A DNA stretch of 64,000 nucleotides, from IMG/VR virus record IMGVR_UViG_3300035703_000042, positions 31,021-95,020 of that record. One strand, 5' to 3'. This document shows, piece by piece, positions 1 to 64,000 of this stretch (position 1 is its first letter; every line of letters begins with the position of its first letter). Under the pieces are notes generated by a model. The model had not been told where the DNA came from and searched no databases. It was given only the letters and a program-made list of their open reading frames with translations. The DNA comes from a virus. The translations under genes were made by a program, and so were the position numbers.

Positions 1-2
1 CT

Positions 3-458
3 GCGATAGCCAGCATGAAGAAAGAGGGCAAGAAAGCCAAATCCATGGTTTCTGAGAGCGAAGTGCAGCAGGCACAAGTGGTGCTGGCAGCGCAAGACAT
101 GGTAGACCGTGTGCAAAAGATGATGGAACAGATCAGCGAGATGCAGTTCAAAGATCTCCCAGCCCTGGCCGACAGCATCAAGAACGACATGGGTGTTGAG
201 CAGTCACAGCAGTTCCAAGCCGCAGCTTCAGCAGCTCTGGGCACACTGCTGACATCTGTGCAGGCTGGCAAGCAAGAACTTGAAGCTGCACAAGGTGTGC
301 TCACCGGTCAAGCTCCTGCTGTGCCAGGTATGGATCAACCTGTGGCCGAACCCGATGCAGAAGCCGGCGATGAGCTGGGCGCTGATCTAGAGCTAGATGC
401 CAATCTCGACGACGAAGAAGACGAAATCGCAGCCGATCTCGGACGCGAGCGTAGATAA
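3..458 (+). CDS. Hypothetical phage protein, 5' end outside the window
   Basis: The frame is open to the left edge and the first ATG (15) has no ribosome binding site, so the gene probably begins upstream. The visible part has a lysine-rich start, a long Gln/Ala-rich, probably helical middle, and a very acidic tail of about 35 residues. I do not recognise the family. Helical proteins with acidic tails occur among scaffold or prohead-core proteins of T4-like phages, but that is only a guess. Its TAA overlaps the next ATG by one base (TAATG), suggesting coupled translation. Confidence 0.7.
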   Translation, partial: AIASMKKEGKKAKSMVSESEVQQAQVVLAAQDMVDRVQKMMEQISEMQFKDLPALADSIKNDMGVEQSQQFQAAASAALGTLLTSVQAGKQELEAAQGVLTGQAPAVPGMDQPVAEPDAEAGDELGADLELDANLDDEEDEIAADLGRERR

Positions 459-799
459 TGCGCATCAACGAGGTGGATTCAGCTGCTGCTGATTCACAGC
501 GATTGGCAGCCATGACACAGTTCTTGATCGGTCGCAGCGACGACACTGATGCCAAGAAAGTCATGAATCTCGATTCGTACCTGCAGCTGGCCCAGAACCA
601 AGGCATCAGTCTTACCAAACAGAGCTTGATCGATCTGAGTCAGCGTGCTCCGCTAAAGAATCTCATACAAAATGTCGAAGATGACATAGTCACGTTTCGT
701 GGTGACGAAGGCGACAAAGTCACTGACACCATGACCGTGGACCAGGCCAGGAAGAAGGTAGATTCCATGGCCAAGCGTGCTGCCAAGAAAGGTATGTAA
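458..799 (+). CDS. Hypothetical protein, 113 aa
   Basis: A charged soluble protein with no membrane segment and a Lys/Arg-rich C-terminus. It is coupled to the preceding gene by a one-base stop/start overlap, so the two are probably made together. Codon use and composition match the flanking phage genes. Family not recognised. Confidence 0.75.
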   Translation: MRINEVDSAAADSQRLAAMTQFLIGRSDDTDAKKVMNLDSYLQLAQNQGISLTKQSLIDLSQRAPLKNLIQNVEDDIVTFRGDEGDKVTDTMTVDQARKKVDSMAKRAAKKGM

Positions 800-801
800 A
801 T

Positions 802-918
802 ATGGAAACTTTGTTTTGGGTCGCTGTGGGTGCTTTTATCGGTTGGAACTTCCCCCAACCATTCTGGGCTAAAATCGTGCAGTCCAAAATCGTTGACCTT
901 TTCAATAAAAAAGTCTAA
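802..918 (+). CDS. Small membrane-associated protein, 38 aa
   Basis: ATG at 802 starts two bases after the preceding stop. The product begins METLFWVAVGAFIGWNFPQP: a short hydrophobic N-terminal helix, an IGWNFPQP-type motif and a basic C-terminal tail ending NKKV. Tiny proteins with this IGWN-PQP pattern recur in T4-like phages of aquatic bacteria. A membrane-anchored role is inferred from hydrophobicity only. Confidence 0.6.
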   Translation: METLFWVAVGAFIGWNFPQPFWAKIVQSKIVDLFNKKV

Positions 919-934
919 CATAGTTTTTTAAATC

Positions 935-940
935 TAAGAA
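935..940 (+). promoter_or_regulatory. Weak late-promoter-like box before the first radical SAM gene
   Basis: TAAGAA ends 6 bases before the ATG at 947, the position occupied by TAAATA or TAAGTA boxes before several other genes here. No Shine-Dalgarno sequence precedes the ATG. It is a weak match compared with the others. Confidence 0.25.
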
Positions 941-946
941 TAAAAC

Positions 947-1849
947 ATGGCCGAACGAATACTACTCGATCGACTCGAGTTCTATATTACCAACGTCTGT
1001 AACCTTACCTGTAACGGTTGTAATCGTTACAACAATTACCATTTCAAGGGGTGGACGGCCTGGGACGAATGGGCCGAGGATCTTGAGCGTTGGTCAAAGT
1101 ACATCGACATCCGACATCCGGTGATCCTGGGCGGCGAACCCTTGATGAATCGTGATATCGTGAAATGGGTCAAAGGCTTGCGTCGACTATGGCCCGATCA
1201 TTCAGGAGTGCAGATCCAAAGCAATGGTACCAGGATCGATCGTGTGCGTGGTTTGTACGATGTGCTGGATCCCAAAGAAGGCAACTGGATCGGTATCAGC
1301 ATACACAACCCTGATGACAAAGAAGAGATTTTTTCGCGCATACGCAACTTCCTCACACATCCCATACGCGAGACTGCAGATAAAAATCATCCCATTGGCA
1401 GCGATTTCCAGTTCTACGATGCCAATAACATGTATGTGCATGCTTGGATGAGTAACAAGTTTGTACAGAGCAATATCATCGAGCGTGATGATGGTACGTT
1501 TACAGTATACAATCACGACAACCCCGAACGCGCACATGAGATCTGTACTTTCCGCAGATTCAAGAACTATCACTGGATCAACGGACGCATTTACAAGTGC
1601 GGACCTGCAGCTCTCATGCCCGAATTTGATCGCCAGCATCATTTTGACATATCCGAAGAGGATCGTGCTATCATGCACGGATATCGAGGACTGAGTGTGG
1701 ACGAGTTTGACGAGCGAGGGCACGACTTCCTTGCCCACATCGATGACATGATTCCGCAATGCAAATTTTGCCCCCAGGACTACGATTACAAACCCATTAC
1801 ATTTTCAGACCGCAAAAAGAGTTGGCGGATCAGCACAGAAATATTATAG
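947..1849 (+). CDS. Radical SAM protein (family 1 of 5 in the window)
   Basis: A 300-residue protein with the radical SAM motif CNLTCNGC (CxxxCxxC) near residue 17, which would hold the [4Fe-4S] cluster that cleaves S-adenosylmethionine. A glycine-rich GGEPL motif follows near residue 65, as expected for SAM binding. Further Cys appear late (CTFRRF, YKCG, CKFC), so a SPASM/twitch-type auxiliary cluster is possible. The substrate cannot be read from sequence. Iron-sulfur scaffold genes iscU and iscA lie just downstream, a plausible cluster supply. No Shine-Dalgarno is visible. Confidence 0.88.
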   Translation: MAERILLDRLEFYITNVCNLTCNGCNRYNNYHFKGWTAWDEWAEDLERWSKYIDIRHPVILGGEPLMNRDIVKWVKGLRRLWPDHSGVQIQSNGTRIDRVRGLYDVLDPKEGNWIGISIHNPDDKEEIFSRIRNFLTHPIRETADKNHPIGSDFQFYDANNMYVHAWMSNKFVQSNIIERDDGTFTVYNHDNPERAHEICTFRRFKNYHWINGRIYKCGPAALMPEFDRQHHFDISEEDRAIMHGYRGLSVDEFDERGHDFLAHIDDMIPQCKFCPQDYDYKPITFSDRKKSWRISTEIL

Positions 1850-1876
1850 TTAAACTCGCATGCTGGAGCACCAAGC

Positions 1877-1883
1877 ATAAGTA
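1877..1883 (+). promoter_or_regulatory. Late promoter box, leaderless, before the HNH gene
   Basis: ATAAGTA, with 5 bases between its end and the ATG at 1889. In T4 late promoters transcription starts about 6 bases after the box, so the message would begin at the ATG itself. No Shine-Dalgarno sequence is present. Confidence 0.45.
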
Positions 1884-1888
1884 CTTGT

Positions 1889-2491
1889 ATGAAAAACAAG
1901 TATGGAATCAAAAAACAGTGCCTACATTGCGGAGAAGAATTTATAACGAAACTTAGGCTAGTTGACTATTGTTCTCAGCCCTGTAAGAACCCTAACAACA
2001 GACCAGGTCATATTCCCTGGAACAAAGGTAAGACATTAACTCAAGAACAAAAAGCAAAACAAAATACAACAGGGTTAACAAAAGGTCGGGGATGGAACAA
2101 AGGACTCCCTAATGAACTTGCTCGAAAAAGATTTTTAGAGAATAATCCAAATAAAGACGGACGAGTTAACAATCTAAGACCTAAAAATTATATAGATGAT
2201 GAGTTTTCTGCTTATAAGAGAGAATGTCGTAAAGCCACTTATAGAAGTGTTTATCAGATGAAGAAGGAAGGACTGGTGCCTGAGAATACTGGTAAAAGAA
2301 AAAACCAGTACCAGTTAGATCACATAATTCCGTTTAGACAAGGTTATGAACTTGGGATAGATCCCCGACTCATTGGGAGCAGACAAAATCTGCGTTACAT
2401 CTTAGGCGAAGAAAATAGATCGAAGTGGGATCGTTTTCAGCCCGACGATGTTTTAAAATCAGTTATAGGAGACAATCATGGCTTACAGTAA
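1889..2491 (+). CDS. HNH homing endonuclease
   Basis: A 200-residue protein with an N-terminal zinc-finger-like pair (CLHC ... CSQPC), Lys/Asn-rich HIPWNKGK and GRGWNKG linkers typical of NUMOD-type DNA-binding modules, and a C-terminal nuclease motif LDHIIPFRQGYELGIDPRLI followed by NLRYI and SKWD, matching the HNH fold of phage free-standing homing endonucleases. The gene is AT-richer than its neighbours, as expected for a recent mobile insertion. Its last 14 bases overlap the start of iscU and contain the iscU ribosome binding site. It may be responsible for the 7-base insertion in iscU. Confidence 0.85.
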   Translation: MKNKYGIKKQCLHCGEEFITKLRLVDYCSQPCKNPNNRPGHIPWNKGKTLTQEQKAKQNTTGLTKGRGWNKGLPNELARKRFLENNPNKDGRVNNLRPKNYIDDEFSAYKRECRKATYRSVYQMKKEGLVPENTGKRKNQYQLDHIIPFRQGYELGIDPRLIGSRQNLRYILGEENRSKWDRFQPDDVLKSVIGDNHGLQ

Positions 2492-2874
2492 GGCCGTTAT
2501 TGATCATTATGAGAACCCGCGTAATGTGGGTTCGTTTGACAAAGGAGATACGCACGTTGGGACCGGTATGGTTGGCGCCCCAGCGTGCGGATGACGGAGA
2601 CGTCATGAAACTACAGATCAAGGTCAATGAAGATGGCATCATCGAAGACGCGAGGTTTAAAACTTACGGCTGCGGATCAGCCATTGCCTCCAGCAGTCTT
2701 GTCACCGAGTGGGTCAAAGGCAAGACACTCGACGAGGCAGCAACTATCAAGAACACAGCGATCGCCCAAGAGCTCGCTCTTCCGCCTGTTAAAATCCATT
2801 GCTCAATACTGGCTGAAGATGCCATCAAAGCAGCCATAGAAGACTACAGGAACAAACATGGCCACGCCAATTGA
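2478..2874 (+). CDS. iscU: Iron-sulfur cluster scaffold IscU, interrupted by a 7-base insertion with in-frame UGA
   Basis: The ATG at 2478 follows AGGAG at 2467-2471. The product starts MAYSKAVIDHYENPRNVGSF and is very close to bacterial IscU along its whole length, including three conserved cysteines (APACG, YGCGS, IHCSI) and the LPPVK motif recognised by HscA. IscU is the scaffold on which IscS sulfur and iron are assembled into [2Fe-2S] clusters. After the codons for ...APACG (GGA at 2589-2591) comes UGA (2592-2594), then C, then a second GGA (2596-2598), after which GAC GTC ATG continues the conserved sequence in the +1 frame. Skipping the 7 bases restores a normal 129-residue IscU exactly; plain termination would give 38 residues. 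A hairpin (stem TGACG/CGTCA, loop GAGA) starts at the UGA. It is either an indel, a broken gene or a bypass site. Confidence 0.85.
2589..2606 (+). promoter_or_regulatory. Candidate ribosome-bypass site in iscU
   Basis: Order of elements: GGA (2589-2591), UGA stop (2592-2594), C, GGA (2596-2598), then the normal frame. A hairpin with stem ATGACG (2591-2596) and CGTCAT (2601-2606) and loop GAGA encloses the stop codon. Matched GGA codons, a stop right after the first, and a tetraloop hairpin at the stop are the features of the T4 gene 60 bypass, though there the gap is 50 bases. No functional evidence can be seen here. Confidence 0.35.
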
Positions 2875-3073
2875 AACAGTGATATTGTGGGCATTGATCA
2901 TCAGCGGTGAACCGCGTGTGCAAGAAGTCTATCGCACCGAAGAGCCGTGTGTGCGTGCTGCGAGATCGCATCGTGCTCAAGGAACTTTCGCTTACTGCAT
3001 GCCCACTAATCAGTTCACGGTTGAAACTAGCACGCATCAACTTCGCAGCCTGGGAGTATTGTTGAATGATTGA
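2858..3073 (+). CDS. Hypothetical protein between iscU and iscA, 71 aa
   Basis: The ATG at 2858 lies inside the end of iscU (17-base overlap) and the stop runs 8 bases into iscA, so the three genes form one tightly coupled unit. The product has a short hydrophobic N-terminus (TVILWALIISG) and two cysteines (EPCVRA, AYCMP). I do not recognise it. Position suggests, but does not prove, a role alongside iron-sulfur assembly. Confidence 0.65.
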   Translation: MATPIETVILWALIISGEPRVQEVYRTEEPCVRAARSHRAQGTFAYCMPTNQFTVETSTHQLRSLGVLLND

Positions 3074-3395
3074 GATCACCGACACAGCCGCAGAGCGAGT
3101 ACAGCAGGCCATCCAACGACGTGGTCGAGGCGTAGGTATCAAGATTGGCGTAAGAACCACCGGGTGTTCGGGACTGGCCTATACCTTGGAATTTGTTGAT
3201 ACGGCACCAGACACTCAACAAGGCATAGAACACTACGACATCAAAGGTGTTGGCGTTTTTGTCAACACCGAGCACTGTGTGTATTTGCAAGGCATGACCA
3301 TCGACTATCAGCGCCGGGGTCTCAACGAAGGCTTCGAATTCATTAACCCCAACGAAAAAGACCGCTGCGGTTGCGGCGAAAGTTTCCGAGTTTGA
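3066..3395 (+). CDS. iscA: A-type iron-sulfur carrier IscA
   Basis: At 109 residues it is the normal length for IscA/HesB proteins, which accept clusters or iron and pass them to target proteins. The three ligand cysteines are present: TTGCSG near residue 37 and CGCGES near the C-terminus. The conserved GLNEGF and NPN segments precede the CGCGES motif. It follows iscU and a small gene with overlaps on both sides. No iscS, hscA or hscB is visible, so host partners would be needed. Confidence 0.93.
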   Translation: MIEITDTAAERVQQAIQRRGRGVGIKIGVRTTGCSGLAYTLEFVDTAPDTQQGIEHYDIKGVGVFVNTEHCVYLQGMTIDYQRRGLNEGFEFINPNEKDRCGCGESFRV

Positions 3396-4108
3396 TAAAT
3401 CAACGTTTCGATTATGCCCCGCTGTCACGCGAAACTGTGAACGGCCGTAGGCTTTATGCCGCCCCCAATGGTGATCGTCTTCCGTCAGTGACTACCATCC
3501 TTGATGCTACCAAGCCCGCAGAAAAGCGAGCAGCATTGCAGGCCTGGCGTGATCGAGTGGGTCATGAACAAGCACAGCAGATCACCACCGAAGCAGCAAA
3601 TCGTGGCACCCGGATGCACACCTATCTCGAGCACTATGTGCGCAGCGGCGAGCTCAAGGAGCGTGGTAGCAATCCATTTTCCTGGCCCAGTCATGCCATG
3701 GCAGCCACAGTGATCGATCAAGGTCTGGGCCAGGTTGATGAATTCTGGGGAGTGGAAGTTCCCTTGTATTTCCCCGGCATCTATGCCGGTACCACCGACT
3801 GTGTGGGCATACATCAAGGTCAGGCTTCCATTATGGACTTCAAGCAAACCAACCGACCCAAGCGAGAAGAGTGGATCGATGACTACAAACTACAGCTCTG
3901 CGCCTATGCTGAAGCACACAACGAAGTGTACGGAACATGCATCCAAAAAGGTGTGGTCTTGATGTGTGTAAAGCCCACAGTCGATCCAGAAACACAGACT
4001 GTGACTACACCGCCGCAGTATCAGGAATTCGTGATCGAGGGTCAAGAATTTGAACATTGGCGAGATCAATGGTGGCGTAGGGTCGAACAGTACTATCTAA
4101 CCTGCTAA
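3392..4108 (+). CDS. PD-(D/E)XK exonuclease, RecB/Cas4/MGME1-like
   Basis: I choose the TTG at 3392 because it overlaps the iscA stop (TTGA); an upstream in-frame TTG at 3371 is possible. The protein (about 238 aa) has the conserved phage start pattern ending PSVTTIL, a GTRMHTYLEH helix, and a catalytic core with Asp in GTTDCVG and the MDFKQ motif (D-x-K), followed by a QLCAYAEA helix. This is the arrangement of RecB-type nuclease domains acting on DNA ends in replication or recombination. The exact substrate is unknown. Confidence 0.82.
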   Translation: MINQRFDYAPLSRETVNGRRLYAAPNGDRLPSVTTILDATKPAEKRAALQAWRDRVGHEQAQQITTEAANRGTRMHTYLEHYVRSGELKERGSNPFSWPSHAMAATVIDQGLGQVDEFWGVEVPLYFPGIYAGTTDCVGIHQGQASIMDFKQTNRPKREEWIDDYKLQLCAYAEAHNEVYGTCIQKGVVLMCVKPTVDPETQTVTTPPQYQEFVIEGQEFEHWRDQWWRRVEQYYLTC

Positions 4109-4111
4109 ATA
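4106..4111 (+). promoter_or_regulatory. Late promoter box (TAAATA) before the tail spike
   Basis: CTAAATAC lies 24 bases before the GTG start at 4136, leaving room for a leader with an AAGG ribosome binding site. It matches the T4-type late -10 box and precedes a virion gene, as expected. Confidence 0.6.
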
Positions 4112-4135
4112 CAGGATCAAGCAAGGATCCCAAAA

Positions 4136-6010
4136 GTGGCTATAGTACAAGTATCTCGTATCACCAATCGCAAAGGTCTCACTGAGAACCTGCCGCAGCT
4201 GGCCGGAGCCGAATTGGGCTGGTGTGTGGACAGCCGTAGACTGTTTATCGGCAACGGTACCCTGCAAGAAGGTGCACCGGTGATCGGTAACACAGAGATA
4301 TTGACCGAGTTCTCCAATATCACTGCTCTCAGCAACTACACCTACGAAGATATCGCAGTGGGATACGCTGCACAGACTGGTCCTAATCCCAGCGACCCGG
4401 TGGTGCGCACTGTGCAGGCCAAGCTGGACGATTTCGCATCAGTGAGAGATTTTGGTGCCACCGGCGATGGTATCACCGATGACACAGCAGCTATCAATCG
4501 TGCTCTTTATCAGCTCTACTGTCGCGAGACCAACAGCCAGATACGTCGTTCTCTTTATTTCCCGGCAGGTACTTATCGAATAACAGGAACGATTGTTATT
4601 CCCACATGGGCCAAACTGGTGGGCGAGGGTGCCGATTGTACCATTATGTTATTTCAATTGGCTCCCTCTTGGCAATATTTAGAGTTACCCGATTTGTCGT
4701 TGGTAGGAGCTATTCCTTATACAGCAGGAGCGATTGTAACCGATTCGGGATCCTATTATGAAGCGATAACTAATGTGCCTGAAGGAATCGAAATAACCAA
4801 TACTTCCTTTTGGCAAGAGATTATATCAACCTGGACTAGTACGCAGACCTGGGCAAAAGGATCAATCGTTGTTAATTCAGGTATCTATTACGAAGCACAA
4901 CAACCAGTTCCAGCGGGCATTTCAATCTCTAATTCTACATATTGGTCCGTAACATCATTTTACAGTGCTCGCTTTGGAGACAGCCTGCAGCAAATTGGTG
5001 TCAACATTGGTACCAATGGAGCCACACCGCCTAGGAACATTGAAATATCATCGATGACGTTCCAAAACAACGCTGAAACAGATGTGTTCCTGGTCGAGGA
5101 TGCCACTCAGTGCTGGTTCTCCAGCGTGAACTTTGTCGGACCACTCACAGACCAAGACATCATCGTGGGTCTGGCAGTGGATGACATTGCTGGTGTGAGA
5201 TTCTCGGGCAGTTCAAATCAACTCACATTCGACAAGTGCAGATTCTCCGGTCTCACCTATGGCATCAACACCAATGCAGAGATACAAGATGTCACGGTCA
5301 GCAACAGCAAGTTCAGTGTGCTTTATCAGGGCCTGGTGTTGGGCACCGGAACACTGGAAGGGGTGGGACCCACTGGTGTTCGTGCGGTATTCAACATGTT
5401 TGATGATGTCTATGCCGAAGGTGTGATCTACGGGGCAGTGAGCCTGAATGCTACAGCACACAATGTTTTCTATGATGTGGGCAACAACTTTACCAACAGT
5501 CCAGCCACTCCCATCGTTAGATTCGACGACGACAACAATGTTTCTTTCAGCGACATGTTTGAAAGAGACAACACCGATGCCGTGACACAGCCACGAGTGG
5601 CAGTCATAGGCGGATCCAACTCCACAGCCACAGTGATGCAGCTGGGTCGCTATGCTCGCCGCAGCGGACTCAGCACAGCATTGCCGGCCAATGCCACCAC
5701 TACTTTTTTGCAAGTAAACCGCGATGATGTCAAAGCATTTCGTGTGGATTACACCATGGTCGATGGCGAATTCATCCGGACTGGTACAATGACCATCACT
5801 GCCAAAGGCGGAAGTGGTGCAGACACTGGCTTAGCATACTCGGACGACTATACTGAAAATTCTACGTCTCCTGCGACCTCTCCTGTTGCCAGGTCGGTCA
5901 TGTCAGCAGCGATGGCCACTGTGGGTGCAGACACTGTAGTATCGGTGCGCTGCGCTACACCCGGTGGATCGGCTATCACACTTTCCTACTCAGTCGAACA
6001 TCTCGCTTGA
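4136..6010 (+). CDS. Tail spike / fibre with pectate-lyase-like beta-helix and inserted carbohydrate-binding repeats
   Basis: A 624-residue virion protein starting with GTG. The N-terminal ~80 residues (ITNRKGL ... LFIGNG) look like a particle-anchoring module. From about residue 100, VRDFGATGDGITDDTAAI is the signature of the pectate lyase 3 / GH28-like beta-helix found in phage tail spikes that bind or cut host polysaccharide. Residues ~181-280 hold two copies of a CBM5/12-like unit (AGAIV..SGSYYEA and KGSIV..SGIYYEA, each ending in NTSFW or NSTYW). That segment is much AT-richer than the rest of the gene, suggesting a recent domain insertion. The C-terminus is Thr/Ser-rich. No depolymerase active site can be assigned by eye. 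Confidence 0.85.
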   Translation: MAIVQVSRITNRKGLTENLPQLAGAELGWCVDSRRLFIGNGTLQEGAPVIGNTEILTEFSNITALSNYTYEDIAVGYAAQTGPNPSDPVVRTVQAKLDDFASVRDFGATGDGITDDTAAINRALYQLYCRETNSQIRRSLYFPAGTYRITGTIVIPTWAKLVGEGADCTIMLFQLAPSWQYLELPDLSLVGAIPYTAGAIVTDSGSYYEAITNVPEGIEITNTSFWQEIISTWTSTQTWAKGSIVVNSGIYYEAQQPVPAGISISNSTYWSVTSFYSARFGDSLQQIGVNIGTNGATPPRNIEISSMTFQNNAETDVFLVEDATQCWFSSVNFVGPLTDQDIIVGLAVDDIAGVRFSGSSNQLTFDKCRFSGLTYGINTNAEIQDVTVSNSKFSVLYQGLVLGTGTLEGVGPTGVRAVFNMFDDVYAEGVIYGAVSLNATAHNVFYDVGNNFTNSPATPIVRFDDDNNVSFSDMFERDNTDAVTQPRVAVIGGSNSTATVMQLGRYARRSGLSTALPANATTTFLQVNRDDVKAFRVDYTMVDGEFIRTGTMTITAKGGSGADTGLAYSDDYTENSTSPATSPVARSVMSAAMATVGADTVVSVRCATPGGSAITLSYSVEHLA

Positions 6011-6435
6011 CTTGGTCCTCAAAATTCGAAACTCGTCTCTTGGATTGGAATCATCTCAGAGATCAGTGTCGTGAATCAGATCAAGCCGATATCTTCCTAG
6101 AAATCAACGACTGGTGGTTTGAGTGCCCGTGGCGTCCGTATTATCTCCACTGGGACGATCTGCCAACATGGCCCGATCCCTGGGATCTTTTGGCCGACAA
6201 TGTTTACTGCGATCTTGCTCGGGCACTGGGAATCGTGTATACTTTAATGTTACTTGAACGTGACCAAGTCATGACTGTGGAGATAGCCGAAACCGATCAA
6301 GGCAATTTAGTCCTGGTCGATGGAGGAAAATATATATTGAATTGGTCCCGGGGCGAGGTCTTAAATATCACTTCAACACCAATCAACATCAAGCGAATCA
6401 TTGATAGCAGTCGATTAAAAAACAAACTAGGTTGA
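6007..6435 (+). CDS. Conserved phage protein, 142 aa
   Basis: It starts with a TTG overlapping the tail spike stop (TTGA). Tryptophan-rich motifs stand out: DWWFECPWRPYYLHW, TWPDPWDLLADN and YCDLARALGIVYT. Proteins with this PDPWDLL...ARALG pattern occur in T4-like phages of aquatic bacteria and have no assigned function that I know. Its place between the spike and nrdA does not settle its role. Confidence 0.75.
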   Translation: MTWSSKFETRLLDWNHLRDQCRESDQADIFLEINDWWFECPWRPYYLHWDDLPTWPDPWDLLADNVYCDLARALGIVYTLMLLERDQVMTVEIAETDQGNLVLVDGGKYILNWSRGEVLNITSTPINIKRIIDSSRLKNKLG

Positions 6436-6438
6436 ACC

Positions 6439-8736
6439 ATGACACAAATTCAAGTTTTGAAACGCGATGGAAATCGCGAACCGCTGGACATCGAGAAGCT
6501 GCATCGCGTAGTTTTCTGGGCCACAGAAGGTATCACCGGTGTCAGCGCCAGCGAAGTAGAAATCAAAAGCCACATACAATTCTATCCCGGTATCAAGACC
6601 GCGGACATACAAGAAACTCTGATCAAAAGTGCTGCAGATCTCATCACTGAAGAAACACCCAATTACCAATATGTGGCAGGTCGATTGATCTGCTATCACT
6701 TGCGTAAACAAGTCTACAGTAGATTCGAACCCTGTCACATACGCGAGCTGGTAGAGAAAAATGTCCAGCGTGGATTCTATGATGCCGGGCTACTTGACGC
6801 TTACAACAGCGAAGAATGGGATCGCATCAATGGATTCATCCGTCATGACCGTGATGAACAACTGACCTATGCAGCCATGGAACAGTTCCGCAGCAAGTAT
6901 CTGGTGCAGAATCGTGTCACCAAAGAAATCTTTGAAACACCGCAGATGGCCTATGCGTTGATCGCTGCCACCTTGTTTTCTGCCTATCCCCGGGAAACAA
7001 GGATGACCTGGGTGAGAGATTATTATGATGCCATCTCCACGCATCAGGTCAGCTTGCCCACACCTGTGATGGCAGGAGTTCGCACACCTCAACGCCAATT
7101 CTCATCGTGTGTGCTGATCGAGACCGACGACAGCCTTGACTCGATCAATGCAACAACATCCAGCATCGTCAAGTATGTGAGCCAGAAAGCTGGTATCGGC
7201 ATCGGCGCCAGTCGTATCCGTGCGCTGGGGTCTCCGATCCGCAGTGGTGATGCCTATCACACCGGTGTGATCCCTTTCTATAAACTGTTCCAGTCGGCCA
7301 CACGAAGCTGCAGCCAAGGCGGTGTCAGGAACGGTGCTGCTACCTTGTACTATCCCATCTGGCATCTCGAAGTAGAAGATCTCTTGGTGTTGAAAAACAA
7401 CAAAGGCACCGAAGATAATCGTGTGCGGCACATGGACTACGGTGTGCAATTTAATAAAGTCATGTACGAGCGTTTGTTGGCCAACGGAGACATCACCCTG
7501 TTCTCGCCCAACGATGTGCCCGAGATGTTTGATGCGTTTTACACCGACGTGGATCGTTTCCGCGAGCTCTATGAGCGAGCTGAACGCAATACCAAGCTGA
7601 GAAAAAAGACCATCAAGGCTGTGGATCTGTTCACTAAATTCATGCAAGAGCGCAAGGATACCGGGCGCATCTATCTCATGAACGTGGACCATGCTAACAC
7701 ACATGGTAGTTTCCGTCCAGAAGTGGCGCCTATCCGGCAAAGCAATCTCTGTTGCGAGATCACGCTCCCCACACGTCCACTCAATGATATCAACGACGCT
7801 GATGGCGAAATCGCCCTTTGCACACTTTCTGCCATCAACTGGGGTGCGTTCCGTGAACCCGCAGACATGGAACGAGCCTGCACCTTGGCCGTGCGCGGCC
7901 TTGATGCCTTGTTGAGTTATCAAGATTATCCCATCCTGGCCGCCGAATTGGCCACACAAGGACGTCGTCCCTTGGGTGTGGGCATCATCAATTTGGCCTA
8001 CTGGATGGCCAAGAACGACATGAGCTACAGTGAACCCAATCTCGAATTGATCGATCGCTGGGCCCAGCACTGGAGCTACTATCTCATACGCGCATCAGCT
8101 GATCTAGCCCAGGAACAAGGTGCTTGCCCGCTCAGCGACCAAACAAGATATCACACAGGCGTGCTGCCCGTGGATACGTACAAACGCGAAGTGGATGAGT
8201 TGGTGGCGCACCAGGATCATGTGGACTGGGCTGGACTACGAGCACAACTCCGTGAAACCGGAATCCGCAATTCTACCTTGATGGCCTTGATGCCGGCGGA
8301 AACATCGGCCCAGATCTCCAATGCCACCAATGGAGTAGAACCTCCCCGGAGCTATGTTTCAGTCAAACAAAGCAAGGATGGTGTGTTGCGCCAGGTAGTG
8401 CCCGAGTATCGTCGTCTCAAGAACAAGTACGAGCTATTGTGGAACCAGAAGAGTCCTGAAGGCTATCTCAAGATCATGGCTGTGCTGCAGAAATACATTG
8501 ACCAAGGTATCTCTGTGAACACCAGCTACAATCCACAACACTACGAAGATGAAAAAGTGCCCATGAGCGACATGCTCAAGCACCTCATCATGTTTTACAA
8601 ATACGGCGGCAAGCAGCTCTATTATTTCAACACCTATGACGGATCCGGTGAAATCGACATTGACAAGCTGTCCGCACCCAGTGTAGAATCACAGCAGGAG
8701 TCAGACGACGCTGACTGCGATAGCTGCAAAATTTAA
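6439..8736 (+). CDS. nrdA: Class Ia ribonucleotide reductase, alpha (catalytic) subunit
   Basis: At 765 residues it matches E. coli NrdA (761) almost end to end. It has an N-terminal ATP-cone (QVLKRDGNREPLDIEKLHR), the active-site cysteine in FSSCVLIE (about residue 224), the thiyl-radical loop NLCCE, the partner cysteine in CTLSAINWG, the tandem tyrosines in LYYFN that relay the radical from NrdB, and the C-terminal redox pair CDSCKI that is re-reduced by glutaredoxin. It converts ribonucleoside diphosphates to deoxy forms for phage DNA synthesis. nrdB and a glutaredoxin gene follow in the same operon. Confidence 0.98.
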   Translation: MTQIQVLKRDGNREPLDIEKLHRVVFWATEGITGVSASEVEIKSHIQFYPGIKTADIQETLIKSAADLITEETPNYQYVAGRLICYHLRKQVYSRFEPCHIRELVEKNVQRGFYDAGLLDAYNSEEWDRINGFIRHDRDEQLTYAAMEQFRSKYLVQNRVTKEIFETPQMAYALIAATLFSAYPRETRMTWVRDYYDAISTHQVSLPTPVMAGVRTPQRQFSSCVLIETDDSLDSINATTSSIVKYVSQKAGIGIGASRIRALGSPIRSGDAYHTGVIPFYKLFQSATRSCSQGGVRNGAATLYYPIWHLEVEDLLVLKNNKGTEDNRVRHMDYGVQFNKVMYERLLANGDITLFSPNDVPEMFDAFYTDVDRFRELYERAERNTKLRKKTIKAVDLFTKFMQERKDTGRIYLMNVDHANTHGSFRPEVAPIRQSNLCCEITLPTRPLNDINDADGEIALCTLSAINWGAFREPADMERACTLAVRGLDALLSYQDYPILAAELATQGRRPLGVGIINLAYWMAKNDMSYSEPNLELIDRWAQHWSYYLIRASADLAQEQGACPLSDQTRYHTGVLPVDTYKREVDELVAHQDHVDWAGLRAQLRETGIRNSTLMALMPAETSAQISNATNGVEPPRSYVSVKQSKDGVLRQVVPEYRRLKNKYELLWNQKSPEGYLKIMAVLQKYIDQGISVNTSYNPQHYEDEKVPMSDMLKHLIMFYKYGGKQLYYFNTYDGSGEIDIDKLSAPSVESQQESDDADCDSCKI

Positions 8737-8749
8737 CGAGAGATCTCAC

Positions 8750-9877
8750 ATGAGCGTACTGAACCTAAGAAAAAATCGAGATCATACCCAGAGTCTCGCC
8801 TTCCTTGATCCTGCTGGCGGAGTAGGCATGCAGAGATACGATACTCTCAAGTATCGCCAATTCGACAAACTCACTGACAAGCAGTTGGGTTTCTTCTGGC
8901 GGCCGGAGGAAGTGGATGTGTTGAGAGATGCCAAGGATTTCCGCGATCTCACTGCCCACGAGCAACACATCTTCAGTTCCAATCTCAAACGCCAGATACT
9001 CCTGGATTCGGTGCAAGGTCGTGCGCCCAGCCTGGCGTTCGCACCCTTGGCCAGCCTGCCTGAACTAGAGACATGGATCGCGACCTGGACCTTTTCCGAG
9101 ACCATCCATAGTCGCAGTTATACTCACATCATACGCAATGTGTATTCAGATCCTGCACAGGTATTTGATGAGATGCTGGACATCGAAGAGATCATACTCT
9201 GTGCCAATGACATCACCCGCTACTACGATGAACTGGTAGACTACAGCGTGCAATATCAACTCCTGGGCGAAGGTACGCATTCAGTGAACGGTAAAACAAT
9301 CACTGTCAGCGAGCGAGAACTCAAGCGACGCTTGTGGTTGGCTTTAGCATCAGTGAACGTGCTGGAAGGAATCCGATTCTATGTGAGCTTTGCTTGCTCC
9401 TGGGCATTCGCTGAACTCAAGAAGATGGAAGGCAATGCCAAGATCATCAAATTCATAGCCAGAGACGAAAATGTACACCTGGCATTTACACAACAGATGT
9501 TGAAACTGTTGCCCCAAGACGATCCCGACTTTGCTGAAATACGGGGAGAAACACAGGCCGAAGTGGTGGCCATGTTTGATGCTGCTGTGGCACAAGAAAA
9601 AGCCTGGGCCGAATACTTGTTCCGTGACGGCAGCATGATTGGCCTCAATCGCCAGCTCTTGTGCGACTATGTGGAATGGATCGCACACAAACGCATGACT
9701 GCCATTGGCCTACCCACTGTCTACAAGGGCGGAAGCAATCCCCTGCCCTGGACAGCCAAATGGATCGCTGGTGCCGATGTACAAGTAGCACCACAGGAAA
9801 CTGAAATCTCTTCCTACGTGATCGGTGGCACACGCCAAGACGTCACAGAAAATACCCTGTCAGGATTGAGCCTATGA
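8750..9877 (+). CDS. nrdB: Class Ia ribonucleotide reductase, beta (radical) subunit
   Basis: At 375 residues it matches E. coli NrdB. Iron ligands and the radical tyrosine are visible: Asp in LLDSVQGR, Glu, His and Tyr in SETIHSRSYTHI, Glu in NVLEGIRFY, and Glu/His in RDENVHL. The C-terminal tail, which docks into NrdA, ends with a Leu-rich stretch. The tyrosyl radical is generated by a di-iron centre. It lies 13 bases after nrdA and its TGA overlaps the start of the glutaredoxin gene. Confidence 0.98.
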   Translation: MSVLNLRKNRDHTQSLAFLDPAGGVGMQRYDTLKYRQFDKLTDKQLGFFWRPEEVDVLRDAKDFRDLTAHEQHIFSSNLKRQILLDSVQGRAPSLAFAPLASLPELETWIATWTFSETIHSRSYTHIIRNVYSDPAQVFDEMLDIEEIILCANDITRYYDELVDYSVQYQLLGEGTHSVNGKTITVSERELKRRLWLALASVNVLEGIRFYVSFACSWAFAELKKMEGNAKIIKFIARDENVHLAFTQQMLKLLPQDDPDFAEIRGETQAEVVAMFDAAVAQEKAWAEYLFRDGSMIGLNRQLLCDYVEWIAHKRMTAIGLPTVYKGGSNPLPWTAKWIAGADVQVAPQETEISSYVIGGTRQDVTENTLSGLSL

Positions 9878-10152
9878 AACTCACAGTCTATAGCAAGACA
9901 CATTGTCCTTATTGTGTAAAAGCCAAACAGTATCTCTCCAACAGCGGCATCGACTACGACGAAATCAACATCGAACAAGATGACTCAGCTCGGGAATTTG
10001 TGGTCGCCCAAGGACATCGCACAGTACCACAGATCTACTATCAAGGTCGCTTGTTTGTCGAGGGCGGCTGTGATGGATTGACCAAGATGACTCGACAAGA
10101 AATCATATCCGAGCTTGAACTTCGCAACGAACTTTTGAATGGAACCCTATGA
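9874..10152 (+). CDS. Glutaredoxin
   Basis: A 92-residue thioredoxin-fold protein with the dithiol site CPYC near residue 11, the cis-proline motif TVPQIYY and the GGCDGL glutathione-binding turn. It most likely reduces the C-terminal cysteines of the phage NrdA. The ATGA overlap with nrdB and a second overlap with the next gene show coupled translation. Confidence 0.95.
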   Translation: MKLTVYSKTHCPYCVKAKQYLSNSGIDYDEINIEQDDSAREFVVAQGHRTVPQIYYQGRLFVEGGCDGLTKMTRQEIISELELRNELLNGTL

Positions 10153-10448
10153 AATTGGAAAAAAACACAGTCTACACTTTTAAACTCAACACCGGTGAAG
10201 AACTGGTAGCGAGATATGTGTCAGACGAAGGAGATCATTTCGTGATCGAGCATCCCATACTCACAGTGATCTCTCCGCAAGGACTGCAGATGATGCCAGG
10301 CCTGTTTTCGGCCAATCTGGACCAGACTTTGCAACTAAATAAATCTAGTTGGGCCATGATCGCAGAAACCCGGGAAGATGTACGCAACAGTTGGATCCAA
10401 GCCACTACCGGGATCGTTCCAGTCAAGAAACAAATCATCACTGGGTGA
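10149..10448 (+). CDS. Conserved phage protein, small beta-barrel (Sm-like?), 99 aa
   Basis: It begins KLEKNTVYTFKLNTGEELVA, followed by alternating hydrophobic strands (FVIEHPILTVI) and a PQGLQMMPG turn. The KLNTGEELVA...ENP-like layout recalls Sm/LSm-like small barrels found in many T4-like phages, but no RNA-binding site can be assigned. It overlaps the glutaredoxin stop by four bases. Confidence 0.75.
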   Translation: MKLEKNTVYTFKLNTGEELVARYVSDEGDHFVIEHPILTVISPQGLQMMPGLFSANLDQTLQLNKSSWAMIAETREDVRNSWIQATTGIVPVKKQIITG

Positions 10449-10467
10449 GTGGTCTGAAAGGACACTG

Positions 10468-10761
10468 ATGCCAGCCAGCGCAAGAAAAACCGATGCCGGA
10501 GTCACGCACTGCAGTAGCTATACCATCGCTACCGGCAGCGACGATGTATTCATCAACAATCTCGCAGCGGCACGTGTGGGCGACTCCAGCACCAGTCATT
10601 TACGTCCGGCTGGGCCCATATGTGTTTCACATGTGAGCCAGATCGCTGCCGGCAGCCCCGATGTGTTCGTGAATGGTCGTGCCATGGCACGTGTGGGCGA
10701 TCCACTCACGGCCTGCACCACCATCGCCCAAGGCAGCCCCAATGTAAAGGCCAACGGATAA
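10468..10761 (+). CDS. PAAR-motif spike tip protein
   Basis: I choose the ATG at 10468 (ribosome binding site GAAAGG), giving 97 residues. The protein has repeated glycine-rich blocks of the type GSDDVFINNLAAARVGD and GSPDVFVNGRAMARVGD, plus paired His/Cys (THC, SHV, CTT) that would hold the metal ion at the tip. PAAR proteins cap the central spike of contractile tails and pierce the outer membrane. Its position directly before a large virion gene fits a baseplate role. Confidence 0.9.
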   Translation: MPASARKTDAGVTHCSSYTIATGSDDVFINNLAAARVGDSSTSHLRPAGPICVSHVSQIAAGSPDVFVNGRAMARVGDPLTACTTIAQGSPNVKANG

Positions 10762-10762
10762 C

Positions 10763-13141
10763 ATGGCCACTGGAGCTCTCAGTTCTAACATGGTCAATGC
10801 TGGGAGTGGAATCACTCCCAATGTGGACAATTCTGCACCACCTTATTACAGCCTGGGCGTGAGTCCTGATCTCATCACTGCCATGGGCGATTACAACGCC
10901 CTGCCTCAGATCGCCAAGTACAAGCAGATCTATGATGCCTTGTTTGATGAAGCTGGCTATTCTGTGCTGAGGACAAGATGGGACGAATTACAGTTGGGCA
11001 GCTGGCCTGCACTCACTGATGGTGCTCCTTACCCCGGTATAGCAGATTTCTCGGGGGGTCCAGCACCGATCAACACCTGGAATCTCACAGCATATAGCTC
11101 GGGAGGAGCCGATGATCCCACAGCAGCTGGACCCCCCAATTGGCGTGTGCCTTACTCTCCCAGGGACTACTATGCCATTGAGCCCGATGCTAGATACCAG
11201 ACGCGTTTTGTGCTCACCAACGCTAGATTGATCATGGGCTATGCCAATCCCAGGGGCACCGACGAAGACAGAGATCTCACCAGGTTCGCCCAAGTCAATG
11301 GCATCTGCTCGGCCTGGCGCACACAGGCCAATGAGATGATCAATTCTTCAGTGAACAGCGAGATATTGGCCACGGCTTTTCCTGGCATGCAGAGTCTCAG
11401 CACTGGCGGAGTCAGCCAAGTCAGTGCTTCGTTTGGTGCGTTTGGTCGGGACCTGTTGGCTCTGGGCCAGATGATCAACCTCGCACAGTTGGACTATCTA
11501 GGATACCCTAGCACTTTGCTACGCCAGATACTGGCAGTGGGAGGCATACTCCCTGGCATCTACGACACCGTATTGGGACTAGGCATATCTGAAACAGTGA
11601 TCACAGACGCACAACGGGCCAGCGCACCTCTGCCGCCCACCGTGGAAGCCGATCTCTATCGTGCTTTTGGATTTGTGATCGGCGAAGATCTCGACGAGGT
11701 CCTGGAGCTCTTGGACATAACCACCTCGGGCATCACATCCATGGCACAGCTCTTGGATCCTGTGAAAATTTTTCCCGAAAGTTATGGCACCTTGCAGGTA
11801 CAGATACCCCAGGACGGTGCTGGGTTCACGTCAGTGCCCATCTACCAAGGCACTGCCATCAACTCTTCGATCGCCCAGCTCTTCGAGCAAAACGAAACCT
11901 ACCTCACTCTGGCCACTGTGATCCCTGCCGACCAGGCCCTGGCCAACTCGGCCTTGATACGCAGCCTGTATCAAGTAAAAAACATCAAGAACATAGAGTT
12001 CCAAGATTTCGCCGAGAGCACCTCTACGCTGGAAAATAACACCGGCCTTGGCCAAGTCAATGCTCTCGCAGCACCGGTGCCTCCTGCAGTACAGAGCACC
12101 ATCAACAGCAGCCTGGCCACAGGAACAGGACCTGACGGAACTATCACTCTCTTTGACATGATTGGCACCGCAGCTGGTCATATACACACGGAAAAGTTTA
12201 ACCAGACCATGGAGGAGTTCAAACTCATTGACTTTACTGAGTTGATACGACTCTATGATCTTTGCATCAATGTGATCCTGGGCGTGTATGATGTCAACTA
12301 CTACTCGATCAATCCTCCTTCCCTTACTTCGGGCGGATCAGGATACACATCAGCATCGGCCACCATAGATGCTCCCACCGGGGACTACTGCCGGATCATC
12401 CCGGCTTTTATGCTGACCATAGACATTGATCCCCTGGAAGGTACTGGCCCGGTGAGTTCGATCACAGCCACCAACTTTGGCAGTGGTTATCGTGACAGTG
12501 ACACAGTGAACATCACTATCACCGGGGACGGTGGCGGAGCCACAGCTACCACCACTATCGGACCACCTTCGTTTGCGTTCGTGAAGTTGCCCGATGGTCG
12601 TGAATTCCAGAGCTGCGGCAATGCCATAGCTGGTCGTCTTGAAGCGCTCAAGGCCTTGATCTACTCGGGGGCGAACGGAGATAACAATGTTCCTGGTCCG
12701 TGGAACACTGTGGAAGCCGAAGCCAAACTGTTGATCAACAACCACCCTGAGCAAGTAGAACAATGCAACGACTATTGGGCCCAGATGGCCAGCCAACTCA
12801 ACACCGAAGCCAAGAACAGATACCCAGCCGAGCTGATATTTGATTTCGCAGACCCACCGTCGGACGCCAAATTCCAAGACCTCAAGGACAACAGCCGCCC
12901 GTCGGCCCTGGCTCTAATCTCTTCCCTGCAGAGTCTGGGCACTAATGCCGAAGAAGGCGGATCAGCTGCCATGTTCGAAAAGATCGCCCAGACCAACAAC
13001 CTCGGCGGTCAGAGCGTGATAGCCAGCCTCAGGGAAGGGCGCAACAATGAATCCTTGCTCAATGCTGGTGTGGGGTCGGACACTCAACTGGAAACTTCGA
13101 ATCCCCGGGCACTACCGGCCACTCTTTCGCCAGCCCAATAA
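10763..13141 (+). CDS. Large virion structural protein, probably baseplate-associated
   Basis: A 792-residue protein that begins one base after the PAAR stop, so it is very likely co-translated with the spike tip. It is low in Cys and Lys, rich in Ala, Gly, Ser and Pro. Residues ~520-600 contain two GGSGY/FGSGY units ending in ITITGDGGGA-like turns, a beta-rich repeat common in phage fibre and baseplate proteins. The remainder (VSPDLITAMGDYNALPQIAKY and long helical segments) is not a family I can name. Assignment rests on size, composition and neighbours. Confidence 0.75.
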   Translation: MATGALSSNMVNAGSGITPNVDNSAPPYYSLGVSPDLITAMGDYNALPQIAKYKQIYDALFDEAGYSVLRTRWDELQLGSWPALTDGAPYPGIADFSGGPAPINTWNLTAYSSGGADDPTAAGPPNWRVPYSPRDYYAIEPDARYQTRFVLTNARLIMGYANPRGTDEDRDLTRFAQVNGICSAWRTQANEMINSSVNSEILATAFPGMQSLSTGGVSQVSASFGAFGRDLLALGQMINLAQLDYLGYPSTLLRQILAVGGILPGIYDTVLGLGISETVITDAQRASAPLPPTVEADLYRAFGFVIGEDLDEVLELLDITTSGITSMAQLLDPVKIFPESYGTLQVQIPQDGAGFTSVPIYQGTAINSSIAQLFEQNETYLTLATVIPADQALANSALIRSLYQVKNIKNIEFQDFAESTSTLENNTGLGQVNALAAPVPPAVQSTINSSLATGTGPDGTITLFDMIGTAAGHIHTEKFNQTMEEFKLIDFTELIRLYDLCINVILGVYDVNYYSINPPSLTSGGSGYTSASATIDAPTGDYCRIIPAFMLTIDIDPLEGTGPVSSITATNFGSGYRDSDTVNITITGDGGGATATTTIGPPSFAFVKLPDGREFQSCGNAIAGRLEALKALIYSGANGDNNVPGPWNTVEAEAKLLINNHPEQVEQCNDYWAQMASQLNTEAKNRYPAELIFDFADPPSDAKFQDLKDNSRPSALALISSLQSLGTNAEEGGSAAMFEKIAQTNNLGGQSVIASLREGRNNESLLNAGVGSDTQLETSNPRALPATLSPAQ

Positions 13142-13145
13142 GCGG

Positions 13146-13175
13146 TTGACCGATAAATCCCAGACCTGGTATACT
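13146..13175 (+). promoter_or_regulatory. Sigma70-type promoter of the orphan RNA
   Basis: GGTTGACC with -35 TTGACC (13146-13151) and -10 TATACT (13170-13175), spacer 18. It belongs to the same cassette family as the other promoters in this window but is not followed by a gene. Instead it leads into a structured 200-base stretch ending in a terminator. Confidence 0.75.
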
Positions 13176-13180
13176 TGTGG

Positions 13181-13381
13181 CAACACTGCGATATCAGGAT
13201 TCATTTAACAGCGTGAGTGATGTTGAGGGTCAAGACCAATGGTCCCGAGCAGCCTGATATCTGAGATTTTGACCTGCTCGCCCACCTTCATGGTGCCACT
13301 GGATGCGCCAACGAATCACTTGGTCCAGAGTTGGTAAGTGCTTGCTAACCAATGTTAGTGAGCACTTACCAGCTGGTTTTT
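13181..13381 (+). ncRNA. Orphan structured small RNA, promoter to terminator
   Basis: This is the bulk of a 307-base stretch without a gene (13142-13449). A promoter (13146-13175) would start transcription near 13182 and an intrinsic terminator ends at 13381. Visible stems: GATATCAGG (13190-13198) pairs perfectly with CCTGATATC (13253-13261); CACC/GGTG at about 13283-13294; CTGGA/TCCAG and CCAA/TTGG between 13299 and 13328. No open reading frame of note lies inside. The family is not one I recognise. It does not look like a tRNA; 6S-type or antisense regulation are only possibilities. Confidence 0.6.
13325..13381 (+). terminator. Intrinsic terminator of the orphan RNA
   Basis: An outer CCAG (13325-13328)/CTGG (13373-13376) pair encloses a 17-bp hairpin with a 4-base loop (arms 13333-13349 and 13354-13370). 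TTTTT follows at 13377-13381. It is the strongest hairpin in the window. Confidence 0.85.
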
Positions 13382-13388
13382 GCCCAGG

Positions 13389-13417
13389 TTGACCGGAAAT
13401 GAGTCTTTTCGTATAAT
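13389..13417 (+). promoter_or_regulatory. Sigma70-type promoter cassette
   Basis: TTGACC (13389-13394), 17-bp spacer, TATAAT (13412-13417), then CATACAGTAAACAACAAGGAGC, truncated here to note that the leader and ribosome binding site are shared with other cassettes. Nearly identical to the promoter at 40839 over about 60 bases. Confidence 0.9.
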
Positions 13418-13449
13418 ATACTCATACAGTAAACAACAAGGAGCAGACG

Positions 13450-13848
13450 ATGTCTACAGCAATCTACGAAGAACTCAGCCAGCAAGAACTGCGCGAACTC
13501 CGTATGCTCGGCGCCACCCGTGAGCAAGTGGAAGAAGCCGTCTCCAGCTATCTGCGTGAAGGCGACTCGGCGGTGAAGATCATCACTCGCATGATGATGT
13601 CGGCCTGGCGCGAACTGAACTGGGGCGAAGTGGAAGATGCTCGCCAGACCCTGAACCGTGTGAAGATCACCATCCAGCGATTCTATCGCGGCGATGAACG
13701 TGACTTCTTTTTTGACCCTGCTGGCCAGGCCTACTCGATCCTTTCGGATGCCCAGCATCTCATGGAGTACGATGACATGGTTCGTGCCAAGATGTGCATC
13801 GACGAAGCAGTGCAATTCATTGAAAAAGGAGACAACATCCGTGTCTGA
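13450..13848 (+). CDS. Hypothetical protein, 132 aa
   Basis: First gene of an operon driven by the promoter at 13389, with CAAGGAG before the ATG. The product is helical and strongly charged, with an Arg/Glu-rich centre and no membrane segment. It overlaps the next gene by 8 bases. Family not recognised. Confidence 0.8.
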   Translation: MSTAIYEELSQQELRELRMLGATREQVEEAVSSYLREGDSAVKIITRMMMSAWRELNWGEVEDARQTLNRVKITIQRFYRGDERDFFFDPAGQAYSILSDAQHLMEYDDMVRAKMCIDEAVQFIEKGDNIRV

Positions 13849-14053
13849 TATCTACACCACTGACATCGTCACCACCGTTCGCTTTAAGGTGCGCCACATT
13901 GGTCAGCTCAGCGATGAGGAGATCCAGCAGATGATCCCTGAAGTCCTGTGCTTTGAATATATGCTGGGCTCAGACGACTGCCCCACGGTCCAATCCTACT
14001 CTGTGATATCAGACGAAATCAAACATGCCAACACTCCCGAGGAGACTGTATGA
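13841..14053 (+). CDS. Hypothetical protein, 70 aa
   Basis: I choose GTG at 13841 (AAAAAGGAG upstream); longer versions of this frame run inside the previous gene. The product starts VSDIYTTDIVTTVRF and is acidic with no recognisable motif. It overlaps the next ATG (14050) by four bases. Confidence 0.65.
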   Translation: MSDIYTTDIVTTVRFKVRHIGQLSDEEIQQMIPEVLCFEYMLGSDDCPTVQSYSVISDEIKHANTPEETV

Positions 14054-14208
14054 AGACCTTAAACGATGTGATTGAACAACTGATTTATCTTTCAGAAATT
14101 CGCGGCGAACTGGACCTTGAAGGCAATGCCCGCACCGAACAGCGGATCGCCGAACTCAACGCCGAGTACCTGCGCCTACAGTCCTTGGAACAGCCGGTTG
14201 ACCAATAA
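14050..14208 (+). CDS. Small hypothetical protein, 52 aa
   Basis: It begins with the ATGA overlap at 14050 and is a helical Leu/Glu-rich peptide. Its last codons (PVDQ-stop) are encoded by the -35 region of the next promoter, so promoter and gene end share sequence. Confidence 0.6.
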   Translation: MKTLNDVIEQLIYLSEIRGELDLEGNARTEQRIAELNAEYLRLQSLEQPVDQ

Positions 14209-14227
14209 TGGTGATTTCGGCTATAAT
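14198..14227 (+). promoter_or_regulatory. Sigma70-type promoter cassette
   Basis: TTGACC (14198-14203) and TATAAT (14222-14227), spacer 18. The -35 lies inside the final codons of the upstream gene. Confidence 0.85.
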
Positions 14228-14256
14228 ATAGCATAGTTAGAAATTAGGAGCCAGAC

Positions 14257-14691
14257 ATGAACACCGCAGTCACACTTACCGCAGAAGAGTTCACCCGAAT
14301 CCATAACGCTCTTTGCTTCGCCCCTAACCGAGGACTCGAAGCCACCGTGGATGCCATCCGTGAGGCTCTGGCAGGTGCTTATCAGCAGGAAGAGGCTGAC
14401 TTTGATCGCAAGATAGCATACTACAGTCGATTCCGGGACGACAACGACCTTGAGGCGGTCTGGTCCATCTACGAACTGCCTGAGTATGGATTTCTGAACG
14501 ATCATCCCTGGCCGGGTGCCACTGTCATGACCTACCAAGGTCACACCGTCCAAATCGCAGGACCCACCTGGGGCGATTTGTATCGCGCCGCCGATGTCTG
14601 CATCCGCGAGTCGGGAGACTTCCACCACTGCTTCATCGAGGCGTTTGATCTCCGCAACGGCAACGAACTGAGAATGACCACCGGATCATGA
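14257..14691 (+). CDS. Hypothetical protein, 144 aa
   Basis: The ATG at 14257 follows TAGGAG and the promoter at 14198. The protein is acidic, with an N-terminal helical part (TLTAEEFTRIHNAL) and a C-terminal part rich in aromatic residues (WGDLYRAADVCIRE). No known motif is seen. It overlaps the next small gene by four bases. Confidence 0.75.
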   Translation: MNTAVTLTAEEFTRIHNALCFAPNRGLEATVDAIREALAGAYQQEEADFDRKIAYYSRFRDDNDLEAVWSIYELPEYGFLNDHPWPGATVMTYQGHTVQIAGPTWGDLYRAADVCIRESGDFHHCFIEAFDLRNGNELRMTTGS

Positions 14692-14840
14692 TTCGAGCTC
14701 TGCTATTCATTGTGATAGGTATATTCTTGGCTCTGCTATGGCAAGATCCAGCCGATGCATTTTTCCAATTGGAGAATCTATATGACAATGTCAAGACCTT
14801 GGTCATCAACGGAGTTCAACGGCTTAAAAGTGGCGGCTGA
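14688..14840 (+). CDS. Small membrane protein, 50 aa
   Basis: An ATGA overlap starts a peptide with one clear N-terminal transmembrane segment (LLFIVIGIFLALLW) followed by a short soluble tail. Its 3' half overlaps the beginning of the ligase gene by about 59 bases. No family recognised. Confidence 0.5.
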   Translation: MIRALLFIVIGIFLALLWQDPADAFFQLENLYDNVKTLVINGVQRLKSGG

Positions 14841-16173
14841 TTGGATACGCGATCTCGAGAGTTCCGACAGCAGACTACACAAGGAAGCGGTAGTCGAGAA
14901 GGCTCTCATGGCTGCTCGACTGGGGTCTTCCTCGGCCCAGTGTTTTCTCTACAATGCTTACCTGGCCTATAATCCCTTCTATGTTTACGGTGTCAAGTCG
15001 GTGCCGGAAAGTTCAGGCCTGGAAGATCGAGCCAACCCTTGGGTCAAGTTTTGGGCCCTGTGCGAAAGCCTGCGCACACGATCAGTGACAGGCGGCAATG
15101 CCCGTGCAGCCATCGAAGCCATGATGCAGGAGTTTGACTCTGCTCAGTGGAACGGGCTGGCTCGGCGTGTGTTGATCAAGGATTTCCGTTGCGGCATCAC
15201 AGACCGAACATTGAACAAGGTGCTGAAGAACACTGACTGGGCCATCCCCACCTTTGAGTGCCAGTTGGCACAAGACAGCGAGGGGCAGCCCAACAAGATG
15301 CGGGGTCGCAAGCGTCTGGAAGTCAAACTGGATGGTGTACGGGTTCTGGCTGTGTGCTATGCCAGCCTCGGTACAGTGAACCTGTTCAGCCGTAATGGCA
15401 AAGCCTTCGCCAACTTTGGACACATCGAACAGGCCTTGATCCCGCATATCCGTCAGCTCAGTGTCAAGATGTTTGGATCTGTCACAGATTTTGTCCTCGA
15501 CGGCGAGATCACAGGTCGCAGTTTCCAAGAACTCATGCGCCAGGCACAACGCAAGCGGGATGCCGATGCCGCAGATGCAGTATACCATGTGTTTGATGTC
15601 TTGCCCCGAGAGGACTTCTATCGTGGCCATTGGAATGCTCAACAACACAAACGACTGACCATGTTGGAGAAAGTGCGAGAATTACTGGTCGAACAATGTC
15701 CCTCAGTGCAAGTCATGCCAGGCATGGAAGTGGACCTTGACACAGCCGAAGGACATGACGTCATGCGCAGATTTGCCGAAGCTTCGGTTGAGCAAGGCTA
15801 CGAAGGCATCATGATCAAGGATGTTGACGCTCCCTACCAGTGCAAGAGGTCTAGTTTTTGGATGAAATGGAAACCAGTAATCACTGTGGATCTGGAGGTC
15901 TTGGATGTGGAAGCAGGAACCGGAAAGAACCGGGGTCGTTTGGGCGCTCTCGTATGCGGTGGGCAAGATGGCGGGCGTGATATTCGGGTCAATGTTGGTA
16001 GTGGCTTTACAGATGATCAGAGATCCGCTATATGGCTGGATCGGGATAGTGTTGTTGGCAGTGTTGTGGAAGTCATGGCTGATGCAGTGACGCAGAATCA
16101 GGATGGTACCTACAGTCTCAGATTCCCAAGATTCGTGAGATTCCGCGGATTCGACAAAGGAGAAAAACTGTGA
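14782..16173 (+). CDS. ATP-dependent DNA ligase
   Basis: The ATG at 14782 has GGAG seven bases upstream; upstream in-frame ATG 14755 has none. The 463-residue protein shows the nucleotidyltransferase motifs: KLDGVR (motif I, the adenylated lysine) near residue 184, DFVLDGEI (motif III), EGIMIKD (motif IV) and FWMKWKP (motif V), after an N-terminal helical domain, then an OB-fold. It seals nicks during phage replication or repair and resembles T4 gene 30-type ligases. A GTGA overlap couples it to the next small gene. Confidence 0.93.
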   Translation: MTMSRPWSSTEFNGLKVAADWIRDLESSDSRLHKEAVVEKALMAARLGSSSAQCFLYNAYLAYNPFYVYGVKSVPESSGLEDRANPWVKFWALCESLRTRSVTGGNARAAIEAMMQEFDSAQWNGLARRVLIKDFRCGITDRTLNKVLKNTDWAIPTFECQLAQDSEGQPNKMRGRKRLEVKLDGVRVLAVCYASLGTVNLFSRNGKAFANFGHIEQALIPHIRQLSVKMFGSVTDFVLDGEITGRSFQELMRQAQRKRDADAADAVYHVFDVLPREDFYRGHWNAQQHKRLTMLEKVRELLVEQCPSVQVMPGMEVDLDTAEGHDVMRRFAEASVEQGYEGIMIKDVDAPYQCKRSSFWMKWKPVITVDLEVLDVEAGTGKNRGRLGALVCGGQDGGRDIRVNVGSGFTDDQRSAIWLDRDSVVGSVVEVMADAVTQNQDGTYSLRFPRFVRFRGFDKGEKL

Positions 16174-16253
16174 AACATATACCGAGAAGTGAGTGGTTGT
16201 CGTATTTGATCTGGCGCATCCGGCGCCTGTTCCAGAACAAGCGTTTCGTTTAA
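16170..16253 (+). CDS. Very small basic protein, 27 aa
   Basis: GTG at 16170 overlaps the ligase stop (GTGA) and has AAAGGAG upstream. The peptide is very basic, with a WLSYLIWRIRR stretch, so it could be amphipathic. Support is limited to the ribosome binding site and coupling. Confidence 0.4.
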   Translation: MKHIPRSEWLSYLIWRIRRLFQNKRFV

Positions 16254-16268
16254 CAACAAGGAGGCAAC

Positions 16269-16403
16269 ATGGGTTGGCATCTGGGATTTTACATTCTCGC
16301 AGTACTCTGTAGTGTGGTCAGTCTTGTGTCTGGCGACCTCAATGTTTTGGCCATTGGCCTGTTGATGAGTATCATGGGCATATTGTCAGAAAAACTGAAA
16401 TAA
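16269..16403 (+). CDS. Small membrane protein, 44 aa
   Basis: The ATG at 16269 follows CAAGGAGG. The peptide is almost entirely hydrophobic with two short membrane-spanning stretches (YILAVLCSVVSLV and VLAIGLLMSIMGIL) and a lysine end. Function unknown. Confidence 0.55.
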   Translation: MGWHLGFYILAVLCSVVSLVSGDLNVLAIGLLMSIMGILSEKLK

Positions 16404-16421
16404 ATCTTGACCCATGTGCTC

Positions 16422-16448
16422 AAAAGCTGTCGCGATGCGACAGCTTTT
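16422..16448. terminator. Perfect hairpin, probable bidirectional terminator
   Basis: AAAAGCTGTCGC (16422-16433), loop GAT, GCGACAGCTTTT (16437-16448). The arms carry A-run and T-run, as in terminators usable in both directions. It ends the ligase operon. Confidence 0.75.
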
Positions 16449-16459
16449 CGTCTATAATT

Positions 16460-16700
16460 AAACGTGCAGTGAATGGGCACAATTGGAGCACTGTTTCTCT
16501 GGGCTCGGGTACATATTCGAGGCCCATGGCCAAGGCGAGAAACGTCAGACTCCGAGGTTGTGGCACCGCCTGGTATCGCCGGTCACTGGGGCGATGCTAA
16601 AACTGTGATCATGTACCAGAGATTGGTACCTCTGACTCAGGAGTAGGCCATGAGGATGACACGGTGAAAAGCATGTGACACATGCATCAACTCAGAGACC
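16460..16700 (+). ncRNA. Structured non-coding stretch, possible RNA
   Basis: This fills most of the 307-base gap between 16404 and 16710. Pairings by eye: GTTTCTC (16493-16499) with GAGAAAC (16537-16543) enclosing a GGGC/GCCC hairpin; GTATCGCC (16573-16580) with GGCGATGC (16590-16597); GTACC (16613-16617) with GGTAC (16625-16629); GTCA (16544-16547) with TGAC (16633-16636); GCATGT/ACATGC at about 16671-16685. A TATAAT at 16453 has no good -35. No tRNA cloverleaf fits. It may be an RNA gene or the leader of the next gene. Confidence 0.4.
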
Positions 16701-16710
16701 GCTAGAGACT

Positions 16711-17016
16711 ATGTCAAAGATGTATGATCCACTTAGAACAACGACCCAGGAACTGCACCGATTTTGGTTCACGATCGCTACGTTGGAACAATGGTATGCC
16801 ATCATGCGCGAGTGCCGATCTGCGTTTGGTGATCAATGGCGCACGCAGAGCAAGGTACGGCGACGCCTGGAAGAAAAACACAGATACTCACAAGTGCCTA
16901 GATCTGTGATAGAAGTCTGGTTTGACTTGCCCGATCCCAGGATCGCCACATGGATCAGCATCAAGCTCGGCGTAAGAGTACAGGACCACGAGTCCCAAAA
17001 GTCCATAAATAACTGA
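16711..17016 (+). CDS. Hypothetical protein, 101 aa
   Basis: I choose ATG 16711; the frame is open further upstream into the structured region. The product has a FWFTIATLEQWYAIMRECR segment with aromatic residues and an Arg-rich middle (RRRLEEKHR). No known family. It precedes the membrane coiled-coil gene by two bases. Confidence 0.6.
   Translation: MSKMYDPLRTTTQELHRFWFTIATLEQWYAIMRECRSAFGDQWRTQSKVRRRLEEKHRYSQVPRSVIEVWFDLPDPRIATWISIKLGVRVQDHESQKSINN
17005..17011 (+). promoter_or_regulatory. Late promoter box, near-leaderless
   Basis: ATAAATA ends 7 bases before the ATG at 17019, with no Shine-Dalgarno sequence. Transcription from a T4-type late box would begin within a base or two of the start codon. 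Confidence 0.45.
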
Positions 17017-17018
17017 TC

Positions 17019-18446
17019 ATGTATCTAACTTACATCATGTTGCTGGTGGCTCTTTGCCTGTCAGCAGTGGCCGCATTTTACAGCATAGTGGGACTCACAG
17101 CCATTTTTGCCGCTGCTGCTGTGCCCATCGTCATCATGGGATCCATCTTGGAAGTGGCCAAGCTGGTGGTCACGGTTTGGTTGCACGAATACTGGCGCGA
17201 TATCAAATTCTCAATGAAGGCATATTTGGTACCAGCAGTGGCCATACTCATGCTGATCACCAGCATGGGAATCTTTGGGTTCTTGAGCAAGGCGCACTTG
17301 GATCAAACCGTGCCCACTGGCGACGTGGCCGCTCAAGTGGCCATCATTGATGAAAAGATCAACAACGAGCGCGATACCATAGCCAATGCCCGGGCATTGC
17401 TGACACAGTTGGATCAAGCCGTGAACAACATTGGTGCCGCACCTGATCGTGAAGTGAATGGCCGCGTGGTATCATCGGCCGAACGTGCCTTGCAGGTGCG
17501 TCGCCAGCAGGCTCGTGATCGTGCAAATCTCACTGAAACCATCGAAGCTGCACAGGCCCGTATCATAAAATTGCAGGAAGAAAAGGCTCCTTTTGCCAAG
17601 GAGCTGAGAAAAGTCGAGGCCGAAGTTGGTCCCATCAAATACATCGCTGCCTTGATCTACGGCGACGATGCCACCGACATCAATCTCTTGGAACGAGCCG
17701 TGAGATGGGTGATCATAATCTTGGTCTTGGTGTTTGATCCCTTGGCTGTGATGATGCTGTTGGCCGCCACCGAAAGTCGTCGCTGGGAACTGGAACGACG
17801 TCGTCGATTGGCCACAGAACACGTATTGCCTGACACTGCCGGAGAAACGAACGATGAATCAGATCATGCCCATGTTGATCACACGCCTGTGGTTGAACCA
17901 CCTCGAGGAGATGTTGACCCTGACCCTGCCGTGGCTGACGCCGTGGATACAGGACCAGGACCAGGACCCACTATGGTGGAACCGCAGCTTGAACCAGATC
18001 ATGACATTGACGAGGATGATGACGACGATGCCGACGACGAACCGATCAAGCAGTCCAAGCGTTTGTGGAAACTAGATAACCCAGACAAAACTATCAAGGA
18101 ACAGCGACGCCTTTATGAATTGGGGAAAATCGATCATCTCCCGTGGTTGGACTATCTAGAAAGAGACGAGATAACCAGTGAATTCGGCACAGAATTTCCA
18201 GTATCGGCCATCAAAGGCGATCTGTTTGTGATGATCAATCAGGTTCCTACTTCGCTTTACAAATACAATGGCATCAAGTGGATACAGATTGACAAAAACA
18301 TCACAGATCGCTATGCTTATAATTCAGCTTACATCGACTATTTGATTGCCAAGATTAGTACCGGCGAATACGACCCCGATTTGCTCAGCGACGGCGAACG
18401 GGCACAACTTGAATCTCGACTCAGACAAGACTTGATCAATGAATGA
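17019..18446 (+). CDS. Membrane protein with periplasmic coiled coil, conserved in aquatic phages
   Basis: A 475-residue protein. Two or three N-terminal membrane helices (to about residue 90: [47 protein letters not shown]) are followed by a long coiled coil (~100-205), another membrane helix ([19 protein letters not shown]), a very acidic Asp/Pro linker and a C-terminal domain. The first 250 residues follow a pattern ([19 protein letters not shown]) common in T4-like aquatic phages, usually labelled structural or hypothetical. Biological role unknown. It overlaps clpX by 8 bases. Confidence 0.8.
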
Positions 18447-19638
18447 ACCCACCCAATGCTGTAGTTTTTGTGGCAAACCCAAAGACCTTGTAGGAAAACT
18501 CATAGTCAGCGACTCAGTGGCTATCTGTAATGAGTGTGTGGCTTTGTGCGAAGAGTTACTAGCGGATTCCCCTGGCAGTGTCATCACCGATCTCGACGAT
18601 GATAAAATGGATCCTATGCGACTCAAGGATTTCTTGGACGAATATGTGATCGGTCAAGATCAAGCCAAGATCATGCTCAGTGTAGCGATCGTAAATCATT
18701 ACAAACGCATACAAAATACCAGCAACAAAGAGATCTCCAAGGCCAATGTGTTGATGCTGGGACCTACCGGGTCGGGCAAGACTCTCCTGGCACAGACAGT
18801 GGCGCGATATCTAGATGTGCCTTTTGCTATCGCAGATGCTACCAGCCTCACCGAAGCAGGTTATGTAGGCGACGACGTGGAAAGTCTGATCGGGCGTTTG
18901 TATGCCAACTCCGGCAATGATGTGGCTCGTACACAGCGCGGTATCGTATTTGTGGACGAAATTGACAAGATCGCACGCAAGAGCGAAAATGCATCAATCA
19001 CTCGAGACGTGTCAGGCGAAGGCGTACAGCAAGCCTTGCTCAAGCTAGTAGAAGGAACTGTTTGTCGAGTACCCGTGAGTGGGGGGCGCAAGCATCCCAC
19101 TGGTGACATGGTCGAAGTTGACACACGAAACATATTGTTTATTGCCGGTGGTGCTTTTGTGGGATTGGAAAAAATTATCAGCAATCGATTATCGGGCACC
19201 AGCATCGGATTCAACAGCCTGGTAAAACAAAAACAGCAAGTCGATCTATCAATGAGCACACCCGACGATCTTGTGAGATTTGGTCTCATTCCTGAATTGA
19301 TTGGTCGTTTCGCCAGCGTGGTGTCACTGCGAGAATTGGAAAAATCAGATCTCATGCGCGTTTTCACCGAAGTTAAAAACAACTATGTGGACCAGTATTG
19401 TTGGTTGTTTCAACAAGACGGTGTGGACTTACATATCTCACAAGATGCTTTGGAAGGCATGGTTGATCGTGCTATCAAATCAGGCACAGGCGCCCGTGCT
19501 TTACACAGCGAGATAGAACGAGCCCTGATGCCGCACATGTTTTATATCAAGAAGTATATATCGCTGGGGATCAAAAGCATCGACATCACTGCGGATCTGG
19601 TAAATAATCCGCGTTCGATACAGGAGACGTCACATTGA
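18439..19638 (+). CDS. clpX: ClpX, ATP-dependent unfoldase of the Clp protease
   Basis: A full-length 399-residue ClpX. Near the N-terminus CCSFCGK and CNECVALC form the zinc-binding domain that dimerises and recruits adaptors. The AAA+ core has Walker A GPTGSGKT and Walker B VFVDEIDK, a VEGT segment, a sensor region ([10 protein letters not shown]) and a C-terminal small domain. ClpX unfolds tagged proteins and feeds them to ClpP; matching clpP genes lie at 36.4 and 38.1 kb. A phage copy suggests redirected host or phage proteolysis. Confidence 0.97.
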
Positions 19639-19859
19639 GTTTACACGGTAGATCAGTCATGGTTGGGCCCGACGGCAACGTCGAAAAAGCTCTGCGCAAA
19701 TTCAAGAAGAAAATACAGAATTCCAACCTCTTGATTGAATTGCGAGAGCGAGAAACCTACACCAAGCCAACCACTCGTAGGAAACTCAAAAAAGGTGCTG
19801 CCAAAAGTCGTTGGAAAAAATATCTGCGCAGCCAGGAACTTCCTCCCAGGCAGTATTGA
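19635..19859 (+). CDS. rpsU: Ribosomal protein bS21
   Basis: TTG start overlapping the clpX stop (TTGA), with AGGAG upstream. The 74-residue product has the bS21 layout: an N-terminal strand, the helix [15 protein letters not shown], then the [16 protein letters not shown] core and a strongly basic C-terminal helix. bS21 sits near the anti-Shine-Dalgarno end of 16S rRNA and affects initiation. Phage-encoded bS21 is known in aquatic phages and is thought to bias host ribosomes. Confidence 0.93.
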
Positions 19860-19860
19860 T

Positions 19861-20859
19861 GTGCGGTCTTGCTTTTTTGTCGAAGAACAAAAACTAGTCT
19901 ATTCAGCCAATCATCACGGATGTTCTGATCTCAATGACATTGATGCTACCCGTGAAAAAATACAACACGATCTCAAAAACGGTGGCAATCTAACGTCACC
20001 AATCACTGAATTAGTTGTGACTTTTGCCAGCGAAGGACATGGTGCCCATGAAGCACGCTGCCTGGCTCGAGCCTTGAAATCTCTTTTGCTACTGCAGAAG
20101 CTGGGTTTTGTGTTTTCTGCCATTGTGGATGATCTATACGACTATCCTTATCGTTGTGTGCCAACGGTCATGACTGACCATTGTGAATGGTTTTCTCGAT
20201 TCCAAAAAGTAGAAAACAATATCCGAGACTTGGAATTAGATCGAAAGTTCCTTTGCCTAAATCGAAGACCCAGCGCGATACGAGAGAGATTGGTGTTTTT
20301 CTTGGAAAAATCATTGTCTGTATCCAGCGCTCGCATCAGCCTGGGAACACAATCCAATCATTATCAAGGGCCGCGCACATGGGTAGATGGTGCTCGCTGG
20401 ATTGATGGTTTAGCCGATCAAGATCGATCACACGATTTATCTGATATTAGATTCCAGTCTTGTCTGATCAATGTAGTGTCTGAAAGCAGCGATCAATCCG
20501 ACAACACGGTTTGGTCATCCAAGTTCATTACCGAAAAGACCTGGAAGGCCTACGGCATGTATCAAATCCCAATTTGGATGGCGGTGCCGGGTCTGGTATC
20601 CTGTGTTAGATCCATGGGATTCGACATGTTTGATGACATCTGCGAACATCACGATTACGATACAATCCAAGACGAACATCAAAGACAGGATCGTTTGATC
20701 GAAATAGTCGCCCGCATCGATGAAATCTACAGCATCTCTGATCTCGGTCAGTTACGACAGGAAATCTGGCCACGTCTTGAACAAAATCGACGACTATTAG
20801 AAAAAATAACAGCGACCTCAGGCCGGTTGTGGTCGCAGGCACTGAGAGAAATCTGGTAA
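19861..20859 (+). CDS. Glycosyltransferase-like protein
   Basis: The first in-frame start after rpsU is GTG 19861, giving 332 residues. A C-terminal signature (KFITEKTWKAYGMYQIPIW, then GFDMFDD and a run of acidic/His residues) is shared with the minus-strand gene at 23797-25026 (IHLTEKVFKPMVMRQPF ... GFQTFSQ). This TEKxxKxxxxxQxPF pattern is typical of an exostosin/fucosyltransferase-like family common in phages. A sugar-transfer role is inferred, not shown. The start is uncertain because the region upstream overlaps rpsU. Confidence 0.65.
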   Translation: MRSCFFVEEQKLVYSANHHGCSDLNDIDATREKIQHDLKNGGNLTSPITELVVTFASEGHGAHEARCLARALKSLLLLQKLGFVFSAIVDDLYDYPYRCVPTVMTDHCEWFSRFQKVENNIRDLELDRKFLCLNRRPSAIRERLVFFLEKSLSVSSARISLGTQSNHYQGPRTWVDGARWIDGLADQDRSHDLSDIRFQSCLINVVSESSDQSDNTVWSSKFITEKTWKAYGMYQIPIWMAVPGLVSCVRSMGFDMFDDICEHHDYDTIQDEHQRQDRLIEIVARIDEIYSISDLGQLRQEIWPRLEQNRRLLEKITATSGRLWSQALREIW

Positions 20860-21549
20860 ATGAAACGTTTTTTCACGTTTGGTGATAGCTGGAGCTATGG
20901 TGCAGAACTACAGCGACATGAAAAAACTTTTGGTGAATTGATAAGTCAGCAACTAGGCATACGCTGGCATGACTTTTCAGTGGCCAGTACGTCAATACCT
21001 CATTTGATCCTGCAGCTCAACCGTGCCAAAGAATATTGCGATATCAGAGATCATGACTGGCAGTTATCGGGAACCACTGCTCTGTTTTTCTTGACCAGTC
21101 CACATCGAGATCTTGTATGGCGAGATGGTCGAGACAAAGAGCTGCACACGGTGCCGGTGTATCTCAATCCTTCCCACGAGTCAGACATAGATATACGCTG
21201 GTACACCGAATGGCACACGCCCGAGCTGGCCACTTATCGGGTGAACACCACTCTCATGGCCTTGCACCATCTCTGCAGGTATCATGGCATCGATGATCGA
21301 TATGTCTGGGGGTGGGATCGCGTAGAACTCTGTCCCGAAGTGGACCGCGGAAGATTCTGGGATTTTGGTGCCAGCACAATATTAGATCTGTTTGACGACA
21401 TCGATCATCGAGGGTCAATAACCACGTATTCTAACACACATCCCAATCGGTATGTGTGGCCCAACAGCGGGCATCCCAATCAGCAAGGACATCAGCGCAT
21501 AGCAACTGCGCTGACACCTTGGTTAGAACCTACTTTTCGACCTGTTTGA
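20860..21549 (+). CDS. SGNH/GDSL-type hydrolase
   Basis: A 229-residue protein that starts right at the preceding stop. Block I is FTFGDSWSYG near residue 5 with the nucleophile serine, and the C-terminal HPNQQGHQRIA supplies the catalytic His with the usual spacing (block V). SGNH enzymes hydrolyse esters such as sugar O-acetyl groups. Next to glycosyltransferase-like genes it may trim surface glycans. Confidence 0.8.
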   Translation: MKRFFTFGDSWSYGAELQRHEKTFGELISQQLGIRWHDFSVASTSIPHLILQLNRAKEYCDIRDHDWQLSGTTALFFLTSPHRDLVWRDGRDKELHTVPVYLNPSHESDIDIRWYTEWHTPELATYRVNTTLMALHHLCRYHGIDDRYVWGWDRVELCPEVDRGRFWDFGASTILDLFDDIDHRGSITTYSNTHPNRYVWPNSGHPNQQGHQRIATALTPWLEPTFRPV

Positions 21550-21676
21550 CGTTGTCGTTGTGCTTGAACTCACCGCCACCACCGGCAGTGCCCGAAGACT
21601 TCTTTTTCTTCATCACAAAAGCGATTACTACTACAATGGCCACGATGGCCACGATGATTCCTGTATCAAGTTCCAT
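21530..21676 (-). CDS. Small single-pass membrane protein, 48 aa
   Basis: On the minus strand the ATG at 21676 follows a strong AGGAGG. The peptide is a single helix (TGIIVAIVAIVVVIAFVM), four lysines, then a Gly-rich and charged tail. Its 3' end overlaps the SGNH gene convergently by 20 bases. It is preceded by a late box at 21702. Function unknown. Confidence 0.7.
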   Translation of the reverse strand: MELDTGIIVAIVAIVVVIAFVMKKKKSSGTAGGGGEFKHNDNVKQVEK

Positions 21677-21701
21677 GATTTTACCTCCTAAAGAGCACAA
21701 G

Positions 21702-21707
21702 TATTTA
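21702..21707 (-). promoter_or_regulatory. Late promoter box (TAAATA) for the small membrane protein
   Basis: GTAAATAC on the minus strand, 25 bases before the ATG at 21676, leaving a short leader carrying AGGAGG. Confidence 0.6.
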
Positions 21708-21727
21708 CTCGGATACTGCACAAGCAG

Positions 21728-21758
21728 TTGACACAGCACGAGTTTTCATGTATAAATA
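21728..21758 (+). promoter_or_regulatory. Composite promoter of the Hsp20 gene
   Basis: TTGACA (21728-21733), 17-bp spacer, TATAAA, where the -10 is part of a perfect T4-type late box TATAAATA (21751-21758). The same site could therefore serve both sigma70 and late transcription. Confidence 0.7.
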
Positions 21759-21819
21759 CACTTGTAGCGCCGATGTTTGGGCTACACAAGTCATTCTTGC
21801 TTAACGAAAGGAGAATACA

Positions 21820-22260
21820 ATGACTAAAATCACTAGTTTTGACCTCGCACCTTTTTACCGCAACACAGTGGGTGTCGATCGCTTGTTTGATCGCATCACA
21901 CAGCAGTTTGAATCTGCTGCCGCTGTAGGTAACTACCCTCCCTTTGACACTGTCAAAATCGCCGAAGACAGCTATGAGATCCGCATCGCTGCCGCTGGAT
22001 TCCGGCAAGACGAGATTGATGTAGAACTCAATGACAGTGTACTCACAGTCAAAGGAAGCCACCGCGACCAGCCACGCCAGGAAGTAGAATATCTACATCA
22101 TGGTATCAGCAGTCGCGACTGGGTCCGTCAGTGGACTCTGGGAGAATACGTGGAAGTCAAAGGTGCTATCATGAAGGACGGCATCCTTACCATCCGTTTG
22201 GAGCGTATAGTGCCCGAGACCATGAAGCCTCGACGCATTGAGATCGAGTATCAGGTGTAA
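21820..22260 (+). CDS. Hsp20 / alpha-crystallin family small chaperone
   Basis: 146 residues with AAAGGAG before the ATG. An N-terminal arm (FDLAPFYRNTVGVDRLF) resembles IbpA/IbpB. The alpha-crystallin domain runs from about residue 43 (FDTVKIAEDSYEIRIAAAGF) to the C-terminus with the ELNDSVLTVKG and GILTIRLERIVPE segments. Small heat-shock proteins hold unfolded proteins for refolding. A terminator follows at 22267. Confidence 0.94.
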   Translation: MTKITSFDLAPFYRNTVGVDRLFDRITQQFESAAAVGNYPPFDTVKIAEDSYEIRIAAAGFRQDEIDVELNDSVLTVKGSHRDQPRQEVEYLHHGISSRDWVRQWTLGEYVEVKGAIMKDGILTIRLERIVPETMKPRRIEIEYQV

Positions 22261-22266
22261 ATAACT

Positions 22267-22289
22267 GGGTGGGCCAGTCCCACCCTTTT
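22267..22289 (+). terminator. Intrinsic terminator after the Hsp20 gene
   Basis: GGGTGGG (22267-22273), loop CCAGT, CCCACCC (22279-22285), then TTTT. Confidence 0.75.
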
Positions 22290-22314
22290 GATAACAATCA
22301 CAACAAGGATCACG

Positions 22315-22623
22315 ATGTCTAATCCCGAGACCAAAACACACATCAGCCCCATGACCGATCTCGCAGAACCTCCCATGTTCCGTGTGATCTATGTCAACGA
22401 CAATCAGACCAGCATGGAATTCGTGATCGAGAGCCTCATCGATCATTTCCAGTACACACCGGTCACGGCTGAGAAAATCACCATAGACATCCACGAGCAA
22501 GGAGCCGCTGTGGTAGCTGTGCTACCCTATGAAGTGGCCGAGCAAAAAGGCATAGAAGTCACTGTGTCAGCTCGTGCTGCTGGATATCCCCTGCAGATCA
22601 AACTCGAACCCGATAACGGTTAA
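22315..22623 (+). CDS. clpS: ClpS adaptor protein
   Basis: ATG 22315 with CAAGGA upstream gives 102 residues. It has a disordered N-terminus and the ClpS core: VIYVNDNQTSMEFVIESL (N-degron pocket Asn-Asp and Met conserved), then DIHEQGAAVVAVLPYEVAEQK. ClpS delivers proteins with bulky N-terminal residues to ClpAP and blocks other substrates. No clpA is present in this window, so it would act on host ClpA. It overlaps the convergent metallophosphoesterase by four bases. Confidence 0.92.
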   Translation: MSNPETKTHISPMTDLAEPPMFRVIYVNDNQTSMEFVIESLIDHFQYTPVTAEKITIDIHEQGAAVVAVLPYEVAEQKGIEVTVSARAAGYPLQIKLEPDNG

Positions 22624-23411
22624 ACCGGAACTTCGATCCGTAAGGGATGGTAAACTATCTTGCGGAAGTCGCTGTCTCCGCGTCCTCTGCAGTTGTTGAC
22701 AAATCTGATACCACCGGCCAAGCGATCCACAGCACTGTGATAGTGCCCAAAGCACCAGTGGCTGATCTTGGCTTCGGTATCTACCTGCAAAACTTGTTCC
22801 ATGTAGGAATTGCCCATGCAGTTGATCCTGTATGTACCATCGAGATCTAGATCATGATTGATCAAGTTTATGGTTGGCACAGTGTGTGTGACGATCACGA
22901 TTCGTCGAACATCTTGATGTGTTTGCAGTCGTTGAACCGAGTTCTTGAGATACATAGCATCGGCCACGGCCATGTCTTCGATGGTGTCTAGAGTCGATGG
23001 CTGGCAACCTACTTTTTGTTGGTACCATGCTCGAGTCTGATCGTAGTCTATGCTGCCATCGAGATTCCAGCTCCACCAGCCATTGGTAGATAAAATGGCC
23101 ACACCTTCTACCACCACGGCATTGTCCTGTAGATACAAAACATTTTCTATGTTTCGCAATCTACGTTTGATTTCTCGATATCGACCGGGGATGTCATCAA
23201 TGGCGTCGCGATACTCGTCGTTGCCGTCGATGTAGAACACACCTCGATAGCATTGGCCGAGATGCTGTAGAGTGGTCACAAGAGAGTCGAGATCTCGAGA
23301 CACGTCCCCGGCCACTATGCAAAATTGGCTGGTCGGTTGTCCTCTCCAGTCAAACTTGTTGTCCCAGGATTCAATGTGTAGATCTGAAATAAGGTCGAAT
23401 GCAAATGTCAT
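22620..23411 (-). CDS. Calcineurin-like metallophosphoesterase
   Basis: 263 residues with all metal-binding blocks: DLISDLHIE near the N-terminus, AGDVSRD, a GNDE block, VTHTVP and FGHYH. These make a two-metal site that hydrolyses phosphoesters; nucleic acid, nucleotide or protein substrates are all possible. A late box lies six bases before the ATG and there is no Shine-Dalgarno. Confidence 0.88.
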   Translation of the reverse strand: MTFAFDLISDLHIESWDNKFDWRGQPTSQFCIVAGDVSRDLDSLVTTLQHLGQCYRGVFYIDGNDEYRDAIDDIPGRYREIKRRLRNIENVLYLQDNAVVVEGVAILSTNGWWSWNLDGSIDYDQTRAWYQQKVGCQPSTLDTIEDMAVADAMYLKNSVQRLQTHQDVRRIVIVTHTVPTINLINHDLDLDGTYRINCMGNSYMEQVLQVDTEAKISHWCFGHYHSAVDRLAGGIRFVNNCRGRGDSDFRKIVYHPLRIEVPV

Positions 23412-23417
23412 GATACA

Positions 23418-23423
23418 TATTTA
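23418..23423 (-). promoter_or_regulatory. Late promoter box, leaderless, for the metallophosphoesterase
   Basis: TAAATA on the minus strand, six bases before the ATG at 23411. Confidence 0.5.
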
Positions 23424-23435
23424 AAAGGAAATGCC

Positions 23436-23810
23436 ATGAAGATTATTTTTGCTACGCACGATGAAGCGGATCAACTCGCTGAAAAATACACCATACTAGA
23501 GCTGGATACGCTGAGATTCCAGGACGGAATGCCTCGCACGGCCTGGTGCTTGGTGGCCATGGATGATGTCACACTGCAAGACATGCCAGTGATACAACAA
23601 TTCCGTGACCTGCACAATCGCATGATGTCAAACTACAAAAAGCGTAACTGGAAGTATTGCCAGGATGCTCTCGAGCATCTGCAGGGACGATGGAAAGGTG
23701 AGCTAGATTCTTTCTATCAGGACATGGCCAATCGTGTAGCTGGATATCAAGAACACGAGCCCGACTCGGACTGGGATCCTGTGATTGACCGAGAGATCAA
23801 AAATCCTTGA
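23436..23810 (+). CDS. Hypothetical protein, 124 aa
   Basis: ATG at 23436 with AAAAGGA upstream. The product starts MKIIFATHDEADQLAEKYT and is acidic with a Trp/Tyr-rich middle (NYKKRNWKYCQDAL). Its end overlaps the convergent 409-residue gene by 14 bases. I recognise no domain. Confidence 0.75.
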   Translation: MKIIFATHDEADQLAEKYTILELDTLRFQDGMPRTAWCLVAMDDVTLQDMPVIQQFRDLHNRMMSNYKKRNWKYCQDALEHLQGRWKGELDSFYQDMANRVAGYQEHEPDSDWDPVIDREIKNP

Positions 23811-25026
23811 CCCAGGGGTAACGTTGCTGTATCTGACTAAATCTGTGAGGATCAGTTTTTTCTAAGTAATCACAAAATTTAAATATCCATCCGGAGTAGT
23901 GATCAGACATTTGTATTTTTTGTGAATGAAAATAATCAGCTAGGTAAAAAACATTTCCCCCTGGCATCGAGAGGTGCTTGTCTTTTTGTATTTCTTGTGC
24001 TGCTTGCATGTTTGAATGCAGTTCTTTCAGCAAACGATCTTCAAACTCTTGGCTGAAAAAATGACGATGATTGTGATTTATCACCGATTGGCATTTTTCG
24101 ATTAATCTTTCAAATTCGCTGTCGCTCAACGAGCATATTTTTTCTATTTCTCTGACTATCATCGAAAGACGTCGCTGGTGGTCAATTTCAAAATCGTAGT
24201 CTTCGTTCCACACCTGGGAAAAGGTTTGGAACCCATAATTTTTTAAATATTCAAGGGAACCTGTGCCAGCTACAACAAAAAAAGGTTGGCGCATCACCAT
24301 TGGTTTAAAAACCTTTTCTGTCAGGTGTATTTTATCGCAGTCAAACAAGGTTTCGGCCACGATCTGTATGCTGCCGAGGTTGACGTCTTGGGCAATGATT
24401 TTAGCACTATAGGTGCTGTCTACGTCGGAAAAATCACGATTCCAGTTGTAATATACCTGCTCTTTTAATTTGAAAAGCTGTTGCACTAATTGACTTCGGT
24501 ATTGACGTGTTCCGGTATGATCCCGGGAATACAGCATGAATCGTCTTTCTGGATGCCGTGTGGCGTGAATATCAGCGTGCCATTTCCAGTGACGGAACCA
24601 GTCTCGGGCAATCAGTCCATGCCAAAAATAGTAGCAGTCTACAAATCCTTGATCTTTGATTAATTGTATATCTGTGCTGTTGATTTCGCTGTGACAGAAA
24701 ATGGGCCAAGTAGTTCCGTGGGCAATCACACATAACATCTGTTCAGGACTTACATGGTCCCACATGCTGTGTTTTTTTGATCCTGTGTACCAATTTTTAT
24801 AAGTAATCAGCGCATCGGCAAAAAAAGGTTCTTGGTCGTGCATTATCGTAATGTCTCCGCAGAGATACTCGACACGATTTTCGTGATATCTTTTTTCGTC
24901 GTAGTACGGCATGAGATCGCACAGATTTTTAGATCCGTGAGTTTGGAAGGTCCAGATCATGCCACGGGTTTTGTCCCATCCATAGTGGGAATCAAAAAAG
25001 CTGTAAAAATTATCAACGGAGAACAT
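23797..25026 (-). CDS. Glycosyltransferase-like protein, 409 aa
   Basis: The central signature IHLTEKVFKPMVMRQPFFVV followed by LKNYGFQTFSQVW matches the C-terminal half of the plus-strand protein at 19861, so the two are distant paralogues of an exostosin-like phage family. The N-terminal half contains FLYSRDHTGTRQ-type and YNWNRDFSD motifs of the same group. A role in adding sugars to virion or host surface is inferred from the family and from the nucleotide-sugar dehydrogenase gene next door. Confidence 0.65.
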   Translation of the reverse strand: MFSVDNFYSFFDSHYGWDKTRGMIWTFQTHGSKNLCDLMPYYDEKRYHENRVEYLCGDITIMHDQEPFFADALITYKNWYTGSKKHSMWDHVSPEQMLCVIAHGTTWPIFCHSEINSTDIQLIKDQGFVDCYYFWHGLIARDWFRHWKWHADIHATRHPERRFMLYSRDHTGTRQYRSQLVQQLFKLKEQVYYNWNRDFSDVDSTYSAKIIAQDVNLGSIQIVAETLFDCDKIHLTEKVFKPMVMRQPFFVVAGTGSLEYLKNYGFQTFSQVWNEDYDFEIDHQRRLSMIVREIEKICSLSDSEFERLIEKCQSVINHNHRHFFSQEFEDRLLKELHSNMQAAQEIQKDKHLSMPGGNVFYLADYFHSQKIQMSDHYSGWIFKFCDYLEKTDPHRFSQIQQRYPWVKDF

Positions 25027-25028
25027 GA

Positions 25029-26270
25029 ATGAATATAGGATTTATTGGATTGGGCAAACTGGGCCTCGACTGTGCCGAAGTGTTTGCAGAGAAGCACACT
25101 GTGCGCGGCTACGATATTTACCCACGGGCCAGTGACTCGGTCAAAGTCTGCTCGATCGAAGAGACTGTGAACGAAAGTGAGTGGATCTTTATCGCTGTGC
25201 CTACCCCACACGAAGAAGGCTACGATGGATCGGTGCCCAGCAGTCACATGACACCCAAGGATTTTGGTCACGATGCAGTGAAACAGAGCCTGGAGGCAGT
25301 GAACGCACATGCTCGCTCGCCCAAGAAAATCGTGTTGATTTCCACAGTGTTGCCAGGAACCACACGCCGGCATTTTATCCCTTTGCTGGACAAACAGCAC
25401 CAGTTCCTTTACAATCCCTATCTCATCGCCATGGGATCGGTGAAGTGGGACATGGTCAACCCCGAGATGGTCATGATCGGCACTGAGGACGGCAATCCCA
25501 ATGCTCTCGCAGGCGAGCTGATTGATCTCTACAAAACCATCATGAAAAATGATCCCAGATATGAGATTGGCACCTGGGACGAGTGCGAAGCCATCAAGAT
25601 TTTCTACAACACATTCATTTCCGCCAAAGTGGGTCTGGTCAACATGATCCAGGATTTTGCCATGCGCATCGGCAACATCAACGTGGATGTGGTCACCAAC
25701 GCCCTGGCCAAGTCGACCATGCGCATCATGGGGCCCAAGTACATGACCGCGGGCATGGGTGATGCTGGTGCTTGCCATCCCCGAGACAACATCGCCCTGC
25801 GTTGGTTGGCCGAAGAATATGACATCGGCTACGATCTCTTTGACACAGTGATGCATGCTCGTGAAATCCAGGCCAAAAATCTAGCCCTGTTCCTGGTCAA
25901 GCACGCCCAAGAGCGTGGTCTGCCGGTGGTCATCCACGGCAAAGCCTACAAGCCCGATGTGCCTTACTGTATCGGATCTTACTCCACCCTGGTAGGCCAC
26001 TATGTCAAAGAAGCCGGATTGCCAGTGGTCTATGTCGATCCCTTGGCCGATGACAGTGCCGAAGTGGTCGAAACATTTGATCAACCTGCAGTGTTCCTGT
26101 GGGCGCACAACCGCAAGATCACCTACGAATACACCGGTGAGCAAGCAGACACACAACCTTACTGTGCATTCAAACCTGGCTCTGTCATCGTTGATCCCTG
26201 GCGTAAACTGGAATCGCACGACGGAATCGAGGTCATACATTATGGCAACACCCGGATTCAGGCAGTATAG
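25029..26270 (+). CDS. UDP-glucose/GDP-mannose 6-dehydrogenase family protein
   Basis: 413 residues. The N-terminal Rossmann fold begins NIGFIGLGKLGLDCAEVF; STVLPGTTR and AEIKIFYNTF-like segments follow; the catalytic cysteine sits in GAGCHPRDN near residue 252; a C-terminal domain has HGKAYKPDVPY. Members oxidise nucleotide sugars to uronic acids in two NAD-dependent steps. Product could feed capsule-like or virion glycans. AGGAG-like GGAG precedes the ATG. Confidence 0.88.
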   Translation: MNIGFIGLGKLGLDCAEVFAEKHTVRGYDIYPRASDSVKVCSIEETVNESEWIFIAVPTPHEEGYDGSVPSSHMTPKDFGHDAVKQSLEAVNAHARSPKKIVLISTVLPGTTRRHFIPLLDKQHQFLYNPYLIAMGSVKWDMVNPEMVMIGTEDGNPNALAGELIDLYKTIMKNDPRYEIGTWDECEAIKIFYNTFISAKVGLVNMIQDFAMRIGNINVDVVTNALAKSTMRIMGPKYMTAGMGDAGACHPRDNIALRWLAEEYDIGYDLFDTVMHAREIQAKNLALFLVKHAQERGLPVVIHGKAYKPDVPYCIGSYSTLVGHYVKEAGLPVVYVDPLADDSAEVVETFDQPAVFLWAHNRKITYEYTGEQADTQPYCAFKPGSVIVDPWRKLESHDGIEVIHYGNTRIQAV

Positions 26271-26760
26271 TATCGCTCGATTCTGGGATGACGAGTTCAA
26301 GAGTCTCCCTTATCGATTTGAGCCATTCAACGATCCTATGACCATGGCCCGGTGGCAAACACTGGGCTACATGGGCAACTACTGTGGTGCCTTGGCTGAC
26401 ATGAAAGGTCCACAGCCGTCTTGGAATACCAGGTTCGTTGAATACTACACAGCTTTGGGGTGGAAGGATATTGGCACCGCTTACTATCGCATGGGTGCCA
26501 ATACTGTGATGCCCGAGCACGTGGACACTTATCGACGCTACATCGAATTGTTTGGGCTCGAAGGTCAGGCATCGTCGATCCGGCGTGCCTTGATTTTCCT
26601 TGAAGATTGGCAGCCTGGGCACTACCTCCATGTCTGCGATCATGGCATAGTAAACTGGCGTGCCGGCGATGTAGTTGAATGGACACACGATGCTCCTCAT
26701 TCAGCTGCCAACATCGGTGCCGTAGATAGATACACTTTACAGATCACAGGACACATTTGA
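26242..26760 (+). CDS. Double-stranded beta-helix (2OG-Fe(II) oxygenase or cupin-like) protein
   Basis: ATG 26242 lies inside the end of the dehydrogenase gene (29-base overlap). The 172-residue product has MPEHVDTYRRY (H-x-D metal pair), RALIFLEDWQPGHYL, WRAGDVVEW and a distal His in DAPHSAANIG with a following Arg (RYTLQITGH): the ligand order of aspartyl/prolyl hydroxylase-like oxygenases. Substrate unknown. Its stop overlaps the next TTG start. Confidence 0.7.
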   Translation: MATPGFRQYSIARFWDDEFKSLPYRFEPFNDPMTMARWQTLGYMGNYCGALADMKGPQPSWNTRFVEYYTALGWKDIGTAYYRMGANTVMPEHVDTYRRYIELFGLEGQASSIRRALIFLEDWQPGHYLHVCDHGIVNWRAGDVVEWTHDAPHSAANIGAVDRYTLQITGHI

Positions 26761-27686
26761 AGATACACAGCTACAACGAATGGAGCCAACTGCGAGAGAT
26801 CGTGGTAGGTTCAGCTTCGGGCGCTAATTGGCCCTCCAGCGACCCAGTGTTTGCTCTCGAGAGCGAAAAGACCACCTGGAAAGAAACACCGGTACCTGCG
26901 GGCGCTGTGCCCCAGTGGATCATCGATGAAAGCAACGAAGACCTTGAAGATCTCTGCGGTATACTGCGCACCGCCGGGGTCACTGTGCATCGTCCTCGCG
27001 CCAACGATTTCGTAGCCACCGAAGGCATGTACAACTACTGCCCCAGAGATCGATTGTTGATTGCCGGAGATCGCATCATCAATCCGGCCATGATGTATCC
27101 GTGCCGGGATCAGGAAATCGATTATCTAGACTTTGTTACCGAAGGCAACACGGTGGTGTCCATGCCCCGAGGTCACGGCATGATCTTGGATGCAGCCAAT
27201 GTGGCTCGATTGGGCGACACTTGGCTGTTTTTAGAAAGTTCTTCAGGAAACCAGGCCGCTGCCGAATGGCTGGGCCAACAGCTTGACAATGTCAATGACA
27301 ATGTCAAAGTCGAGGTATGCAACTTTTATGCCGGTGTACATATCGACAGCACTGTGGTTCCTTTGCGCGAAGGAGTGGTCATGCTCAATGCTGCTCGTGT
27401 ATCGCCAGAAACTGTGCCCAAGTGCCTAAAAAACTGGCACAAGATCTGGATCGAGGACTGTGTGCCTATTTCTTTCCACGAGTATCCTTATGCCAGCAAA
27501 TGGATTGGCATGAATACCTTGAGCATAGATAGCCGCACTGTGATCGTGGATCGCAATCAACCTGAAATAATTAAAACATTAGAGGCGTATAGATTTACTG
27601 TGATACCTGCACAGCTCAGGCACAGTCGTACTCTTGGTGGTGGGTTCCACTGCGTGACCTTGGACACGTGGAGACAAGATGATTGA
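26757..27686 (+). CDS. Amidinotransferase-family protein
   Basis: TTG start overlapping the previous stop (TTGA). The 309-residue protein begins like glycine amidinotransferases (YNEWSQLREIVVG), has CPRDRLL, the GHGMI and VHIDSTVVPL catalytic segment (Asp-His region), and a C-terminal GGGFHCVTLD with the likely nucleophilic cysteine. The family moves amidino groups or deiminates guanidino compounds. In a phage it may modify arginine or a polyamine; the substrate is open. Confidence 0.85.
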   Translation: MKIHSYNEWSQLREIVVGSASGANWPSSDPVFALESEKTTWKETPVPAGAVPQWIIDESNEDLEDLCGILRTAGVTVHRPRANDFVATEGMYNYCPRDRLLIAGDRIINPAMMYPCRDQEIDYLDFVTEGNTVVSMPRGHGMILDAANVARLGDTWLFLESSSGNQAAAEWLGQQLDNVNDNVKVEVCNFYAGVHIDSTVVPLREGVVMLNAARVSPETVPKCLKNWHKIWIEDCVPISFHEYPYASKWIGMNTLSIDSRTVIVDRNQPEIIKTLEAYRFTVIPAQLRHSRTLGGGFHCVTLDTWRQDD

Positions 27687-28749
27687 GATACAGTCGCTAG
27701 CAACCAGTCTCGAGCAACAGATACGCGATGCTGTAGATCGCAACATGCAGACCTATGTGGAAAAAGAAATTCAGCGTTTGGTGTTGGATCCTGCCTGGAT
27801 GGAAAAAATGCAGGCCGTCGTGAACCAGTCTTTTATCCGCCGCTTCCATGAAAAACTCAGTGTGGTCGATGTCGGTGATCTGATCAGACAGGAACTGGAC
27901 TCGTCCATTGACCGCTTCCGCGCCCGACTCACTGCTGAATTCAAAACCACAGGCATGGTCGATGCGGCCAGCGACACACAACTGGTGATCGAAGATGCAG
28001 TGACTACCATAAACAACAGCCTGGCCGTGAAAGATTTGGCCGTGGCCATTGACGGATCTGTGGGCGGTACACTCACAGTCAACAATCTCTGTGTACGTGG
28101 TTCTGTAAACACTGACAATCGATCATGGCGCGAGATCGAAGAGTCGGCCGCCGATCGCGCCATTGCGCGTATCACTGAACAATGGCGTTCGCAGATCGTG
28201 GCAGACGTGGTCGGTATCATACAATCGGGCAGCGACTTTGAATTCCGACAAATCAACGTCAATGGACATCCGGTGTTTACCGAATCGGGCCTGTCCGGCC
28301 ACATACGAGAAAGCAGCCTGGAAAAACTGGGCACCTTGCGTGATCTCACTGTGAGCGGGCATGTGGAGCTCAATGATACCATGACCGTGAATCGACGCAG
28401 AGTGGGTATCAACACACGCGACCCAGAAATGGCTCTGTCGGTCTGGGACGAAGAAGTCAGCCTGGTGGCTGGAAAGATCAGCCAGAACACTGCGTTCATG
28501 GGCACCAATCGTCGCAGTGCCTTGCACCTAGGGGTGAATCGTACTGCACAGATCGAGATCGACGAAGAAGGCATCACCACCGTCAAGCAACTGAAAGTGG
28601 GGAGGTTCAGGATCGGGCATGAGGATCAAGTACCGGGCTATCAAGGCACACGCGGCGACATAGTATTCAACAGCGATCCTAAACCCAACACTGCTTTTGC
28701 TTGGATCTGCTTGGGCGGATTCAAATGGCAAGCAGTGAAAGGTCTGTGA
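27679..28749 (+). CDS. Tail-fibre-like virion protein
   Basis: 356 residues: an N-terminal helical part with coiled-coil character, then short beta repeats (VKDLAVAIDGSVGGTLTV, TVSGHVELNDTMTVNRRRVG, INTRDPEMALSVWDEEV) and a C-terminal GTRGDIVFNSDP ... WICLGGFKW module seen at the ends of phage fibres and baseplate wedge proteins. The 'this is a mature trimer' inference rests on pattern only. It overlaps genes on both sides. Confidence 0.75.
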   Translation: MIEIQSLATSLEQQIRDAVDRNMQTYVEKEIQRLVLDPAWMEKMQAVVNQSFIRRFHEKLSVVDVGDLIRQELDSSIDRFRARLTAEFKTTGMVDAASDTQLVIEDAVTTINNSLAVKDLAVAIDGSVGGTLTVNNLCVRGSVNTDNRSWREIEESAADRAIARITEQWRSQIVADVVGIIQSGSDFEFRQINVNGHPVFTESGLSGHIRESSLEKLGTLRDLTVSGHVELNDTMTVNRRRVGINTRDPEMALSVWDEEVSLVAGKISQNTAFMGTNRRSALHLGVNRTAQIEIDEEGITTVKQLKVGRFRIGHEDQVPGYQGTRGDIVFNSDPKPNTAFAWICLGGFKWQAVKGL

Positions 28750-29303
28750 TGCGTATAAATTGGATATTCGCTGACGGCTATCATCTTGACCCTGGGCGCG
28801 ATCCAGATCAAATCAAAAGCATCGGACCGGCCTGGGGCAGTTGGCGCACTTGGCGTAGTTGCGGCACCGACAATGTGATTTGTCATGATTTTGGAAAAGC
28901 TCGAGAGCTGGTGTCTCGAGCTTTTCATGCTGTCTGCAATTTTTATGTACCTAACAAGCACTTTGCTGATCTTGGTAGACCCATTGGTGCTCGTTTATAC
29001 GAAGGAGAATTCAAGCATGATCTCGATCATCTCGAGGACATCGTGGCCATGCATCTTGTATCTACAACATCAGACATAGTGCTTTTGGTTGGCTTTGATT
29101 TGAAACCGATTCCTGTTGATTTGGATCAACACGGTTTGATCAAAATTAAAAATTACTACGGATTGGTTCGGAGTATCATCGCAGCCGATCCGGCAGTGCA
29201 ATGGGTTTTAGTTGATCATTCAAACAGTATCGATCCTGTGTTTGGAGATCTTCCCAATCTCACTTGCGATGAATTTGACAATGTGCTAAAGTTGCTAATC
29301 TGA
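28749..29303 (+). CDS. Hypothetical phage protein, 184 aa
   Basis: ATG 28749 overlaps the fibre stop by one base. It begins MRINWIFADGYHLDPGRDPD, has a GPAWGSWRTWRSCGTDNVIC segment and a hydrophobic core (DIVLLVGFDL). Similar short proteins follow fibre genes in aquatic phages. Function unknown. Confidence 0.7.
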   Translation: MRINWIFADGYHLDPGRDPDQIKSIGPAWGSWRTWRSCGTDNVICHDFGKARELVSRAFHAVCNFYVPNKHFADLGRPIGARLYEGEFKHDLDHLEDIVAMHLVSTTSDIVLLVGFDLKPIPVDLDQHGLIKIKNYYGLVRSIIAADPAVQWVLVDHSNSIDPVFGDLPNLTCDEFDNVLKLLI

Positions 29304-29325
29304 CAACTACAGATTGGTGACCGTT

Positions 29326-30402
29326 ATGTCTGTTCCGCGTGTGGGTTTCTGTTGCAAATGGCTCACTGACCCCGCAGAGTGCGGCGGTATGAAAGTAAAT
29401 GCTGCCAATCGTGAACTCAATGGACGTAGCACCACCATGCGCTGGTTGCGCGAGCATCGCGACCAAGCCGAGCAGCGACAGTGGGACATCATGAATCACA
29501 ACGCCGCTGCCGCACTGCGCATGGTCGAGACCGTGGGTGCCTTGCCCGAGACTTTGAGGATGGTTCGCTTAGGATCAGAAATGCTGCAAGGATATACCGA
29601 AGGAGACTGGCAAGCGTGGTGGCAACGCCGAGAAATCCAAGACCATTGCGAACGGATTTTTGCCCCCATTGGTGAAGCTGCACGACGCTTGGGTGTAAGG
29701 CTCAGCTTCCATCCTGGTCAGTTCTGTGTGCTGGCATCCGAGAGCGACGACATCGTAAATAGAAGCATAGAGGAGTTTGAATATCATGCAGATATGGCCA
29801 GGTGGATGGGGTATGGACGCGAGTTCCAGGACTTTAAAATCAACGTCCACATATCGGGTAGAAAAGGTCCAGCCGGTATCAAAAGCGTCCTTGGGCGTCT
29901 CTCACCAGAGGCGCGAAATTGTATCACCATCGAAAACGACGAAATGTCCTGGGGACTCGACGCCAGCCTCGAACTGGTCGACGATCTCGCTCTGGTGCTA
30001 GACATCCACCATCACTTCGTTAAAACCGGTGAGTATATTCGATCCTCGGATGACCGAATTAAACGTGTTCGAGACAGTTGGCGTGGACGTCGACCGGTTA
30101 TACACTATAGTCAGAGTCGAGAAGATGTGCTAGTAGGGCACGATCCTGACGTATTGCCAGACATGGAGTTGTTGCTAAGCCAAGGACATAAAAAGGCCCG
30201 TCTCCGTGCTCATTCAGACTTTATGTGGAATCAGGCCTGTAATCGATGGGCCATGGAACACTGGGAATGGGCCGACATACAAGTGGAGGCTAAGGGTAAA
30301 AATCTAGCACGGGACCAACTATTTCAATTCTGGAAAAATCTCAAAGAACCCATGACTACGATTCTTGAGACGAAAACAGATTCCTCGTCCGATATTCAGT
30401 AG
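29326..30402 (+). CDS. uvsE: UV damage endonuclease UvsE (UvdE family)
   Basis: I choose ATG 29326 (358 residues); TTG/GTG codons lie just upstream. The TIM-barrel repair enzyme motifs are visible: RVGFCCKW at the N-terminus, LSFHPGQFCVL, NVHISG, TIENDEMSWG, VLDIHHHF, and a final RLRAHSDFMW with metal-binding His/Glu/Asp. UvsE nicks DNA beside UV photoproducts. The 3' end overlaps the GIY-YIG gene on the other strand by 84 bases. Confidence 0.92.
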   Translation: MSVPRVGFCCKWLTDPAECGGMKVNAANRELNGRSTTMRWLREHRDQAEQRQWDIMNHNAAAALRMVETVGALPETLRMVRLGSEMLQGYTEGDWQAWWQRREIQDHCERIFAPIGEAARRLGVRLSFHPGQFCVLASESDDIVNRSIEEFEYHADMARWMGYGREFQDFKINVHISGRKGPAGIKSVLGRLSPEARNCITIENDEMSWGLDASLELVDDLALVLDIHHHFVKTGEYIRSSDDRIKRVRDSWRGRRPVIHYSQSREDVLVGHDPDVLPDMELLLSQGHKKARLRAHSDFMWNQACNRWAMEHWEWADIQVEAKGKNLARDQLFQFWKNLKEPMTTILETKTDSSSDIQ

Positions 30403-30954
30403 ATTACTAACATCAGTGACTGATTGGCCTTGGTTCATTAGATCTATGGCCTGTTTGAACTTGTTATAGTTTTTGGTATTTTTCCCGCGTAAGACAGCTA
30501 GCCGCCTTTCTTGAGTGCAAGGAATTTTTTGACCGTACATTGGATTTTTAGAACCTATTTTTGATTCTGACAGTTTTTTGCGCCATTGATCTGTTCTTGG
30601 AATTCCTCGAAGCTTGGCACTTCGTTTATTGAGAGTTAAGGTGTTTGGTTTCCATCCGATCTTAGACGGCGGTCTAGAATCTGCAACTATATTAGAGAGA
30701 TGGATCAGCCCAATATTTTCAATTAGTAACTTTTCATACTCGTAGGCTTCAACCTCTGTAGCAAAATGTTTTATGATTTCAACTATTACCTCTAGCCCAT
30801 CTTGATGTATTTTATTGATGATTCGATCTTTGTGAGGATTTTGATTACCATCTTTGAAGCAACTGTGTGTAAATGCTCTATTTCCCGATCCCTTGCCAAT
30901 ATAAAAAGGTGTATTTGATCTTGGATCTATTAATTGATAGACATAGTATTTCAT
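30319..30954 (-). CDS. GIY-YIG homing endonuclease
   Basis: ATG 30954 gives 211 residues beginning MKYYVYQLIDPR; the GIY-YIG core reads YYVYQL ... PFYIGKGSGNR, with the conserved Arg following and the catalytic Glu in YEYEKLLIENIG. A NUMOD3-type KNPMYGQK motif and a C-terminal helix-turn-helix (SVTDVSNLLNIGRGI) bind DNA. The gene is AT-rich and antisense to the end of uvsE, typical of a mobile free-standing homing endonuclease. Confidence 0.9.
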   Translation of the reverse strand: MKYYVYQLIDPRSNTPFYIGKGSGNRAFTHSCFKDGNQNPHKDRIINKIHQDGLEVIVEIIKHFATEVEAYEYEKLLIENIGLIHLSNIVADSRPPSKIGWKPNTLTLNKRSAKLRGIPRTDQWRKKLSESKIGSKNPMYGQKIPCTQERRLAVLRGKNTKNYNKFKQAIDLMNQGQSVTDVSNLLNIGRGICFRLKNRSHGFFEIFPELK

Positions 30955-30962
30955 AGCATTTT

Positions 30963-30968
30963 TATTTA
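30963..30968 (-). promoter_or_regulatory. Late promoter box before the GIY-YIG gene
   Basis: GATAAATA on the minus strand, 8 bases from the ATG at 30954. No Shine-Dalgarno is present. Confidence 0.45.
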
Positions 30969-30985
30969 TCACAACGGTATTAGAT

Positions 30986-31306
30986 ATGCACCATCTTCAA
31001 AAATTTCATGACATGATTGACAGTGTATTCCGACCAACCCTAGAATGGATCCGCAATGACTACCGCGTTTACCCTTTTCGTTTCTGTGTCGAAGTGGTGG
31101 CTTGGGCTCTCAGCATTGGTTGTAGCCTCGTCATGGCTATTACAGTACCTGAGCCCCCTTTACTCGCTCTATATCCTGCTTGGATACTCGGTTGCGGCCT
31201 TTATGCTTGGGCTGCTTGGGACCGCGGCAGTTTTGGCATGCTTGCCAATTATCTGCTGCTGGTCGCTATTGACACCACAGGACTGATTAGGTTGTTGATT
31301 TCTTAG
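30986..31306 (+). CDS. Small membrane protein, 106 aa
   Basis: After a short cytoplasmic start (LEWIRNDYRVYPFRF) come three membrane segments: FCVEVVAWALSIGCSLVMAI, PLLALYPAWILGCGLYAWAAW and MLANYLLLVAIDTTGLIRLLI. Proteins with this YPFRF...GCGLYAW pattern recur in aquatic T4-like phages and remain uncharacterised. It overlaps the convergent EF-hand gene by 20 bases. Confidence 0.75.
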   Translation: MHHLQKFHDMIDSVFRPTLEWIRNDYRVYPFRFCVEVVAWALSIGCSLVMAITVPEPPLLALYPAWILGCGLYAWAAWDRGSFGMLANYLLLVAIDTTGLIRLLIS

Positions 31307-31598
31307 CGGTAGAGCGTTTCACTGCAGCCTTGGCTTTGGTCGCTGCTTTTTTTGCACCGGCTTTTGCTTTTTCAACAACTACCTTGGCATCTTCGGCATC
31401 GACTTTGCCATCTTTGTTGACGTCAGCAGCTTCTTTGACCACTGCAGTCGTATTGTCCAACGCGGCCTTGACGTCGTTGAGGTCTACTTTGCCGTCAGCA
31501 TTGACGTCGGCGGATTTAACGCCTTTTTTGTGATTGGATGCCAGTACTACAGCGAGTGCAGCCACTAGTACGATGGCGATGATCAGTTCGATACTCAT
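31287..31598 (-). CDS. Membrane-anchored EF-hand/dockerin-like protein with histone H1-like tail
   Basis: 103 residues with AAGGAG upstream on the minus strand. An N-terminal membrane helix (IELIIAIVLVAALAVVLA) is followed by two calcium-loop repeats, DVNADGKVDLNDV and DVNKDGKVDAEDA, as in dockerin type I modules, and then a Lys/Ala-rich tail (KAKAGAKKAATKAKAAVKR) resembling histone H1 C-termini. Calcium binding is expected from loop residues; the tail could bind nucleic acid or acidic polymers. The combination is unusual. Confidence 0.8.
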   Translation of the reverse strand: MSIELIIAIVLVAALAVVLASNHKKGVKSADVNADGKVDLNDVKAALDNTTAVVKEAADVNKDGKVDAEDAKVVVEKAKAGAKKAATKAKAAVKRSTAKKSTT

Positions 31599-31619
31599 TG
31601 GTATTCTCCTTTGGAACTT

Positions 31620-31625
31620 TATTTA
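31620..31625 (-). promoter_or_regulatory. Late promoter box (TAAATA) for the EF-hand gene
   Basis: CTAAATAA on the minus strand, about 21 bases before the ATG at 31598, followed by a leader with AAGGAG. Confidence 0.6.
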
Positions 31626-31647
31626 GCCTTGGGACATTAACTACGCC

Positions 31648-31655
31648 TATAAGTA
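31648..31655 (+). promoter_or_regulatory. Late promoter box (TATAAGTA) before radical SAM gene 2
   Basis: TATAAGTA ends 8 bases before the ATG at 31664. No Shine-Dalgarno sequence. Confidence 0.45.
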
Positions 31656-31663
31656 CCATGTAA

Positions 31664-32791
31664 ATGTCAGGACTTGAAATGAGGATTTTGCCCGATAACT
31701 TTTGCAGATTGCCCTGGAACGGACTCGATGTTGGTCCACAAGGTGGATTCAAACCTTGCTGCAAATATCGCGAAGATATCGCGCAGGACCTCGACGGTTA
31801 TCTCCACAGTGAAAAACTAGATCTCCTGCGGCAGGAATTCCTGTCCGGTCAGCACCCTGCTGGATGTCAACGCTGTTGGGACGACGAAGCTGCGGGTATT
31901 CCCAGCAAACGCCAATTAGACAATGCCTATACTTTTGGCGGACAAGAAGTGGTGTTGGATGGTGTACGCACACTGAGCCTTCCGTTTGGAAACACCTGTA
32001 ATCTGGCCTGTGTTACCTGCGGAAGCCACAGCAGCAGTCGTTGGGTCACCGACGAACGGAAACTGCCCAATCGATTTGGACGCCAGATCTTTGGTCACAG
32101 CCAATTTTATCGAGATCCCGGGTTCCTGGATCGCATCGCTGGCCTCTGTGACGATGTCATACACATCGACATACCCGGCGGCGAACCCTTTTTCTCGGAT
32201 CGAGATCTACATCTGGGCTTCTTGCAACAGTTGAAGAATCCACACAATATCAAACTGCACTACACCACCAATGGCACCGTGTATCCTGATCCCGAGTTCT
32301 GGGCAGTCTGGAGTCGTTTCCGTGCCACGGATATACAGGTCAGCATAGATGGAGTGGGTGATCGTTTCGAATATATCAGGCATCCGGCCCAATGGCACGA
32401 AGTTGAGAAAAATCTTTTCCGATATCGAGATCAGGGCACTACACAGATATCCATCAGCCACACAGTGAGTTGGCTCAATGTCATGTACCTCGACGAGTTC
32501 GTTGGATGGTGCCAAACAAACTCCTTGCCTGAGCCCTATCTTGGTCCGGTAAGCCGTCCGGCCTATCTTGACGCTAGATGCTTGCCGTCAGCAGCCAAAT
32601 CACGGATAGCCCATCATCTCCGATCGAGTTCGCATGCCATGGTGCGGCAGTTTGCCGACTATCTCCTCCAAGACCTCGATCGGGACCTCTGGACACAGGC
32701 ACAGGACTGGGTGGCGGAACTGGATCGATTACGCGATCGGGACTGGCGCCAGACTTTTCCCGAACTCGAGCAGGTCATCCAAAATCCATAA
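31664..32791 (+). CDS. Radical SAM protein (2 of 5), SPASM/twitch type
   Basis: 375 residues. An N-terminal cysteine module (NFCRLPWNGLDV ... KPCCKY ... CQRCWDDE) of SPASM/twitch type precedes the radical SAM core CNLACVTCG near residue 111, a PGGEPFF SAM-binding motif and a VSIDGVGD segment that resembles sactisynthase-like enzymes. Related phage proteins are common but their substrates are unknown. A second, similarly built enzyme lies at 34966. ATG 31679 is an alternative start. Confidence 0.88.
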   Translation: MSGLEMRILPDNFCRLPWNGLDVGPQGGFKPCCKYREDIAQDLDGYLHSEKLDLLRQEFLSGQHPAGCQRCWDDEAAGIPSKRQLDNAYTFGGQEVVLDGVRTLSLPFGNTCNLACVTCGSHSSSRWVTDERKLPNRFGRQIFGHSQFYRDPGFLDRIAGLCDDVIHIDIPGGEPFFSDRDLHLGFLQQLKNPHNIKLHYTTNGTVYPDPEFWAVWSRFRATDIQVSIDGVGDRFEYIRHPAQWHEVEKNLFRYRDQGTTQISISHTVSWLNVMYLDEFVGWCQTNSLPEPYLGPVSRPAYLDARCLPSAAKSRIAHHLRSSSHAMVRQFADYLLQDLDRDLWTQAQDWVAELDRLRDRDWRQTFPELEQVIQNP

Positions 32792-32809
32792 AAACGGGTT
32801 AGAATTTTG

Positions 32810-32839
32810 TTGCGCTGCCACATAATTATCATATATACT
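32810..32839 (+). promoter_or_regulatory. Weak sigma70-like promoter
   Basis: TTGCGC (32810-32815), 18-bp spacer, TATACT (32834-32839). It precedes the gene at 32908 by about 70 bases of leader. Confidence 0.4.
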
Positions 32840-32907
32840 ATAGCAGAGTTAGATGCCGCATGGGGCGGGTCTATACCAAGCTACTCGCTAAACCAAGGAG
32901 AAACACC

Positions 32908-33147
32908 ATGATTGACTATACCAAAATCGACTTCAGCAAGTTTGACGCTACCAAGATGTTCAACCCTGACCAAATGATTGGTCAGATCGAAAGCGTCACA
33001 CGCCAGGCCACTGGCTACATCACCGATGTCAAATCGCGCGAAATCGCTGAAAGCATCGCTGCAGCCAGCATCGAGTTCGTCCGTGCCCAAAATGCCGCTG
33101 CCCAGGCCTATGTAGAAGCTGTAAAAACCGCTTTCCAACCCAAGTAA
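32908..33147 (+). CDS. Small phasin-like protein, 79 aa
   Basis: ATG 32908 follows CAAGGAG. The helical product (QMIGQIESVTRQATGYITDV ... FVRAQNAAAQAYVEAVK) has the amphipathic, Gln/Ala-rich character of phasin family proteins, which coat polyhydroxyalkanoate granules. The match is by composition and pattern only, so the name is tentative. A terminator follows at 33167. Confidence 0.5.
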   Translation: MIDYTKIDFSKFDATKMFNPDQMIGQIESVTRQATGYITDVKSREIAESIAAASIEFVRAQNAAAQAYVEAVKTAFQPK

Positions 33148-33156
33148 ACAGTCCGG

Positions 33157-33185
33157 TTGACCAATAAATCCTGCTTGTGTATTAT
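33157..33185 (+). promoter_or_regulatory. Sigma70-type promoter overlapping a terminator
   Basis: TTGACC (33157-33162), 17-bp spacer, TATTAT (33180-33185). The spacer and -10 form part of the hairpin that terminates the upstream transcript, so the two signals occupy the same bases. It drives the lipoprotein gene. Confidence 0.75.
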
Positions 33186-33206
33186 ACACACATGCAGGAT
33201 TTTTTT
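33167..33206 (+). terminator. Terminator hairpin overlapping the next promoter
   Basis: AATCCTGC (33167-33174) pairs with GCAGGATT (33194-33201), with a further inner TGTGTAT/ATACACA pairing, followed by TTTTTT. It ends transcription of the phasin-like gene. Confidence 0.7.
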
Positions 33207-33222
33207 AACCATTGGAGGCAAA

Positions 33223-33870
33223 ATGAAACACGCTCTAATCGCTGTGGCTGTAGTGGCCGCTCTGGGTCTCACAGCCTGTTCTAGTAATCCCAAGAACCCG
33301 GGATTCGCACAGCCCGAAGATACCAAGACTCCGGTCAAGGATGCTCGCATCGCCACTGACTTCCGTGATCAAGGGCTCCGCTTGCACTACACACTCATGG
33401 GCAACCTTGAGCGCATCGAAGTGTTTGGTGTAGCCCCGGCCTGGCAAGGCAATCACACCATCCGTGCTGAGATGGATGCCAAGGAGAAGCTACTGAAATT
33501 CGTGCATGGTGAGAGCATGACATCGGATACCAAAACACGCATCCTCAGCAAGACCCTGGATCGCGCCAAAGACCAGACCTTGAATCGTTTCGAGACCAAC
33601 TCAGACTTCCAGTTTGATGCCAAGGAAATCGAGAAAGAGTTCAACAACAACGAAGGCGCCCAGCCCGATAACACCAGTCGGCGCACCGCAGATCGCATCG
33701 AGAATACCATGTTACAAAAGACCCAGACACTGGTCAGTTCGGGTCGTCTCACCGGGTTGCACAAGGTAGGTGATTCAGTGAGCAAAGATGGGCGTTACTA
33801 CATCGCCAAGTATGAGTGGAGTGAGCGCAATCAAGCCACTGCTGACACTCTTCGGGCTCGCATGAAATGA
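33223..33870 (+). CDS. Predicted outer-membrane lipoprotein
   Basis: ATG 33223 with GGAGG upstream. The signal peptide (HALIAVAVVAALGLTAC) ends in a lipobox LTAC with Ser-Ser after the cysteine, which favours outer-membrane sorting. The mature part is charged and helical without a known domain. It overlaps the next, also secreted, gene by four bases, so the two are likely partners in the host envelope. Confidence 0.8.
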   Translation: MKHALIAVAVVAALGLTACSSNPKNPGFAQPEDTKTPVKDARIATDFRDQGLRLHYTLMGNLERIEVFGVAPAWQGNHTIRAEMDAKEKLLKFVHGESMTSDTKTRILSKTLDRAKDQTLNRFETNSDFQFDAKEIEKEFNNNEGAQPDNTSRRTADRIENTMLQKTQTLVSSGRLTGLHKVGDSVSKDGRYYIAKYEWSERNQATADTLRARMK

Positions 33871-34952
33871 AAAAACTTGTAGCGGCTGCGGTGTTGTGTG
33901 TGTTCGCAGGCTCGGCACAGGCTGCTGTACTGCCTTGGTGGGCTCCTAGTCCAGTCAGCGTCGCTATCACTGTGGGACAGTGGATGCTCAAAGAAGATGA
34001 TCCAGTGTTCCAGGTGCGTGTACAGGCCCAGGCCAATACCGAGACCGAAGCACGTCGCGAAGCCTTCCGCAAGGCCACTGAGCTGGCCATTGGGTCTCTG
34101 GTCACTAGCCAGACACGGGTATCCGGAGATCATGTCACGCAACACGAGATCGTGAGCTACTCGTCGGGACGTGTGGATCGCTTCGAAGAAGTGGCCAAGA
34201 CCTATTCTTCAGGGCAGACCCGGCTGACCTTGGACGTATGGGTGCGGCGTAGCACCATCGCGGATCGACTCATGACCGTGCCCGGCAATGCCGCCGAGAT
34301 CAACGGCGAACAGTTGGCCGCGCAGTACGAATCCGTGCAAGAAGAGCGCAGGACCGGTGATCGCATGCTGGAAATGGTGCTGGCTGACTATCCCCGGCAA
34401 GCCTACACAGTCACAGTGACCAACACCCGGGCCGGCATGGATCGCGGCCGTGGTCTCCGGGTAGATGTGGATTTTGAAATTGGCATGAACCCGCGATATC
34501 TGTCAGCCCTGGACCAAGCTGTGCGATCTACCAGCCAGCTACGAGATCAACAACATTGTTTGAAACATCGTTGCGGGCACGGTCACTTGGTCAGTGTGAA
34601 GTATACCAATTCCGGCGACTTCTTCCATGCCGGATCGGCGGTGAGATTTGACGACCAACATCGTTCGCGTATTTTCGGACACTATCTACGCGATGCCAAT
34701 CCGCACATCAAGATGGTCGTCCATGACGGGCATGGGCAGGTGATTTCTTCTCAGTGTTGGGCACAGGCCGAACTCACTTATACCAATCACATGCCTGCTC
34801 GCAGGTTCGTACACTGGGACGAGGGTCGAACCATCATCGACGGTAATCTTCGTGTGCGCGGGCAATTATCCGCTGACTTGCCCGGAGATCAGGTATCAGA
34901 TATACGGAAAGTAGAACTCCAGGTAGTTTCGGCAAACCAGTGCTCTGGCTAG
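33867..34952 (+). CDS. Secreted protein with FlgT/LPP20-like N-terminal domain
   Basis: 361 residues with a signal peptide cleaved after AGSAQA. The segment ARREAFRKATELAIGSLVTSQ ... YSSGRVDRFEEVAKTYSS matches the fold pattern of the FlgT N-terminal / LPP20-type domains, found in flagellar and envelope proteins. The C-terminal half (~200-361) has His/Cys residues (QQHCLKHRCGHGH) and no recognised family. A phage copy suggests manipulation of the host envelope or flagellum; this is inference. Confidence 0.6.
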   Translation: MKKLVAAAVLCVFAGSAQAAVLPWWAPSPVSVAITVGQWMLKEDDPVFQVRVQAQANTETEARREAFRKATELAIGSLVTSQTRVSGDHVTQHEIVSYSSGRVDRFEEVAKTYSSGQTRLTLDVWVRRSTIADRLMTVPGNAAEINGEQLAAQYESVQEERRTGDRMLEMVLADYPRQAYTVTVTNTRAGMDRGRGLRVDVDFEIGMNPRYLSALDQAVRSTSQLRDQQHCLKHRCGHGHLVSVKYTNSGDFFHAGSAVRFDDQHRSRIFGHYLRDANPHIKMVVHDGHGQVISSQCWAQAELTYTNHMPARRFVHWDEGRTIIDGNLRVRGQLSADLPGDQVSDIRKVELQVVSANQCSG

Positions 34953-34953
34953 A

Positions 34954-34960
34954 ATAAGTA
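34954..34960 (+). promoter_or_regulatory. Late promoter box, leaderless, before radical SAM gene 3
   Basis: ATAAGTA with 5 bases between it and the ATG at 34966. No Shine-Dalgarno sequence. Confidence 0.5.
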
Positions 34961-34965
34961 GCTCT

Positions 34966-36363
34966 ATGAGCGATAACAAATATCTGTTTGAAATAAAGCA
35001 AGAACTCGGTCGTGGCGGACCCGGGCTTTGTTTGGCCAAGTGGTACGAAGTCAGCATGCATCTTGAAAGTGGGCACAACCACAGTTGTGTACATCCGCGC
35101 ACGCATCGTGTGTCCGAAGACGAAGTACGTGCCAACTATCATGCCTTGCACAACAGCCAGTACAAGAAATCAGTGCGTGCCGAAATGCTGGCTGGTGGCC
35201 GCCCACCGGAATGCAATTATTGCTGGAACATGGAAGATGTTGGAGACCCTGATATCATCCCCGATCGCGTGTATTTTAGTTCGGTACATCTGGATGAAAA
35301 ACGCAGGATCGGCAAAGATGCAGTACAAGAAATCATCGATCTTGGACCGGATCATGATTTTTTTCCCAGGAGCGTAGAAGTCAGTTTTTCCACCACCTGC
35401 AACTTCAAATGCAGTTATTGCGGTCCGGAGGTCAGTAGTCGCTGGTTCAAAGAGATCGAAAAACACGGACCTTATCCCATCATACTCACTGGCACTAGTA
35501 TCAATCAGATGCAGCGCCAGCAAAAAATACCCATCCCTGACCGAGAGTACAATCCTTACATTGAAGCTTTCTGGAAATGGTTGCCAGAAGCCTATCCGCA
35601 CATAAAGATCCTACGGGTCACCGGTGGAGAGCCTTTGCTGATCCATCATACCTTTCGACTCATGGACTGGGTCAAGGCCAATCCTAGACCTGATCTCGAA
35701 CTTGGCATCAACTCCAATCTTGGAGTACCCGACAGCATCTTTGATCGGTTTGTGGCAGCCATGCGCGAGATATCCGAGCGTAAAAGCGTGGGCAAGCTGG
35801 TGGTATGGACCAGCTGCGAAGCCACAGGAGATCAGTGCGACTATATCCGTTATGGCATGAATTATCAGAAATGGTTGGTAAATCTACGCCGGGTACTAGA
35901 CGAGATTCCCGACTGTTCGATTCGCATCATGACCACCTATTCGGCTCTCAGCGTGACCAGTTACTTGGATTTTTGTCGAGACATCTATGAGCTACGCCGA
36001 CAGTACGGTGATCGTATAATTTTTGATACGCACACCTATCTCCATTATCCCAAGTACCTGGCCATCGACATACTCACACCCGATTTCCGGGAGTACTTCC
36101 AGAAAGAGTGCGATTTCATCGCAGAAATGAAGTCGCAGGGTCTGGCCACTGATCACGAAGTTTTCCAAAGTCAGCGACAGCTTTCCTACTTTGATGCTAG
36201 AATAAAGAATCCTCTAGAACAACTTTCGTTGTTGAGGAAAGACTTTTTTACCTTTGTGGATGAATACGATTACCGTCGTGGTACCAACTTTTTAGAAACT
36301 TTCCCTGAGTTTCGGGATTTTTATGAACTTTGCAAAAACACCATTTGGTGGGACGAGGAATAG
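34966..36363 (+). CDS. Radical SAM protein (3 of 5), twitch type
   Basis: 465 residues. An N-terminal region with paired Cys/His (HNHSCVHPRTHR ... CNYCWNMED) resembles the twitch module of the protein at 31664. The core motif CNFKCSYCG lies near residue 145, followed by TGGEPLL and INSNLG. Its C-terminal half has no clear match. It likely modifies a peptide or other biopolymer, by analogy to the family. The stop abuts the start of a ClpP-like gene. Confidence 0.88.
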   Translation: MSDNKYLFEIKQELGRGGPGLCLAKWYEVSMHLESGHNHSCVHPRTHRVSEDEVRANYHALHNSQYKKSVRAEMLAGGRPPECNYCWNMEDVGDPDIIPDRVYFSSVHLDEKRRIGKDAVQEIIDLGPDHDFFPRSVEVSFSTTCNFKCSYCGPEVSSRWFKEIEKHGPYPIILTGTSINQMQRQQKIPIPDREYNPYIEAFWKWLPEAYPHIKILRVTGGEPLLIHHTFRLMDWVKANPRPDLELGINSNLGVPDSIFDRFVAAMREISERKSVGKLVVWTSCEATGDQCDYIRYGMNYQKWLVNLRRVLDEIPDCSIRIMTTYSALSVTSYLDFCRDIYELRRQYGDRIIFDTHTYLHYPKYLAIDILTPDFREYFQKECDFIAEMKSQGLATDHEVFQSQRQLSYFDARIKNPLEQLSLLRKDFFTFVDEYDYRRGTNFLETFPEFRDFYELCKNTIWWDEE

Positions 36364-36924
36364 ATGACTGTAGACAAAGAGCTAGAGTATGACAGCGTTG
36401 GTTCGGCCCTGAACGCCCACGGCATGTTTGTTCTCATGGGCGGGATCAACGAAGAAACAGTGAAACCTGCCATTGAATGGATCCTGCACGAAAATCATGT
36501 CAGGAAGCGCAAGAAAAAAGAACTCCTGCTAATGGTGAACTCCGATGGTGGAAATCTCACCGATGCCTTTGCGCTCATCGATGTCATGCGTTCCAGCGTG
36601 ATCCCTGTCAAGACCGTGGGCCTGGGCATAGTGGCATCTGCTGGCTTGTGTATCTTTATCGCGGGTGCCACCGGACGTCGTGTGCTTACTCCAAACACAT
36701 CGATCCTGAGCCATCAGTTTTCTTGGCACAGTTCGGGCAAGGCTCACGAGCTGTTTGCCACTGTGAAAGAGTTTGAGCTCACCCAACAACGGATGTTGAG
36801 ACTCTATCAAGAATGCACATCGCTGGATGACGACCAGATCCGAGAAGTGCTCTTGCCTCCCCAAGACGTTTATCTATCTGCCGCAGAGGCACTTGAATTC
36901 GGAATCTGCGACGCAGTGGCCTAG
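36364..36924 (+). CDS. ClpP-like serine protease (paralogue)
   Basis: 186 residues of the ClpP/S14 fold. The nucleophile Ser is in GIVASAGLCI, the His in ILSHQFS and a likely Asp in LPPQDVYLSAAEAL. It differs considerably from canonical ClpP, including an N-terminal tail (ELEYDSVGSALNAHGMFVL) unlike the usual processed propeptide. Phages often carry such divergent ClpP-like genes, sometimes for capsid maturation; here a canonical ClpP also exists at 38102. It overlaps the convergent minus-strand gene by four bases. Confidence 0.85.
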   Translation: MTVDKELEYDSVGSALNAHGMFVLMGGINEETVKPAIEWILHENHVRKRKKKELLLMVNSDGGNLTDAFALIDVMRSSVIPVKTVGLGIVASAGLCIFIAGATGRRVLTPNTSILSHQFSWHSSGKAHELFATVKEFELTQQRMLRLYQECTSLDDDQIREVLLPPQDVYLSAAEALEFGICDAVA

Positions 36925-38042
36925 CGACGGCGTCGTCCCAGAGCAGCATCGTCGCCCACACCTTTGCTGGGCGCGGCTTTGACCTCGGGACGCTTTTCTC
37001 TTTTTACTGGTGGCAAGTGTGAAGGCCGCTCGATGACCTTTCCATCCTTGTCTACCAGCACCACATCCTTGTCATAACGACGACCCAGGGCACGCACCAG
37101 AGTAGAGCCCATGGGTCTCAGGCCACGTATGCCGAGGTTCTTGCTGAGTCGTCCTGACGCATTGCGTATCAACCATACCATGAGATGGCTGTCGGGAATA
37201 TCGGCTCGGTTCTTGATCACAGCATGCGCTTCTACCGTGATCTTGTTGCCGTCCTGTACAAAGTGTTCGGGCTGGAAGGTCTGGATCACGATACCACCTT
37301 CGGGATTGAGATCTCCACCAAATATGGCACGGATGGCTTCTTCTTCGGTGGGCTCGACCACGATCTCGCGATCCAGGCGATAGGCATCACCATCGATGGG
37401 TTCCAGGGTGACCACACCCTTTTCCACGAGATCATCCACGATCTCACGAGCACGGGCACCAAAGCTGGAGTCAGCGCTTTCCCATGATTCGGCGTCGAGC
37501 TGTTTGATACTGATGGGCAAGCGACGATCGGCGCTCTTTAACACCACGTCGGCCTTGAGACTGAGACCGGTTTCTTTGTCCCGGACCTGTTTCCCGGTCT
37601 CTTCGACTTCGGTGACATTGTCCAGGCTCAAGGTCTTGCCCCTGGGATCACGGAACTCTACATCAGCGGATCCGTACTTTTCGATCACGCTGCGGATCAA
37701 CTTGGCCAGTTCGGCTTCGTTGGCCACACCGGCACTGCGATCGCCCTGCACACCCTGGTCTTTGACCACTATGCGGGTGGGATCGCTGTCAAAGGCCACT
37801 ACCCCGATCGAGCTCACTTTTGGATCGGCAGTGATGTGTGCGCCTAATCCGGGTTGATCCTGTGCGAGATCTTGCTGTATCTTTTTCAACACATCTGATC
37901 GATGCTGGTTCTTGTTCTTTTCGGGCACCTGTACCAAGACCACGGCATAGTTGCCTTTTACACGCACTTGATAGCCCGAATCCTCTAGGCTGTCCACGAT
38001 GGCGGGATTGGCTGCTTCTAATAGGTTGATTATGTCTCTCAT
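36921..38042 (-). CDS. Hypothetical phage protein, 373 aa, possible nuclease fold
   Basis: Starts MRDIINLLEAANPAIVDSLE. A central part contains KADVVLKSADRRLPISIKQ, which resembles the D-x(n)-x-x-K arrangement of restriction-endonuclease-like folds but lacks a clear Glu, and an Arg-rich C-terminus (ALGRRRR). No firm family. A late box (ATAAGTA, 38070-38076) lies 28 bases before the ATG. Confidence 0.7.
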   Translation of the reverse strand: MRDIINLLEAANPAIVDSLEDSGYQVRVKGNYAVVLVQVPEKNKNQHRSDVLKKIQQDLAQDQPGLGAHITADPKVSSIGVVAFDSDPTRIVVKDQGVQGDRSAGVANEAELAKLIRSVIEKYGSADVEFRDPRGKTLSLDNVTEVEETGKQVRDKETGLSLKADVVLKSADRRLPISIKQLDAESWESADSSFGARAREIVDDLVEKGVVTLEPIDGDAYRLDREIVVEPTEEEAIRAIFGGDLNPEGGIVIQTFQPEHFVQDGNKITVEAHAVIKNRADIPDSHLMVWLIRNASGRLSKNLGIRGLRPMGSTLVRALGRRYDKDVVLVDKDGKVIERPSHLPPVKREKRPEVKAAPSKGVGDDAALGRRRR

Positions 38043-38044
38043 GG

Positions 38045-38073
38045 TTGATCACTGTCAAATAGTATGCTATACT
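38045..38073 (+). promoter_or_regulatory. Promoter of clpP, extended -10
   Basis: TTGATC (38045-38050), 17-bp spacer, TGCTATACT with TATACT at 38068-38073 and a TG extended -10 (38065-38066). Confidence 0.75.
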
Positions 38074-38076
38074 TAT
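38070..38076 (-). promoter_or_regulatory. Late box for the minus-strand 373-aa gene, overlapping the clpP -10
   Basis: ATAAGTA read on the minus strand, 27 bases before the ATG at 38042. It shares bases with the plus-strand -10 of clpP, so the two transcripts start back to back. Confidence 0.45.
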
Positions 38077-38101
38077 GCTTGATCACACCCAAGGAGAACT
38101 C

Positions 38102-38707
38102 ATGCCCAATCTAGTGCCCATCGTGCTGGAACACACCAGCAAAGGCGAACGCAGCTATGACATCTACAGTCGACTGCTCCGAGACCGAATCATCATGCTA
38201 GATACCGAAGTGTCCAGCCACAGCGCCAGCTTGATCGTAGCGCAGATGTTGTTCCTGGAAAGTGAAAATCCCGAACGACCCGTGTACTTTTACATCAACT
38301 CTCCGGGCGGTTCGGTCACAGCCGGAATGAGCATCTATGACACCATGCAGTTCATCCGCTGTCCCATCCACACCATCGTCATGGGGCAAGCAGCAAGCAT
38401 GGGCAGTCTCTTGGCCATGGCCGGAGAACCGGGTCATAGATTCATATTGCCCAATGCTCGTCACATGATCCACCAACCCCTGGGCGGAGCATCGGGACAG
38501 GCCACTGACGTGGAAATCCAGGCACGCGAACTGCTGAGATGGAAAGATGTATTGACCGGTATCTACGTACGACACACCGGGCGCGATCGTGATCAGCTAC
38601 GTGCTGACATGGAACGCGACAATTTTATGACTGCTGAACAGGCTGTGGCTTATGGTCTGGCCGATCAAGTGATCTCAAAACGCGATGATCAAAGCATGAC
38701 TTCGTGA
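38102..38707 (+). CDS. clpP: ClpP, canonical proteolytic subunit
   Basis: ATG 38102 with CAAGGAG upstream gives 201 residues close to bacterial ClpP. It starts [20 protein letters not shown] (cleaved propeptide region), has the nucleophile in MGQAASMGS, the His in [11 protein letters not shown] and the Asp in ERDNFM-type region, with the [13 protein letters not shown] substrate-binding loop. Together with the phage clpX it could form a complete ClpXP protease. The next gene on the opposite strand overlaps its end by 19 bases. Confidence 0.96.
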
Positions 38708-38844
38708 TTGTGTTCCCACTGGTTCCAGTAGAACCAGTGTCCGTGCCCGTATCTCAACCGAAAATAAAAGGCCAGCCATGGATCCACCACAGGAGCCATG
38801 GCTCGTGCTTGTTCGGGTGAAAATATCAAGGTAGTCACATCCAT
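38689..38844 (-). CDS. Small protein, 51 aa, fifth gene of the tiny minus-strand operon
   Basis: ATG 38844 lies inside the upstream gene. The product [20 protein letters not shown] is followed by an aromatic C-terminus ([20 protein letters not shown]). The [18 protein letters not shown] pattern looks like a conserved small phage protein of unknown role. It is convergent with clpP. Confidence 0.6.
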
Positions 38845-38969
38845 CCCCGATGCTGCAGGAACTTGTCGATGTCCTTGATGGAATCGGGATGGATCCTGGC
38901 GAAATAGTGGTCCATCTCGGACCAGCTCCAGCGTTCCAACCAAAGTTCCAGGCGTTTCAGCAATCGCAT
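38835..38969 (-). CDS. Small helical protein, 44 aa, fourth gene of the tiny operon
   Basis: ATG 38969 is inside the end of the upstream gene. The peptide is Arg/Leu/Trp-rich (LLKRLELWLERWSWSEMDHY) and amphipathic. It overlaps genes on both sides by about 10-13 bases. Confidence 0.55.
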   Translation of the reverse strand: MRLLKRLELWLERWSWSEMDHYFARIHPDSIKDIDKFLQHRGWM

Positions 38970-39088
38970 GATGGACATTCCTGGATCATGCGTTGAGCGG
39001 CTGCAACATCTCCGATGGCAGCTAGACTGGCTGCAGCATGCGCACAGGCCAAGCGGTCAAAAAAGCAAACGATTCGAGCCCAGAGCAT
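38957..39088 (-). CDS. Small protein, 43 aa, third gene of the tiny operon
   Basis: ATG 39088 shares bases with the preceding stop (TGATG). The peptide (LWARIVCFFDRLACAHAAAS) has three Cys at its C-terminus (ECPSCDC) and could be membrane-associated. Function unknown. Confidence 0.55.
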   Translation of the reverse strand: MLWARIVCFFDRLACAHAAASLAAIGDVAAAQRMIQECPSCDC

Positions 39089-39180
39089 CACCAGTAGATC
39101 CCGTTGTCGATGATGCGCTGAGCTTGACGCATCCTGGCTTCAACTATGGCTGCCCAGATTTTTTCAAAAAACTTTTTCAT
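39088..39180 (-). CDS. Small basic protein, 30 aa, second gene of the tiny operon
   Basis: ATG 39180 with AAGGA upstream. The peptide starts MKKFFEKIWAAIVEARMRQA and is basic and amphipathic. Confidence 0.55.
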   Translation of the reverse strand: MKKFFEKIWAAIVEARMRQAQRIIDNGIYW

Positions 39181-39181
39181 T

Positions 39182-39286
39182 TTATAGTATTCCTTGTAGG
39201 AGCTTGAGTGTGACCGTGGCCACCATGACCAGAGTGACAGCGTGTAATGCCTGCTCGATTGCGTGTTTTGCAGTGGTAAATTGCAT
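39182..39286 (-). CDS. Small hydrophobic protein, 34 aa, first gene of the tiny operon
   Basis: ATG 39286 with CAAGGA upstream. The peptide has one membrane-like stretch (VTLVMVATVTLKLLQGIL). It begins the five-gene minus-strand operon preceded by a late box at 39333. Confidence 0.55.
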   Translation of the reverse strand: MQFTTAKHAIEQALHAVTLVMVATVTLKLLQGIL

Positions 39287-39332
39287 GATTTTCCTTGTGA
39301 GAGTTGATTTTGGTGAGCTTGTGACTCACAGG

Positions 39333-39338
39333 TATTTA
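39333..39338 (-). promoter_or_regulatory. Late promoter box of the five-gene tiny operon
   Basis: CATAAATAC on the minus strand, 46 bases before the first ATG (39286). Confidence 0.55.
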
Positions 39339-39383
39339 TGTGCGAACGCAACATAACTCATGGTTTCTACTGATTTCGTCAGG

Positions 39384-39412
39384 TTGACCAGAAATGATTC
39401 TTTTCTTATAAT
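39384..39412 (+). promoter_or_regulatory. Sigma70-type promoter cassette
   Basis: TTGACC (39384-39389), 17-bp spacer, TATAAT (39407-39412), then the shared CATACAGTAAA leader and AAGGAG. Confidence 0.9.
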
Positions 39413-39442
39413 AAGGCATACAGTAAAAACAAGGAGCCGAGC

Positions 39443-39715
39443 ATGCGCCAAAAAACCATCGTAGAGGGATTCCGCAACGGACAGCGATTCCGTTTCATCC
39501 TGCGTGAACCTGGGTCCGCCCACGGTGTAGGCATGTACATCACTGTCAAGCAGATGAGCGAGGACTTTGCCACCACCGAGGCCAGGGCCGCGGTGTGGAC
39601 CACGCTCAACCACCTGGCCATGATGCGCCGCGTGGCCCAGCGTGACGGCACTGACATGCCCGTGGGCGTGGTACGTCGTGAGCAGGGCTTTGATGTGCAA
39701 GTAGACCTATGCTGA
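39443..39715 (+). CDS. Hypothetical protein, 90 aa
   Basis: ATG after CAAGGAGC and the promoter at 39384. Arg-rich N-terminal half (GFRNGQRFRFILREP) and no known motif. It overlaps the next ATG by 7 bases. Confidence 0.75.
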   Translation: MRQKTIVEGFRNGQRFRFILREPGSAHGVGMYITVKQMSEDFATTEARAAVWTTLNHLAMMRRVAQRDGTDMPVGVVRREQGFDVQVDLC

Positions 39716-39945
39716 CCAGACCTGTGTGGGAGACCATGTCGGTGGCCGTGATCTCGGCCTTGGTGGGTGCGGCCACGGTGGTTATTCACTCGCGGGATCG
39801 GCACTTCACTGCCCAAGACATGATGGAGGCCCGAGAATTAGGCGAAAGCCGGGCCCTGGATGTTGTCAACCCCTCGGAGCGTTTAGAGGCAGTATGCGCG
39901 GCCCTGTGGCTCAAAGGGCAACACGATCCGGTTGACCAGAAATGA
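39709..39945 (+). CDS. Hypothetical protein with N-terminal membrane helix, 78 aa
   Basis: One N-terminal hydrophobic segment (VAVISALVGAATVVIH) followed by a charged soluble tail. Its last codons (PVDQK-stop) coincide with the next promoter's -35. Confidence 0.7.
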   Translation: MLTRPVWETMSVAVISALVGAATVVIHSRDRHFTAQDMMEARELGESRALDVVNPSERLEAVCAALWLKGQHDPVDQK

Positions 39946-39960
39946 GCCTTTCTTTACAAT
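39932..39960 (+). promoter_or_regulatory. Sigma70-type promoter cassette
   Basis: TTGACC (39932-39937), 17-bp spacer, TACAAT (39955-39960). Embedded in the 3' end of the upstream gene. Confidence 0.85.
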
Positions 39961-39990
39961 AACGAATGCCATACACACAAGGAGCAAGAC

Positions 39991-40830
39991 ATGCCTAGAG
40001 GATATCGCAATGATGGCCAGCCTCGTCAGCGCCGTGACGGCAGCGGCCCGGTTTCTGTGAAAATCACCAACCCACAGAATGTGGTGGTGCCCAGTCGTTT
40101 CACTATCAATCAGCGTTTCGGCTTTGTCACTGACATGGTGAACATGGTGGCCCAGGGTGATCAGGCTTCGGTGATCATCTGCGGGCCCGGCGGCCTGGGC
40201 AAGAGCCATACAGTGATGCAGGCCTTGCGCGACAAAGGTTTCCAGGACATCACCTTGGCCGATGAGTACGAAGTGGGCACCCGCATCAATCCAGCCCGGG
40301 CCTACACCGTGGTCAAAGGCTACAGCACCGCCAAGGGCCTGTTCCGCACCTTGTATGAGAATCAAGACGGTGTGATCGTGTTTGATGACTGCGACTCGGT
40401 GCTCAAGGATCCGGTGTGCTTGAGCCTGCTGAAGACAGCCCTGGATTCCTACAGCCGCCGGGTGATTACCTGGCGTGCCGATTTCCGCGACGAGGACCTG
40501 CCCAACAGTTTCCTCTTCCGGGGTCGCGTGGTGTTCATCTCCAACATGAACTCCAGCCAGATGGACCAGGCCATCCTTACCCGCAGTCTCTGCGTGGACC
40601 TGTCAATGACCGCACAGCAAAAGGTCGAGCGCATGCGGCACCTTATCACCAAGCGTGATTTCATGCCCGAGTACACGGCCCGGCACAAGAAAGATGCCAT
40701 GGAGCTGATTGATGGCCTCCGGGATTCGGTCAAAGAGTTGAGCCTGAGGACCTTGATCCAGTGCACCAAGATCCGCAAAACCAACAATGCCAACTGGGCC
40801 GAGCTCGCTGAGTATGCCATCTGTGGTTGA
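39991..40830 (+). CDS. AAA-type ATPase, phage accessory
   Basis: 279 residues with Walker A CGPGGLGKSHT near residue 65, Walker B VIVFDDCD and a sensor-like FISNMNSS segment, and an Arg-rich lid region. The N-terminus (PRGYRNDGQPRQRRDG) is basic and disordered. ATPases of this build occur in aquatic T4-like phages; a remodelling or DNA-linked role is inferred. Its promoter is at 39932. Confidence 0.85.
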   Translation: MPRGYRNDGQPRQRRDGSGPVSVKITNPQNVVVPSRFTINQRFGFVTDMVNMVAQGDQASVIICGPGGLGKSHTVMQALRDKGFQDITLADEYEVGTRINPARAYTVVKGYSTAKGLFRTLYENQDGVIVFDDCDSVLKDPVCLSLLKTALDSYSRRVITWRADFRDEDLPNSFLFRGRVVFISNMNSSQMDQAILTRSLCVDLSMTAQQKVERMRHLITKRDFMPEYTARHKKDAMELIDGLRDSVKELSLRTLIQCTKIRKTNNANWAELAEYAICG

Positions 40831-40838
40831 TACCCCGG

Positions 40839-40867
40839 TTGACCAGAAATCGGTCTTTTCGTATAAT
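40839..40867 (+). promoter_or_regulatory. Sigma70-type promoter cassette
   Basis: TTGACC (40839-40844), 17-bp spacer, TATAAT (40862-40867), followed by a leader nearly identical to the one at 13389. Confidence 0.92.
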
Positions 40868-40899
40868 ATACTCATACAGTAAACAACAAGGAGCAGGAA

Positions 40900-41151
40900 A
40901 TGCGTGAAGAGAACTACAAGAACCTGGGCACCATCCGCAAAGCCACCAAGAAAGAGACCGGAGGTGAGAGCGGCTACTTCTTCAAGGCCAATGGAGAGAA
41001 TCGTATGGGCCTGGCCCCTACGCTGAAAGAGGCCCGCGAAGGACTCGAGCTGGCAGCAGACCATCGGCGCGAAATTCAGAGAGCAGTGAACCTCCTGGAG
41101 AGCGCTGGCTACAAGGTCTATCAAGAGATCACCTGGAAGACTTTTGGTTGA
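40900..41151 (+). CDS. Hypothetical protein, 83 aa
   Basis: ATG after CAAGGAGC. Charged, with a KKETGGESGYFFKAN segment and a helical C-terminal half; the end reads ITWKTFG, the last codon shared with the next promoter. Family unknown. Confidence 0.7.
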   Translation: MREENYKNLGTIRKATKKETGGESGYFFKANGENRMGLAPTLKEAREGLELAADHRREIQRAVNLLESAGYKVYQEITWKTFG

Positions 41152-41176
41152 CCAGAAATGACCATTTTGGTATAAT
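41148..41176 (+). promoter_or_regulatory. Sigma70-type promoter cassette
   Basis: TTGACC (41148-41153), 17-bp spacer, TATAAT (41171-41176). The TGA of its -35 is the stop codon of the gene at 40900. Confidence 0.9.
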
Positions 41177-41206
41177 AAGATATACAGTAAGCAAAAGGAG
41201 CTGACC

Positions 41207-41440
41207 ATGATTGACGCAACTGACACCATTGACACCACTGAACTCTACGACCGGCGACACGGCGGTGCCTATGATCGCGGCAGTGCCGATGCCTGGTATG
41301 GTCGTGCGTTTGACCCACATTTCTTCCGCGGCGACACTTATGCCAGTGAGCGAGTGGGCCTGGCTGACATGACCGCCGACGAGATCATAGCCTACACCGC
41401 GGGCTATCGCGACACACCGTTTGATCAGAAGGAGTGGTAA
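41207..41440 (+). CDS. Conserved phage protein, DRGSADAWYGR type, 77 aa
   Basis: ATG after AAAAGGAG. Contains YDRGSADAWYGRAFDPHFF and YTAGYRD, a pattern seen in small proteins of many phages and some bacteria (Ribosome-modulation-like spacing of RG and Y-x-G). Function unclear; the ribosome-modulation resemblance is weak. Confidence 0.7.
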   Translation: MIDATDTIDTTELYDRRHGGAYDRGSADAWYGRAFDPHFFRGDTYASERVGLADMTADEIIAYTAGYRDTPFDQKEW

Positions 41441-41441
41441 G

Positions 41442-41708
41442 ATGACCTCCCAAGACATCATCCGTGAGATCCGCACCGGCACATTCACCAATGCCGACAT
41501 CGACAACATGTTCATGGCCCTCAAACATGCCCGGACCCAGCTGGGTCGTGAGGTGCGTCGGGAACTATCACCAGGCCTCACGGTGTACTTCCGGGACCAT
41601 TCAGGTCACAGGGTCACCGGCACTGTAGAGTCCATCAAGATCAAGAACGCCGTGGTGCGTACTGCTAGTGGTCGCTATCGAGTGCCTTGCAACATGCTGG
41701 AGGTATGA
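41442..41708 (+). CDS. Conserved phage protein, 88 aa
   Basis: ATG 41442 with AAGGAG upstream. A helical N-terminal half (SQDIIREIRTGTFTNADI) and a beta-rich C-terminal half (GLTVYFRDHSGHRVTGTV ... RYRVPCNML). Similar proteins are widespread in T4-like phages with no known function. It overlaps the next gene by four bases. Confidence 0.7.
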   Translation: MTSQDIIREIRTGTFTNADIDNMFMALKHARTQLGREVRRELSPGLTVYFRDHSGHRVTGTVESIKIKNAVVRTASGRYRVPCNMLEV

Positions 41709-41911
41709 TGACCTGGAGTGCTAAACATGCGCGCCAGAGCCGCAGGGCCACTGTGGCTCTCCTGGATCTTGCAGAGCAGGGCGTGATCGATTGGGAAAGC
41801 CTGGCCCGTGATGCCTTGGGCTGGATGAGCGAGGCCGATGTGGCCGAGTTTGCTCGCCGCAATGACTACATTACCGAAGAGTGCGAGGACCAAGACCATG
41901 ACCGCACATGA
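41705..41911 (+). CDS. Hypothetical protein, 68 aa
   Basis: ATGA-type overlap with the previous gene. Helical with WMSEADVAEFARRNDY; acidic C-terminus rich in Asp/Glu. No known family. Confidence 0.65.
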   Translation: MMTWSAKHARQSRRATVALLDLAEQGVIDWESLARDALGWMSEADVAEFARRNDYITEECEDQDHDRT

Positions 41912-41978
41912 ATGGCAAGAGTGGCTGACCCAAACCTGGCAAGAGTGCCAAGATCGGGCATGGAAGGAAGCAGAATGA
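41898..41978 (+). CDS. Very small protein, 26 aa, uncertain
   Basis: ATG 41898 lies inside the previous gene; the peptide is Trp/Glu/Gln-rich (MTAHEWQEWLTQTWQECQDR). It may be real because it overlaps both neighbours in the same style as other tiny genes here, but evidence is thin. Confidence 0.35.
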   Translation: MTAHEWQEWLTQTWQECQDRAWKEAE

Positions 41979-42145
41979 ATGTGTTCTTAGTGTATTACCA
42001 GGAAGCAGATTACGCTGGTGATGTGGGTCGTACGGTATGGGATAATGTATACGATTCAAAAGAAAAAGCACAGGCTCGAGTAGATGAATTGAACAAAGAA
42101 GAAGGTGTCGAGGATGCCAATTACGAACGGTTTGAAGTGAAGTGA
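41975..42145 (+). CDS. Hypothetical protein, 56 aa, AT-rich module
   Basis: ATGA overlap at 41975. Starts MNVFLVYYQEADYAGDVGRT, acidic. It resembles the small protein at 62204 in layout (Tyr-rich N-terminus, acidic C-terminus). Start of an AT-richer block running to about 42590. Confidence 0.65.
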   Translation: MNVFLVYYQEADYAGDVGRTVWDNVYDSKEKAQARVDELNKEEGVEDANYERFEVK

Positions 42146-42309
42146 TGAAAGCCGTATATTTTGATTCGGATTGGCCTGAAGAACTTGGTGAAATTATATT
42201 GGTTACATATGTAAAGTCCGACGAACAAGAATCCGATGCCATTCTTCGTGCTATGGAATTGTATGGTCCAGATAAAGAGTATTATATAAAAGAATCGGGT
42301 GAGAAATGA
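42145..42309 (+). CDS. Hypothetical protein, 54 aa
   Basis: ATG 42145 overlaps the previous stop (TGATG). Acidic, Tyr/Glu-rich (MKAVYFDSDWPEELGEIILV). AT-rich codon use. Function unknown. Confidence 0.6.
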   Translation: MKAVYFDSDWPEELGEIILVTYVKSDEQESDAILRAMELYGPDKEYYIKESGEK

Positions 42310-42374
42310 AAATTGGACAAACCTTGAATGTTATTGCAAGTGGTGAAGGTAAATCAATATTTTGGAGGGAAAGA

Positions 42375-42587
42375 ATGAACGAACGGATTTTGGCATTAGC
42401 AAAAGAATGTGGTCTGTGTGATGAAGATGGTGACTTCTATGGTGCCAAGAACACAGCCTACGAACGGTTCGCTGAGTTGATTGTTCGGGAATGTTCCAAT
42501 CTTCCTTTCAAATCCACCGGGGAAGTGACTACGATTGGTGAGATTGCCGTGAGCAATATGATCCTAAAACACTTTGGAGTTGAATGA
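42375..42587 (+). CDS. FAELIVREC-family small protein, 70 aa (copy 1)
   Basis: ATG 42375 with GGAGG upstream; an in-frame longer form from 42306 is possible but lacks a good ribosome binding site. It starts MNERILALAKECGL, has FAELIVRECS in the middle and ends HFGVE. Four relatives lie at 49641, 62001, 62365 and 62568. The family is common in phages and has no known role. AT-rich. Confidence 0.8.
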   Translation: MNERILALAKECGLCDEDGDFYGAKNTAYERFAELIVRECSNLPFKSTGEVTTIGEIAVSNMILKHFGVE

Positions 42588-42784
42588 TCATGGAAACATA
42601 CCAACGCCAGGCCCGGTTCACTGAACTGCGTGCCTATGACCACACCGCTGGGGAACATGACTTCATGGAAGTCGCAGAGTGGCACAACGGCGAAGGCTTT
42701 GATGTCACTGTCAACGACCGTGTGACATCATTTACCTGGGGGCAGTGGGAGTGCCTGCAGGCCTTGGTGGCCTTCAAGGGATGA
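42584..42784 (+). CDS. Hypothetical protein, 66 aa
   Basis: Overlaps the previous stop by four bases. Aromatic and His-rich (YDHTAGEHDFMEVAEWHNGE) with a WGQWECLQALVAF C-terminus. No known family. The next gene starts four bases before its end. Confidence 0.6.
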   Translation: MIMETYQRQARFTELRAYDHTAGEHDFMEVAEWHNGEGFDVTVNDRVTSFTWGQWECLQALVAFKG

Positions 42785-43053
42785 CTACGAGGAAGGCCTA
42801 CCCGCATCTCACCACAGAAGTGTCGGTGAATCCTTGGTTCGAAGATCTTTTGGATCAATACGGTCAGACCCGTGATCCCAGACTACGCGATCACATCAGG
42901 GATCAGTATCAGGCCATGCAAAAATGGCTGATCACTCATGGACTGGAGTGTGGTCGTGACTATCAGGCCACGGATTCGGGCTATAGATTCGCGACACCGG
43001 CACAGGCCTTGATGTTTGTGTTGGCCAATTCTCACAGAGCAAATCCTGTATGA
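42781..43053 (+). CDS. Hypothetical protein, 90 aa
   Basis: ATGA overlap at 42781. Basic N-terminus (MTTRKAYPHLTTEVSVNPWF) and a GLECGRDYQATDSGYRF segment. No known motif. Confidence 0.65.
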   Translation: MTTRKAYPHLTTEVSVNPWFEDLLDQYGQTRDPRLRDHIRDQYQAMQKWLITHGLECGRDYQATDSGYRFATPAQALMFVLANSHRANPV

Positions 43054-43074
43054 ACGGACCAGGAGATCGTTGAC

Positions 43075-43335
43075 ATGCCGCGCGACTTCGTCAAACAGTA
43101 TCAGGAAATATCAGACACCGTGGATGCCTGGTCCGAGTCAGTGCGACAGGCCGAGGCAGCATCGTGGGGAGACCGGACCTCGGCCTATCCCTACACGGCC
43201 GGCTACCTGCAGAGCCTGGTCAAGGGCATGTTGCAGGACCTGCCCCGCGCCCAGCGTGAGCGCTATCTGGCTCGATTCCGCGACGGCACCGCCGAAGCCC
43301 AGCGTCGGATCACCTGGCACAATCTCCGGTCTTGA
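43075..43335 (+). CDS. Hypothetical protein, 86 aa
   Basis: ATG at 43075 after GGAG at 43060-43063. Charged, no hydrophobic segment, contains SAYPYTAGYLQSLVKGMLQD. No known family. Confidence 0.65.
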   Translation: MPRDFVKQYQEISDTVDAWSESVRQAEAASWGDRTSAYPYTAGYLQSLVKGMLQDLPRAQRERYLARFRDGTAEAQRRITWHNLRS

Positions 43336-43351
43336 TTGAGCAGACCGATGG

Positions 43352-43380
43352 TTGACCTTGTAGTTGATGTGCAGTAAACT
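43352..43380 (+). promoter_or_regulatory. Sigma70-type promoter, weaker -10
   Basis: TTGACC (43352-43357), 17-bp spacer, TAAACT (43375-43380). Confidence 0.65.
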
Positions 43381-43434
43381 AGTGGTAGCAGTCAAACTTG
43401 ATCTCGCATCGTGCGAGCTACGAAAGGAAACAGC

Positions 43435-44472
43435 ATGGCCCAGCGTCTCACACGCAAACTCACCGATGTGGCAACGGAAGTGGAAGCCACTATCAAACGC
43501 GAATTCGATGTCACCGACCAAGATCTTGATGCTTGGCGGCGTCGAGCCCAAAGTCTCCCACACACCTTTCCTGAATCCACCATGTCGGCTATCGATGTCT
43601 TGTGGATCGACTACGAAGTCCAACGTGATGTGATCCACAAGCATGTGATGCGGATCATGCGGAAATGGGATCCACGCATCTGCTCGCCGGTGTCGGCTTG
43701 CCGTGTCGTAGGTCGCGATACCGTGGACACCTACGATGGCCAGCATCGGACCCTGGCCGCGGCCATCCTGGGTTTCACTGAAGTGCCGTGTGCCGTGGTA
43801 GAAACTGATGATCCAAACTTTCCCTCTTATGCGTTTGAGATGCTCAACGACACCGGAGTCAAGCGGCTGGGTCCCGGGGATCTTCATCGCAATGCCTTGG
43901 TGCGTTATCGAAATGGCAGCCGAGACATCAAGAATGTCAAGGCCTGGAACATGCAACAGCAGTTTGATACCTTGGGCGTCGACCTTGAGGACAAGAACAC
44001 TCGCAAGAGCGAAGCCTTGCGTGGTGACAATCCTTACTTCTTCAGCCACTTCAAGTATGCACAAAAAGCCTTGGACGCTGATGTGTCGGGCCGTGTTCTC
44101 TATGACATACTCAAAGCCATACGCGACAACTTTCCCGACGATGAAGAAATCGACCAAGGCGTGTTCATTGGCCTCTATGAACTGCGTCGCATTGCCGGAA
44201 CTGCTGGCTTGACCTTGCCTGCAGGCTGGATGGATGTGTTGTTGTCTAGCATATCCAGTGTCTGGACCAGTAGTCATGTAGTACATGCCAAAGGGCGTGC
44301 CCAATGGGCTTTTTACAAGGGAGATGGGGCGACCTGGACCGCTCCCACAGCCATGGCCAATTTCATGCGTGAAGTACACCGGGTCAAAGGCGGATCATTG
44401 CAGTTACCCATGCACGGTGATGGTTCTAAGATGGGCATTGAAGAGGGCGTGATTGCCCCGGGGGTGTTCTAA
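43435..44472 (+). CDS. ParB/sulfiredoxin-fold domain protein
   Basis: ATG 43435 with AAAGGAA upstream; 345 residues. A core segment VDTYDGQHRTLAAAILG carries the GxHR-type motif of ParB/Srx domains, which use it to bind or hydrolyse CTP or other nucleotides, and RMQPNW-like flanks appear (RVVGRDTV). The C-terminal ~120 residues match phage ParB-like proteins. A DNA-linked or enzymatic role is likely but not specified. It overlaps the HNH gene by one base. Confidence 0.75.
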   Translation: MAQRLTRKLTDVATEVEATIKREFDVTDQDLDAWRRRAQSLPHTFPESTMSAIDVLWIDYEVQRDVIHKHVMRIMRKWDPRICSPVSACRVVGRDTVDTYDGQHRTLAAAILGFTEVPCAVVETDDPNFPSYAFEMLNDTGVKRLGPGDLHRNALVRYRNGSRDIKNVKAWNMQQQFDTLGVDLEDKNTRKSEALRGDNPYFFSHFKYAQKALDADVSGRVLYDILKAIRDNFPDDEEIDQGVFIGLYELRRIAGTAGLTLPAGWMDVLLSSISSVWTSSHVVHAKGRAQWAFYKGDGATWTAPTAMANFMREVHRVKGGSLQLPMHGDGSKMGIEEGVIAPGVF

Positions 44473-44885
44473 TGTCAACCAGTGTCATTAAAAATTGGGC
44501 GCCAAAGTGCGCCATGCCAGACTGTTGTAACCGAGTCGGCTACCATAAAAAGTACGTCAAAGCAGATGGAACGATTGGAGTCAAATGGAAAACCTTTTGC
44601 GATAACCATCGTACAGTAAACAAAGCCAGTCGTGACATCTTCATGAAAAGTCGAGGCGGCTGTGAAAATCGAGATGGCAGACTCGGGTGGGTATGTGGTG
44701 ATCCCACTACAGACAGTCTCACTATCGATCACTGGGACGGCGATAGGTACAATGACAATCAGGAAAACTTGGTAGTCTTGTGTGCCAATTGCCATAACAA
44801 AAAAACCAAAATTTTTAGAGATCACACTCAGCGGTATCGACTGGTCAATCCCATGTATCATAATTTCTTTGAGGAAACCGACTGA
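44472..44885 (+). CDS. HNH homing endonuclease (second)
   Basis: ATG overlapping the previous stop. The 137-residue protein has two zinc-binding pairs (CAMPDCC ... FCDNH; CGD ... CANCHN) and the HNH core LTIDHWDGDRYNDNQENLVV followed by CANCHNKKT. Length and build match free-standing phage homing endonucleases. It sits between genes of one operon, as such elements often do. Confidence 0.85.
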   Translation: MSTSVIKNWAPKCAMPDCCNRVGYHKKYVKADGTIGVKWKTFCDNHRTVNKASRDIFMKSRGGCENRDGRLGWVCGDPTTDSLTIDHWDGDRYNDNQENLVVLCANCHNKKTKIFRDHTQRYRLVNPMYHNFFEETD

Positions 44886-45448
44886 TGGATCGCGATCTCA
44901 TCGAATCGTTTGTACCACCGGTGTACAGCCGCACACCGAGGAACTCTGAGAGTTATCGTGCTACCTATCTCTACTGTTCGTCGAGACTAGCCGAGATACT
45001 GGCGATCTATCGTGGCAGCACCAACGACCAGCAGACCTTGAGATTGGTGCGAGATGACATGGACAACCTCCTACGCAGATATCACGGCTATGCCATCAAG
45101 GAGCGTATCGGTGCTCACTATCGCGAAGTAGGTATAGACCAGGCCGCAGATTTCGAACACTTGATTCCTGCGGCTCGCATCCGAGACATGATGATCGCAG
45201 GTGTGATCAGCATCGATCAAGCCTTGAACTGCCCCACGGTGCAATTAAGCCGGGCCAAACATCATGCTCTCAAAGAAGCCGGTTGGTCCAGTCACACTCC
45301 CGATGTGTGGCGACCATTCCGGAGATACACGCAGGTTTTTGAAGCCGAGTTTGAGACTCACGATGGACGATCTATCGATCCCGAAGCCTGGACCATAGCG
45401 GATCATTACCAGTATTTTGGGTATTTGACACAGGTTGACCAGAAATAA
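44885..45448 (+). CDS. HNH-like conserved phage protein, 187 aa
   Basis: Starts at the preceding stop (ATG overlaps by one base). The segment FEHLIPAARIRDMMIAGVIS followed by LSRAKHHALKEAGWSS resembles an HNH-type group of phage proteins, with the His of EHLIPA in the expected place. Nuclease activity is not established. Its last codons (VDQK-stop) coincide with the next promoter. Confidence 0.55.
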   Translation: MDRDLIESFVPPVYSRTPRNSESYRATYLYCSSRLAEILAIYRGSTNDQQTLRLVRDDMDNLLRRYHGYAIKERIGAHYREVGIDQAADFEHLIPAARIRDMMIAGVISIDQALNCPTVQLSRAKHHALKEAGWSSHTPDVWRPFRRYTQVFEAEFETHDGRSIDPEAWTIADHYQYFGYLTQVDQK

Positions 45449-45463
45449 TTCTTTTCGTATAAT
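45435..45463 (+). promoter_or_regulatory. Sigma70-type promoter cassette
   Basis: TTGACC (45435-45440), 17-bp spacer, TATAAT (45458-45463), embedded in the end of the upstream gene. Confidence 0.9.
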
Positions 45464-45492
45464 ATAGGTATAGTAAACAAAAGGAGTTGGAC

Positions 45493-45726
45493 ATGGACGC
45501 ATTAGCAGCATTGGCCGCAGTGGTGATCTTAAATCAACCCGGTGTGGTACAGACCCTGCAACAGCCCGGGGTGACCACTACCGTACACGTCCTAAGGACC
45601 GGGCATGCTGTGAGCCAGATCACGTCGCACAGCCTGCACGAAGAGTTCCATACGGTGCTCAACACCGAGCTCCGTATCCTACGCGGTCATACCTACGAGA
45701 ATCCTACTTGGCGTCGTGTTCGTTGA
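45493..45726 (+). CDS. Hypothetical protein, 77 aa
   Basis: ATG after AAAAGGAG; an in-frame TTG at 45487 lies two codons upstream. A hydrophobic start (ALAALAAVVILN) and Thr/Val-rich middle. No known motif. Confidence 0.7.
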   Translation: MDALAALAAVVILNQPGVVQTLQQPGVTTTVHVLRTGHAVSQITSHSLHEEFHTVLNTELRILRGHTYENPTWRRVR

Positions 45727-45944
45727 GTCCTGACCGCATCACACAGGCCATCAAGTGGACAGCCACAGTGATCGTTCTCGCAGGCGCCTTGTGTACCAGT
45801 CTCAGGATCGATCCTCTCAACATCTGGCTCCTGAACGTGGGCACTGGCCTGTTCGTGATCTGGGCCCTGCGCATCCGTGAACCGGCCATGATCGTGGTCA
45901 ATACCGGACTGCTCGCTATCTACATCCTGGGACTCCTGGTATGA
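45723..45944 (+). CDS. Small membrane protein, 73 aa
   Basis: TTG overlapping the previous stop (TTGA) gives the shortest form; the frame is open further upstream. Two membrane segments (WTATVIVLAGALCTSL; PAMIVVNTGLLAIYILGLLV) with a WALRIREPAM linker conserved in aquatic phages. Unknown function. Confidence 0.65.
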   Translation: MSPDRITQAIKWTATVIVLAGALCTSLRIDPLNIWLLNVGTGLFVIWALRIREPAMIVVNTGLLAIYILGLLV

Positions 45945-46303
45945 AGATCGTCATGGAACTCACTGAGTGGGCAGTAGACTATCGCCAGCCCAATCACGTG
46001 TACCTCATGGACGGCGATCGTGCTCTGGCCTATGTGCCTTGGGGGCAAGGTCAGCCCATACGTTTCCAGCAGCCCAGCCGCATGGACCTACGTGGACGCC
46101 AGTTCGTCACAGTCAAACGCGACATCTGGGGGTTTGACCTCGTTGATGCTGGAGTGCCGGCGGTGCAGGAATGGCAGGTCGAGGGCAGTCGTGGTGCACG
46201 TTACACCGTGACCGAACAGTCAGACAAGTGGCGGTGCACCTGTGCCGGATTCCAGTTCCGCGGTTCATGCCGTCACATCCAGGAGTGCCAGGCCGATAAA
46301 TAA
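45941..46303 (+). CDS. SWIM zinc-finger protein, 120 aa
   Basis: ATGA overlap with the previous gene. The C-terminal RYTVTEQSDKWRCTCAGFQF followed by GSCRHIQEC has the CxCx(n)CxH layout of SWIM domains, which bind DNA or proteins. The N-terminal half contains a YLMDGDRALAYVPWG strand pair. Late box of the next gene overlaps its end. Confidence 0.8.
   Translation: MKIVMELTEWAVDYRQPNHVYLMDGDRALAYVPWGQGQPIRFQQPSRMDLRGRQFVTVKRDIWGFDLVDAGVPAVQEWQVEGSRGARYTVTEQSDKWRCTCAGFQFRGSCRHIQECQADK
46296..46302 (+). promoter_or_regulatory. Late promoter box, leaderless, before the sulfotransferase
   Basis: ATAAATA with 5 bases before the ATG at 46308. No Shine-Dalgarno. The stop codon of the preceding gene lies within the box. 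Confidence 0.55.
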
Positions 46304-46307
46304 CGGC

Positions 46308-46985
46308 ATGAAACTGACTTGGCTTCACGTACCAAAAACCGGCGGAACCGCCATCAAATATCTGCAACACGAACACCGTACCCAGTGGATTATCATTGAT
46401 CCTTTGGGGCATAACATGACCTTGGCTCGCATGCCCGGAGATCGGCGTGTGGCATTTGCCATACGAGACCCCTGGCAGAGATTCTGCTCGGGCTATTGGG
46501 AACGTGCTACCACACCTTTGCGCATAGCCGCACGTCGTGAACGCCGGGATCTGAAATTGCCCGATTTTGGGTACCGAGACGTTCGCAACGACGAAAAGAT
46601 TTTCTACGAAAAATTCCCTACCCCAAATGCTGTGATCACGGGCCTCAGGGACAAAATCTGCGTGATACCTCCCCGATGTCCCACCGAAGAAATGCTGTGG
46701 CCCGCTGCCCACTGGTTGCATGACCTTGCCAGCTACAAAAAACACGAACACAAGGTACAGGTGGTGGTGGACATGCGAGACCTTGACTCGTTGATACACG
46801 AGGTCACTGGACACAAGTTGCCCGAAGATCCATTCCGGCGCCGCAGTCGTGCCTTGTTTGATATCCCTCAGAGCTACGACATCGATGCCGACAATCTAGC
46901 CTGGTTCCGCGACGAGTACCGGCGCGTGGACTATGAACTTTTTGACTATATCCGCAGTCGGCCCTATTTCCGCCAATTTGGCTAA
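46308..46985 (+). CDS. Sulfotransferase-family protein
   Basis: ATG 46308; 225 residues. The N-terminus HVPKTGGTAI is the 5'-PSB motif that binds the phosphate of PAPS, and FAIRDPWQRFCSGYW matches the 3'-PB region. This family transfers sulfate to sugars or proteins. In a phage it may modify host or virion surface glycans. No other sulfate-pathway genes are visible here. Confidence 0.85.
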   Translation: MKLTWLHVPKTGGTAIKYLQHEHRTQWIIIDPLGHNMTLARMPGDRRVAFAIRDPWQRFCSGYWERATTPLRIAARRERRDLKLPDFGYRDVRNDEKIFYEKFPTPNAVITGLRDKICVIPPRCPTEEMLWPAAHWLHDLASYKKHEHKVQVVVDMRDLDSLIHEVTGHKLPEDPFRRRSRALFDIPQSYDIDADNLAWFRDEYRRVDYELFDYIRSRPYFRQFG

Positions 46986-47002
46986 ATTTCTCCAAAACAG
47001 TG

Positions 47003-47031
47003 TTGACACGCAATGGCCAGTGTCATATACT
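47003..47031 (+). promoter_or_regulatory. Sigma70-type promoter
   Basis: TTGACA (47003-47008), 17-bp spacer, TATACT (47026-47031), 17 bp optimal spacing with a consensus -35. Confidence 0.85.
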
Positions 47032-47076
47032 CTACACACGCTACACGGTGTAGCCAACACTTAGAGAGGATGTATC

Positions 47077-47349
47077 ATGATGAAAACCATCAACCCTGAA
47101 ACCAAAACCTACAAGGTCTTCCAAGCTCTCCAGAACGGCGAACGCCTTAGTCCCAGCCAAGCTGCCAAGCGTTTTGGTGTGGCCAACCTGTCGGCCGAAG
47201 TGAGCCGCATCCGCCAGAGCGGTTTTGCTGTGTACGCCAACACACGCAAGGCCAAGAACGGCGTAGTGGTCACCGAGTATCGCATCGGTACTCCCAGCCG
47301 CAAGCTGATCGCTGCCGGCTACCGTGCCATTGCTGCCGGCCTGGTTTAA
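47077..47349 (+). CDS. Helix-turn-helix DNA-binding protein, 90 aa
   Basis: ATG after AGAGAGGA. The segment YKVFQALQNGERLSPSQAAK then RFGVANLSAEVSRIRQSG is a helix-turn-helix of the type used by phage regulators, followed by basic residues. It is followed by a strong terminator, so it is a single-gene unit under its own sigma70 promoter: a candidate regulator of phage or host transcription. Confidence 0.82.
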   Translation: MMKTINPETKTYKVFQALQNGERLSPSQAAKRFGVANLSAEVSRIRQSGFAVYANTRKAKNGVVVTEYRIGTPSRKLIAAGYRAIAAGLV

Positions 47350-47386
47350 CGATCCCGCGCTGCTCGTTCACCACGAGCACAACTTC

Positions 47387-47414
47387 AAAAAGGCCATCGC
47401 CCGATGGTCTTTTT
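47387..47414. terminator. Intrinsic terminator, probably bidirectional
   Basis: AAAAAGG-CCATCG (47387-47399) and CGATGG-TCTTTTT (47402-47414) with a 2-base loop. A second small GCTCGT/ACGAGC hairpin lies just before at 47362-47378. Confidence 0.85.
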
Positions 47415-47417
47415 GTT

Positions 47418-47423
47418 TAAATA
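47418..47423 (+). promoter_or_regulatory. Late promoter box, leaderless, before radical SAM gene 4
   Basis: TAAATA with 4 bases before the ATG at 47428. It directly follows the terminator, so transcription is independent of the upstream gene. Confidence 0.55.
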
Positions 47424-47427
47424 TCCC

Positions 47428-48357
47428 ATGATCGATGTCTTTCCTGAACTGCAGATCGAGACCACGAGTCGATGCACGTTGGCATGCCCGGCATGTTCTC
47501 GTACCCTTTTCGCAGAATATCTAGGTAGACCCTATCCCAAGTTTGATCTTGATCTCAACGATCTCGTGGATTTCATGGACTGCGAGTCTGGGAAAAAAGT
47601 CCATACTCTGATCCTCTGCGGAGATCACGGAGATAGTATCTACTATCCCAGGCTTTTCGATCTCATTGATGCATTTCGGTCTTCTAAGAAATTCCAAATA
47701 CACACCAATGGATCTTATCAGACCAGCGAATTCTGGCATCAGTTGGCTGGTCGCTTGACTGTCGACGACGAAGTGCATTTTGGCATCGACGGGCTCGAGC
47801 ACAACAATCACGTCTACCGTAAAAATTCAGATTGGAATTCGATCATGACCGGGCTGGATATCATGACCCAGTCACCAGCCCAGGTGATATGGAATTGTAT
47901 AGTATTCCAATACAATCAAGATCACATTGACAGCATAAGAGATTTCGCTCACAGTCGAGGCGTCAAATTCCGTGCCAAGATCACTTCGAGGTTCGGTGAC
48001 GACAGCCTCCGTCCCGGAGAACAATACATAGACTTCCAGCGCATGTATCGAAAAGAACTGGACGATCCTGTAGATATAGATCCCAAGTGCAGTAGCAAAT
48101 GGATGATAACCAGCCAGGGTTATCTCCAGCCATGCTGCTGGATAACCGGACCATTTACCTGGTATAAAAGCCGCCCTTATCGCGAACGAAATCGTTGGCA
48201 ACTCAAGGATCAGAATTTAGATCAGGTCATGACCGTGATGGCAGAATGGAAGGATTTCTTGATCCAAAATCCCGATCAAGCCGAGATGGTGTGTCGCATG
48301 CATTGCCGTCGTGGTCAAGATGATCCAGCAGCATTTGACCATAAAATCGCTGTGTAG
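47428..48357 (+). CDS. Radical SAM protein (4 of 5), SPASM type
   Basis: ATG 47428 gives 309 residues. The core motif CTLACPACS lies near residue 16, followed by LILCGDHGD in place of the usual GGEP, and a C-terminal cysteine cluster (CSSKWMI ... CCWITG ... CRMHCRR) of SPASM type. It is the smallest of the five radical SAM genes here and a close relative of the first (947) in length. Substrate unknown. A sigma70-type promoter overlaps its 3' end. Confidence 0.85.
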   Translation: MIDVFPELQIETTSRCTLACPACSRTLFAEYLGRPYPKFDLDLNDLVDFMDCESGKKVHTLILCGDHGDSIYYPRLFDLIDAFRSSKKFQIHTNGSYQTSEFWHQLAGRLTVDDEVHFGIDGLEHNNHVYRKNSDWNSIMTGLDIMTQSPAQVIWNCIVFQYNQDHIDSIRDFAHSRGVKFRAKITSRFGDDSLRPGEQYIDFQRMYRKELDDPVDIDPKCSSKWMITSQGYLQPCCWITGPFTWYKSRPYRERNRWQLKDQNLDQVMTVMAEWKDFLIQNPDQAEMVCRMHCRRGQDDPAAFDHKIAV

Positions 48358-48363
48358 TATAAT
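48335..48363 (+). promoter_or_regulatory. Sigma70-type promoter
   Basis: TTGACC (48335-48340), 17-bp spacer, TATAAT (48358-48363). Overlaps the end of the radical SAM gene and drives the operon from 48394. Confidence 0.85.
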
Positions 48364-48393
48364 GATGACACTGAAATCGCGAAAGGAATCGCC

Positions 48394-48930
48394 ATGCCCA
48401 ACTGGTGTATGAACACTGCCCGTATCACTGCGCCCGAGCCGGTAATCCTGGAGATCCGTCGGCGTCTAGAACGCGAGGACGGCGAGCCCGGTCTTTTAGA
48501 TTACATGGTGCCGGAACCTCGCGATACGGGCGAGGATTTTGACTGGTACACCTGGCGAGTAAACAATTGGGGCACCAAGTGGGAGATCTCAGATGTACAG
48601 ATCACCGATGACAGTGATCCCGACTGCATAGAGTTTGGTTTTTCGTCGGCTTGGGCGCCGCCTTTGGATGCCTTCCGTGAATGGGCCCACAACGACGGTC
48701 GCGTGACCTATCGCATAGACTACATCGAAGAAGGCATGGGAATCGTGGGCCGCGAGACCTACGACGGTGAAGGCTGGGACGAGGAACACTTCGAACAAGG
48801 CAGCGACCCCGACGGATTTGCAGAGTGGGCCCGAGCCGAATGGGGCTGGGAGCCCTGGGAAGATCCCGAGCCACTCACCGAGTGGCTGGAAGCCGGCATC
48901 AAGGAACTCGAGGAACAACGCCATGATTGA
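48394..48930 (+). CDS. YubB ferredoxin-like domain protein
   Basis: ATG after AAAGGAA. 178 residues beginning MPNWCMNTARIT, a signature of the YubB/DUF1281 ferredoxin-like family found in phages and plasmids, with WRVNNWGTKWEISD and an acidic C-terminus. Role unknown. It overlaps the next gene by 8 bases. Confidence 0.8.
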   Translation: MPNWCMNTARITAPEPVILEIRRRLEREDGEPGLLDYMVPEPRDTGEDFDWYTWRVNNWGTKWEISDVQITDDSDPDCIEFGFSSAWAPPLDAFREWAHNDGRVTYRIDYIEEGMGIVGRETYDGEGWDEEHFEQGSDPDGFAEWARAEWGWEPWEDPEPLTEWLEAGIKELEEQRHD

Positions 48931-49261
48931 ATTTCTAGTGGGCTTGATCACAGGCATGGCTCTGGGCATGTGGTTGCTGTCGCGTTGGATCATCTTCAAG
49001 ATACAACATCTACTGGTGAACGATCCCGAATTGCAAGAGATCCAGACCCAGCAATCGGTATCGGTGATCGATGCTAGGCTGGAACGATTGGGCGATCAAT
49101 ACTTTGTCTACGACACCGCAGATGGACGATTCTTGGCACAAGGACACAATCTCGATGACGTGCGATCCAAGATGGATGCCTCCATGAAAGGTCAGCACGT
49201 GATGGTGCGAGTGGTAGAAGGAGATCCTGATGATATTCGACGATTCCAAGAAGCAGCCTAA
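48923..49261 (+). CDS. Membrane-anchored hypothetical protein, 112 aa
   Basis: ATG 48923 inside the previous gene; one N-terminal membrane helix (FLVGLITGMALGMWLLSRW) followed by a soluble part (DQYFVYDTADGRFLAQGHN). Unknown family. Confidence 0.7.
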   Translation: MIEFLVGLITGMALGMWLLSRWIIFKIQHLLVNDPELQEIQTQQSVSVIDARLERLGDQYFVYDTADGRFLAQGHNLDDVRSKMDASMKGQHVMVRVVEGDPDDIRRFQEAA

Positions 49262-49445
49262 TCCTGCTAAATGGCTCAGGTACAGCGGTGCCAGCATGTG
49301 TGTGACCGTGAATCCTTGCCACTGGAGCTGGATACCGAGGTTCCGGCGTGAACGGGATATCTGGAGCGGACCAGTTGAGTGGAACGGCAGTGCCAGTTGG
49401 CTGATGCTGACCGTCCGAGTCTGGATCGATGATGGCAGCTGGTAA
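49230..49445 (+). CDS. Hypothetical protein, 71 aa
   Basis: ATG within the previous gene (32-base overlap), GGAG upstream. Trp-rich (MCVTVNPCHWSWIPRF ... WSGPVEWNGSASW). No known motif. Confidence 0.6.
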   Translation: MIFDDSKKQPNPAKWLRYSGASMCVTVNPCHWSWIPRFRRERDIWSGPVEWNGSASWLMLTVRVWIDDGSW

Positions 49446-49640
49446 ATGAGCAAGATATCGTTGACGCCGCGACAGATCGAAAGTATAATGATGTATACCC
49501 GGCTCAACGATAATGTCACGAGCATGGTGGTCAGCCAAAAGCCTGCGGCCGGTATCGGTCCGAGGACCTGGGTGCGATACTACAATGACAACGGACGCAT
49601 GATCCTGGAAGAAGAAATCACAGACTTGGAGGTATGGTAG
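49446..49640 (+). CDS. Hypothetical protein, 64 aa
   Basis: Starts at the preceding stop. Mixed alpha/beta, ends EEEITDLEVW. Unknown. Confidence 0.6.
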   Translation: MSKISLTPRQIESIMMYTRLNDNVTSMVVSQKPAAGIGPRTWVRYYNDNGRMILEEEITDLEVW

Positions 49641-50006
49641 ATGAACGAGAACATTCGGCGATTGGCCCAACAGGCCGGATTCATGTTTTGGGACGACGAG
49701 CCACATCGCCCATTGGGCTCGGATATAGACTGGGCAGCACAGTATGATCAGGAATTTGATGATTACACCCGAGCCTTGATCCGAGAGGTGGTGTCACTGG
49801 AACGGTCAGGAACCAATGTGTTGGAACATTTTGGCATTGAGACTTCGGGTCGAGAAATCGTGGAAGTGGATTTTTCCGACCAAGACCTCTTGACCTATGC
49901 CAAGATCGCGCACGATCGAGACATCACTCTCAACAAATTGATCGAGCAGGCCTTGGTGGATTTCATCCTAGATCACGAAAAGGAACAGCAATGCGCGTCC
50001 GAATAG
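49641..50006 (+). CDS. FAELIVREC-family protein with C-terminal extension, 121 aa (copy 2)
   Basis: Adjoins the previous stop. The first 75 residues follow the small family found at 42375 and 62001 (MNENIRRLAQQAGF ... ALIREVVSL ... NVLEHFGIE). A C-terminal extension (QDLLTYAKIAHDRDITLNKL) resembles a ribbon-helix-helix-type DNA-binding helix pair. It overlaps the next gene by 16 bases. Confidence 0.7.
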   Translation: MNENIRRLAQQAGFMFWDDEPHRPLGSDIDWAAQYDQEFDDYTRALIREVVSLERSGTNVLEHFGIETSGREIVEVDFSDQDLLTYAKIAHDRDITLNKLIEQALVDFILDHEKEQQCASE

Positions 50007-50707
50007 GCCCATATACCCGCTGGTTCGGTCCTTACCAGTTGGCAGAGTTACTCTGTTTCTGGGTCAAAGAAGAAAAGGACGAACACGGTTTCCTCCAGAA
50101 GCCTGACTGGGTACACGATTTCGGCGAATGGCTGGCTCACGGTAGTGTGGAGCCTGAGCCCCGGGTAGGAGAAGTGCGCCCTTTTGCCAGAGAACGTCCC
50201 ATGACTTGGCTTTTCCGGTTCCTATCTTGGATACACTCAAAACAGAAACGAGTCATCAAAGTCCGGATCGATCCCTGGGATACCTGGAGCATGGATCATA
50301 CATTAGCACACATCATCCTTCCAATGTTGAAACAGCTCAACAAGCGCAAGCACGGTGCTCCTTATGTGGATCTCGCGGATGTGCCCGAGGAACTGCACGG
50401 CGAACCACTTACCCAGCAGCAGAAGGACGAGGGCGAGCTAGACGACAAGCATTTTGAACGTTGGGACTGGGTACTCAAAGAAATGATCTTTGCCTTCGAG
50501 TCAAAGTTGGACGATTCCTGGGAACAGCAGTTCGAATCGGGTGAAAGCGATCATCAACTCTTACAACTGGAAAATGGTATGAGCCAGATGATCAACGGTC
50601 CCAACCATACCAGAGTTTATGACTGGGAAGGACGTAAAGTTTACGAAGCCCGGATCCAAAACGGATTCCGATTGTTTGGAAAATACTATCAAAACCTCTG
50701 GGACTGA
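49991..50707 (+). CDS. Conserved phage protein, 238 aa
   Basis: ATG 49991 with AAGGAAC upstream. Contains KVRIDPWDTWSMDHTLAHII, a pattern shared by an uncharacterised family in aquatic T4-like phages, an acidic middle and a Trp/Tyr-rich end (GKYYQNLWD). No enzymatic motif is evident. Confidence 0.75.
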   Translation: MRVRIGPYTRWFGPYQLAELLCFWVKEEKDEHGFLQKPDWVHDFGEWLAHGSVEPEPRVGEVRPFARERPMTWLFRFLSWIHSKQKRVIKVRIDPWDTWSMDHTLAHIILPMLKQLNKRKHGAPYVDLADVPEELHGEPLTQQQKDEGELDDKHFERWDWVLKEMIFAFESKLDDSWEQQFESGESDHQLLQLENGMSQMINGPNHTRVYDWEGRKVYEARIQNGFRLFGKYYQNLWD

Positions 50708-50710
50708 CAC

Positions 50711-50968
50711 ATGACCAATATCACAAACTATCTTCGCTGGGCCGCGAGAGGGGCCGTGACCAGTGTGTTCTTTTGGCTGGAAACAGTGTTCATGCTGGGT
50801 CTGGTCAGTATGGCAGCCGGATGTCCGGTATGGCAGTGGATGGTGGTACCGGCCGGTGTGGGCATCCTGATCTATCTCGGAGTATATGCTGTTCGTAGCC
50901 ACTATCAACTCTATCTTGTCGAACAGCAACGAGTCATGGAGCGTCTGGGCGGGAACGGTCGCTCATGA
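50711..50968 (+). CDS. Small membrane protein, 85 aa
   Basis: Two membrane segments (VTSVFFWLETVFMLGLVSM and WMVVPAGVGILIYLGVYAV) and a basic tail. Overlaps the next gene by four bases. Unknown. Confidence 0.65.
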   Translation: MTNITNYLRWAARGAVTSVFFWLETVFMLGLVSMAAGCPVWQWMVVPAGVGILIYLGVYAVRSHYQLYLVEQQRVMERLGGNGRS

Positions 50969-51225
50969 TGGCCAACTCTTGTGCAGTGATATCCAACATG
51001 GTGGATGAATTATTCCAGGCCCAGAATCCCCCGTGTCGCGCGGGTGTTCGGATCACTCAATCACAGTACGATGGCTGGCGGTCGGGATGGATCTTTGACG
51101 GTATCCGCGGACGACGCTATGGTGAGGCCTGGTGCGACCATTTTGACATACAGGACTATCTCATACGATATTCGGACACAGTGGAATCGGCACACAGGAT
51201 GATACAGGAATGGTACGTGCGATGA
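50965..51225 (+). CDS. Hypothetical protein, 86 aa
   Basis: ATGA overlap. Contains CRAGVRITQSQYDGWRSGW and an aromatic C-terminal half. Unknown family. The next gene starts at 51222 on its stop. Confidence 0.6.
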   Translation: MMANSCAVISNMVDELFQAQNPPCRAGVRITQSQYDGWRSGWIFDGIRGRRYGEAWCDHFDIQDYLIRYSDTVESAHRMIQEWYVR

Positions 51226-51650
51226 AGTCACGACTCTATTGGGCCTACGGTGCCAATCTCAACCAACGATCCATGGCACAGCGATGTCCCAATGCTGTGC
51301 CACAAGGTGCCCAATATGTGGATGGCATGAGCCTGATGTTTGCCGGAGTGGCCACCGTGACTGCCGGCCATCGATGCCCCGGGGCACTGTGGTCAATCAC
51401 TCCTGAATGCGAGCAACATCTAGACTGGTTTGAAGGCTATCCTTTCCATTATCGCAAAGAGTATTTCGATCTCGGCGGCGAATCAGTCATGTACTATGTG
51501 ATCAATGACGCCGAACCTGGTGTGCCCACGCAATCCTATGTGGACATGATACGCCAGGGTTATCGAGACTTTGGCTTGGATCAGGATTATCTGGACCAGG
51601 CCGTGGAGACCGCATGCCAACACCGAGAATCAACACCACAACTGATCTAG
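51222..51650 (+). CDS. Gamma-glutamylcyclotransferase-like (GGCT/AIG2) protein
   Basis: ATGA overlap gives 142 residues. YWAYGANLNQRSM is the N-terminal YGSxx-type substrate loop of GGCT-fold proteins, with LDWFEGYP containing the usual catalytic Glu (E in WFEGYP) and a final YVDMIRQGYRDFGLD. These enzymes cyclise gamma-glutamyl groups, as in glutathione turnover. The substrate here is unknown. Confidence 0.75.
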   Translation: MKSRLYWAYGANLNQRSMAQRCPNAVPQGAQYVDGMSLMFAGVATVTAGHRCPGALWSITPECEQHLDWFEGYPFHYRKEYFDLGGESVMYYVINDAEPGVPTQSYVDMIRQGYRDFGLDQDYLDQAVETACQHRESTPQLI

Positions 51651-51883
51651 ACGTTTTCCTGCACGAGATTGACCATCGCAGTGCCGAAAGTTTCCGGTTC
51701 GCTCGAGAAATCCACAAGCCCTCGGGCACCATAGATCGTATCTTGCCATGGTGCAAGACCGAGCTCGTGGGTGTCTGGCGCTGGCAAATGGTGGAGATGA
51801 GCGGCGATCACAGGCCCGGACGCTACGTCTTTTACTTCGACGAGCCCAAAGACTACACGGCTTTCATGCTCAAATGGGGCTAG
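51614..51883 (+). CDS. Conserved phage protein, 89 aa
   Basis: ATG inside the previous gene (37-base overlap). Starts MPTPRINTTTDLDVFLHEID; the end has YVFYFDEPKDYTAFMLKWG. Common small phage pattern, unknown function. Confidence 0.65.
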   Translation: MPTPRINTTTDLDVFLHEIDHRSAESFRFAREIHKPSGTIDRILPWCKTELVGVWRWQMVEMSGDHRPGRYVFYFDEPKDYTAFMLKWG

Positions 51884-51896
51884 TTATCCGTTTTGG

Positions 51897-51925
51897 TTGA
51901 TCAGTTAAACTGAGTTTATTATACT
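51897..51925 (+). promoter_or_regulatory. Sigma70-type promoter of the lysis genes
   Basis: TTGATC (51897-51902), 17-bp spacer, TATACT (51920-51925). It precedes the endolysin and putative holin genes with a 72-base leader. Confidence 0.75.
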
Positions 51926-51997
51926 GGATCTTGCACATATATAAACTTACGGCCTTTGAGCACGGGCCCTTGTGGCACCGAAACACAGGAGACTGTA

Positions 51998-52546
51998 ATG
52001 ACAAATCTAGCTAGGTTGGTGACTTTGGTTGCCACAGGAGTGATAGTAGCAACTGTATTGGTATTGGTCACACAACACAAATTCAACCGTTTAGAAGCAC
52101 GTCGCATGGCCGATCCCGTGCAGTACAGTTCGGTGAAAGATCTGGATCGCCAACTGCGATGCATGGCACAGAACATCTACTGGGAAGCTGCAGGCGAACC
52201 GCCCGAAGGCAAATTGGCCGTGGGGCAGATCGTGCTCAATCGCGTGGCACACGAAGATTTCCCCAAGGACCCTTGCCAGGTCATATTCCAGCGCAACGTG
52301 GTCTATAGCCGCGTGGTGTGCCAGTTTTCTTGGTACTGCGAAAACAACTATCGTACTCGGGCCATGAATCCCGAATCCTATCGTGAAAGCATGGAAGCGG
52401 CCAAGATGGTGTTGCTGGAAGGATTCCGGCTACCGGCCCTGGAAAACGCTCTCTACTATCATGCCGACTATGTGAACCCACAATGGCGCAAAGAGCGTGT
52501 GGCCAAGATCGGACGGCATATTTTCTATCGTGAAAGGCAAATCTAA
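51998..52546 (+). CDS. SleB-type cell wall hydrolase (candidate endolysin)
   Basis: ATG 51998 with GGAG upstream. An N-terminal signal-anchor (VTLVATGVIVATVLVLV) precedes a SleB/Hydrolase_2 domain: CMAQNIYWEAAGEPPEGKLA with the catalytic Glu in WEAAGE, VGQIVLNRV and CQFSWYCE. The family cleaves peptidoglycan glycan bonds. An exported endolysin followed by a membrane protein suits lysis. The next gene starts at its stop. Confidence 0.88.
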   Translation: MTNLARLVTLVATGVIVATVLVLVTQHKFNRLEARRMADPVQYSSVKDLDRQLRCMAQNIYWEAAGEPPEGKLAVGQIVLNRVAHEDFPKDPCQVIFQRNVVYSRVVCQFSWYCENNYRTRAMNPESYRESMEAAKMVLLEGFRLPALENALYYHADYVNPQWRKERVAKIGRHIFYRERQI

Positions 52547-52851
52547 TGGCACAGTTTGACATCAAACGCATGGCCGATGCTGTGGCTCGATATGTGGCCC
52601 CAGTGTCATCGGAGACCTTGGCCTGGTTGGCAGTGGTACTGATCCATGCCAGCACAGTGCCTACCTTGTTGGCTGTGCTGGCCGGACTCAGTGACAATCT
52701 ACCCACAGTGGACATGGTGCTCATGACCTGGGCCGGTCTGGCAGCGTTCTTTGCTCAGGCCTGTGTGCAACGGAACATGCTGCAGATCATCACCATTTCG
52801 GTGGGATTCATGATGCAGGCTTCTTTGCTAGTATTGATTTTCTTCAAGTAG
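52546..52851 (+). CDS. Candidate holin, 101 aa membrane protein
   Basis: Three likely membrane segments: ETLAWLAVVLIHASTVPTLLAVL, MVLMTWAGLAAFFAQACV and IITISVGFMMQASLLVLIFFK, with a charged N-terminus. It overlaps the hydrolase stop by one base, the usual holin-endolysin layout. The sequence itself does not match a holin family I know, so the call is from position and topology. It is convergent with the radical SAM gene. Confidence 0.6.
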   Translation: MAQFDIKRMADAVARYVAPVSSETLAWLAVVLIHASTVPTLLAVLAGLSDNLPTVDMVLMTWAGLAAFFAQACVQRNMLQIITISVGFMMQASLLVLIFFK

Positions 52852-54793
52852 TCGGCAGTGCCGGTCCGGCCCACTGCCCAGACTGCCGCCACGGACCTGA
52901 CCAAGTGATGGGTTCTTGGAATGGTTGCCAAGTGAGTTGATACTTCCATTCAAAGTCGGCTTGCCATGCTCCGTTGGCATCTATGTCAAAGTGATATCGA
53001 GCTTCAAAACTGTCTCCGTGTTGTGGGCAGTTATAATCACCAAATTCGGGCATGTCGATGCCGGGATCAAATCGCAGGTCTAAGCGGAACGCCCCCACTG
53101 CCAGCCAAAGTACTCGGAGCAAGGCCCAGATTTCGTTGGCAGCTGAATCCACTACCGGGTGTACGTTCAGCTCGATGATGTCAAAATCAAAGTCTTCAAA
53201 ATCGATGTCATTGTTGATGTTGGCAGCATCGTATTCTAGGGTGTAATGACGTCCATCTTCAATGCTGGGTCTCTCTTGCGGAACACCATAGTCCACACTG
53301 CGATTTTTCAGCAGATGATTGAGCAAGATATTGGTAATCTTGTATCGGATGAGCCGATGCACGATGGTGTTTTTTAGATCCTGGGTGTACCAATGATGTG
53401 ACAGCTTTTGGTCCACAGGTGCGATACCAAATCTCTCGCGCTCGAGATGCAACGGCGTGTCCATACCAATCTGGCAGGTGCCGGTGCTGCGGTTGGTGAT
53501 GTTGCACTCTCTGGTGCGCCATAGCAGTGTCATGGTTTCGGCGATGTTGGCCACGGTTTCTCCAGGGAATCCCACAAACCAATTGGTGTGTACCTGCATG
53601 CCGGCTGCTGTGAAGTCTTTCATGTTTTGTTCAATGGCATCGCGTTTCACGGCCTTGCGCATGAGATTCAGCACATTTTGGCTGCCTGATTCTACACCAA
53701 AGCTCAGCATATGGCAACCGCTGAGACGTAGATCTTCGATGAAATCGCGATCCATGCGAGCGTCGCACCTGGCATAACCAAACCATCGGATATTGATGCC
53801 ACGTTGTTGTATACCTTGCGCGAATGATCTCAGCTCTCGTAGATTGCCGTTGACCAGGCTGTCAATGAACCACACCGAGTTGATACCATGTGTGCGATAC
53901 TGATAGTCGATCTCGTCGAGGATGTTGGTGGCCGATCGACCTCGATATCTCCAGAACGTGGTCTCGGAACAGAATTCGCACTTGGCCACGCATCCACGGC
54001 TCATTTCTGCGCTGACACCGCGATTGTTGTAGAAGTCAAGATTGAAATCAGTGTAGTCGGGATAAGGAAGACTGTCGAGGTCTATCTTGATGTTCTTGTC
54101 ATGGAACAGGAATTTTTCCGGCAGGCTCTTTCCATGCTCGTAGCGATCCAGGAGATCCAGGAATATTATCTCACCTTCGCCGGCCACGATGTGATCGAAA
54201 AGATCGGGTCTTGTTATCAAGCCCTTGGTGGCCTGCGGTCCGCCGGCCATGAACACTGCATTGGGTAATAGTTCTCTCAAGCGTTCTACCAACCAATTGG
54301 TGCTTTGATTTGATGTGTCATAGACACTGACACCAACAATGGTGGGCGAGAATTCCACGATTTGGGTGATGTAATCGTGATATATGTTTTCAATGAAAGG
54401 GTGTATGTCAGTCCAGTAGGCAGCATGCACCCATTTCCAGGCCTGATAACCGCCCCAGAACGAGTGATCAAACTGCGAGTAACAGGCTGCATTGATGTCA
54501 AATGCCCGGCTTTCGTAGCCGGAAGCTCGTGCTAGACTCAACATGCGAGCCAGATTGTAGGGCGGCATGTGCGGACTCCACTCGGGAGTGAGCAACAGTG
54601 CCACGCGATTACGCCTGGTCACATCATAGGATATCTTCACTGTTTCAGAACGCGCCCGAGGCACCAATTGATCTACCTGTTTCAGGGCAGTGAGCACGGC
54701 CTGATGTTTGGCATCTTCGAGTTCGTTGTTGGGGGCAACATCCAAGGCTGGGGTAGCCGGTCCGGACCCGATAGGGAAAACCTTGTTTTTCAT
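52844..54793 (-). CDS. B12-binding radical SAM protein (5 of 5)
   Basis: ATG 54793 gives 649 residues. An N-terminal cobalamin-binding-type region (RNRVALLLTPEWSPHMPPYN, AGGPQAT, AGEGE) precedes the radical SAM core GCVAKCEFCS, a FVGFPGET segment and a DSLVNGNL motif. The C-terminal third (EFGDYNCPQHGDSFE) is unrecognised. B12-dependent radical SAM enzymes methylate or rearrange unactivated carbons. Substrate unknown. A late box is 5 bases before the ATG. Confidence 0.88.
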   Translation of the reverse strand: MKNKVFPIGSGPATPALDVAPNNELEDAKHQAVLTALKQVDQLVPRARSETVKISYDVTRRNRVALLLTPEWSPHMPPYNLARMLSLARASGYESRAFDINAACYSQFDHSFWGGYQAWKWVHAAYWTDIHPFIENIYHDYITQIVEFSPTIVGVSVYDTSNQSTNWLVERLRELLPNAVFMAGGPQATKGLITRPDLFDHIVAGEGEIIFLDLLDRYEHGKSLPEKFLFHDKNIKIDLDSLPYPDYTDFNLDFYNNRGVSAEMSRGCVAKCEFCSETTFWRYRGRSATNILDEIDYQYRTHGINSVWFIDSLVNGNLRELRSFAQGIQQRGINIRWFGYARCDARMDRDFIEDLRLSGCHMLSFGVESGSQNVLNLMRKAVKRDAIEQNMKDFTAAGMQVHTNWFVGFPGETVANIAETMTLLWRTRECNITNRSTGTCQIGMDTPLHLERERFGIAPVDQKLSHHWYTQDLKNTIVHRLIRYKITNILLNHLLKNRSVDYGVPQERPSIEDGRHYTLEYDAANINNDIDFEDFDFDIIELNVHPVVDSAANEIWALLRVLWLAVGAFRLDLRFDPGIDMPEFGDYNCPQHGDSFEARYHFDIDANGAWQADFEWKYQLTWQPFQEPITWSGPWRQSGQWAGPALPTT

Positions 54794-54798
54794 GCAGA

Positions 54799-54804
54799 TA
54801 TTTA
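54799..54804 (-). promoter_or_regulatory. Late promoter box, leaderless, before radical SAM gene 5
   Basis: TAAATA on the minus strand with 5 bases before the ATG at 54793. Confidence 0.55.
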
Positions 54805-54819
54805 AGTGATTGATATTGG

Positions 54820-54848
54820 TTGACCAATAATTGGCTTTTGCATACACT
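54820..54848 (+). promoter_or_regulatory. Sigma70-type promoter, leaderless start
   Basis: TTGACC (54820-54825), 17-bp spacer, TACACT (54843-54848). The expected transcription start coincides with the ATG at 54855. Confidence 0.75.
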
Positions 54849-54854
54849 AGTGGT

Positions 54855-55553
54855 ATGAAAAGTCACTACATGCCCCAAATGAGACCTGCTGCCCGGCGCG
54901 GAAAAGATCTCCCCAAGACTGTCGTGTCAGCCGAACGGGTATGGGCGGCCGCGGTGTACGCTCACCGTGAGAATGCCGGCGAGTACCACAAGGAAGAGCA
55001 GTGGATGATGAATGCCACTCCGCCCTATCGTGCTCACGAAGCCAACAAAACCTTGATGTGGCGAGCCATCATGGACATCAGCCTGCTCACTGAAGCCGAC
55101 TTTGAGTTCGCCCGCACTGTGCGTGACTGGACCCGCAAGGATCTCTTGATCAAGACCTTGAAAGGCGCCCTGTCTGAGTTTGATCAGGCCTTGAGTCAAG
55201 CCGCTGAGCTCGACGAATTCGTGTTGGAAAGTGATCGCTACGAGATTGCCTTGATCACTAGCCGCCCCCGGGCCTACGAAGATGGTCGGCTCATAGAAGA
55301 GGCCATGACCGGGATCCGACTCGAACCTCTAGACTCAGTGGGCGCTAAGGTCGACGAGACTGTCACAGTGGTCAAGTCGGTGTGGAGCCAGAACTACAAT
55401 GTGTACTTCATTACCGCTGTCACAGAGTCGCGGCATGCGGTGTTCTTCAGTTACAGAGAACGGCTCAGCAATGGCCACCAGTGCCGTGTGCGTGGTACTG
55501 TCAAGGCACATCGCGAAAACTCAACCCAACTCAATCGTGTGAGAATCGTATGA
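54855..55553 (+). CDS. Hypothetical protein, 232 aa
   Basis: ATG 54855 sits about 7 bases after the -10, so the message is probably leaderless. Basic N-terminus (MKSHYMPQMRPAARRGKDL), helical middle, and a C-terminal beta-rich part with FFSYRERLSNGHQCRV. No known family. Overlaps the next gene by four bases. Confidence 0.7.
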   Translation: MKSHYMPQMRPAARRGKDLPKTVVSAERVWAAAVYAHRENAGEYHKEEQWMMNATPPYRAHEANKTLMWRAIMDISLLTEADFEFARTVRDWTRKDLLIKTLKGALSEFDQALSQAAELDEFVLESDRYEIALITSRPRAYEDGRLIEEAMTGIRLEPLDSVGAKVDETVTVVKSVWSQNYNVYFITAVTESRHAVFFSYRERLSNGHQCRVRGTVKAHRENSTQLNRVRIV

Positions 55554-55885
55554 GTGACACCATAGCCCTGATGTGGGACTCGAACGGCTTGGAAGCCGCT
55601 GTGAACATCACCAGCATACGCCAACAACGAGTTTGGGCCACGCTCAAGGGCGAGGACGTTGGGAAGATTCCCGCAGAACCCAATCTCCTGCATTGGCAGC
55701 TCCGGGCGCGGTTCAACTCTCATCGCCACTACGAGATCTATCTCCTAGAATTGGAGGAAGGCATCACTGTGGACGATGTCCGAGAAGCCTTTGAAGCCGA
55801 CCCGCAGACCATGGCTGATACTGTGCGCAGGATCGGTCACCGATTCTATTCAAATCGAGCAACTGAGAAAGCAAGGATTGTATAA
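55550..55885 (+). CDS. Hypothetical protein, 111 aa
   Basis: ATGA overlap. Acidic, with a RRIGHRFYSN segment near the C-terminus. Unknown. The next ATG overlaps its stop by one base. Confidence 0.65.
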   Translation: MSDTIALMWDSNGLEAAVNITSIRQQRVWATLKGEDVGKIPAEPNLLHWQLRARFNSHRHYEIYLLELEEGITVDDVREAFEADPQTMADTVRRIGHRFYSNRATEKARIV

Positions 55886-56244
55886 TGGGCCTTGACATGT
55901 ATGCCTATGTGGCTGCTCGTGAGGGCACTGAATGGAATGATCCCAGCCGCCAAGACCTGGCCTACTGGCGCAAGCATCCACATCTACATCGCTGGATGGA
56001 ACACTTGGCCGAACGGAAAGGTCTTGAATACGATTCGTTCAATGGCGTGGAACTGGAACTGGATTGGCGCGATATCGAGCAGCTGGAAGAAGCCGTAAGC
56101 CAGATGCAACTGCCACCTGCCCAGGGATTCTTCTGGGGCAACGATGCCGACGACCACTATCGCGAGCAGGATCTGGAATTCGTGAAGAAAGCTCGTGCCG
56201 AGCTGTTCCTGAAACGGCGCGTGTTTTACAACTCAAGTTGGTAA
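55885..56244 (+). CDS. Conserved phage protein, MGLDMYAY type, 119 aa
   Basis: The N-terminus MGLDMYAYVAAREG and the WRKHPHLHRWMEHLA segment mark a widespread family of small phage and plasmid proteins without known function. C-terminus basic (LFLKRRVFYNSSW). No membrane segment. Confidence 0.75.
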   Translation: MGLDMYAYVAAREGTEWNDPSRQDLAYWRKHPHLHRWMEHLAERKGLEYDSFNGVELELDWRDIEQLEEAVSQMQLPPAQGFFWGNDADDHYREQDLEFVKKARAELFLKRRVFYNSSW

Positions 56245-56273
56245 ATGCTTACTAACCCAGCGATTTGACGCGG

Positions 56274-56302
56274 TTGACCCGTAATTCCCAATTTCGTATA
56301 AT
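56274..56302 (+). promoter_or_regulatory. Sigma70-type promoter, leaderless
   Basis: TTGACC (56274-56279), 17-bp spacer, TATAAT (56297-56302). The expected start coincides with the ATG at 56309. A second promoter of the same type follows 84 bases later, so this pair is unusual. Confidence 0.8.
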
Positions 56303-56308
56303 AAGAAC

Positions 56309-56401
56309 ATGCTGAAAAACCCATCCCGGACCGTGTTTTTTGGCACACCGCAAGTGGTTGACCAGAAATCAGCCATTTGTTATAATAGTGGTACGCTGTA
56401 A
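56309..56401 (+). CDS. Small ORF, 30 aa, runs through the next promoter; uncertain
   Basis: The ATG at 56309 is exactly at the predicted transcription start. The peptide MLKNPSRTVFFGTPQVVDQK continues across the -35 of the next promoter and stops at 56401. It could be a regulatory upstream peptide or chance. Confidence 0.3.
   Translation: MLKNPSRTVFFGTPQVVDQKSAICYNSGTL
56358..56386 (+). promoter_or_regulatory. Sigma70-type promoter cassette
   Basis: TTGACC (56358-56363), 17-bp spacer, TATAAT (56381-56386). Confidence 0.9.
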
Positions 56402-56442
56402 AAAACTTCAACTCATAGGCAATCAAGAAAGGCACTTTACTC

Positions 56443-56874
56443 ATGGCAACTGACAAACTCTTTACCGTAGCAGGCACCGCTCGCAACGCCGACGGCACCG
56501 TCAAGGCTCGATTCGCCAACGATCTCGTGGCTCGGATCAAGATCCTCAACAAGGCCGGCTGCACCGACATCAACCTCATCGAGCTGCCCCAGCCCATGAC
56601 CAAACTGGCCGCTCTCGAGTATCTGCAGAGCCAAGGCATCACCGAAGGCGATGCCGGCTATGCCGTGGCCAATAAACTGGCCGAGAAGAGCCGTGTGGCC
56701 CGTCGTGGTGAAGTCAAGATGACAGTGAGCACGGGTTCCAGCAAGTCCATCAAAGCCGCCAAACCCGGCAAACCAGCCACCACCAAAGGTGCTCGTGCTG
56801 TGCAACTGGGCCTGGTCCGAGACCTCGACGAGGCTCGCGAAGTATTGGGCGACGAGTTCGACGCCAAGCTCTAA
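56443..56874 (+). CDS. Conserved phage protein, 143 aa
   Basis: ATG after AAGAAAGG. Helical N-terminal half (RFANDLVARIKILNKAGCTD), a Lys/Pro/Ala-rich linker (KSIKAAKPGKPATTKGARA) and acidic end. Resembles uncharacterised T4-like aquatic phage proteins. Followed by a strong terminator, so a single-gene unit. Confidence 0.75.
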   Translation: MATDKLFTVAGTARNADGTVKARFANDLVARIKILNKAGCTDINLIELPQPMTKLAALEYLQSQGITEGDAGYAVANKLAEKSRVARRGEVKMTVSTGSSKSIKAAKPGKPATTKGARAVQLGLVRDLDEAREVLGDEFDAKL

Positions 56875-56892
56875 GCTCACTGAGCTGGCACC

Positions 56893-56922
56893 AAAAGCGG
56901 CCCTTTTTGGGCCGCTTTTGTT
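56893..56922 (+). terminator. Intrinsic terminator
   Basis: AAAAGCGGCCC (56893-56903), loop TTTTT, GGGCCGCTTTT (56909-56919), then G and TTTT. Confidence 0.9.
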
Positions 56923-56952
56923 TTGTGCATTGCATCTGGCATACATACATCT

Positions 56953-57201
56953 ATGCTCGACCGTCAAGATCTCGAAGAATCAGTGCGCGATCTCATCATT
57001 GAAATCTGCGGGATCCTGTATCTTCGTGGTTACCGAGAAGTAAGCATAGGTGCCATGATGCGTCTAGTGGGAGTAGACAGCGAGTCAGCAGCCAATCACG
57101 ACCAGGACTACATCGAGCTTGGCACAGAATTCGCGGTCTTGATGTCCCAGCAAAACGATCCTGAATTGTCGGCAGTGCCGCCTGATGCCACTATCCATTA
57201 A
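56953..57201 (+). CDS. Hypothetical protein, 82 aa
   Basis: ATG 56953; no clear ribosome binding site. The product (MLDRQDLEESVRDLIIEICG ... RLVGVDSESAANHDQDYIEL) is acidic and helical. Pattern shared with small aquatic phage proteins. Unknown. Confidence 0.6.
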   Translation: MLDRQDLEESVRDLIIEICGILYLRGYREVSIGAMMRLVGVDSESAANHDQDYIELGTEFAVLMSQQNDPELSAVPPDATIH

Positions 57202-57447
57202 ATGACCATACCTGTATTCCGTAATCACGAACCCTTGTATCTCATCACTGTGCGGGAAAAGGATGCCGAATCCATGATCCGAGATTGGATACGAGATCAT
57301 CGAGCACAGGTCACGCAAGACAACAATCGTATCCGTATCTATGATCAGCACACACTAAATCTCTTCCAGGTCACATGGTCAGGCAACTGGGATCAGATCG
57401 TGATCTGGGACTGTTGGACTCGTCGGCACATTTGGTTAGATTCCTAG
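57202..57447 (+). CDS. Hypothetical protein, 81 aa
   Basis: Starts at the preceding stop. Mixed charged protein ending WDCWTRRHIWLDS. No known family. Confidence 0.6.
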   Translation: MTIPVFRNHEPLYLITVREKDAESMIRDWIRDHRAQVTQDNNRIRIYDQHTLNLFQVTWSGNWDQIVIWDCWTRRHIWLDS

Positions 57448-57470
57448 CAGTATCCGGTCAAATAAACCTT

Positions 57471-57499
57471 GACTACGGCTGTTATACAGCATAAAATAT
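57471..57499 (+). promoter_or_regulatory. Sigma70-like promoter
   Basis: TTGACT (57471-57476), 17-bp spacer, TAAAAT (57494-57499). Confidence 0.65.
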
Positions 57500-57521
57500 A
57501 TCTACAACAAGGAGAAACACA

Positions 57522-57716
57522 ATGTCAGCAAATCATGACACACTCAAAGAGCAGTTCGAAACCTATCTCGCCGAAAACGAGAAGTTCACCCAAAAAGGCG
57601 TAAAAGCTGCCGCTGCTCGTGCCAGAAAGGCCCTGCAGGAAATGTCAAAGGCCATCAAAGAGCGCCGCAAAGAAATCACTGCTGAGAAAGAAGCTCTCAG
57701 CGCGGCCAAGGAGTAG
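57522..57716 (+). CDS. Small basic histone H1-like / coiled-coil protein, 64 aa
   Basis: ATG after CAAGGAG. KKGVKAAAARARKALQEMSK-like region and a long Lys/Glu-rich helix resemble small H1-like (Hc1) proteins of bacteria and phages that bind DNA, but the acidic content is high. Single small gene under its own promoter. Confidence 0.55.
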   Translation: MSANHDTLKEQFETYLAENEKFTQKGVKAAAARARKALQEMSKAIKERRKEITAEKEALSAAKE

Positions 57717-57717
57717 C

Positions 57718-57888
57718 ATGGATCACACAGATCGACCCAGTCGTCTGTGTTCTTGTGGCCGATCGGCCACGGGTTTTTGCACGGGCTTGCATCGCCTCAC
57801 CGATGAGGAATGGGATGCCCGTGTGTTTGACGAATCGTTCCAAGAACCGATTCCATCCACCAAGGAGACAACCAATGAACACCAATAG
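57718..57888 (+). CDS. CDGSH-like iron-sulfur protein, 56 aa
   Basis: ATG 57718. The motif CSCGRSATGFCTGLH follows the CxCx2(S/T)x(3)FCxGxH layout of CDGSH iron-sulfur proteins (three Cys plus one His), though one residue shorter than usual and with Asp replaced by Thr. Such tiny proteins occur in aquatic phages. Cluster binding is inferred. Confidence 0.7.
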   Translation: MDHTDRPSRLCSCGRSATGFCTGLHRLTDEEWDARVFDESFQEPIPSTKETTNEHQ

Positions 57889-58549
57889 CATGAGTGCCGT
57901 CAGTGCCCTTAACACCGCAGTGGCCGGAGTACTGACTCGTATGACCTTGGGAGTAGTGGCCACGTTGATCGTGGCAGCCGTGATCTCTGCCCTGGGCCTA
58001 GTGTCTGTGCTGTTCTCCAGCATCTTGGGCTATGTGATCATCTTCGCACCCTTGGCCATGAGCCTGTTCCTGGCCTGGCGAGGTTCAGACATGAGCGAGT
58101 CCGCCATCCGTGCCTGGTTCTTTGCCTTTGCTGGAGTAATGGGCATCAGTCTCAGCCTCTTGATCTCGATGTTTACCACTGCCAGCATCGTGCAGGCCTT
58201 GGTGGGTACCACCGTGAGCTTTGGCGCCTTGGCCGGCTGGGGGTATTTCACCCGACGTGATTTATCGGGCTGGGGACCATTCTTGTTCGCAGGTGTGATC
58301 GGTTTGATCATTGCCGGCATCGTGGGCATCTTTGTGGAGAGCACGGCTCTGCAAATGACCTTGAACGTGCTGACCATCCTGATCTTCCTGGGCCTTACAG
58401 CCTATGACATGAACCGTATCCGCGACATGTTTTGGACGGCCAGTGCATCAGAGATTGGTCGCATGCAGTGGTTTGGTGCGCTGAGTCTCTACATCAACTT
58501 CATCAACATCTTTGTCAGCCTCTTGCAATTGTTTGGAAACCGCGAATGA
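57875..58549 (+). CDS. Bax inhibitor-1 / YccA family membrane protein
   Basis: ATG 57875 with CAAGGAG upstream. The 224-residue product has about seven membrane segments, the GLTAYDMNRIRD signature, and the C-terminal GALSLYINFINIFVSLLQLF motif of the BI-1/YccA/YbhL family. Bacterial members affect membrane proteases such as FtsH, and related proteins form ion channels. A phage role in delaying host stress or protease response is possible. It overlaps the next ATG. Confidence 0.9.
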   Translation: MNTNSMSAVSALNTAVAGVLTRMTLGVVATLIVAAVISALGLVSVLFSSILGYVIIFAPLAMSLFLAWRGSDMSESAIRAWFFAFAGVMGISLSLLISMFTTASIVQALVGTTVSFGALAGWGYFTRRDLSGWGPFLFAGVIGLIIAGIVGIFVESTALQMTLNVLTILIFLGLTAYDMNRIRDMFWTASASEIGRMQWFGALSLYINFINIFVSLLQLFGNRE

Positions 58550-58791
58550 CCGTCCGCACCGTACAGATCATCCAGGACCCCGATGACGCTGATCAGGTGT
58601 TGTTGGATCTGGGACCGGAGCTTTGTCAAGAACTGGGATGGCACCCAGGTGATCGCCTGGTGTGGCAACTCGGCGAAGATGGATCCGTGACCCTGCACAA
58701 GTGGACGCCACCCCGGGGATGGAGCGAACAGGAAGAAGAAGCCTGGCACGAACTGGAACAACGTATAAGGAACGCTCATGGATCGGGATGA
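58546..58791 (+). CDS. AbrB/MazE-like (SpoVT-AbrB) protein, 81 aa
   Basis: ATGA overlap with the previous gene. The centre LDLGPELCQELGWHPGDRLV followed by WQLGEDGSVTLHK is the swapped-hairpin AbrB DNA-binding fold. The C-terminal part is acidic and helical. Antitoxins and transcription factors share the fold; no toxin lies next to it. Confidence 0.75.
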   Translation: MTVRTVQIIQDPDDADQVLLDLGPELCQELGWHPGDRLVWQLGEDGSVTLHKWTPPRGWSEQEEEAWHELEQRIRNAHGSG

Positions 58792-59212
58792 TGGATTACA
58801 TGCGCCCAAGATTGATCTCAGCGATCTCAATCTTGACATCTACGACTACTCACCGTCAACGGCCATAAGCGGTGGTATGTTTTCCATGACCGGTGCCCAG
58901 CCCACTCTGAGTCTGGGATCGGGCATGGATACCATCACTATTTCCGATCTTGATTGGTCTTCGAGAAGTCCCATGACCGTGCATCAAAGCGGCACCATAG
59001 ACCTGCGCGGCGAAGATGCTGACATCATGATCAATGGTGTGAGCCTCTGCGATACCTTGGAAAAGCTACAACAAAGACTGAACGTGCTCACCGTCGACCC
59101 TGAATTGGAAGCCGAGTGGGATCAGCTCCGGGCTCTCGGTGATGAATATCGACGTCTCGAAGCTGAATTGCAGGAAAAATCACAGGCCTGGAAGGCATTG
59201 AAAAAACTATGA
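58778..59212 (+). CDS. Conserved phage protein, possible structural, 144 aa
   Basis: ATG inside the previous gene (14-base overlap). A beta-rich N-terminal half (STAISGGMFSMTGAQPTLSL, TIDLRGEDADIMINGVSL) and a C-terminal helical half with coiled-coil heptads. Proteins with an 'ADIxxNGxSL' segment are common in T4-like phages, possibly virion-associated. Overlaps nadE by four bases. Confidence 0.7.
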   Translation: MDRDDGLHAPKIDLSDLNLDIYDYSPSTAISGGMFSMTGAQPTLSLGSGMDTITISDLDWSSRSPMTVHQSGTIDLRGEDADIMINGVSLCDTLEKLQQRLNVLTVDPELEAEWDQLRALGDEYRRLEAELQEKSQAWKALKKL

Positions 59213-59985
59213 TACCTAAACAACGCATCAAATTCATCACTGGCTGGATCAAAGACTACGCCAAAAAAAATCGCATCAAGACCTTGGTGGTAGGAGTTTC
59301 TGGCGGCATTGATTCTGCAGTAGTAAGCACCTTGTGTGCTCGCACTGGCCTGCCCACCATTGCTGTGAGCATGCCTATCCGCCAAAGCAAAACCACGCAC
59401 AGCCTCAGCTTGGCTCACGGTGCTTGGTTGAGAGAAAACTTTGAAAACGTGCGGCACGAGACTGTAGATCTCACTCCCACATTCCGGCAGTTTGAAAAAC
59501 TGTTTGATGGCGGATCCGAGCTGGGCTTGGCCAACAGCCGTGCCCGACTTAGGATGATGTGCCTGTACCAAACTGCACAAGACGCTGGTGGTATCGTGGT
59601 AGGCACCGGTAACAAGGTAGAAGATTTTGGCGTGGGTTTTTATACCAAGTACGGCGATGGAGGTGTAGATATCAGTCCCATCGGAGACTGCCTCAAAACC
59701 GAAGTCTGGGCCATGGGAAGAGAGTTGGGTGTGCTCCAAGACATCATCGATGCCGCTCCCACTGACGGTCTCTGGGCCGATGGACGCACCGATGAATCAC
59801 AATTGGGCATGACCTATCCCGAACTGGAAGAGGCCATGCGATTGGATGATCTCGGTGATGACAACATCGAAATCCTCAGTCTCGACCGCACTCAACGATC
59901 ACAGTTGAAACGCTATCGCGAGATCCGTGCCCGCAATCTACACAAGATGCTGCCCATCCCGGTCTGCGTCATTCCCAAGGACTAA
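59209..59985 (+). CDS. nadE: NH3-dependent NAD+ synthetase
   Basis: 258 residues. The ATP-pyrophosphatase loop GVSGGIDSA lies near residue 30; [20 protein letters not shown] and DISPIGDC are the NaAD-binding and Mg-binding segments. It completes NAD+ from nicotinate adenine dinucleotide, which phages may need for DNA ligation-like reactions or redox. ATGA overlap with the preceding gene; ferredoxin follows after one base. Confidence 0.95.
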
Positions 59986-59986
59986 T

Positions 59987-60313
59987 ATGACTCACGTAGT
60001 CACTGAAGCTTGTATCCGTTGTCGTTATACCGATTGTGTGGATGTTTGCCCGGTGGACTGTTTCAAGGCCGGGCCCAACTTCCTGGTCATTGATCCCGAC
60101 GAGTGCATCGACTGTGCAGTATGCATACCCGAATGTCCCGTGAATGCCATCTATGCTGACACGGATCTGCCCGAGGATCAAAAAGGATTCTTGGCTCTCA
60201 ATGCAGAACTGGCGCAGATCTGGCCAGTTATCACTCGACGTACCGAAGCCTTGCCCGACGCCGAAGAGTGGCGCGATCAAACCGGTAAATTACAGCACCT
60301 AGACCGTGGTTGA
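59987..60313 (+). CDS. Ferredoxin, 7Fe/8Fe type (FdxA-like)
   Basis: ATG 59987. 108 residues with [18 protein letters not shown] and [12 protein letters not shown], the cysteine layout of FdxA-type [3Fe-4S]/[4Fe-4S] ferredoxins, followed by a C-terminal helical tail. A likely electron donor, for instance to radical SAM enzymes or host reductases. It directly follows nadE. The stop TGA overlaps the next promoter's -35. Confidence 0.94.
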
Positions 60314-60338
60314 CCGATAATTCTATCCATAGTATACT
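60310..60338 (+). promoter_or_regulatory. Sigma70-type promoter, leaderless start
   Basis: TTGACC (60310-60315), 17-bp spacer, TATACT (60333-60338). Predicted start coincides with an ATG at 60345. Confidence 0.8.
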
Positions 60339-60344
60339 AGCAGC

Positions 60345-60374
60345 ATGAACAATGTTGATAGGAAAGCCCAATGA
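60345..60374 (+). CDS. Possible 9-aa leader peptide
   Basis: MNNVDRKAQ starts exactly at the predicted transcription start and its TGA overlaps the ATG of the next gene (60371). It could couple translation of a leaderless message to the downstream start. Short and unproven. Confidence 0.3.
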   Translation: MNNVDRKAQ

Positions 60375-60787
60375 CCATGCATCTTGAAGGTCCCTGGATG
60401 ACCACTACTCGCTACAGCAAGCGTCCGCACAAGAAGTGGGCGTCGGCTGCAGCCAAACAACGAGCCGAGCAAGAGGCCCGAGAGTGGTCAGCTCTCAAAC
60501 AAGAATTCGTGGATCGTGCGCCCAACTTCTCTGGGCGTCGTTATCCCGCACCGGAGATGCCGCGTGGTGCGTTCCAGCCGCTCAAGACTGCCAGCATGTA
60601 TCCACCCGGGCGTGAGCCACAGCAACACATACCCAGTCGAGACAGCGGTGTGGGTGTGGCTGCTGCTCCTGCGGCCAAGGTCTATACCGGTACCAAGATC
60701 AAAGGCATCGGCACCATGCACAAGTCAAATGCGGTGCCGATCTTCTCAGACGAGGAAGCCCAAGACATCGCTCGCATGCGGAGATAG
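60371..60787 (+). CDS. Conserved phage protein, 138 aa
   Basis: Starts MTMHLEGPWMTTTRYSKRPH; ATG 60377 is an alternative. Basic N-terminus, Pro-rich middle and an IKGIGTMHKSNAVPIFSDEE motif followed by DIARMRR, a widespread signature of small T4-like aquatic phage proteins. Role unknown. Confidence 0.8.
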   Translation: MTMHLEGPWMTTTRYSKRPHKKWASAAAKQRAEQEAREWSALKQEFVDRAPNFSGRRYPAPEMPRGAFQPLKTASMYPPGREPQQHIPSRDSGVGVAAAPAAKVYTGTKIKGIGTMHKSNAVPIFSDEEAQDIARMRR

Positions 60788-60788
60788 C

Positions 60789-60974
60789 ATGGATCATCGA
60801 GATCGTGTACGACAACGCTGCAACTGGCTGCTGGCCAGCATGGTAGGCGATAAACTGGTAGACCAGTGGTGGGTCAGTCCAAACCACCACTGGAACGGCC
60901 AGACTCCCGAAAGCATATTCCAGCTCGACCCCGACGAAGTCTATGACTACCTGTTGTATTATGCCATGAAATAA
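60789..60974 (+). CDS. Hypothetical protein, 61 aa
   Basis: ATG 60789. DQWWVSPNHHWNGQTPESIF is followed by LDPDEVYDYL, a pattern resembling the MbcA/ParS antitoxin C-terminal region, a weak match by eye. No toxin partner lies nearby. Confidence 0.6.
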   Translation: MDHRDRVRQRCNWLLASMVGDKLVDQWWVSPNHHWNGQTPESIFQLDPDEVYDYLLYYAMK

Positions 60975-60982
60975 AGGACATC

Positions 60983-61282
60983 ATGAAAACTATCTTTGCC
61001 GCTGTGCTTGCCTTGGCCGTGTCTGTGTCGGCTCAGGCCCAGACGCCCCAGACCGAACTTTGCCGCCAGATCGGCCAGGCCGCCAGCGTGACCATGGAAG
61101 CTCGCCAAGCGGGCGTGTCCATGAGCAATATCATGGCCAACGCAGCCGACACCGACATCCTCAAGAAGATCGTGATCGATGCCTACAGCTATCCCAGATT
61201 TGGGTCGTCGGAGTTTCGAGACCGTGCCGTGGAAGAATTCCGCAACAAGTGGGAACTGGCCTGCTTCCAACTGATCAAGTAG
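60983..61282 (+). CDS. Small secreted periplasmic protein, 99 aa
   Basis: A signal peptide (MKTIFAAVLALAVSVSAQAQ) with cleavage after AQA. The mature protein has two cysteines (ELCRQI and WELACFQ) that may pair and is otherwise helical. Function unknown; it would act in the host envelope. Confidence 0.75.
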   Translation: MKTIFAAVLALAVSVSAQAQTPQTELCRQIGQAASVTMEARQAGVSMSNIMANAADTDILKKIVIDAYSYPRFGSSEFRDRAVEEFRNKWELACFQLIK

Positions 61283-61285
61283 ATC

Positions 61286-61498
61286 ATGGGCCTGCAACTG
61301 CCACGGCATACCCAACGCTGGCGTCAGGCCTCAGTGCCTGGCGTGGGTCCCGTGGTCATACTCACAGACTGGCAGTTCTGGACCCAGCACCAGGCCGAAC
61401 TGGATGCCTGGTGTCTCGAGCACGGTGCCCAGAGAACAGGCATGACCGTGGACATGTGCGATCGTGTGCTGACCTTGTTCGCCCTGAGGTGGTCATGA
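61286..61498 (+). CDS. Hypothetical protein, 70 aa
   Basis: ATG at 61286 after a short gap. Trp/Arg-rich (RQASVPGVGPVVILTDWQFW ... AWCLEHGAQ). Common small phage pattern. Overlaps the next gene by four bases. Confidence 0.65.
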   Translation: MGLQLPRHTQRWRQASVPGVGPVVILTDWQFWTQHQAELDAWCLEHGAQRTGMTVDMCDRVLTLFALRWS

Positions 61499-61716
61499 CT
61501 TCCAACACCGTCACTCCGGTCACAGTGACCTGTACAGGATGTGGCCTTGGGGACCACTACACCTCCCGGCAGTGGTGGGGGCTGAACAACTACCATGGAC
61601 TGTCGGGACGATTCTGCGACGACTGCTACGACAAGGTCGCCCACGACAGTTGGGGTCGTCCCAACCAGCCCGAGGAATACTTGATGATGCTGTTGCGGTT
61701 GGGAGGTTCTCGATGA
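61495..61716 (+). CDS. Zinc-ribbon-like protein, 73 aa
   Basis: ATGA overlap. VTCTGCGLGDHYTSRQWW ... RFCDDCYDKV has two CxxC pairs that could hold zinc. Unknown function. Confidence 0.65.
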   Translation: MTSNTVTPVTVTCTGCGLGDHYTSRQWWGLNNYHGLSGRFCDDCYDKVAHDSWGRPNQPEEYLMMLLRLGGSR

Positions 61717-61919
61717 ACTGGGTAGATTTGTTAGTGCCTCCTGCTCAGCAAGGGGCAAGTCCAAAATACGAACCCTTGGTTTGGGCCAAGGCCAACTGTG
61801 CAACCTACATCACCAACGACGCTGTTCAAAAAAACGGTGAGTATTACTATCGTTTCTATTTTGGAGACAGCGAACAAGGTGAGCGTGATCGTTTATTGTT
61901 TATATTGAGATGGCTATGA
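61713..61919 (+). CDS. Hypothetical protein, 68 aa
   Basis: ATGA overlap. Starts MNWVDLLVPPAQQGASPKYE; Tyr/Phe-rich centre (GEYYYRFYFGDS). Unknown. Confidence 0.65.
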   Translation: MNWVDLLVPPAQQGASPKYEPLVWAKANCATYITNDAVQKNGEYYYRFYFGDSEQGERDRLLFILRWL

Positions 61920-61937
61920 CCCCGTATTTTGGGGCGG

Positions 61938-61966
61938 TTGACAATAAAGCAGTTCGGTGTTATAAT
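61938..61966 (+). promoter_or_regulatory. Sigma70-type promoter cassette
   Basis: TTGACA (61938-61943), 17-bp spacer, TATAAT (61961-61966), then the ACATACAGTAAA leader. It drives the AT-rich operon to the right edge. Confidence 0.9.
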
Positions 61967-62000
61967 ATACACATACAGTAAAAGAACAGGAATAAATGAA

Positions 62001-62207
62001 ATGAACGAACGAATTATGGAATTTGCTGAACAGGCTGGATTTACGGAGTGGCATCGCATGGACAATCCCAATGGTGATGCTGTTATTCAAACCTTTGCCG
62101 AGTTGATTGTTCGGGAATGTGCTAATGTTGCCGATGAGAATTACATTCATCGCGGAAGTAGAACTTGTGGGCTAGCGATTAGACTACATTTCGGAGTTGA
62201 AGAATGA
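62001..62207 (+). CDS. FAELIVREC-family small protein, 68 aa (copy 3)
   Basis: First gene of the AT-rich right-end operon, ATG 62001. MNERIMEFAEQAGFTEW ... FAELIVRECA ... LHFGVEE. Same layout as 42375, 62365 and 62568. A/T-rich codons. Role unknown. Confidence 0.8.
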   Translation: MNERIMEFAEQAGFTEWHRMDNPNGDAVIQTFAELIVRECANVADENYIHRGSRTCGLAIRLHFGVEE

Positions 62208-62368
62208 AAGTTTATCTCGGTTATGAATGTTACGACGATCGCTGCAATGTGTGGCGGCGAGTGGTAAAAGTATTTGATGATGAAGTCAAAGCATTAGTGT
62301 GGAAAGAAGAAGAACGAGAGCATGCCGACGATGAGTGGCGTGAATATGATGAGATGGAGATGGAATGA
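62204..62368 (+). CDS. Small acidic protein, 54 aa
   Basis: ATGA overlap. MKVYLGYECYDDRCNVWRRV then an acidic Glu/Asp-rich tail. A similar small acidic gene lies beside the first FAELIVREC copy (41975). The pairing of the two gene types may be a module. Confidence 0.65.
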   Translation: MKVYLGYECYDDRCNVWRRVVKVFDDEVKALVWKEEEREHADDEWREYDEMEME

Positions 62369-62571
62369 TGAACAAACGAATTCAAAAACTTTTTAACGAG
62401 GCTGGTTTTCATCAGCCGGAAATGGAACGACTTGGTATTGAAGACAAGTTTGAAAATTTCGCCGAGTTGATTGTTCGGGAATGTGCTGGTATCTTTGAGG
62501 GTGTATATACGGATCAACACAGACCCGAAAGAATTGATAAAAGAATCAAAGAACATTTTGGAGTTGAATGA
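62365..62571 (+). CDS. FAELIVREC-family small protein, 68 aa (copy 4)
   Basis: ATGATG overlap. MNKRIQKLFNEAGFHQPEME ... FAELIVRECA ... EHFGVE. AT-rich. Confidence 0.78.
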   Translation: MMNKRIQKLFNEAGFHQPEMERLGIEDKFENFAELIVRECAGIFEGVYTDQHRPERIDKRIKEHFGVE

Positions 62572-62780
62572 TGAACCAACGAATTGAAGAATTTGCCAAG
62601 CAATGTTATGTTAAAACTGGTAGCCCCCATACTGATCATTTTGAATATTGGAAGTTCGCCGAGTTGATTGTCAGGGAATGTGTCACTAGGTTAGAACAAC
62701 ACCATCCCTTTACCAAAGATCCAGAAGCATATTTGTATGCTATCTCATTGATTGAGGAACATTTCGGAGTTGAGGATTGA
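62568..62780 (+). CDS. FAELIVREC-family small protein, 70 aa (copy 5)
   Basis: ATGATG overlap. MMNQRIEEFAKQCYVKTGSP ... FAELIVRECV ... EHFGVED. Tandem with copies 3 and 4, suggesting local duplication. Confidence 0.78.
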   Translation: MMNQRIEEFAKQCYVKTGSPHTDHFEYWKFAELIVRECVTRLEQHHPFTKDPEAYLYAISLIEEHFGVED

Positions 62781-63067
62781 GTGATATTTGGCATCGCCGT
62801 GGTGAGATTGATCGAGCACGGTCAAAGAAAATGCAGGAACTCATGGCTGAGTACGACAATACGGTCTACTATCCTGCCAAGCGACAATTGGTACGAGAAT
62901 GCTTTCAAGAAGGACACAGTGGTGGAAAGTATCACGACAATGGGTTTGGATGGAGTTGGTTTTACTGTGGCAAATGTGGTGGCAGATATGATATCACTGG
63001 ACCCAACGGAGAGAAAAAATCATCAGATGGAGCAAAAAATGACAGATCAGATTCGCAAAGCGTTTGA
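62777..63067 (+). CDS. Hypothetical protein with CxxC, 96 aa
   Basis: TTG overlapping the previous stop (TTGA). Basic N-terminus and a FYCGKCGGRYDIT segment with one CxxC. Its 3' end overlaps the next gene in another frame by about 29 bases. Unknown. Confidence 0.6.
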   Translation: MSDIWHRRGEIDRARSKKMQELMAEYDNTVYYPAKRQLVRECFQEGHSGGKYHDNGFGWSWFYCGKCGGRYDITGPNGEKKSSDGAKNDRSDSQSV

Positions 63068-63269
63068 AGAAGTAACTTATTTAACTCTTAGAGCAACCGG
63101 TCATGGACTACGACGAAGACCAGACGGACAATATGTTAGTGATACGCTAGAAGATCACTGGCAGACTTTTCAAGAAGGGTGGGAAGAAGCTATTAAATAT
63201 TTGCAATCTAAAAACAATCCATGTTACAGTGATATTATCAGTGACGGTGGAATGGACCCAAGAAAATGA
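63039..63269 (+). CDS. Hypothetical protein, 76 aa
   Basis: ATG 63039; a longer form is open upstream. MTDQIRKAFEEVTYLTLRAT ... TFQEGWEEAIKYL. Helical. Overlaps the next ATG by four bases. Confidence 0.6.
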   Translation: MTDQIRKAFEEVTYLTLRATGHGLRRRPDGQYVSDTLEDHWQTFQEGWEEAIKYLQSKNNPCYSDIISDGGMDPRK

Positions 63270-63478
63270 ATGAAAAAATTGAATTAGATTTTGAAACTGC
63301 TGATCGTATTGCAGTTTTGGTTCTTAAAAATTATCGTAATTGTCTTCAAACAGATTTAGATAATTTTAAAAATGGAAAATATCTACATCCCGAAGATGTT
63401 GCAGAAAATAAAAAAGCCGTAAAAGCTTTAAATTTGATAATTAGACATTTTGATACAGACTATTACAAAAATGACTAA
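63266..63478 (+). CDS. Conserved phage protein, DFETADRI type, 70 aa
   Basis: ATGA overlap. LDFETADRIAVLVLKNYRNC is a recurring signature of small T4-like phage proteins; the rest is Lys/Asn-rich. AT-rich codon use. Unknown. Confidence 0.65.
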   Translation: MNEKIELDFETADRIAVLVLKNYRNCLQTDLDNFKNGKYLHPEDVAENKKAVKALNLIIRHFDTDYYKND

Positions 63479-63836
63479 ATCATATAAAGAAGAAGTTGTG
63501 GACCAAGCAATACTCGGTCTTAAACAAGGTGGTTTGCTTGGAGCCGAATCCTTTCGTCTTTTCATTGAGAGAATTTATGATTGCGGTTATTATGAATGTA
63601 TGCGAGAACTTGATAAACGACAAGAACATTATCAGACTATTCTCGTTGTTGCCGGTACATATGAACAGTTTAGAACATACCATAGAGAAAAAGAATTAGA
63701 CCGTAGATATCGGTATGTATCCGGGCCAGAAGTGTTACGTGGGTTTAGTAATCCAACCGTTGAATTTGTAGGCACTTGGATGGATCGTGATGATATTCGA
63801 GATATCATTATGTTAGTAAAGACATCAAAGCGATAA
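63471..63836 (+). CDS. Hypothetical protein, 121 aa
   Basis: ATG 63471 overlaps the previous gene by 8 bases. Contains ESFRLFIERIYDCGYYECMR and a mixed charged C-terminal half. No known domain. Confidence 0.6.
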   Translation: MTKSYKEEVVDQAILGLKQGGLLGAESFRLFIERIYDCGYYECMRELDKRQEHYQTILVVAGTYEQFRTYHREKELDRRYRYVSGPEVLRGFSNPTVEFVGTWMDRDDIRDIIMLVKTSKR

Positions 63837-63837
63837 C

Positions 63838-64000
63838 ATGAGATATTACAGTTATAATGAGTATAATGATCAAGGTGGTTATATTATAACTATGTCCGAA
63901 GAAGAAATTCGAAAGACATATTGGCCTTACTGGTATAAAAAAATGTGTGAAAAATTCGGTCAAAAAGAAGTAGATCAAAAATATAGTTTTAAAGATTGCC
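63838..64000 (+). CDS. Partial hypothetical protein, runs off the right edge
   Basis: ATG 63838, one base after the previous stop. Tyr-rich start (MRYYSYNEYNDQGGYIITMS). No stop before the window ends. AT-rich like the rest of the operon. Confidence 0.55.
   Translation, partial: MRYYSYNEYNDQGGYIITMSEEEIRKTYWPYWYKKMCEKFGQKEVDQKYSFKDC

What the first reader, a model, noticed from the sequence alone, without database searches (positions are those of the whole stretch)
2478..2640. iscU is broken by a 7-base insertion that looks like a miniature gene-60-type ribosome bypass site
Seen directly: GGA, UGA, C, GGA, then the normal frame; dropping 7 bases restores the canonical ACGDVMK sequence exactly, with 129 residues against 128 in E. 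coli IscU. A 6-bp hairpin with a GAGA loop begins at the stop. Known of T4 gene 60: matched GGA take-off and landing codons, a stop right after take-off inside a tetraloop hairpin, and a mobile endonuclease next to the gene. Here an HNH gene lies immediately upstream. Inference: a homing-associated byp-like cassette, or alternatively loss of function.
Basis: partly seen in the sequence, partly recalled or inferred. Interest (0 to 1): 0.88.

Follow-up and report, generated by a model that had tools for sequence, protein, structure and literature searches.

The report
Tiny ribosome-hop site spread by endonucleases
Many environmental phages carry an iron-sulfur protein gene (iscU) cut by a 4-10 base insert with a stop codon, and a conserved RNA hairpin next to it strongly suggests that ribosomes jump over the insert, which would make this the first large natural family of short 'stop-hops' and one that travels with homing endonucleases.

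Summary
In IMG/VR, 81 non-redundant iscU alleles (24 insert types of 4, 6, 7, 8, 9 or 10 nt, so all three frames) carry an insert exactly between the Gly38 and Asp39 codons. 75 of 81 begin with a stop codon and 80 of 81 end in GGN. No bacterial genome searched has one (0 of 84,980 species). Every insert-bearing allele also has an 11-bp stem-loop (at least 10 bp formed), with compensatory changes, directly 5' of the Gly38 codon; nearly all have a Shine-Dalgarno-like AAGGAG just before it. Only 3 of 171 uninterrupted phage alleles have the stem. Asp39-Val40 are always kept. In 11 alleles codon 41 is Leu (CTT/CTA/TTA), so re-initiation there is excluded. A homing-type endonuclease gene lies just upstream in 54 of 75 insert alleles versus 2 of 161 plain ones, and the cassette moves between diverged iscU backgrounds. 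Best explanation: a mobile endonuclease plus micro-bypass cassette; the ribosome takes off from GGN, skips the stop and lands on the next GGN, restoring exact IscU. It works like T4 gene 60 with different anatomy. No protein evidence is available here.

The parts
947..1849 (+). Radical SAM gene; in relative L034 it directly precedes an uninterrupted iscU (empty site)
1889..2491 (+). HNH-like free-standing homing endonuclease candidate: CxxC/CxxxC finger, NKG repeats resembling NUMOD3, DHIIP...N...NR..KW motif
   Evidence: weak Pfam HNH (E 0.027, one relative); no PDB fold match
2478..2594 (+). iscU ORF1 (residues 1-38) ending ...ACG* at TGA
2541..2547 (+). Shine-Dalgarno-like AAAGGAG, 3 nt 5' of the stem
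   Evidence: AAGGAG in 37/39 insert N-halves, 3/172 plain, 2/80 bacterial
2551..2589 (+). 5' stem-loop: 11 bp 2551-2561 with 2579-2589, 17-nt loop; 3' arm ends at the first G of the take-off codon
2589..2591 (+). Take-off codon GGA (Gly38)
2592..2598 (+). 7-nt insert TGACGGA (bypassed gap): stop TGA 2592-2594, C, landing GGA 2596-2598
2591..2606 (+).
2599..2874 (+). iscU ORF2, Asp39 to the end (DVMKLQ...HGHAN*), read in +1 relative to ORF1
3066..3395 (+). IscA/ErpA-type A-type carrier gene, intact

Best explanation
This is a mobile cassette of (i) a free-standing homing-type endonuclease gene placed just upstream of iscU and (ii) a micro-bypass module inside iscU. The module is an SD-like AAGGAG, 3 or 6 nt, an 11-bp stem-loop, GGN take-off (Gly38), a stop codon, 0-4 nt, and GGN landing, followed by GAY (Asp39). 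The ribosome reaches GGN and stalls with the stop in the A site. Peptidyl-tRNA-Gly lets go, the mRNA slides 4-10 nt, and the tRNA re-pairs by at least GG with the landing GGN. Decoding resumes at Asp39 and gives an exact, uninterrupted IscU. The stem-loop re-forming behind the ribosome and the SD/anti-SD contact probably drive the forward movement and set the landing place (inferred). The insert sits where the endonuclease is predicted to cut iscU and would protect carriers (inferred). Shown: anatomy, recurrence, covariation, coupling, linkage, mobility. Not shown: the protein product and the cleavage.
For: Inserts of 4-10 nt in all three frames at one exact codon junction: 81 NR alleles, 24 types, 75/81 starting with a stop, 80/81 ending GGN. 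None among 84,980 genomes; 80/80 fetched bacterial iscU match the same pattern with no insert. Stem run of at least 9 bp in 81/81 insert alleles vs 3/171 plain and 0/80 bacterial. Covariation: one pair CG19/AU16/UA3/GC1, another UA20/CG8/UG6/GC3/GU2; score 0.295 vs shuffled 0.112 +/- 0.013 (0/500) and slid versions at most 0.07. The 60 nt 5' of the insert fold with mean z -3.1 vs 0.05 in plain alleles. AAGGAG 95% vs 2%. A scan asking nothing 3' of Gly38 still finds Asp39-Val40 in every readable allele. Eleven alleles lack ATG at codon 41. Endonuclease upstream in 54/75 vs 2/161. Empty site in L034. Insert scattered on the C-half tree, 34 changes, with near-identical N-halves joined to diverged C-halves. 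Where cassette and C-half diverged together (HNH dS 0.34-1.0) C-half dN/dS is about 0.04-0.2. The HNH1 gene beside the one stem-bearing uninterrupted site is frameshifted (L409). The same phages use TAG, TGA and TAA as real stops.
Against: There is no protein or reporter evidence. The wobble bases of take-off and landing differ so that one tRNA would need two-out-of-three pairing in about a third of alleles (GGA..GGT, GGT..GGA). Six NR alleles lack an immediate stop, and one (L131, TGTTGAC) lacks a landing GGN. The stem's 3' arm lies inside the ribosome when take-off is in the P site, so its role in timing is a guess. Alleles are related by homing, so counts overstate independence (about 24 N-half families). 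L088 carries a second stop-bearing insert and may be decaying.
Confidence: 0.86

Rival explanations
1. Split gene: ORF1 ends at the stop and the ribosome re-initiates at Met41, so IscU works as two chains, as in phage genes split by endonucleases (nrdA of Aeh1).
For: Stop close to ATG; SD-like bases GGAG before ATG in GGA-landing alleles; functional split genes are known (PMC2988022); SD near gene ends can aid coupling (PMC5009743).
Against: Eleven insert alleles have CTT/CTA/TTA at codon 41 and, except L408 (GTG at 40), no in-frame start for at least 30 codons. Asp39-Val40 would be untranslated yet are always kept. SD strength before Met41 in GGC/GGT alleles is close to that of uninterrupted genes. 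Two insert types without an immediate stop run ORF1 past Met41.
Confidence: 0.03
2. Loss of function: the selfish cassette inactivates a dispensable iscU and protects itself; both halves are relics.
For: Inserts appear recently moved in many lineages; L088 has a second lesion.
Against: Stop-plus-GGN and a covarying stem are kept while insert length and frame change. No sense in-frame insert was seen. C-half dN/dS stays low where cassette and C-half co-diverged. Extra lesions are nearly absent.
Confidence: 0.07
3. Ordinary +1 frameshift at GGN-UGA (RF2-like), adding two residues (CG-xG-DVMK).
For: 7-nt inserts are +1; UGAC context; SD 3 nt from the shift codon if the stem is looped out, as in RF2 (PMC5009743).
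Against: 6- and 9-nt inserts are in frame 0 with a stop, and 8-nt inserts need another shift. +1 re-pairing of Gly tRNA is poor. Uninterrupted IscU never carries extra residues here.
Confidence: 0.02
4. The inverted repeat acts as DNA (end of a mobile element or nuclease landmark), and the gene is expressed some other way.
For: The repeat sits at the right boundary of the cassette.
Against: G-U pairs are used at several positions including one in all 39 sequences; the repeat is also kept with the insert where no endonuclease is present.
Confidence: 0.02

Closest known systems
Phage T4 gene 60 translational bypass with mobA (HNH) cassette
   Same: Gly GGN take-off and landing, stop right after take-off, a 5' stem-loop, an SD-like element, HNH gene upstream, out-of-frame insert inside a coding gene, proposed protection from the nuclease (PMC5009743, PMC11194080, PMC2988022).
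   Different: Gap 4-10 nt instead of 50; many variants in all frames; stem abuts the take-off codon; SD lies 5' of the stem; no conserved take-off hairpin; target is iscU, not topoisomerase; nascent-peptide signal not evident.
byp elements of Magnusiomyces capitatus mitochondria
   Same: Many inserts made harmless by bypassing, imperfectly matched codons accepted (PMC5009743).
   Different: Phage, bacterial ribosomes, one site in one gene, shorter gaps, a dedicated stem-loop.
Synthetic 'stop-hops' in E. coli
   Same: Matched codons flank a stop; the in-frame alleles (GGT TAG GGC; GGT TAG TTA GGT) follow this logic.
   Different: The review states that no natural in-frame stop-hop is known (PMC5009743); these alleles would be natural.
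RF2 (prfB) programmed +1 frameshift
   Same: SD-like site, stop codon often UGA-C, forward movement.
   Different: Non-overlapping landing 4-10 nt away, any frame, stem-loop between SD and take-off.

Membership tests
T4 gene 60-type bypass | Stop codon directly 3' of take-off codon | tested here: met
   75/81 NR alleles, window TGA
[quoted passage not shown]
   GGA/GGA in the window; GG matched in 80/81, wobble base often not
T4 gene 60-type bypass | 5' stem-loop | tested here: met
   81/81 insert vs 3/171 plain, covariation
T4 gene 60-type bypass | Take-off hairpin with tetraloop at the stop | tested here: not met
   Strong in the window, absent in most alleles
T4 gene 60-type bypass | About 50-nt coding gap | tested here: not met
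   4-10 nt
T4 gene 60-type bypass | Nascent peptide signal | not testable with these tools
   ORF1 peptide is ordinary IscU apart from SD/stem codons
T4 gene 60-type bypass | Full-length product by bypass | not testable with these tools
   needs expression
Homing endonuclease + bypass cassette | Endonuclease gene next to the target, linked to the insert | tested here: met
   54/75 vs 2/161
Homing endonuclease + bypass cassette | Mobility with co-conversion | tested here: met
Homing endonuclease + bypass cassette | Cleaves uninterrupted, not interrupted, iscU | not testable with these tools
   biochemistry needed
HNH endonuclease | HNH profile or fold match | tested here: inconclusive
   Motif visible; Pfam HNH E 0.027 in one member, no PDB match
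IscU scaffold | IscU profile match over both halves with the conserved Cys, Asp39 and His-Cys motifs | tested here: met

The most novel reading that the evidence does not exclude
A natural family of frame-independent 'stop-hops' of 4-10 nt in bacterial viruses, driven by an SD-like site plus a stem-loop that abuts the take-off codon, and spread among phages by several unrelated homing endonucleases that converged on one codon junction of iscU.
Probability: 0.8. Interest if true: 0.93.

Novelty: new variant of a known kind. Interest (0 to 1): 0.9.

Why it matters
T4 gene 60 has been nearly alone as a phage bypass case, and the main review says natural stop-hops are not known (PMC5009743). Here are dozens of natural variants with different gaps, stops, frames and stems, in effect a ready-made mutational series to find what a minimal bypass needs. 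It also gives a second, independent example of an endonuclease that travels with the recoding site that makes its insert harmless, so that link may be a general rule.

Tried and rejected
Assembly error: rejected by recurrence. The take-off GAGA hairpin as the general signal: rejected. +1 frameshift alone: rejected by 6-, 8- and 9-nt inserts. Stop read-through or recoded TAG: rejected because the same phages use TAG, TGA and TAA as stops and most inserts are out of frame. Split gene: rejected by Leu41 alleles. C-half dN/dS alone was set aside because homing moved inserts recently, and was redone with the cassette's own divergence. Search for other genes broken by short inserts in the fetched loci: only iscU stood out. 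Scan for other stem-stop-landing sites: 27 hits elsewhere, which look like chance or terminators. Cultured phages: no interrupted iscU found in INPHARED. Fold search for the endonuclease: no match. tRNA genes in the window: none. L142-L146 are false positives of the pattern.

Full report
The record and the observation. The window lies in a 95,020-bp IMG/VR virus record. At 2478 an iscU gene starts; after Gly38 (GGA 2589-2591) comes TGA, C, GGA and then GAC GTC ATG, the normal continuation in the +1 frame. Both halves hit NifU_N/IscU. The C-half closely resembles E. coli-type IscU, and the best bacterial matches are mostly Betaproteobacteria, so the host may be a betaproteobacterium (inference).

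It is a family. An exact scan found the same GGN-TGA-C-GGN element in 17 other viral contigs. Wider scans and a scan that asked only for features 5' of the insert raised this to 81 non-redundant alleles with 24 insert types: 7 nt (45 alleles), 9 nt (17), 8 nt (11), 10 nt (5), 6 nt (2), 4 nt (1). 75 begin with TGA, TAG or TAA and 80 end in GGN. Examples are GGA|TGACGGA, GGC|TGAGGGC, GGT|TAACGGA, GGA|TGACAGGT, GGT|TAGTTAGGT and GGC|TGAATTAGGT. No in-frame sense insert was seen. The same pattern has no hit in 84,980 bacterial and archaeal genomes, although all 80 bacterial iscU genes fetched as a control fit the pattern with no insert.

A conserved RNA element. The 60 nt 5' of the insert fold far better than shuffles in insert alleles (mean z -3.1) but not in plain ones (0.05). 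In all 39 distinct N-half sequences of the first set an 11-bp stem (at least 10 bp formed) joins positions 23-33 with 51-61, ending on the first G of the take-off codon. Third codon positions covary: CAC with GCG, CAA with GCT, CAT with GCA, CAG with GCC, giving all four Watson-Crick pairs at one position. The covariation score is 0.295 against 0.112 +/- 0.013 in shuffles (0 of 500) and at most 0.07 in slid versions. G-U pairs point to RNA. In the full set 81 of 81 insert alleles and 3 of 171 plain alleles have the stem. AAGGAG stands 3 (or 6) nt before the stem in 37 of 39, against 3 of 172 plain and 2 of 80 bacterial alleles. The codon before Val is always CAN (His/Gln) in insert alleles because CA pairs with the UG of the Cys37 codon, so the RNA has bent the protein sequence.

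Why bypass rather than restart or frameshift. Inserts come in all three frames, so one fixed shift cannot serve. Eleven alleles have CTT, CTA or TTA at codon 41 and, except L408 (GTG at codon 40), the next in-frame start is at least 30 codons away. Asp39-Val40, which a restart at Met41 would leave untranslated, are kept in every readable allele of a scan that asked for nothing beyond Gly38. SD strength before Met41 is weak in GGC and GGT landing alleles. Only a hop onto the GGN before Asp39 serves nearly all alleles (L131 is the exception). With the stem formed, the SD-like site lies 3-4 nt from the take-off codon, the spacing that pushes ribosomes forward in RF2 frameshifting, and about 7-13 nt from the landing codon (arithmetic; the comparison from PMC5009743; the mechanism is inferred).

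The cassette. A homologue of the window's HNH-like gene, or another endonuclease type (second HNH type, GIY-YIG, Vsr-like), ends about 90-120 nt before the insert in 54 of 75 insert alleles with enough flank, against 2 of 161 plain alleles, both of the second HNH type. In L034 the same radical SAM gene directly precedes an uninterrupted iscU, the empty site. Within one insert type the N-half DNA is nearly identical while the C-half diverges immediately after the insert, and inserts are scattered on the C-half tree (34 changes, at least 11 forced). This is what homing with co-conversion ending at a break at Gly38/Asp39 predicts. Near-identical N-halves carry different inserts in different frames, yet stop and GGN persist. 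Where the cassette and C-half diverged together (for example L109/L115/L117, L368/L408) C-half dN/dS is about 0.04-0.2, which indicates a working gene. L409 has the stem, no insert and a frameshifted HNH gene, a late stage of the usual endonuclease life cycle.

Comparison. T4 gene 60 shares the Gly take-off and landing, the stop, a 5' stem-loop, an SD-like site and an upstream HNH gene. It differs in gap length (50 nt), stem position, the take-off hairpin and the nascent-peptide signal. The review of the field notes that short counterparts were long expected and that natural in-frame stop-hops were not known (PMC5009743). Literature searches found no report for iscU; other phage bypass candidates named there are Streptomyces phage Hau3 terminase and the Corndog tape-measure gene, which also lies by an HNH gene (PMC4351075).

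Limits. No expression, read or cleavage data were available. Alleles are related by homing (about 24 N-half families). The endonuclease assignment rests on motifs and linkage; profile and fold searches were weak or empty. Take-off and landing wobble bases often differ. L131 lacks a landing GGN, and L088 may be decaying.

Noticed in passing
L124, L224, L380 (iscU C-half): Intein-like insertion directly after catalytic Cys63 of phage IscU; L224 and L380 have no insert at Gly38, L380 keeps the stem.
   Followed up: partly
L088 iscU C-half: A second stop-bearing insert, TAACTA, between ...LPP and VKIHC, next to the conserved His-Cys motif.
   Followed up: partly
L210, L390: A second HNH type directly upstream of iscU without insert or stem; the same HNH type occurs with inserts in L167/L169.
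   Followed up: partly
L140: Endonuclease with the same zinc-finger/NKG front half but a different, Vsr-like nuclease domain.
   Followed up: no
window 30319-30972 (-): GIY-YIG endonuclease with NUMOD3 overlapping the 3' end of the gene at 29314-30402 (UvdE-like by eye); no interrupted neighbour seen.
   Followed up: partly
window 18439-19638, 36364-36924, 38075-38707: ClpX-like and two ClpP-like genes in one phage record (read by eye, not profiled).
   Followed up: no
L131: Insert TGTTGAC with stem and SD-like site but no landing GGN; possibly a broken or differently landing allele.
   Followed up: no
L117, L083, L110, L135, L155: Inserts occur in very large viral contigs (329-525 kb), so the cassette crosses phage size classes.
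   Followed up: no
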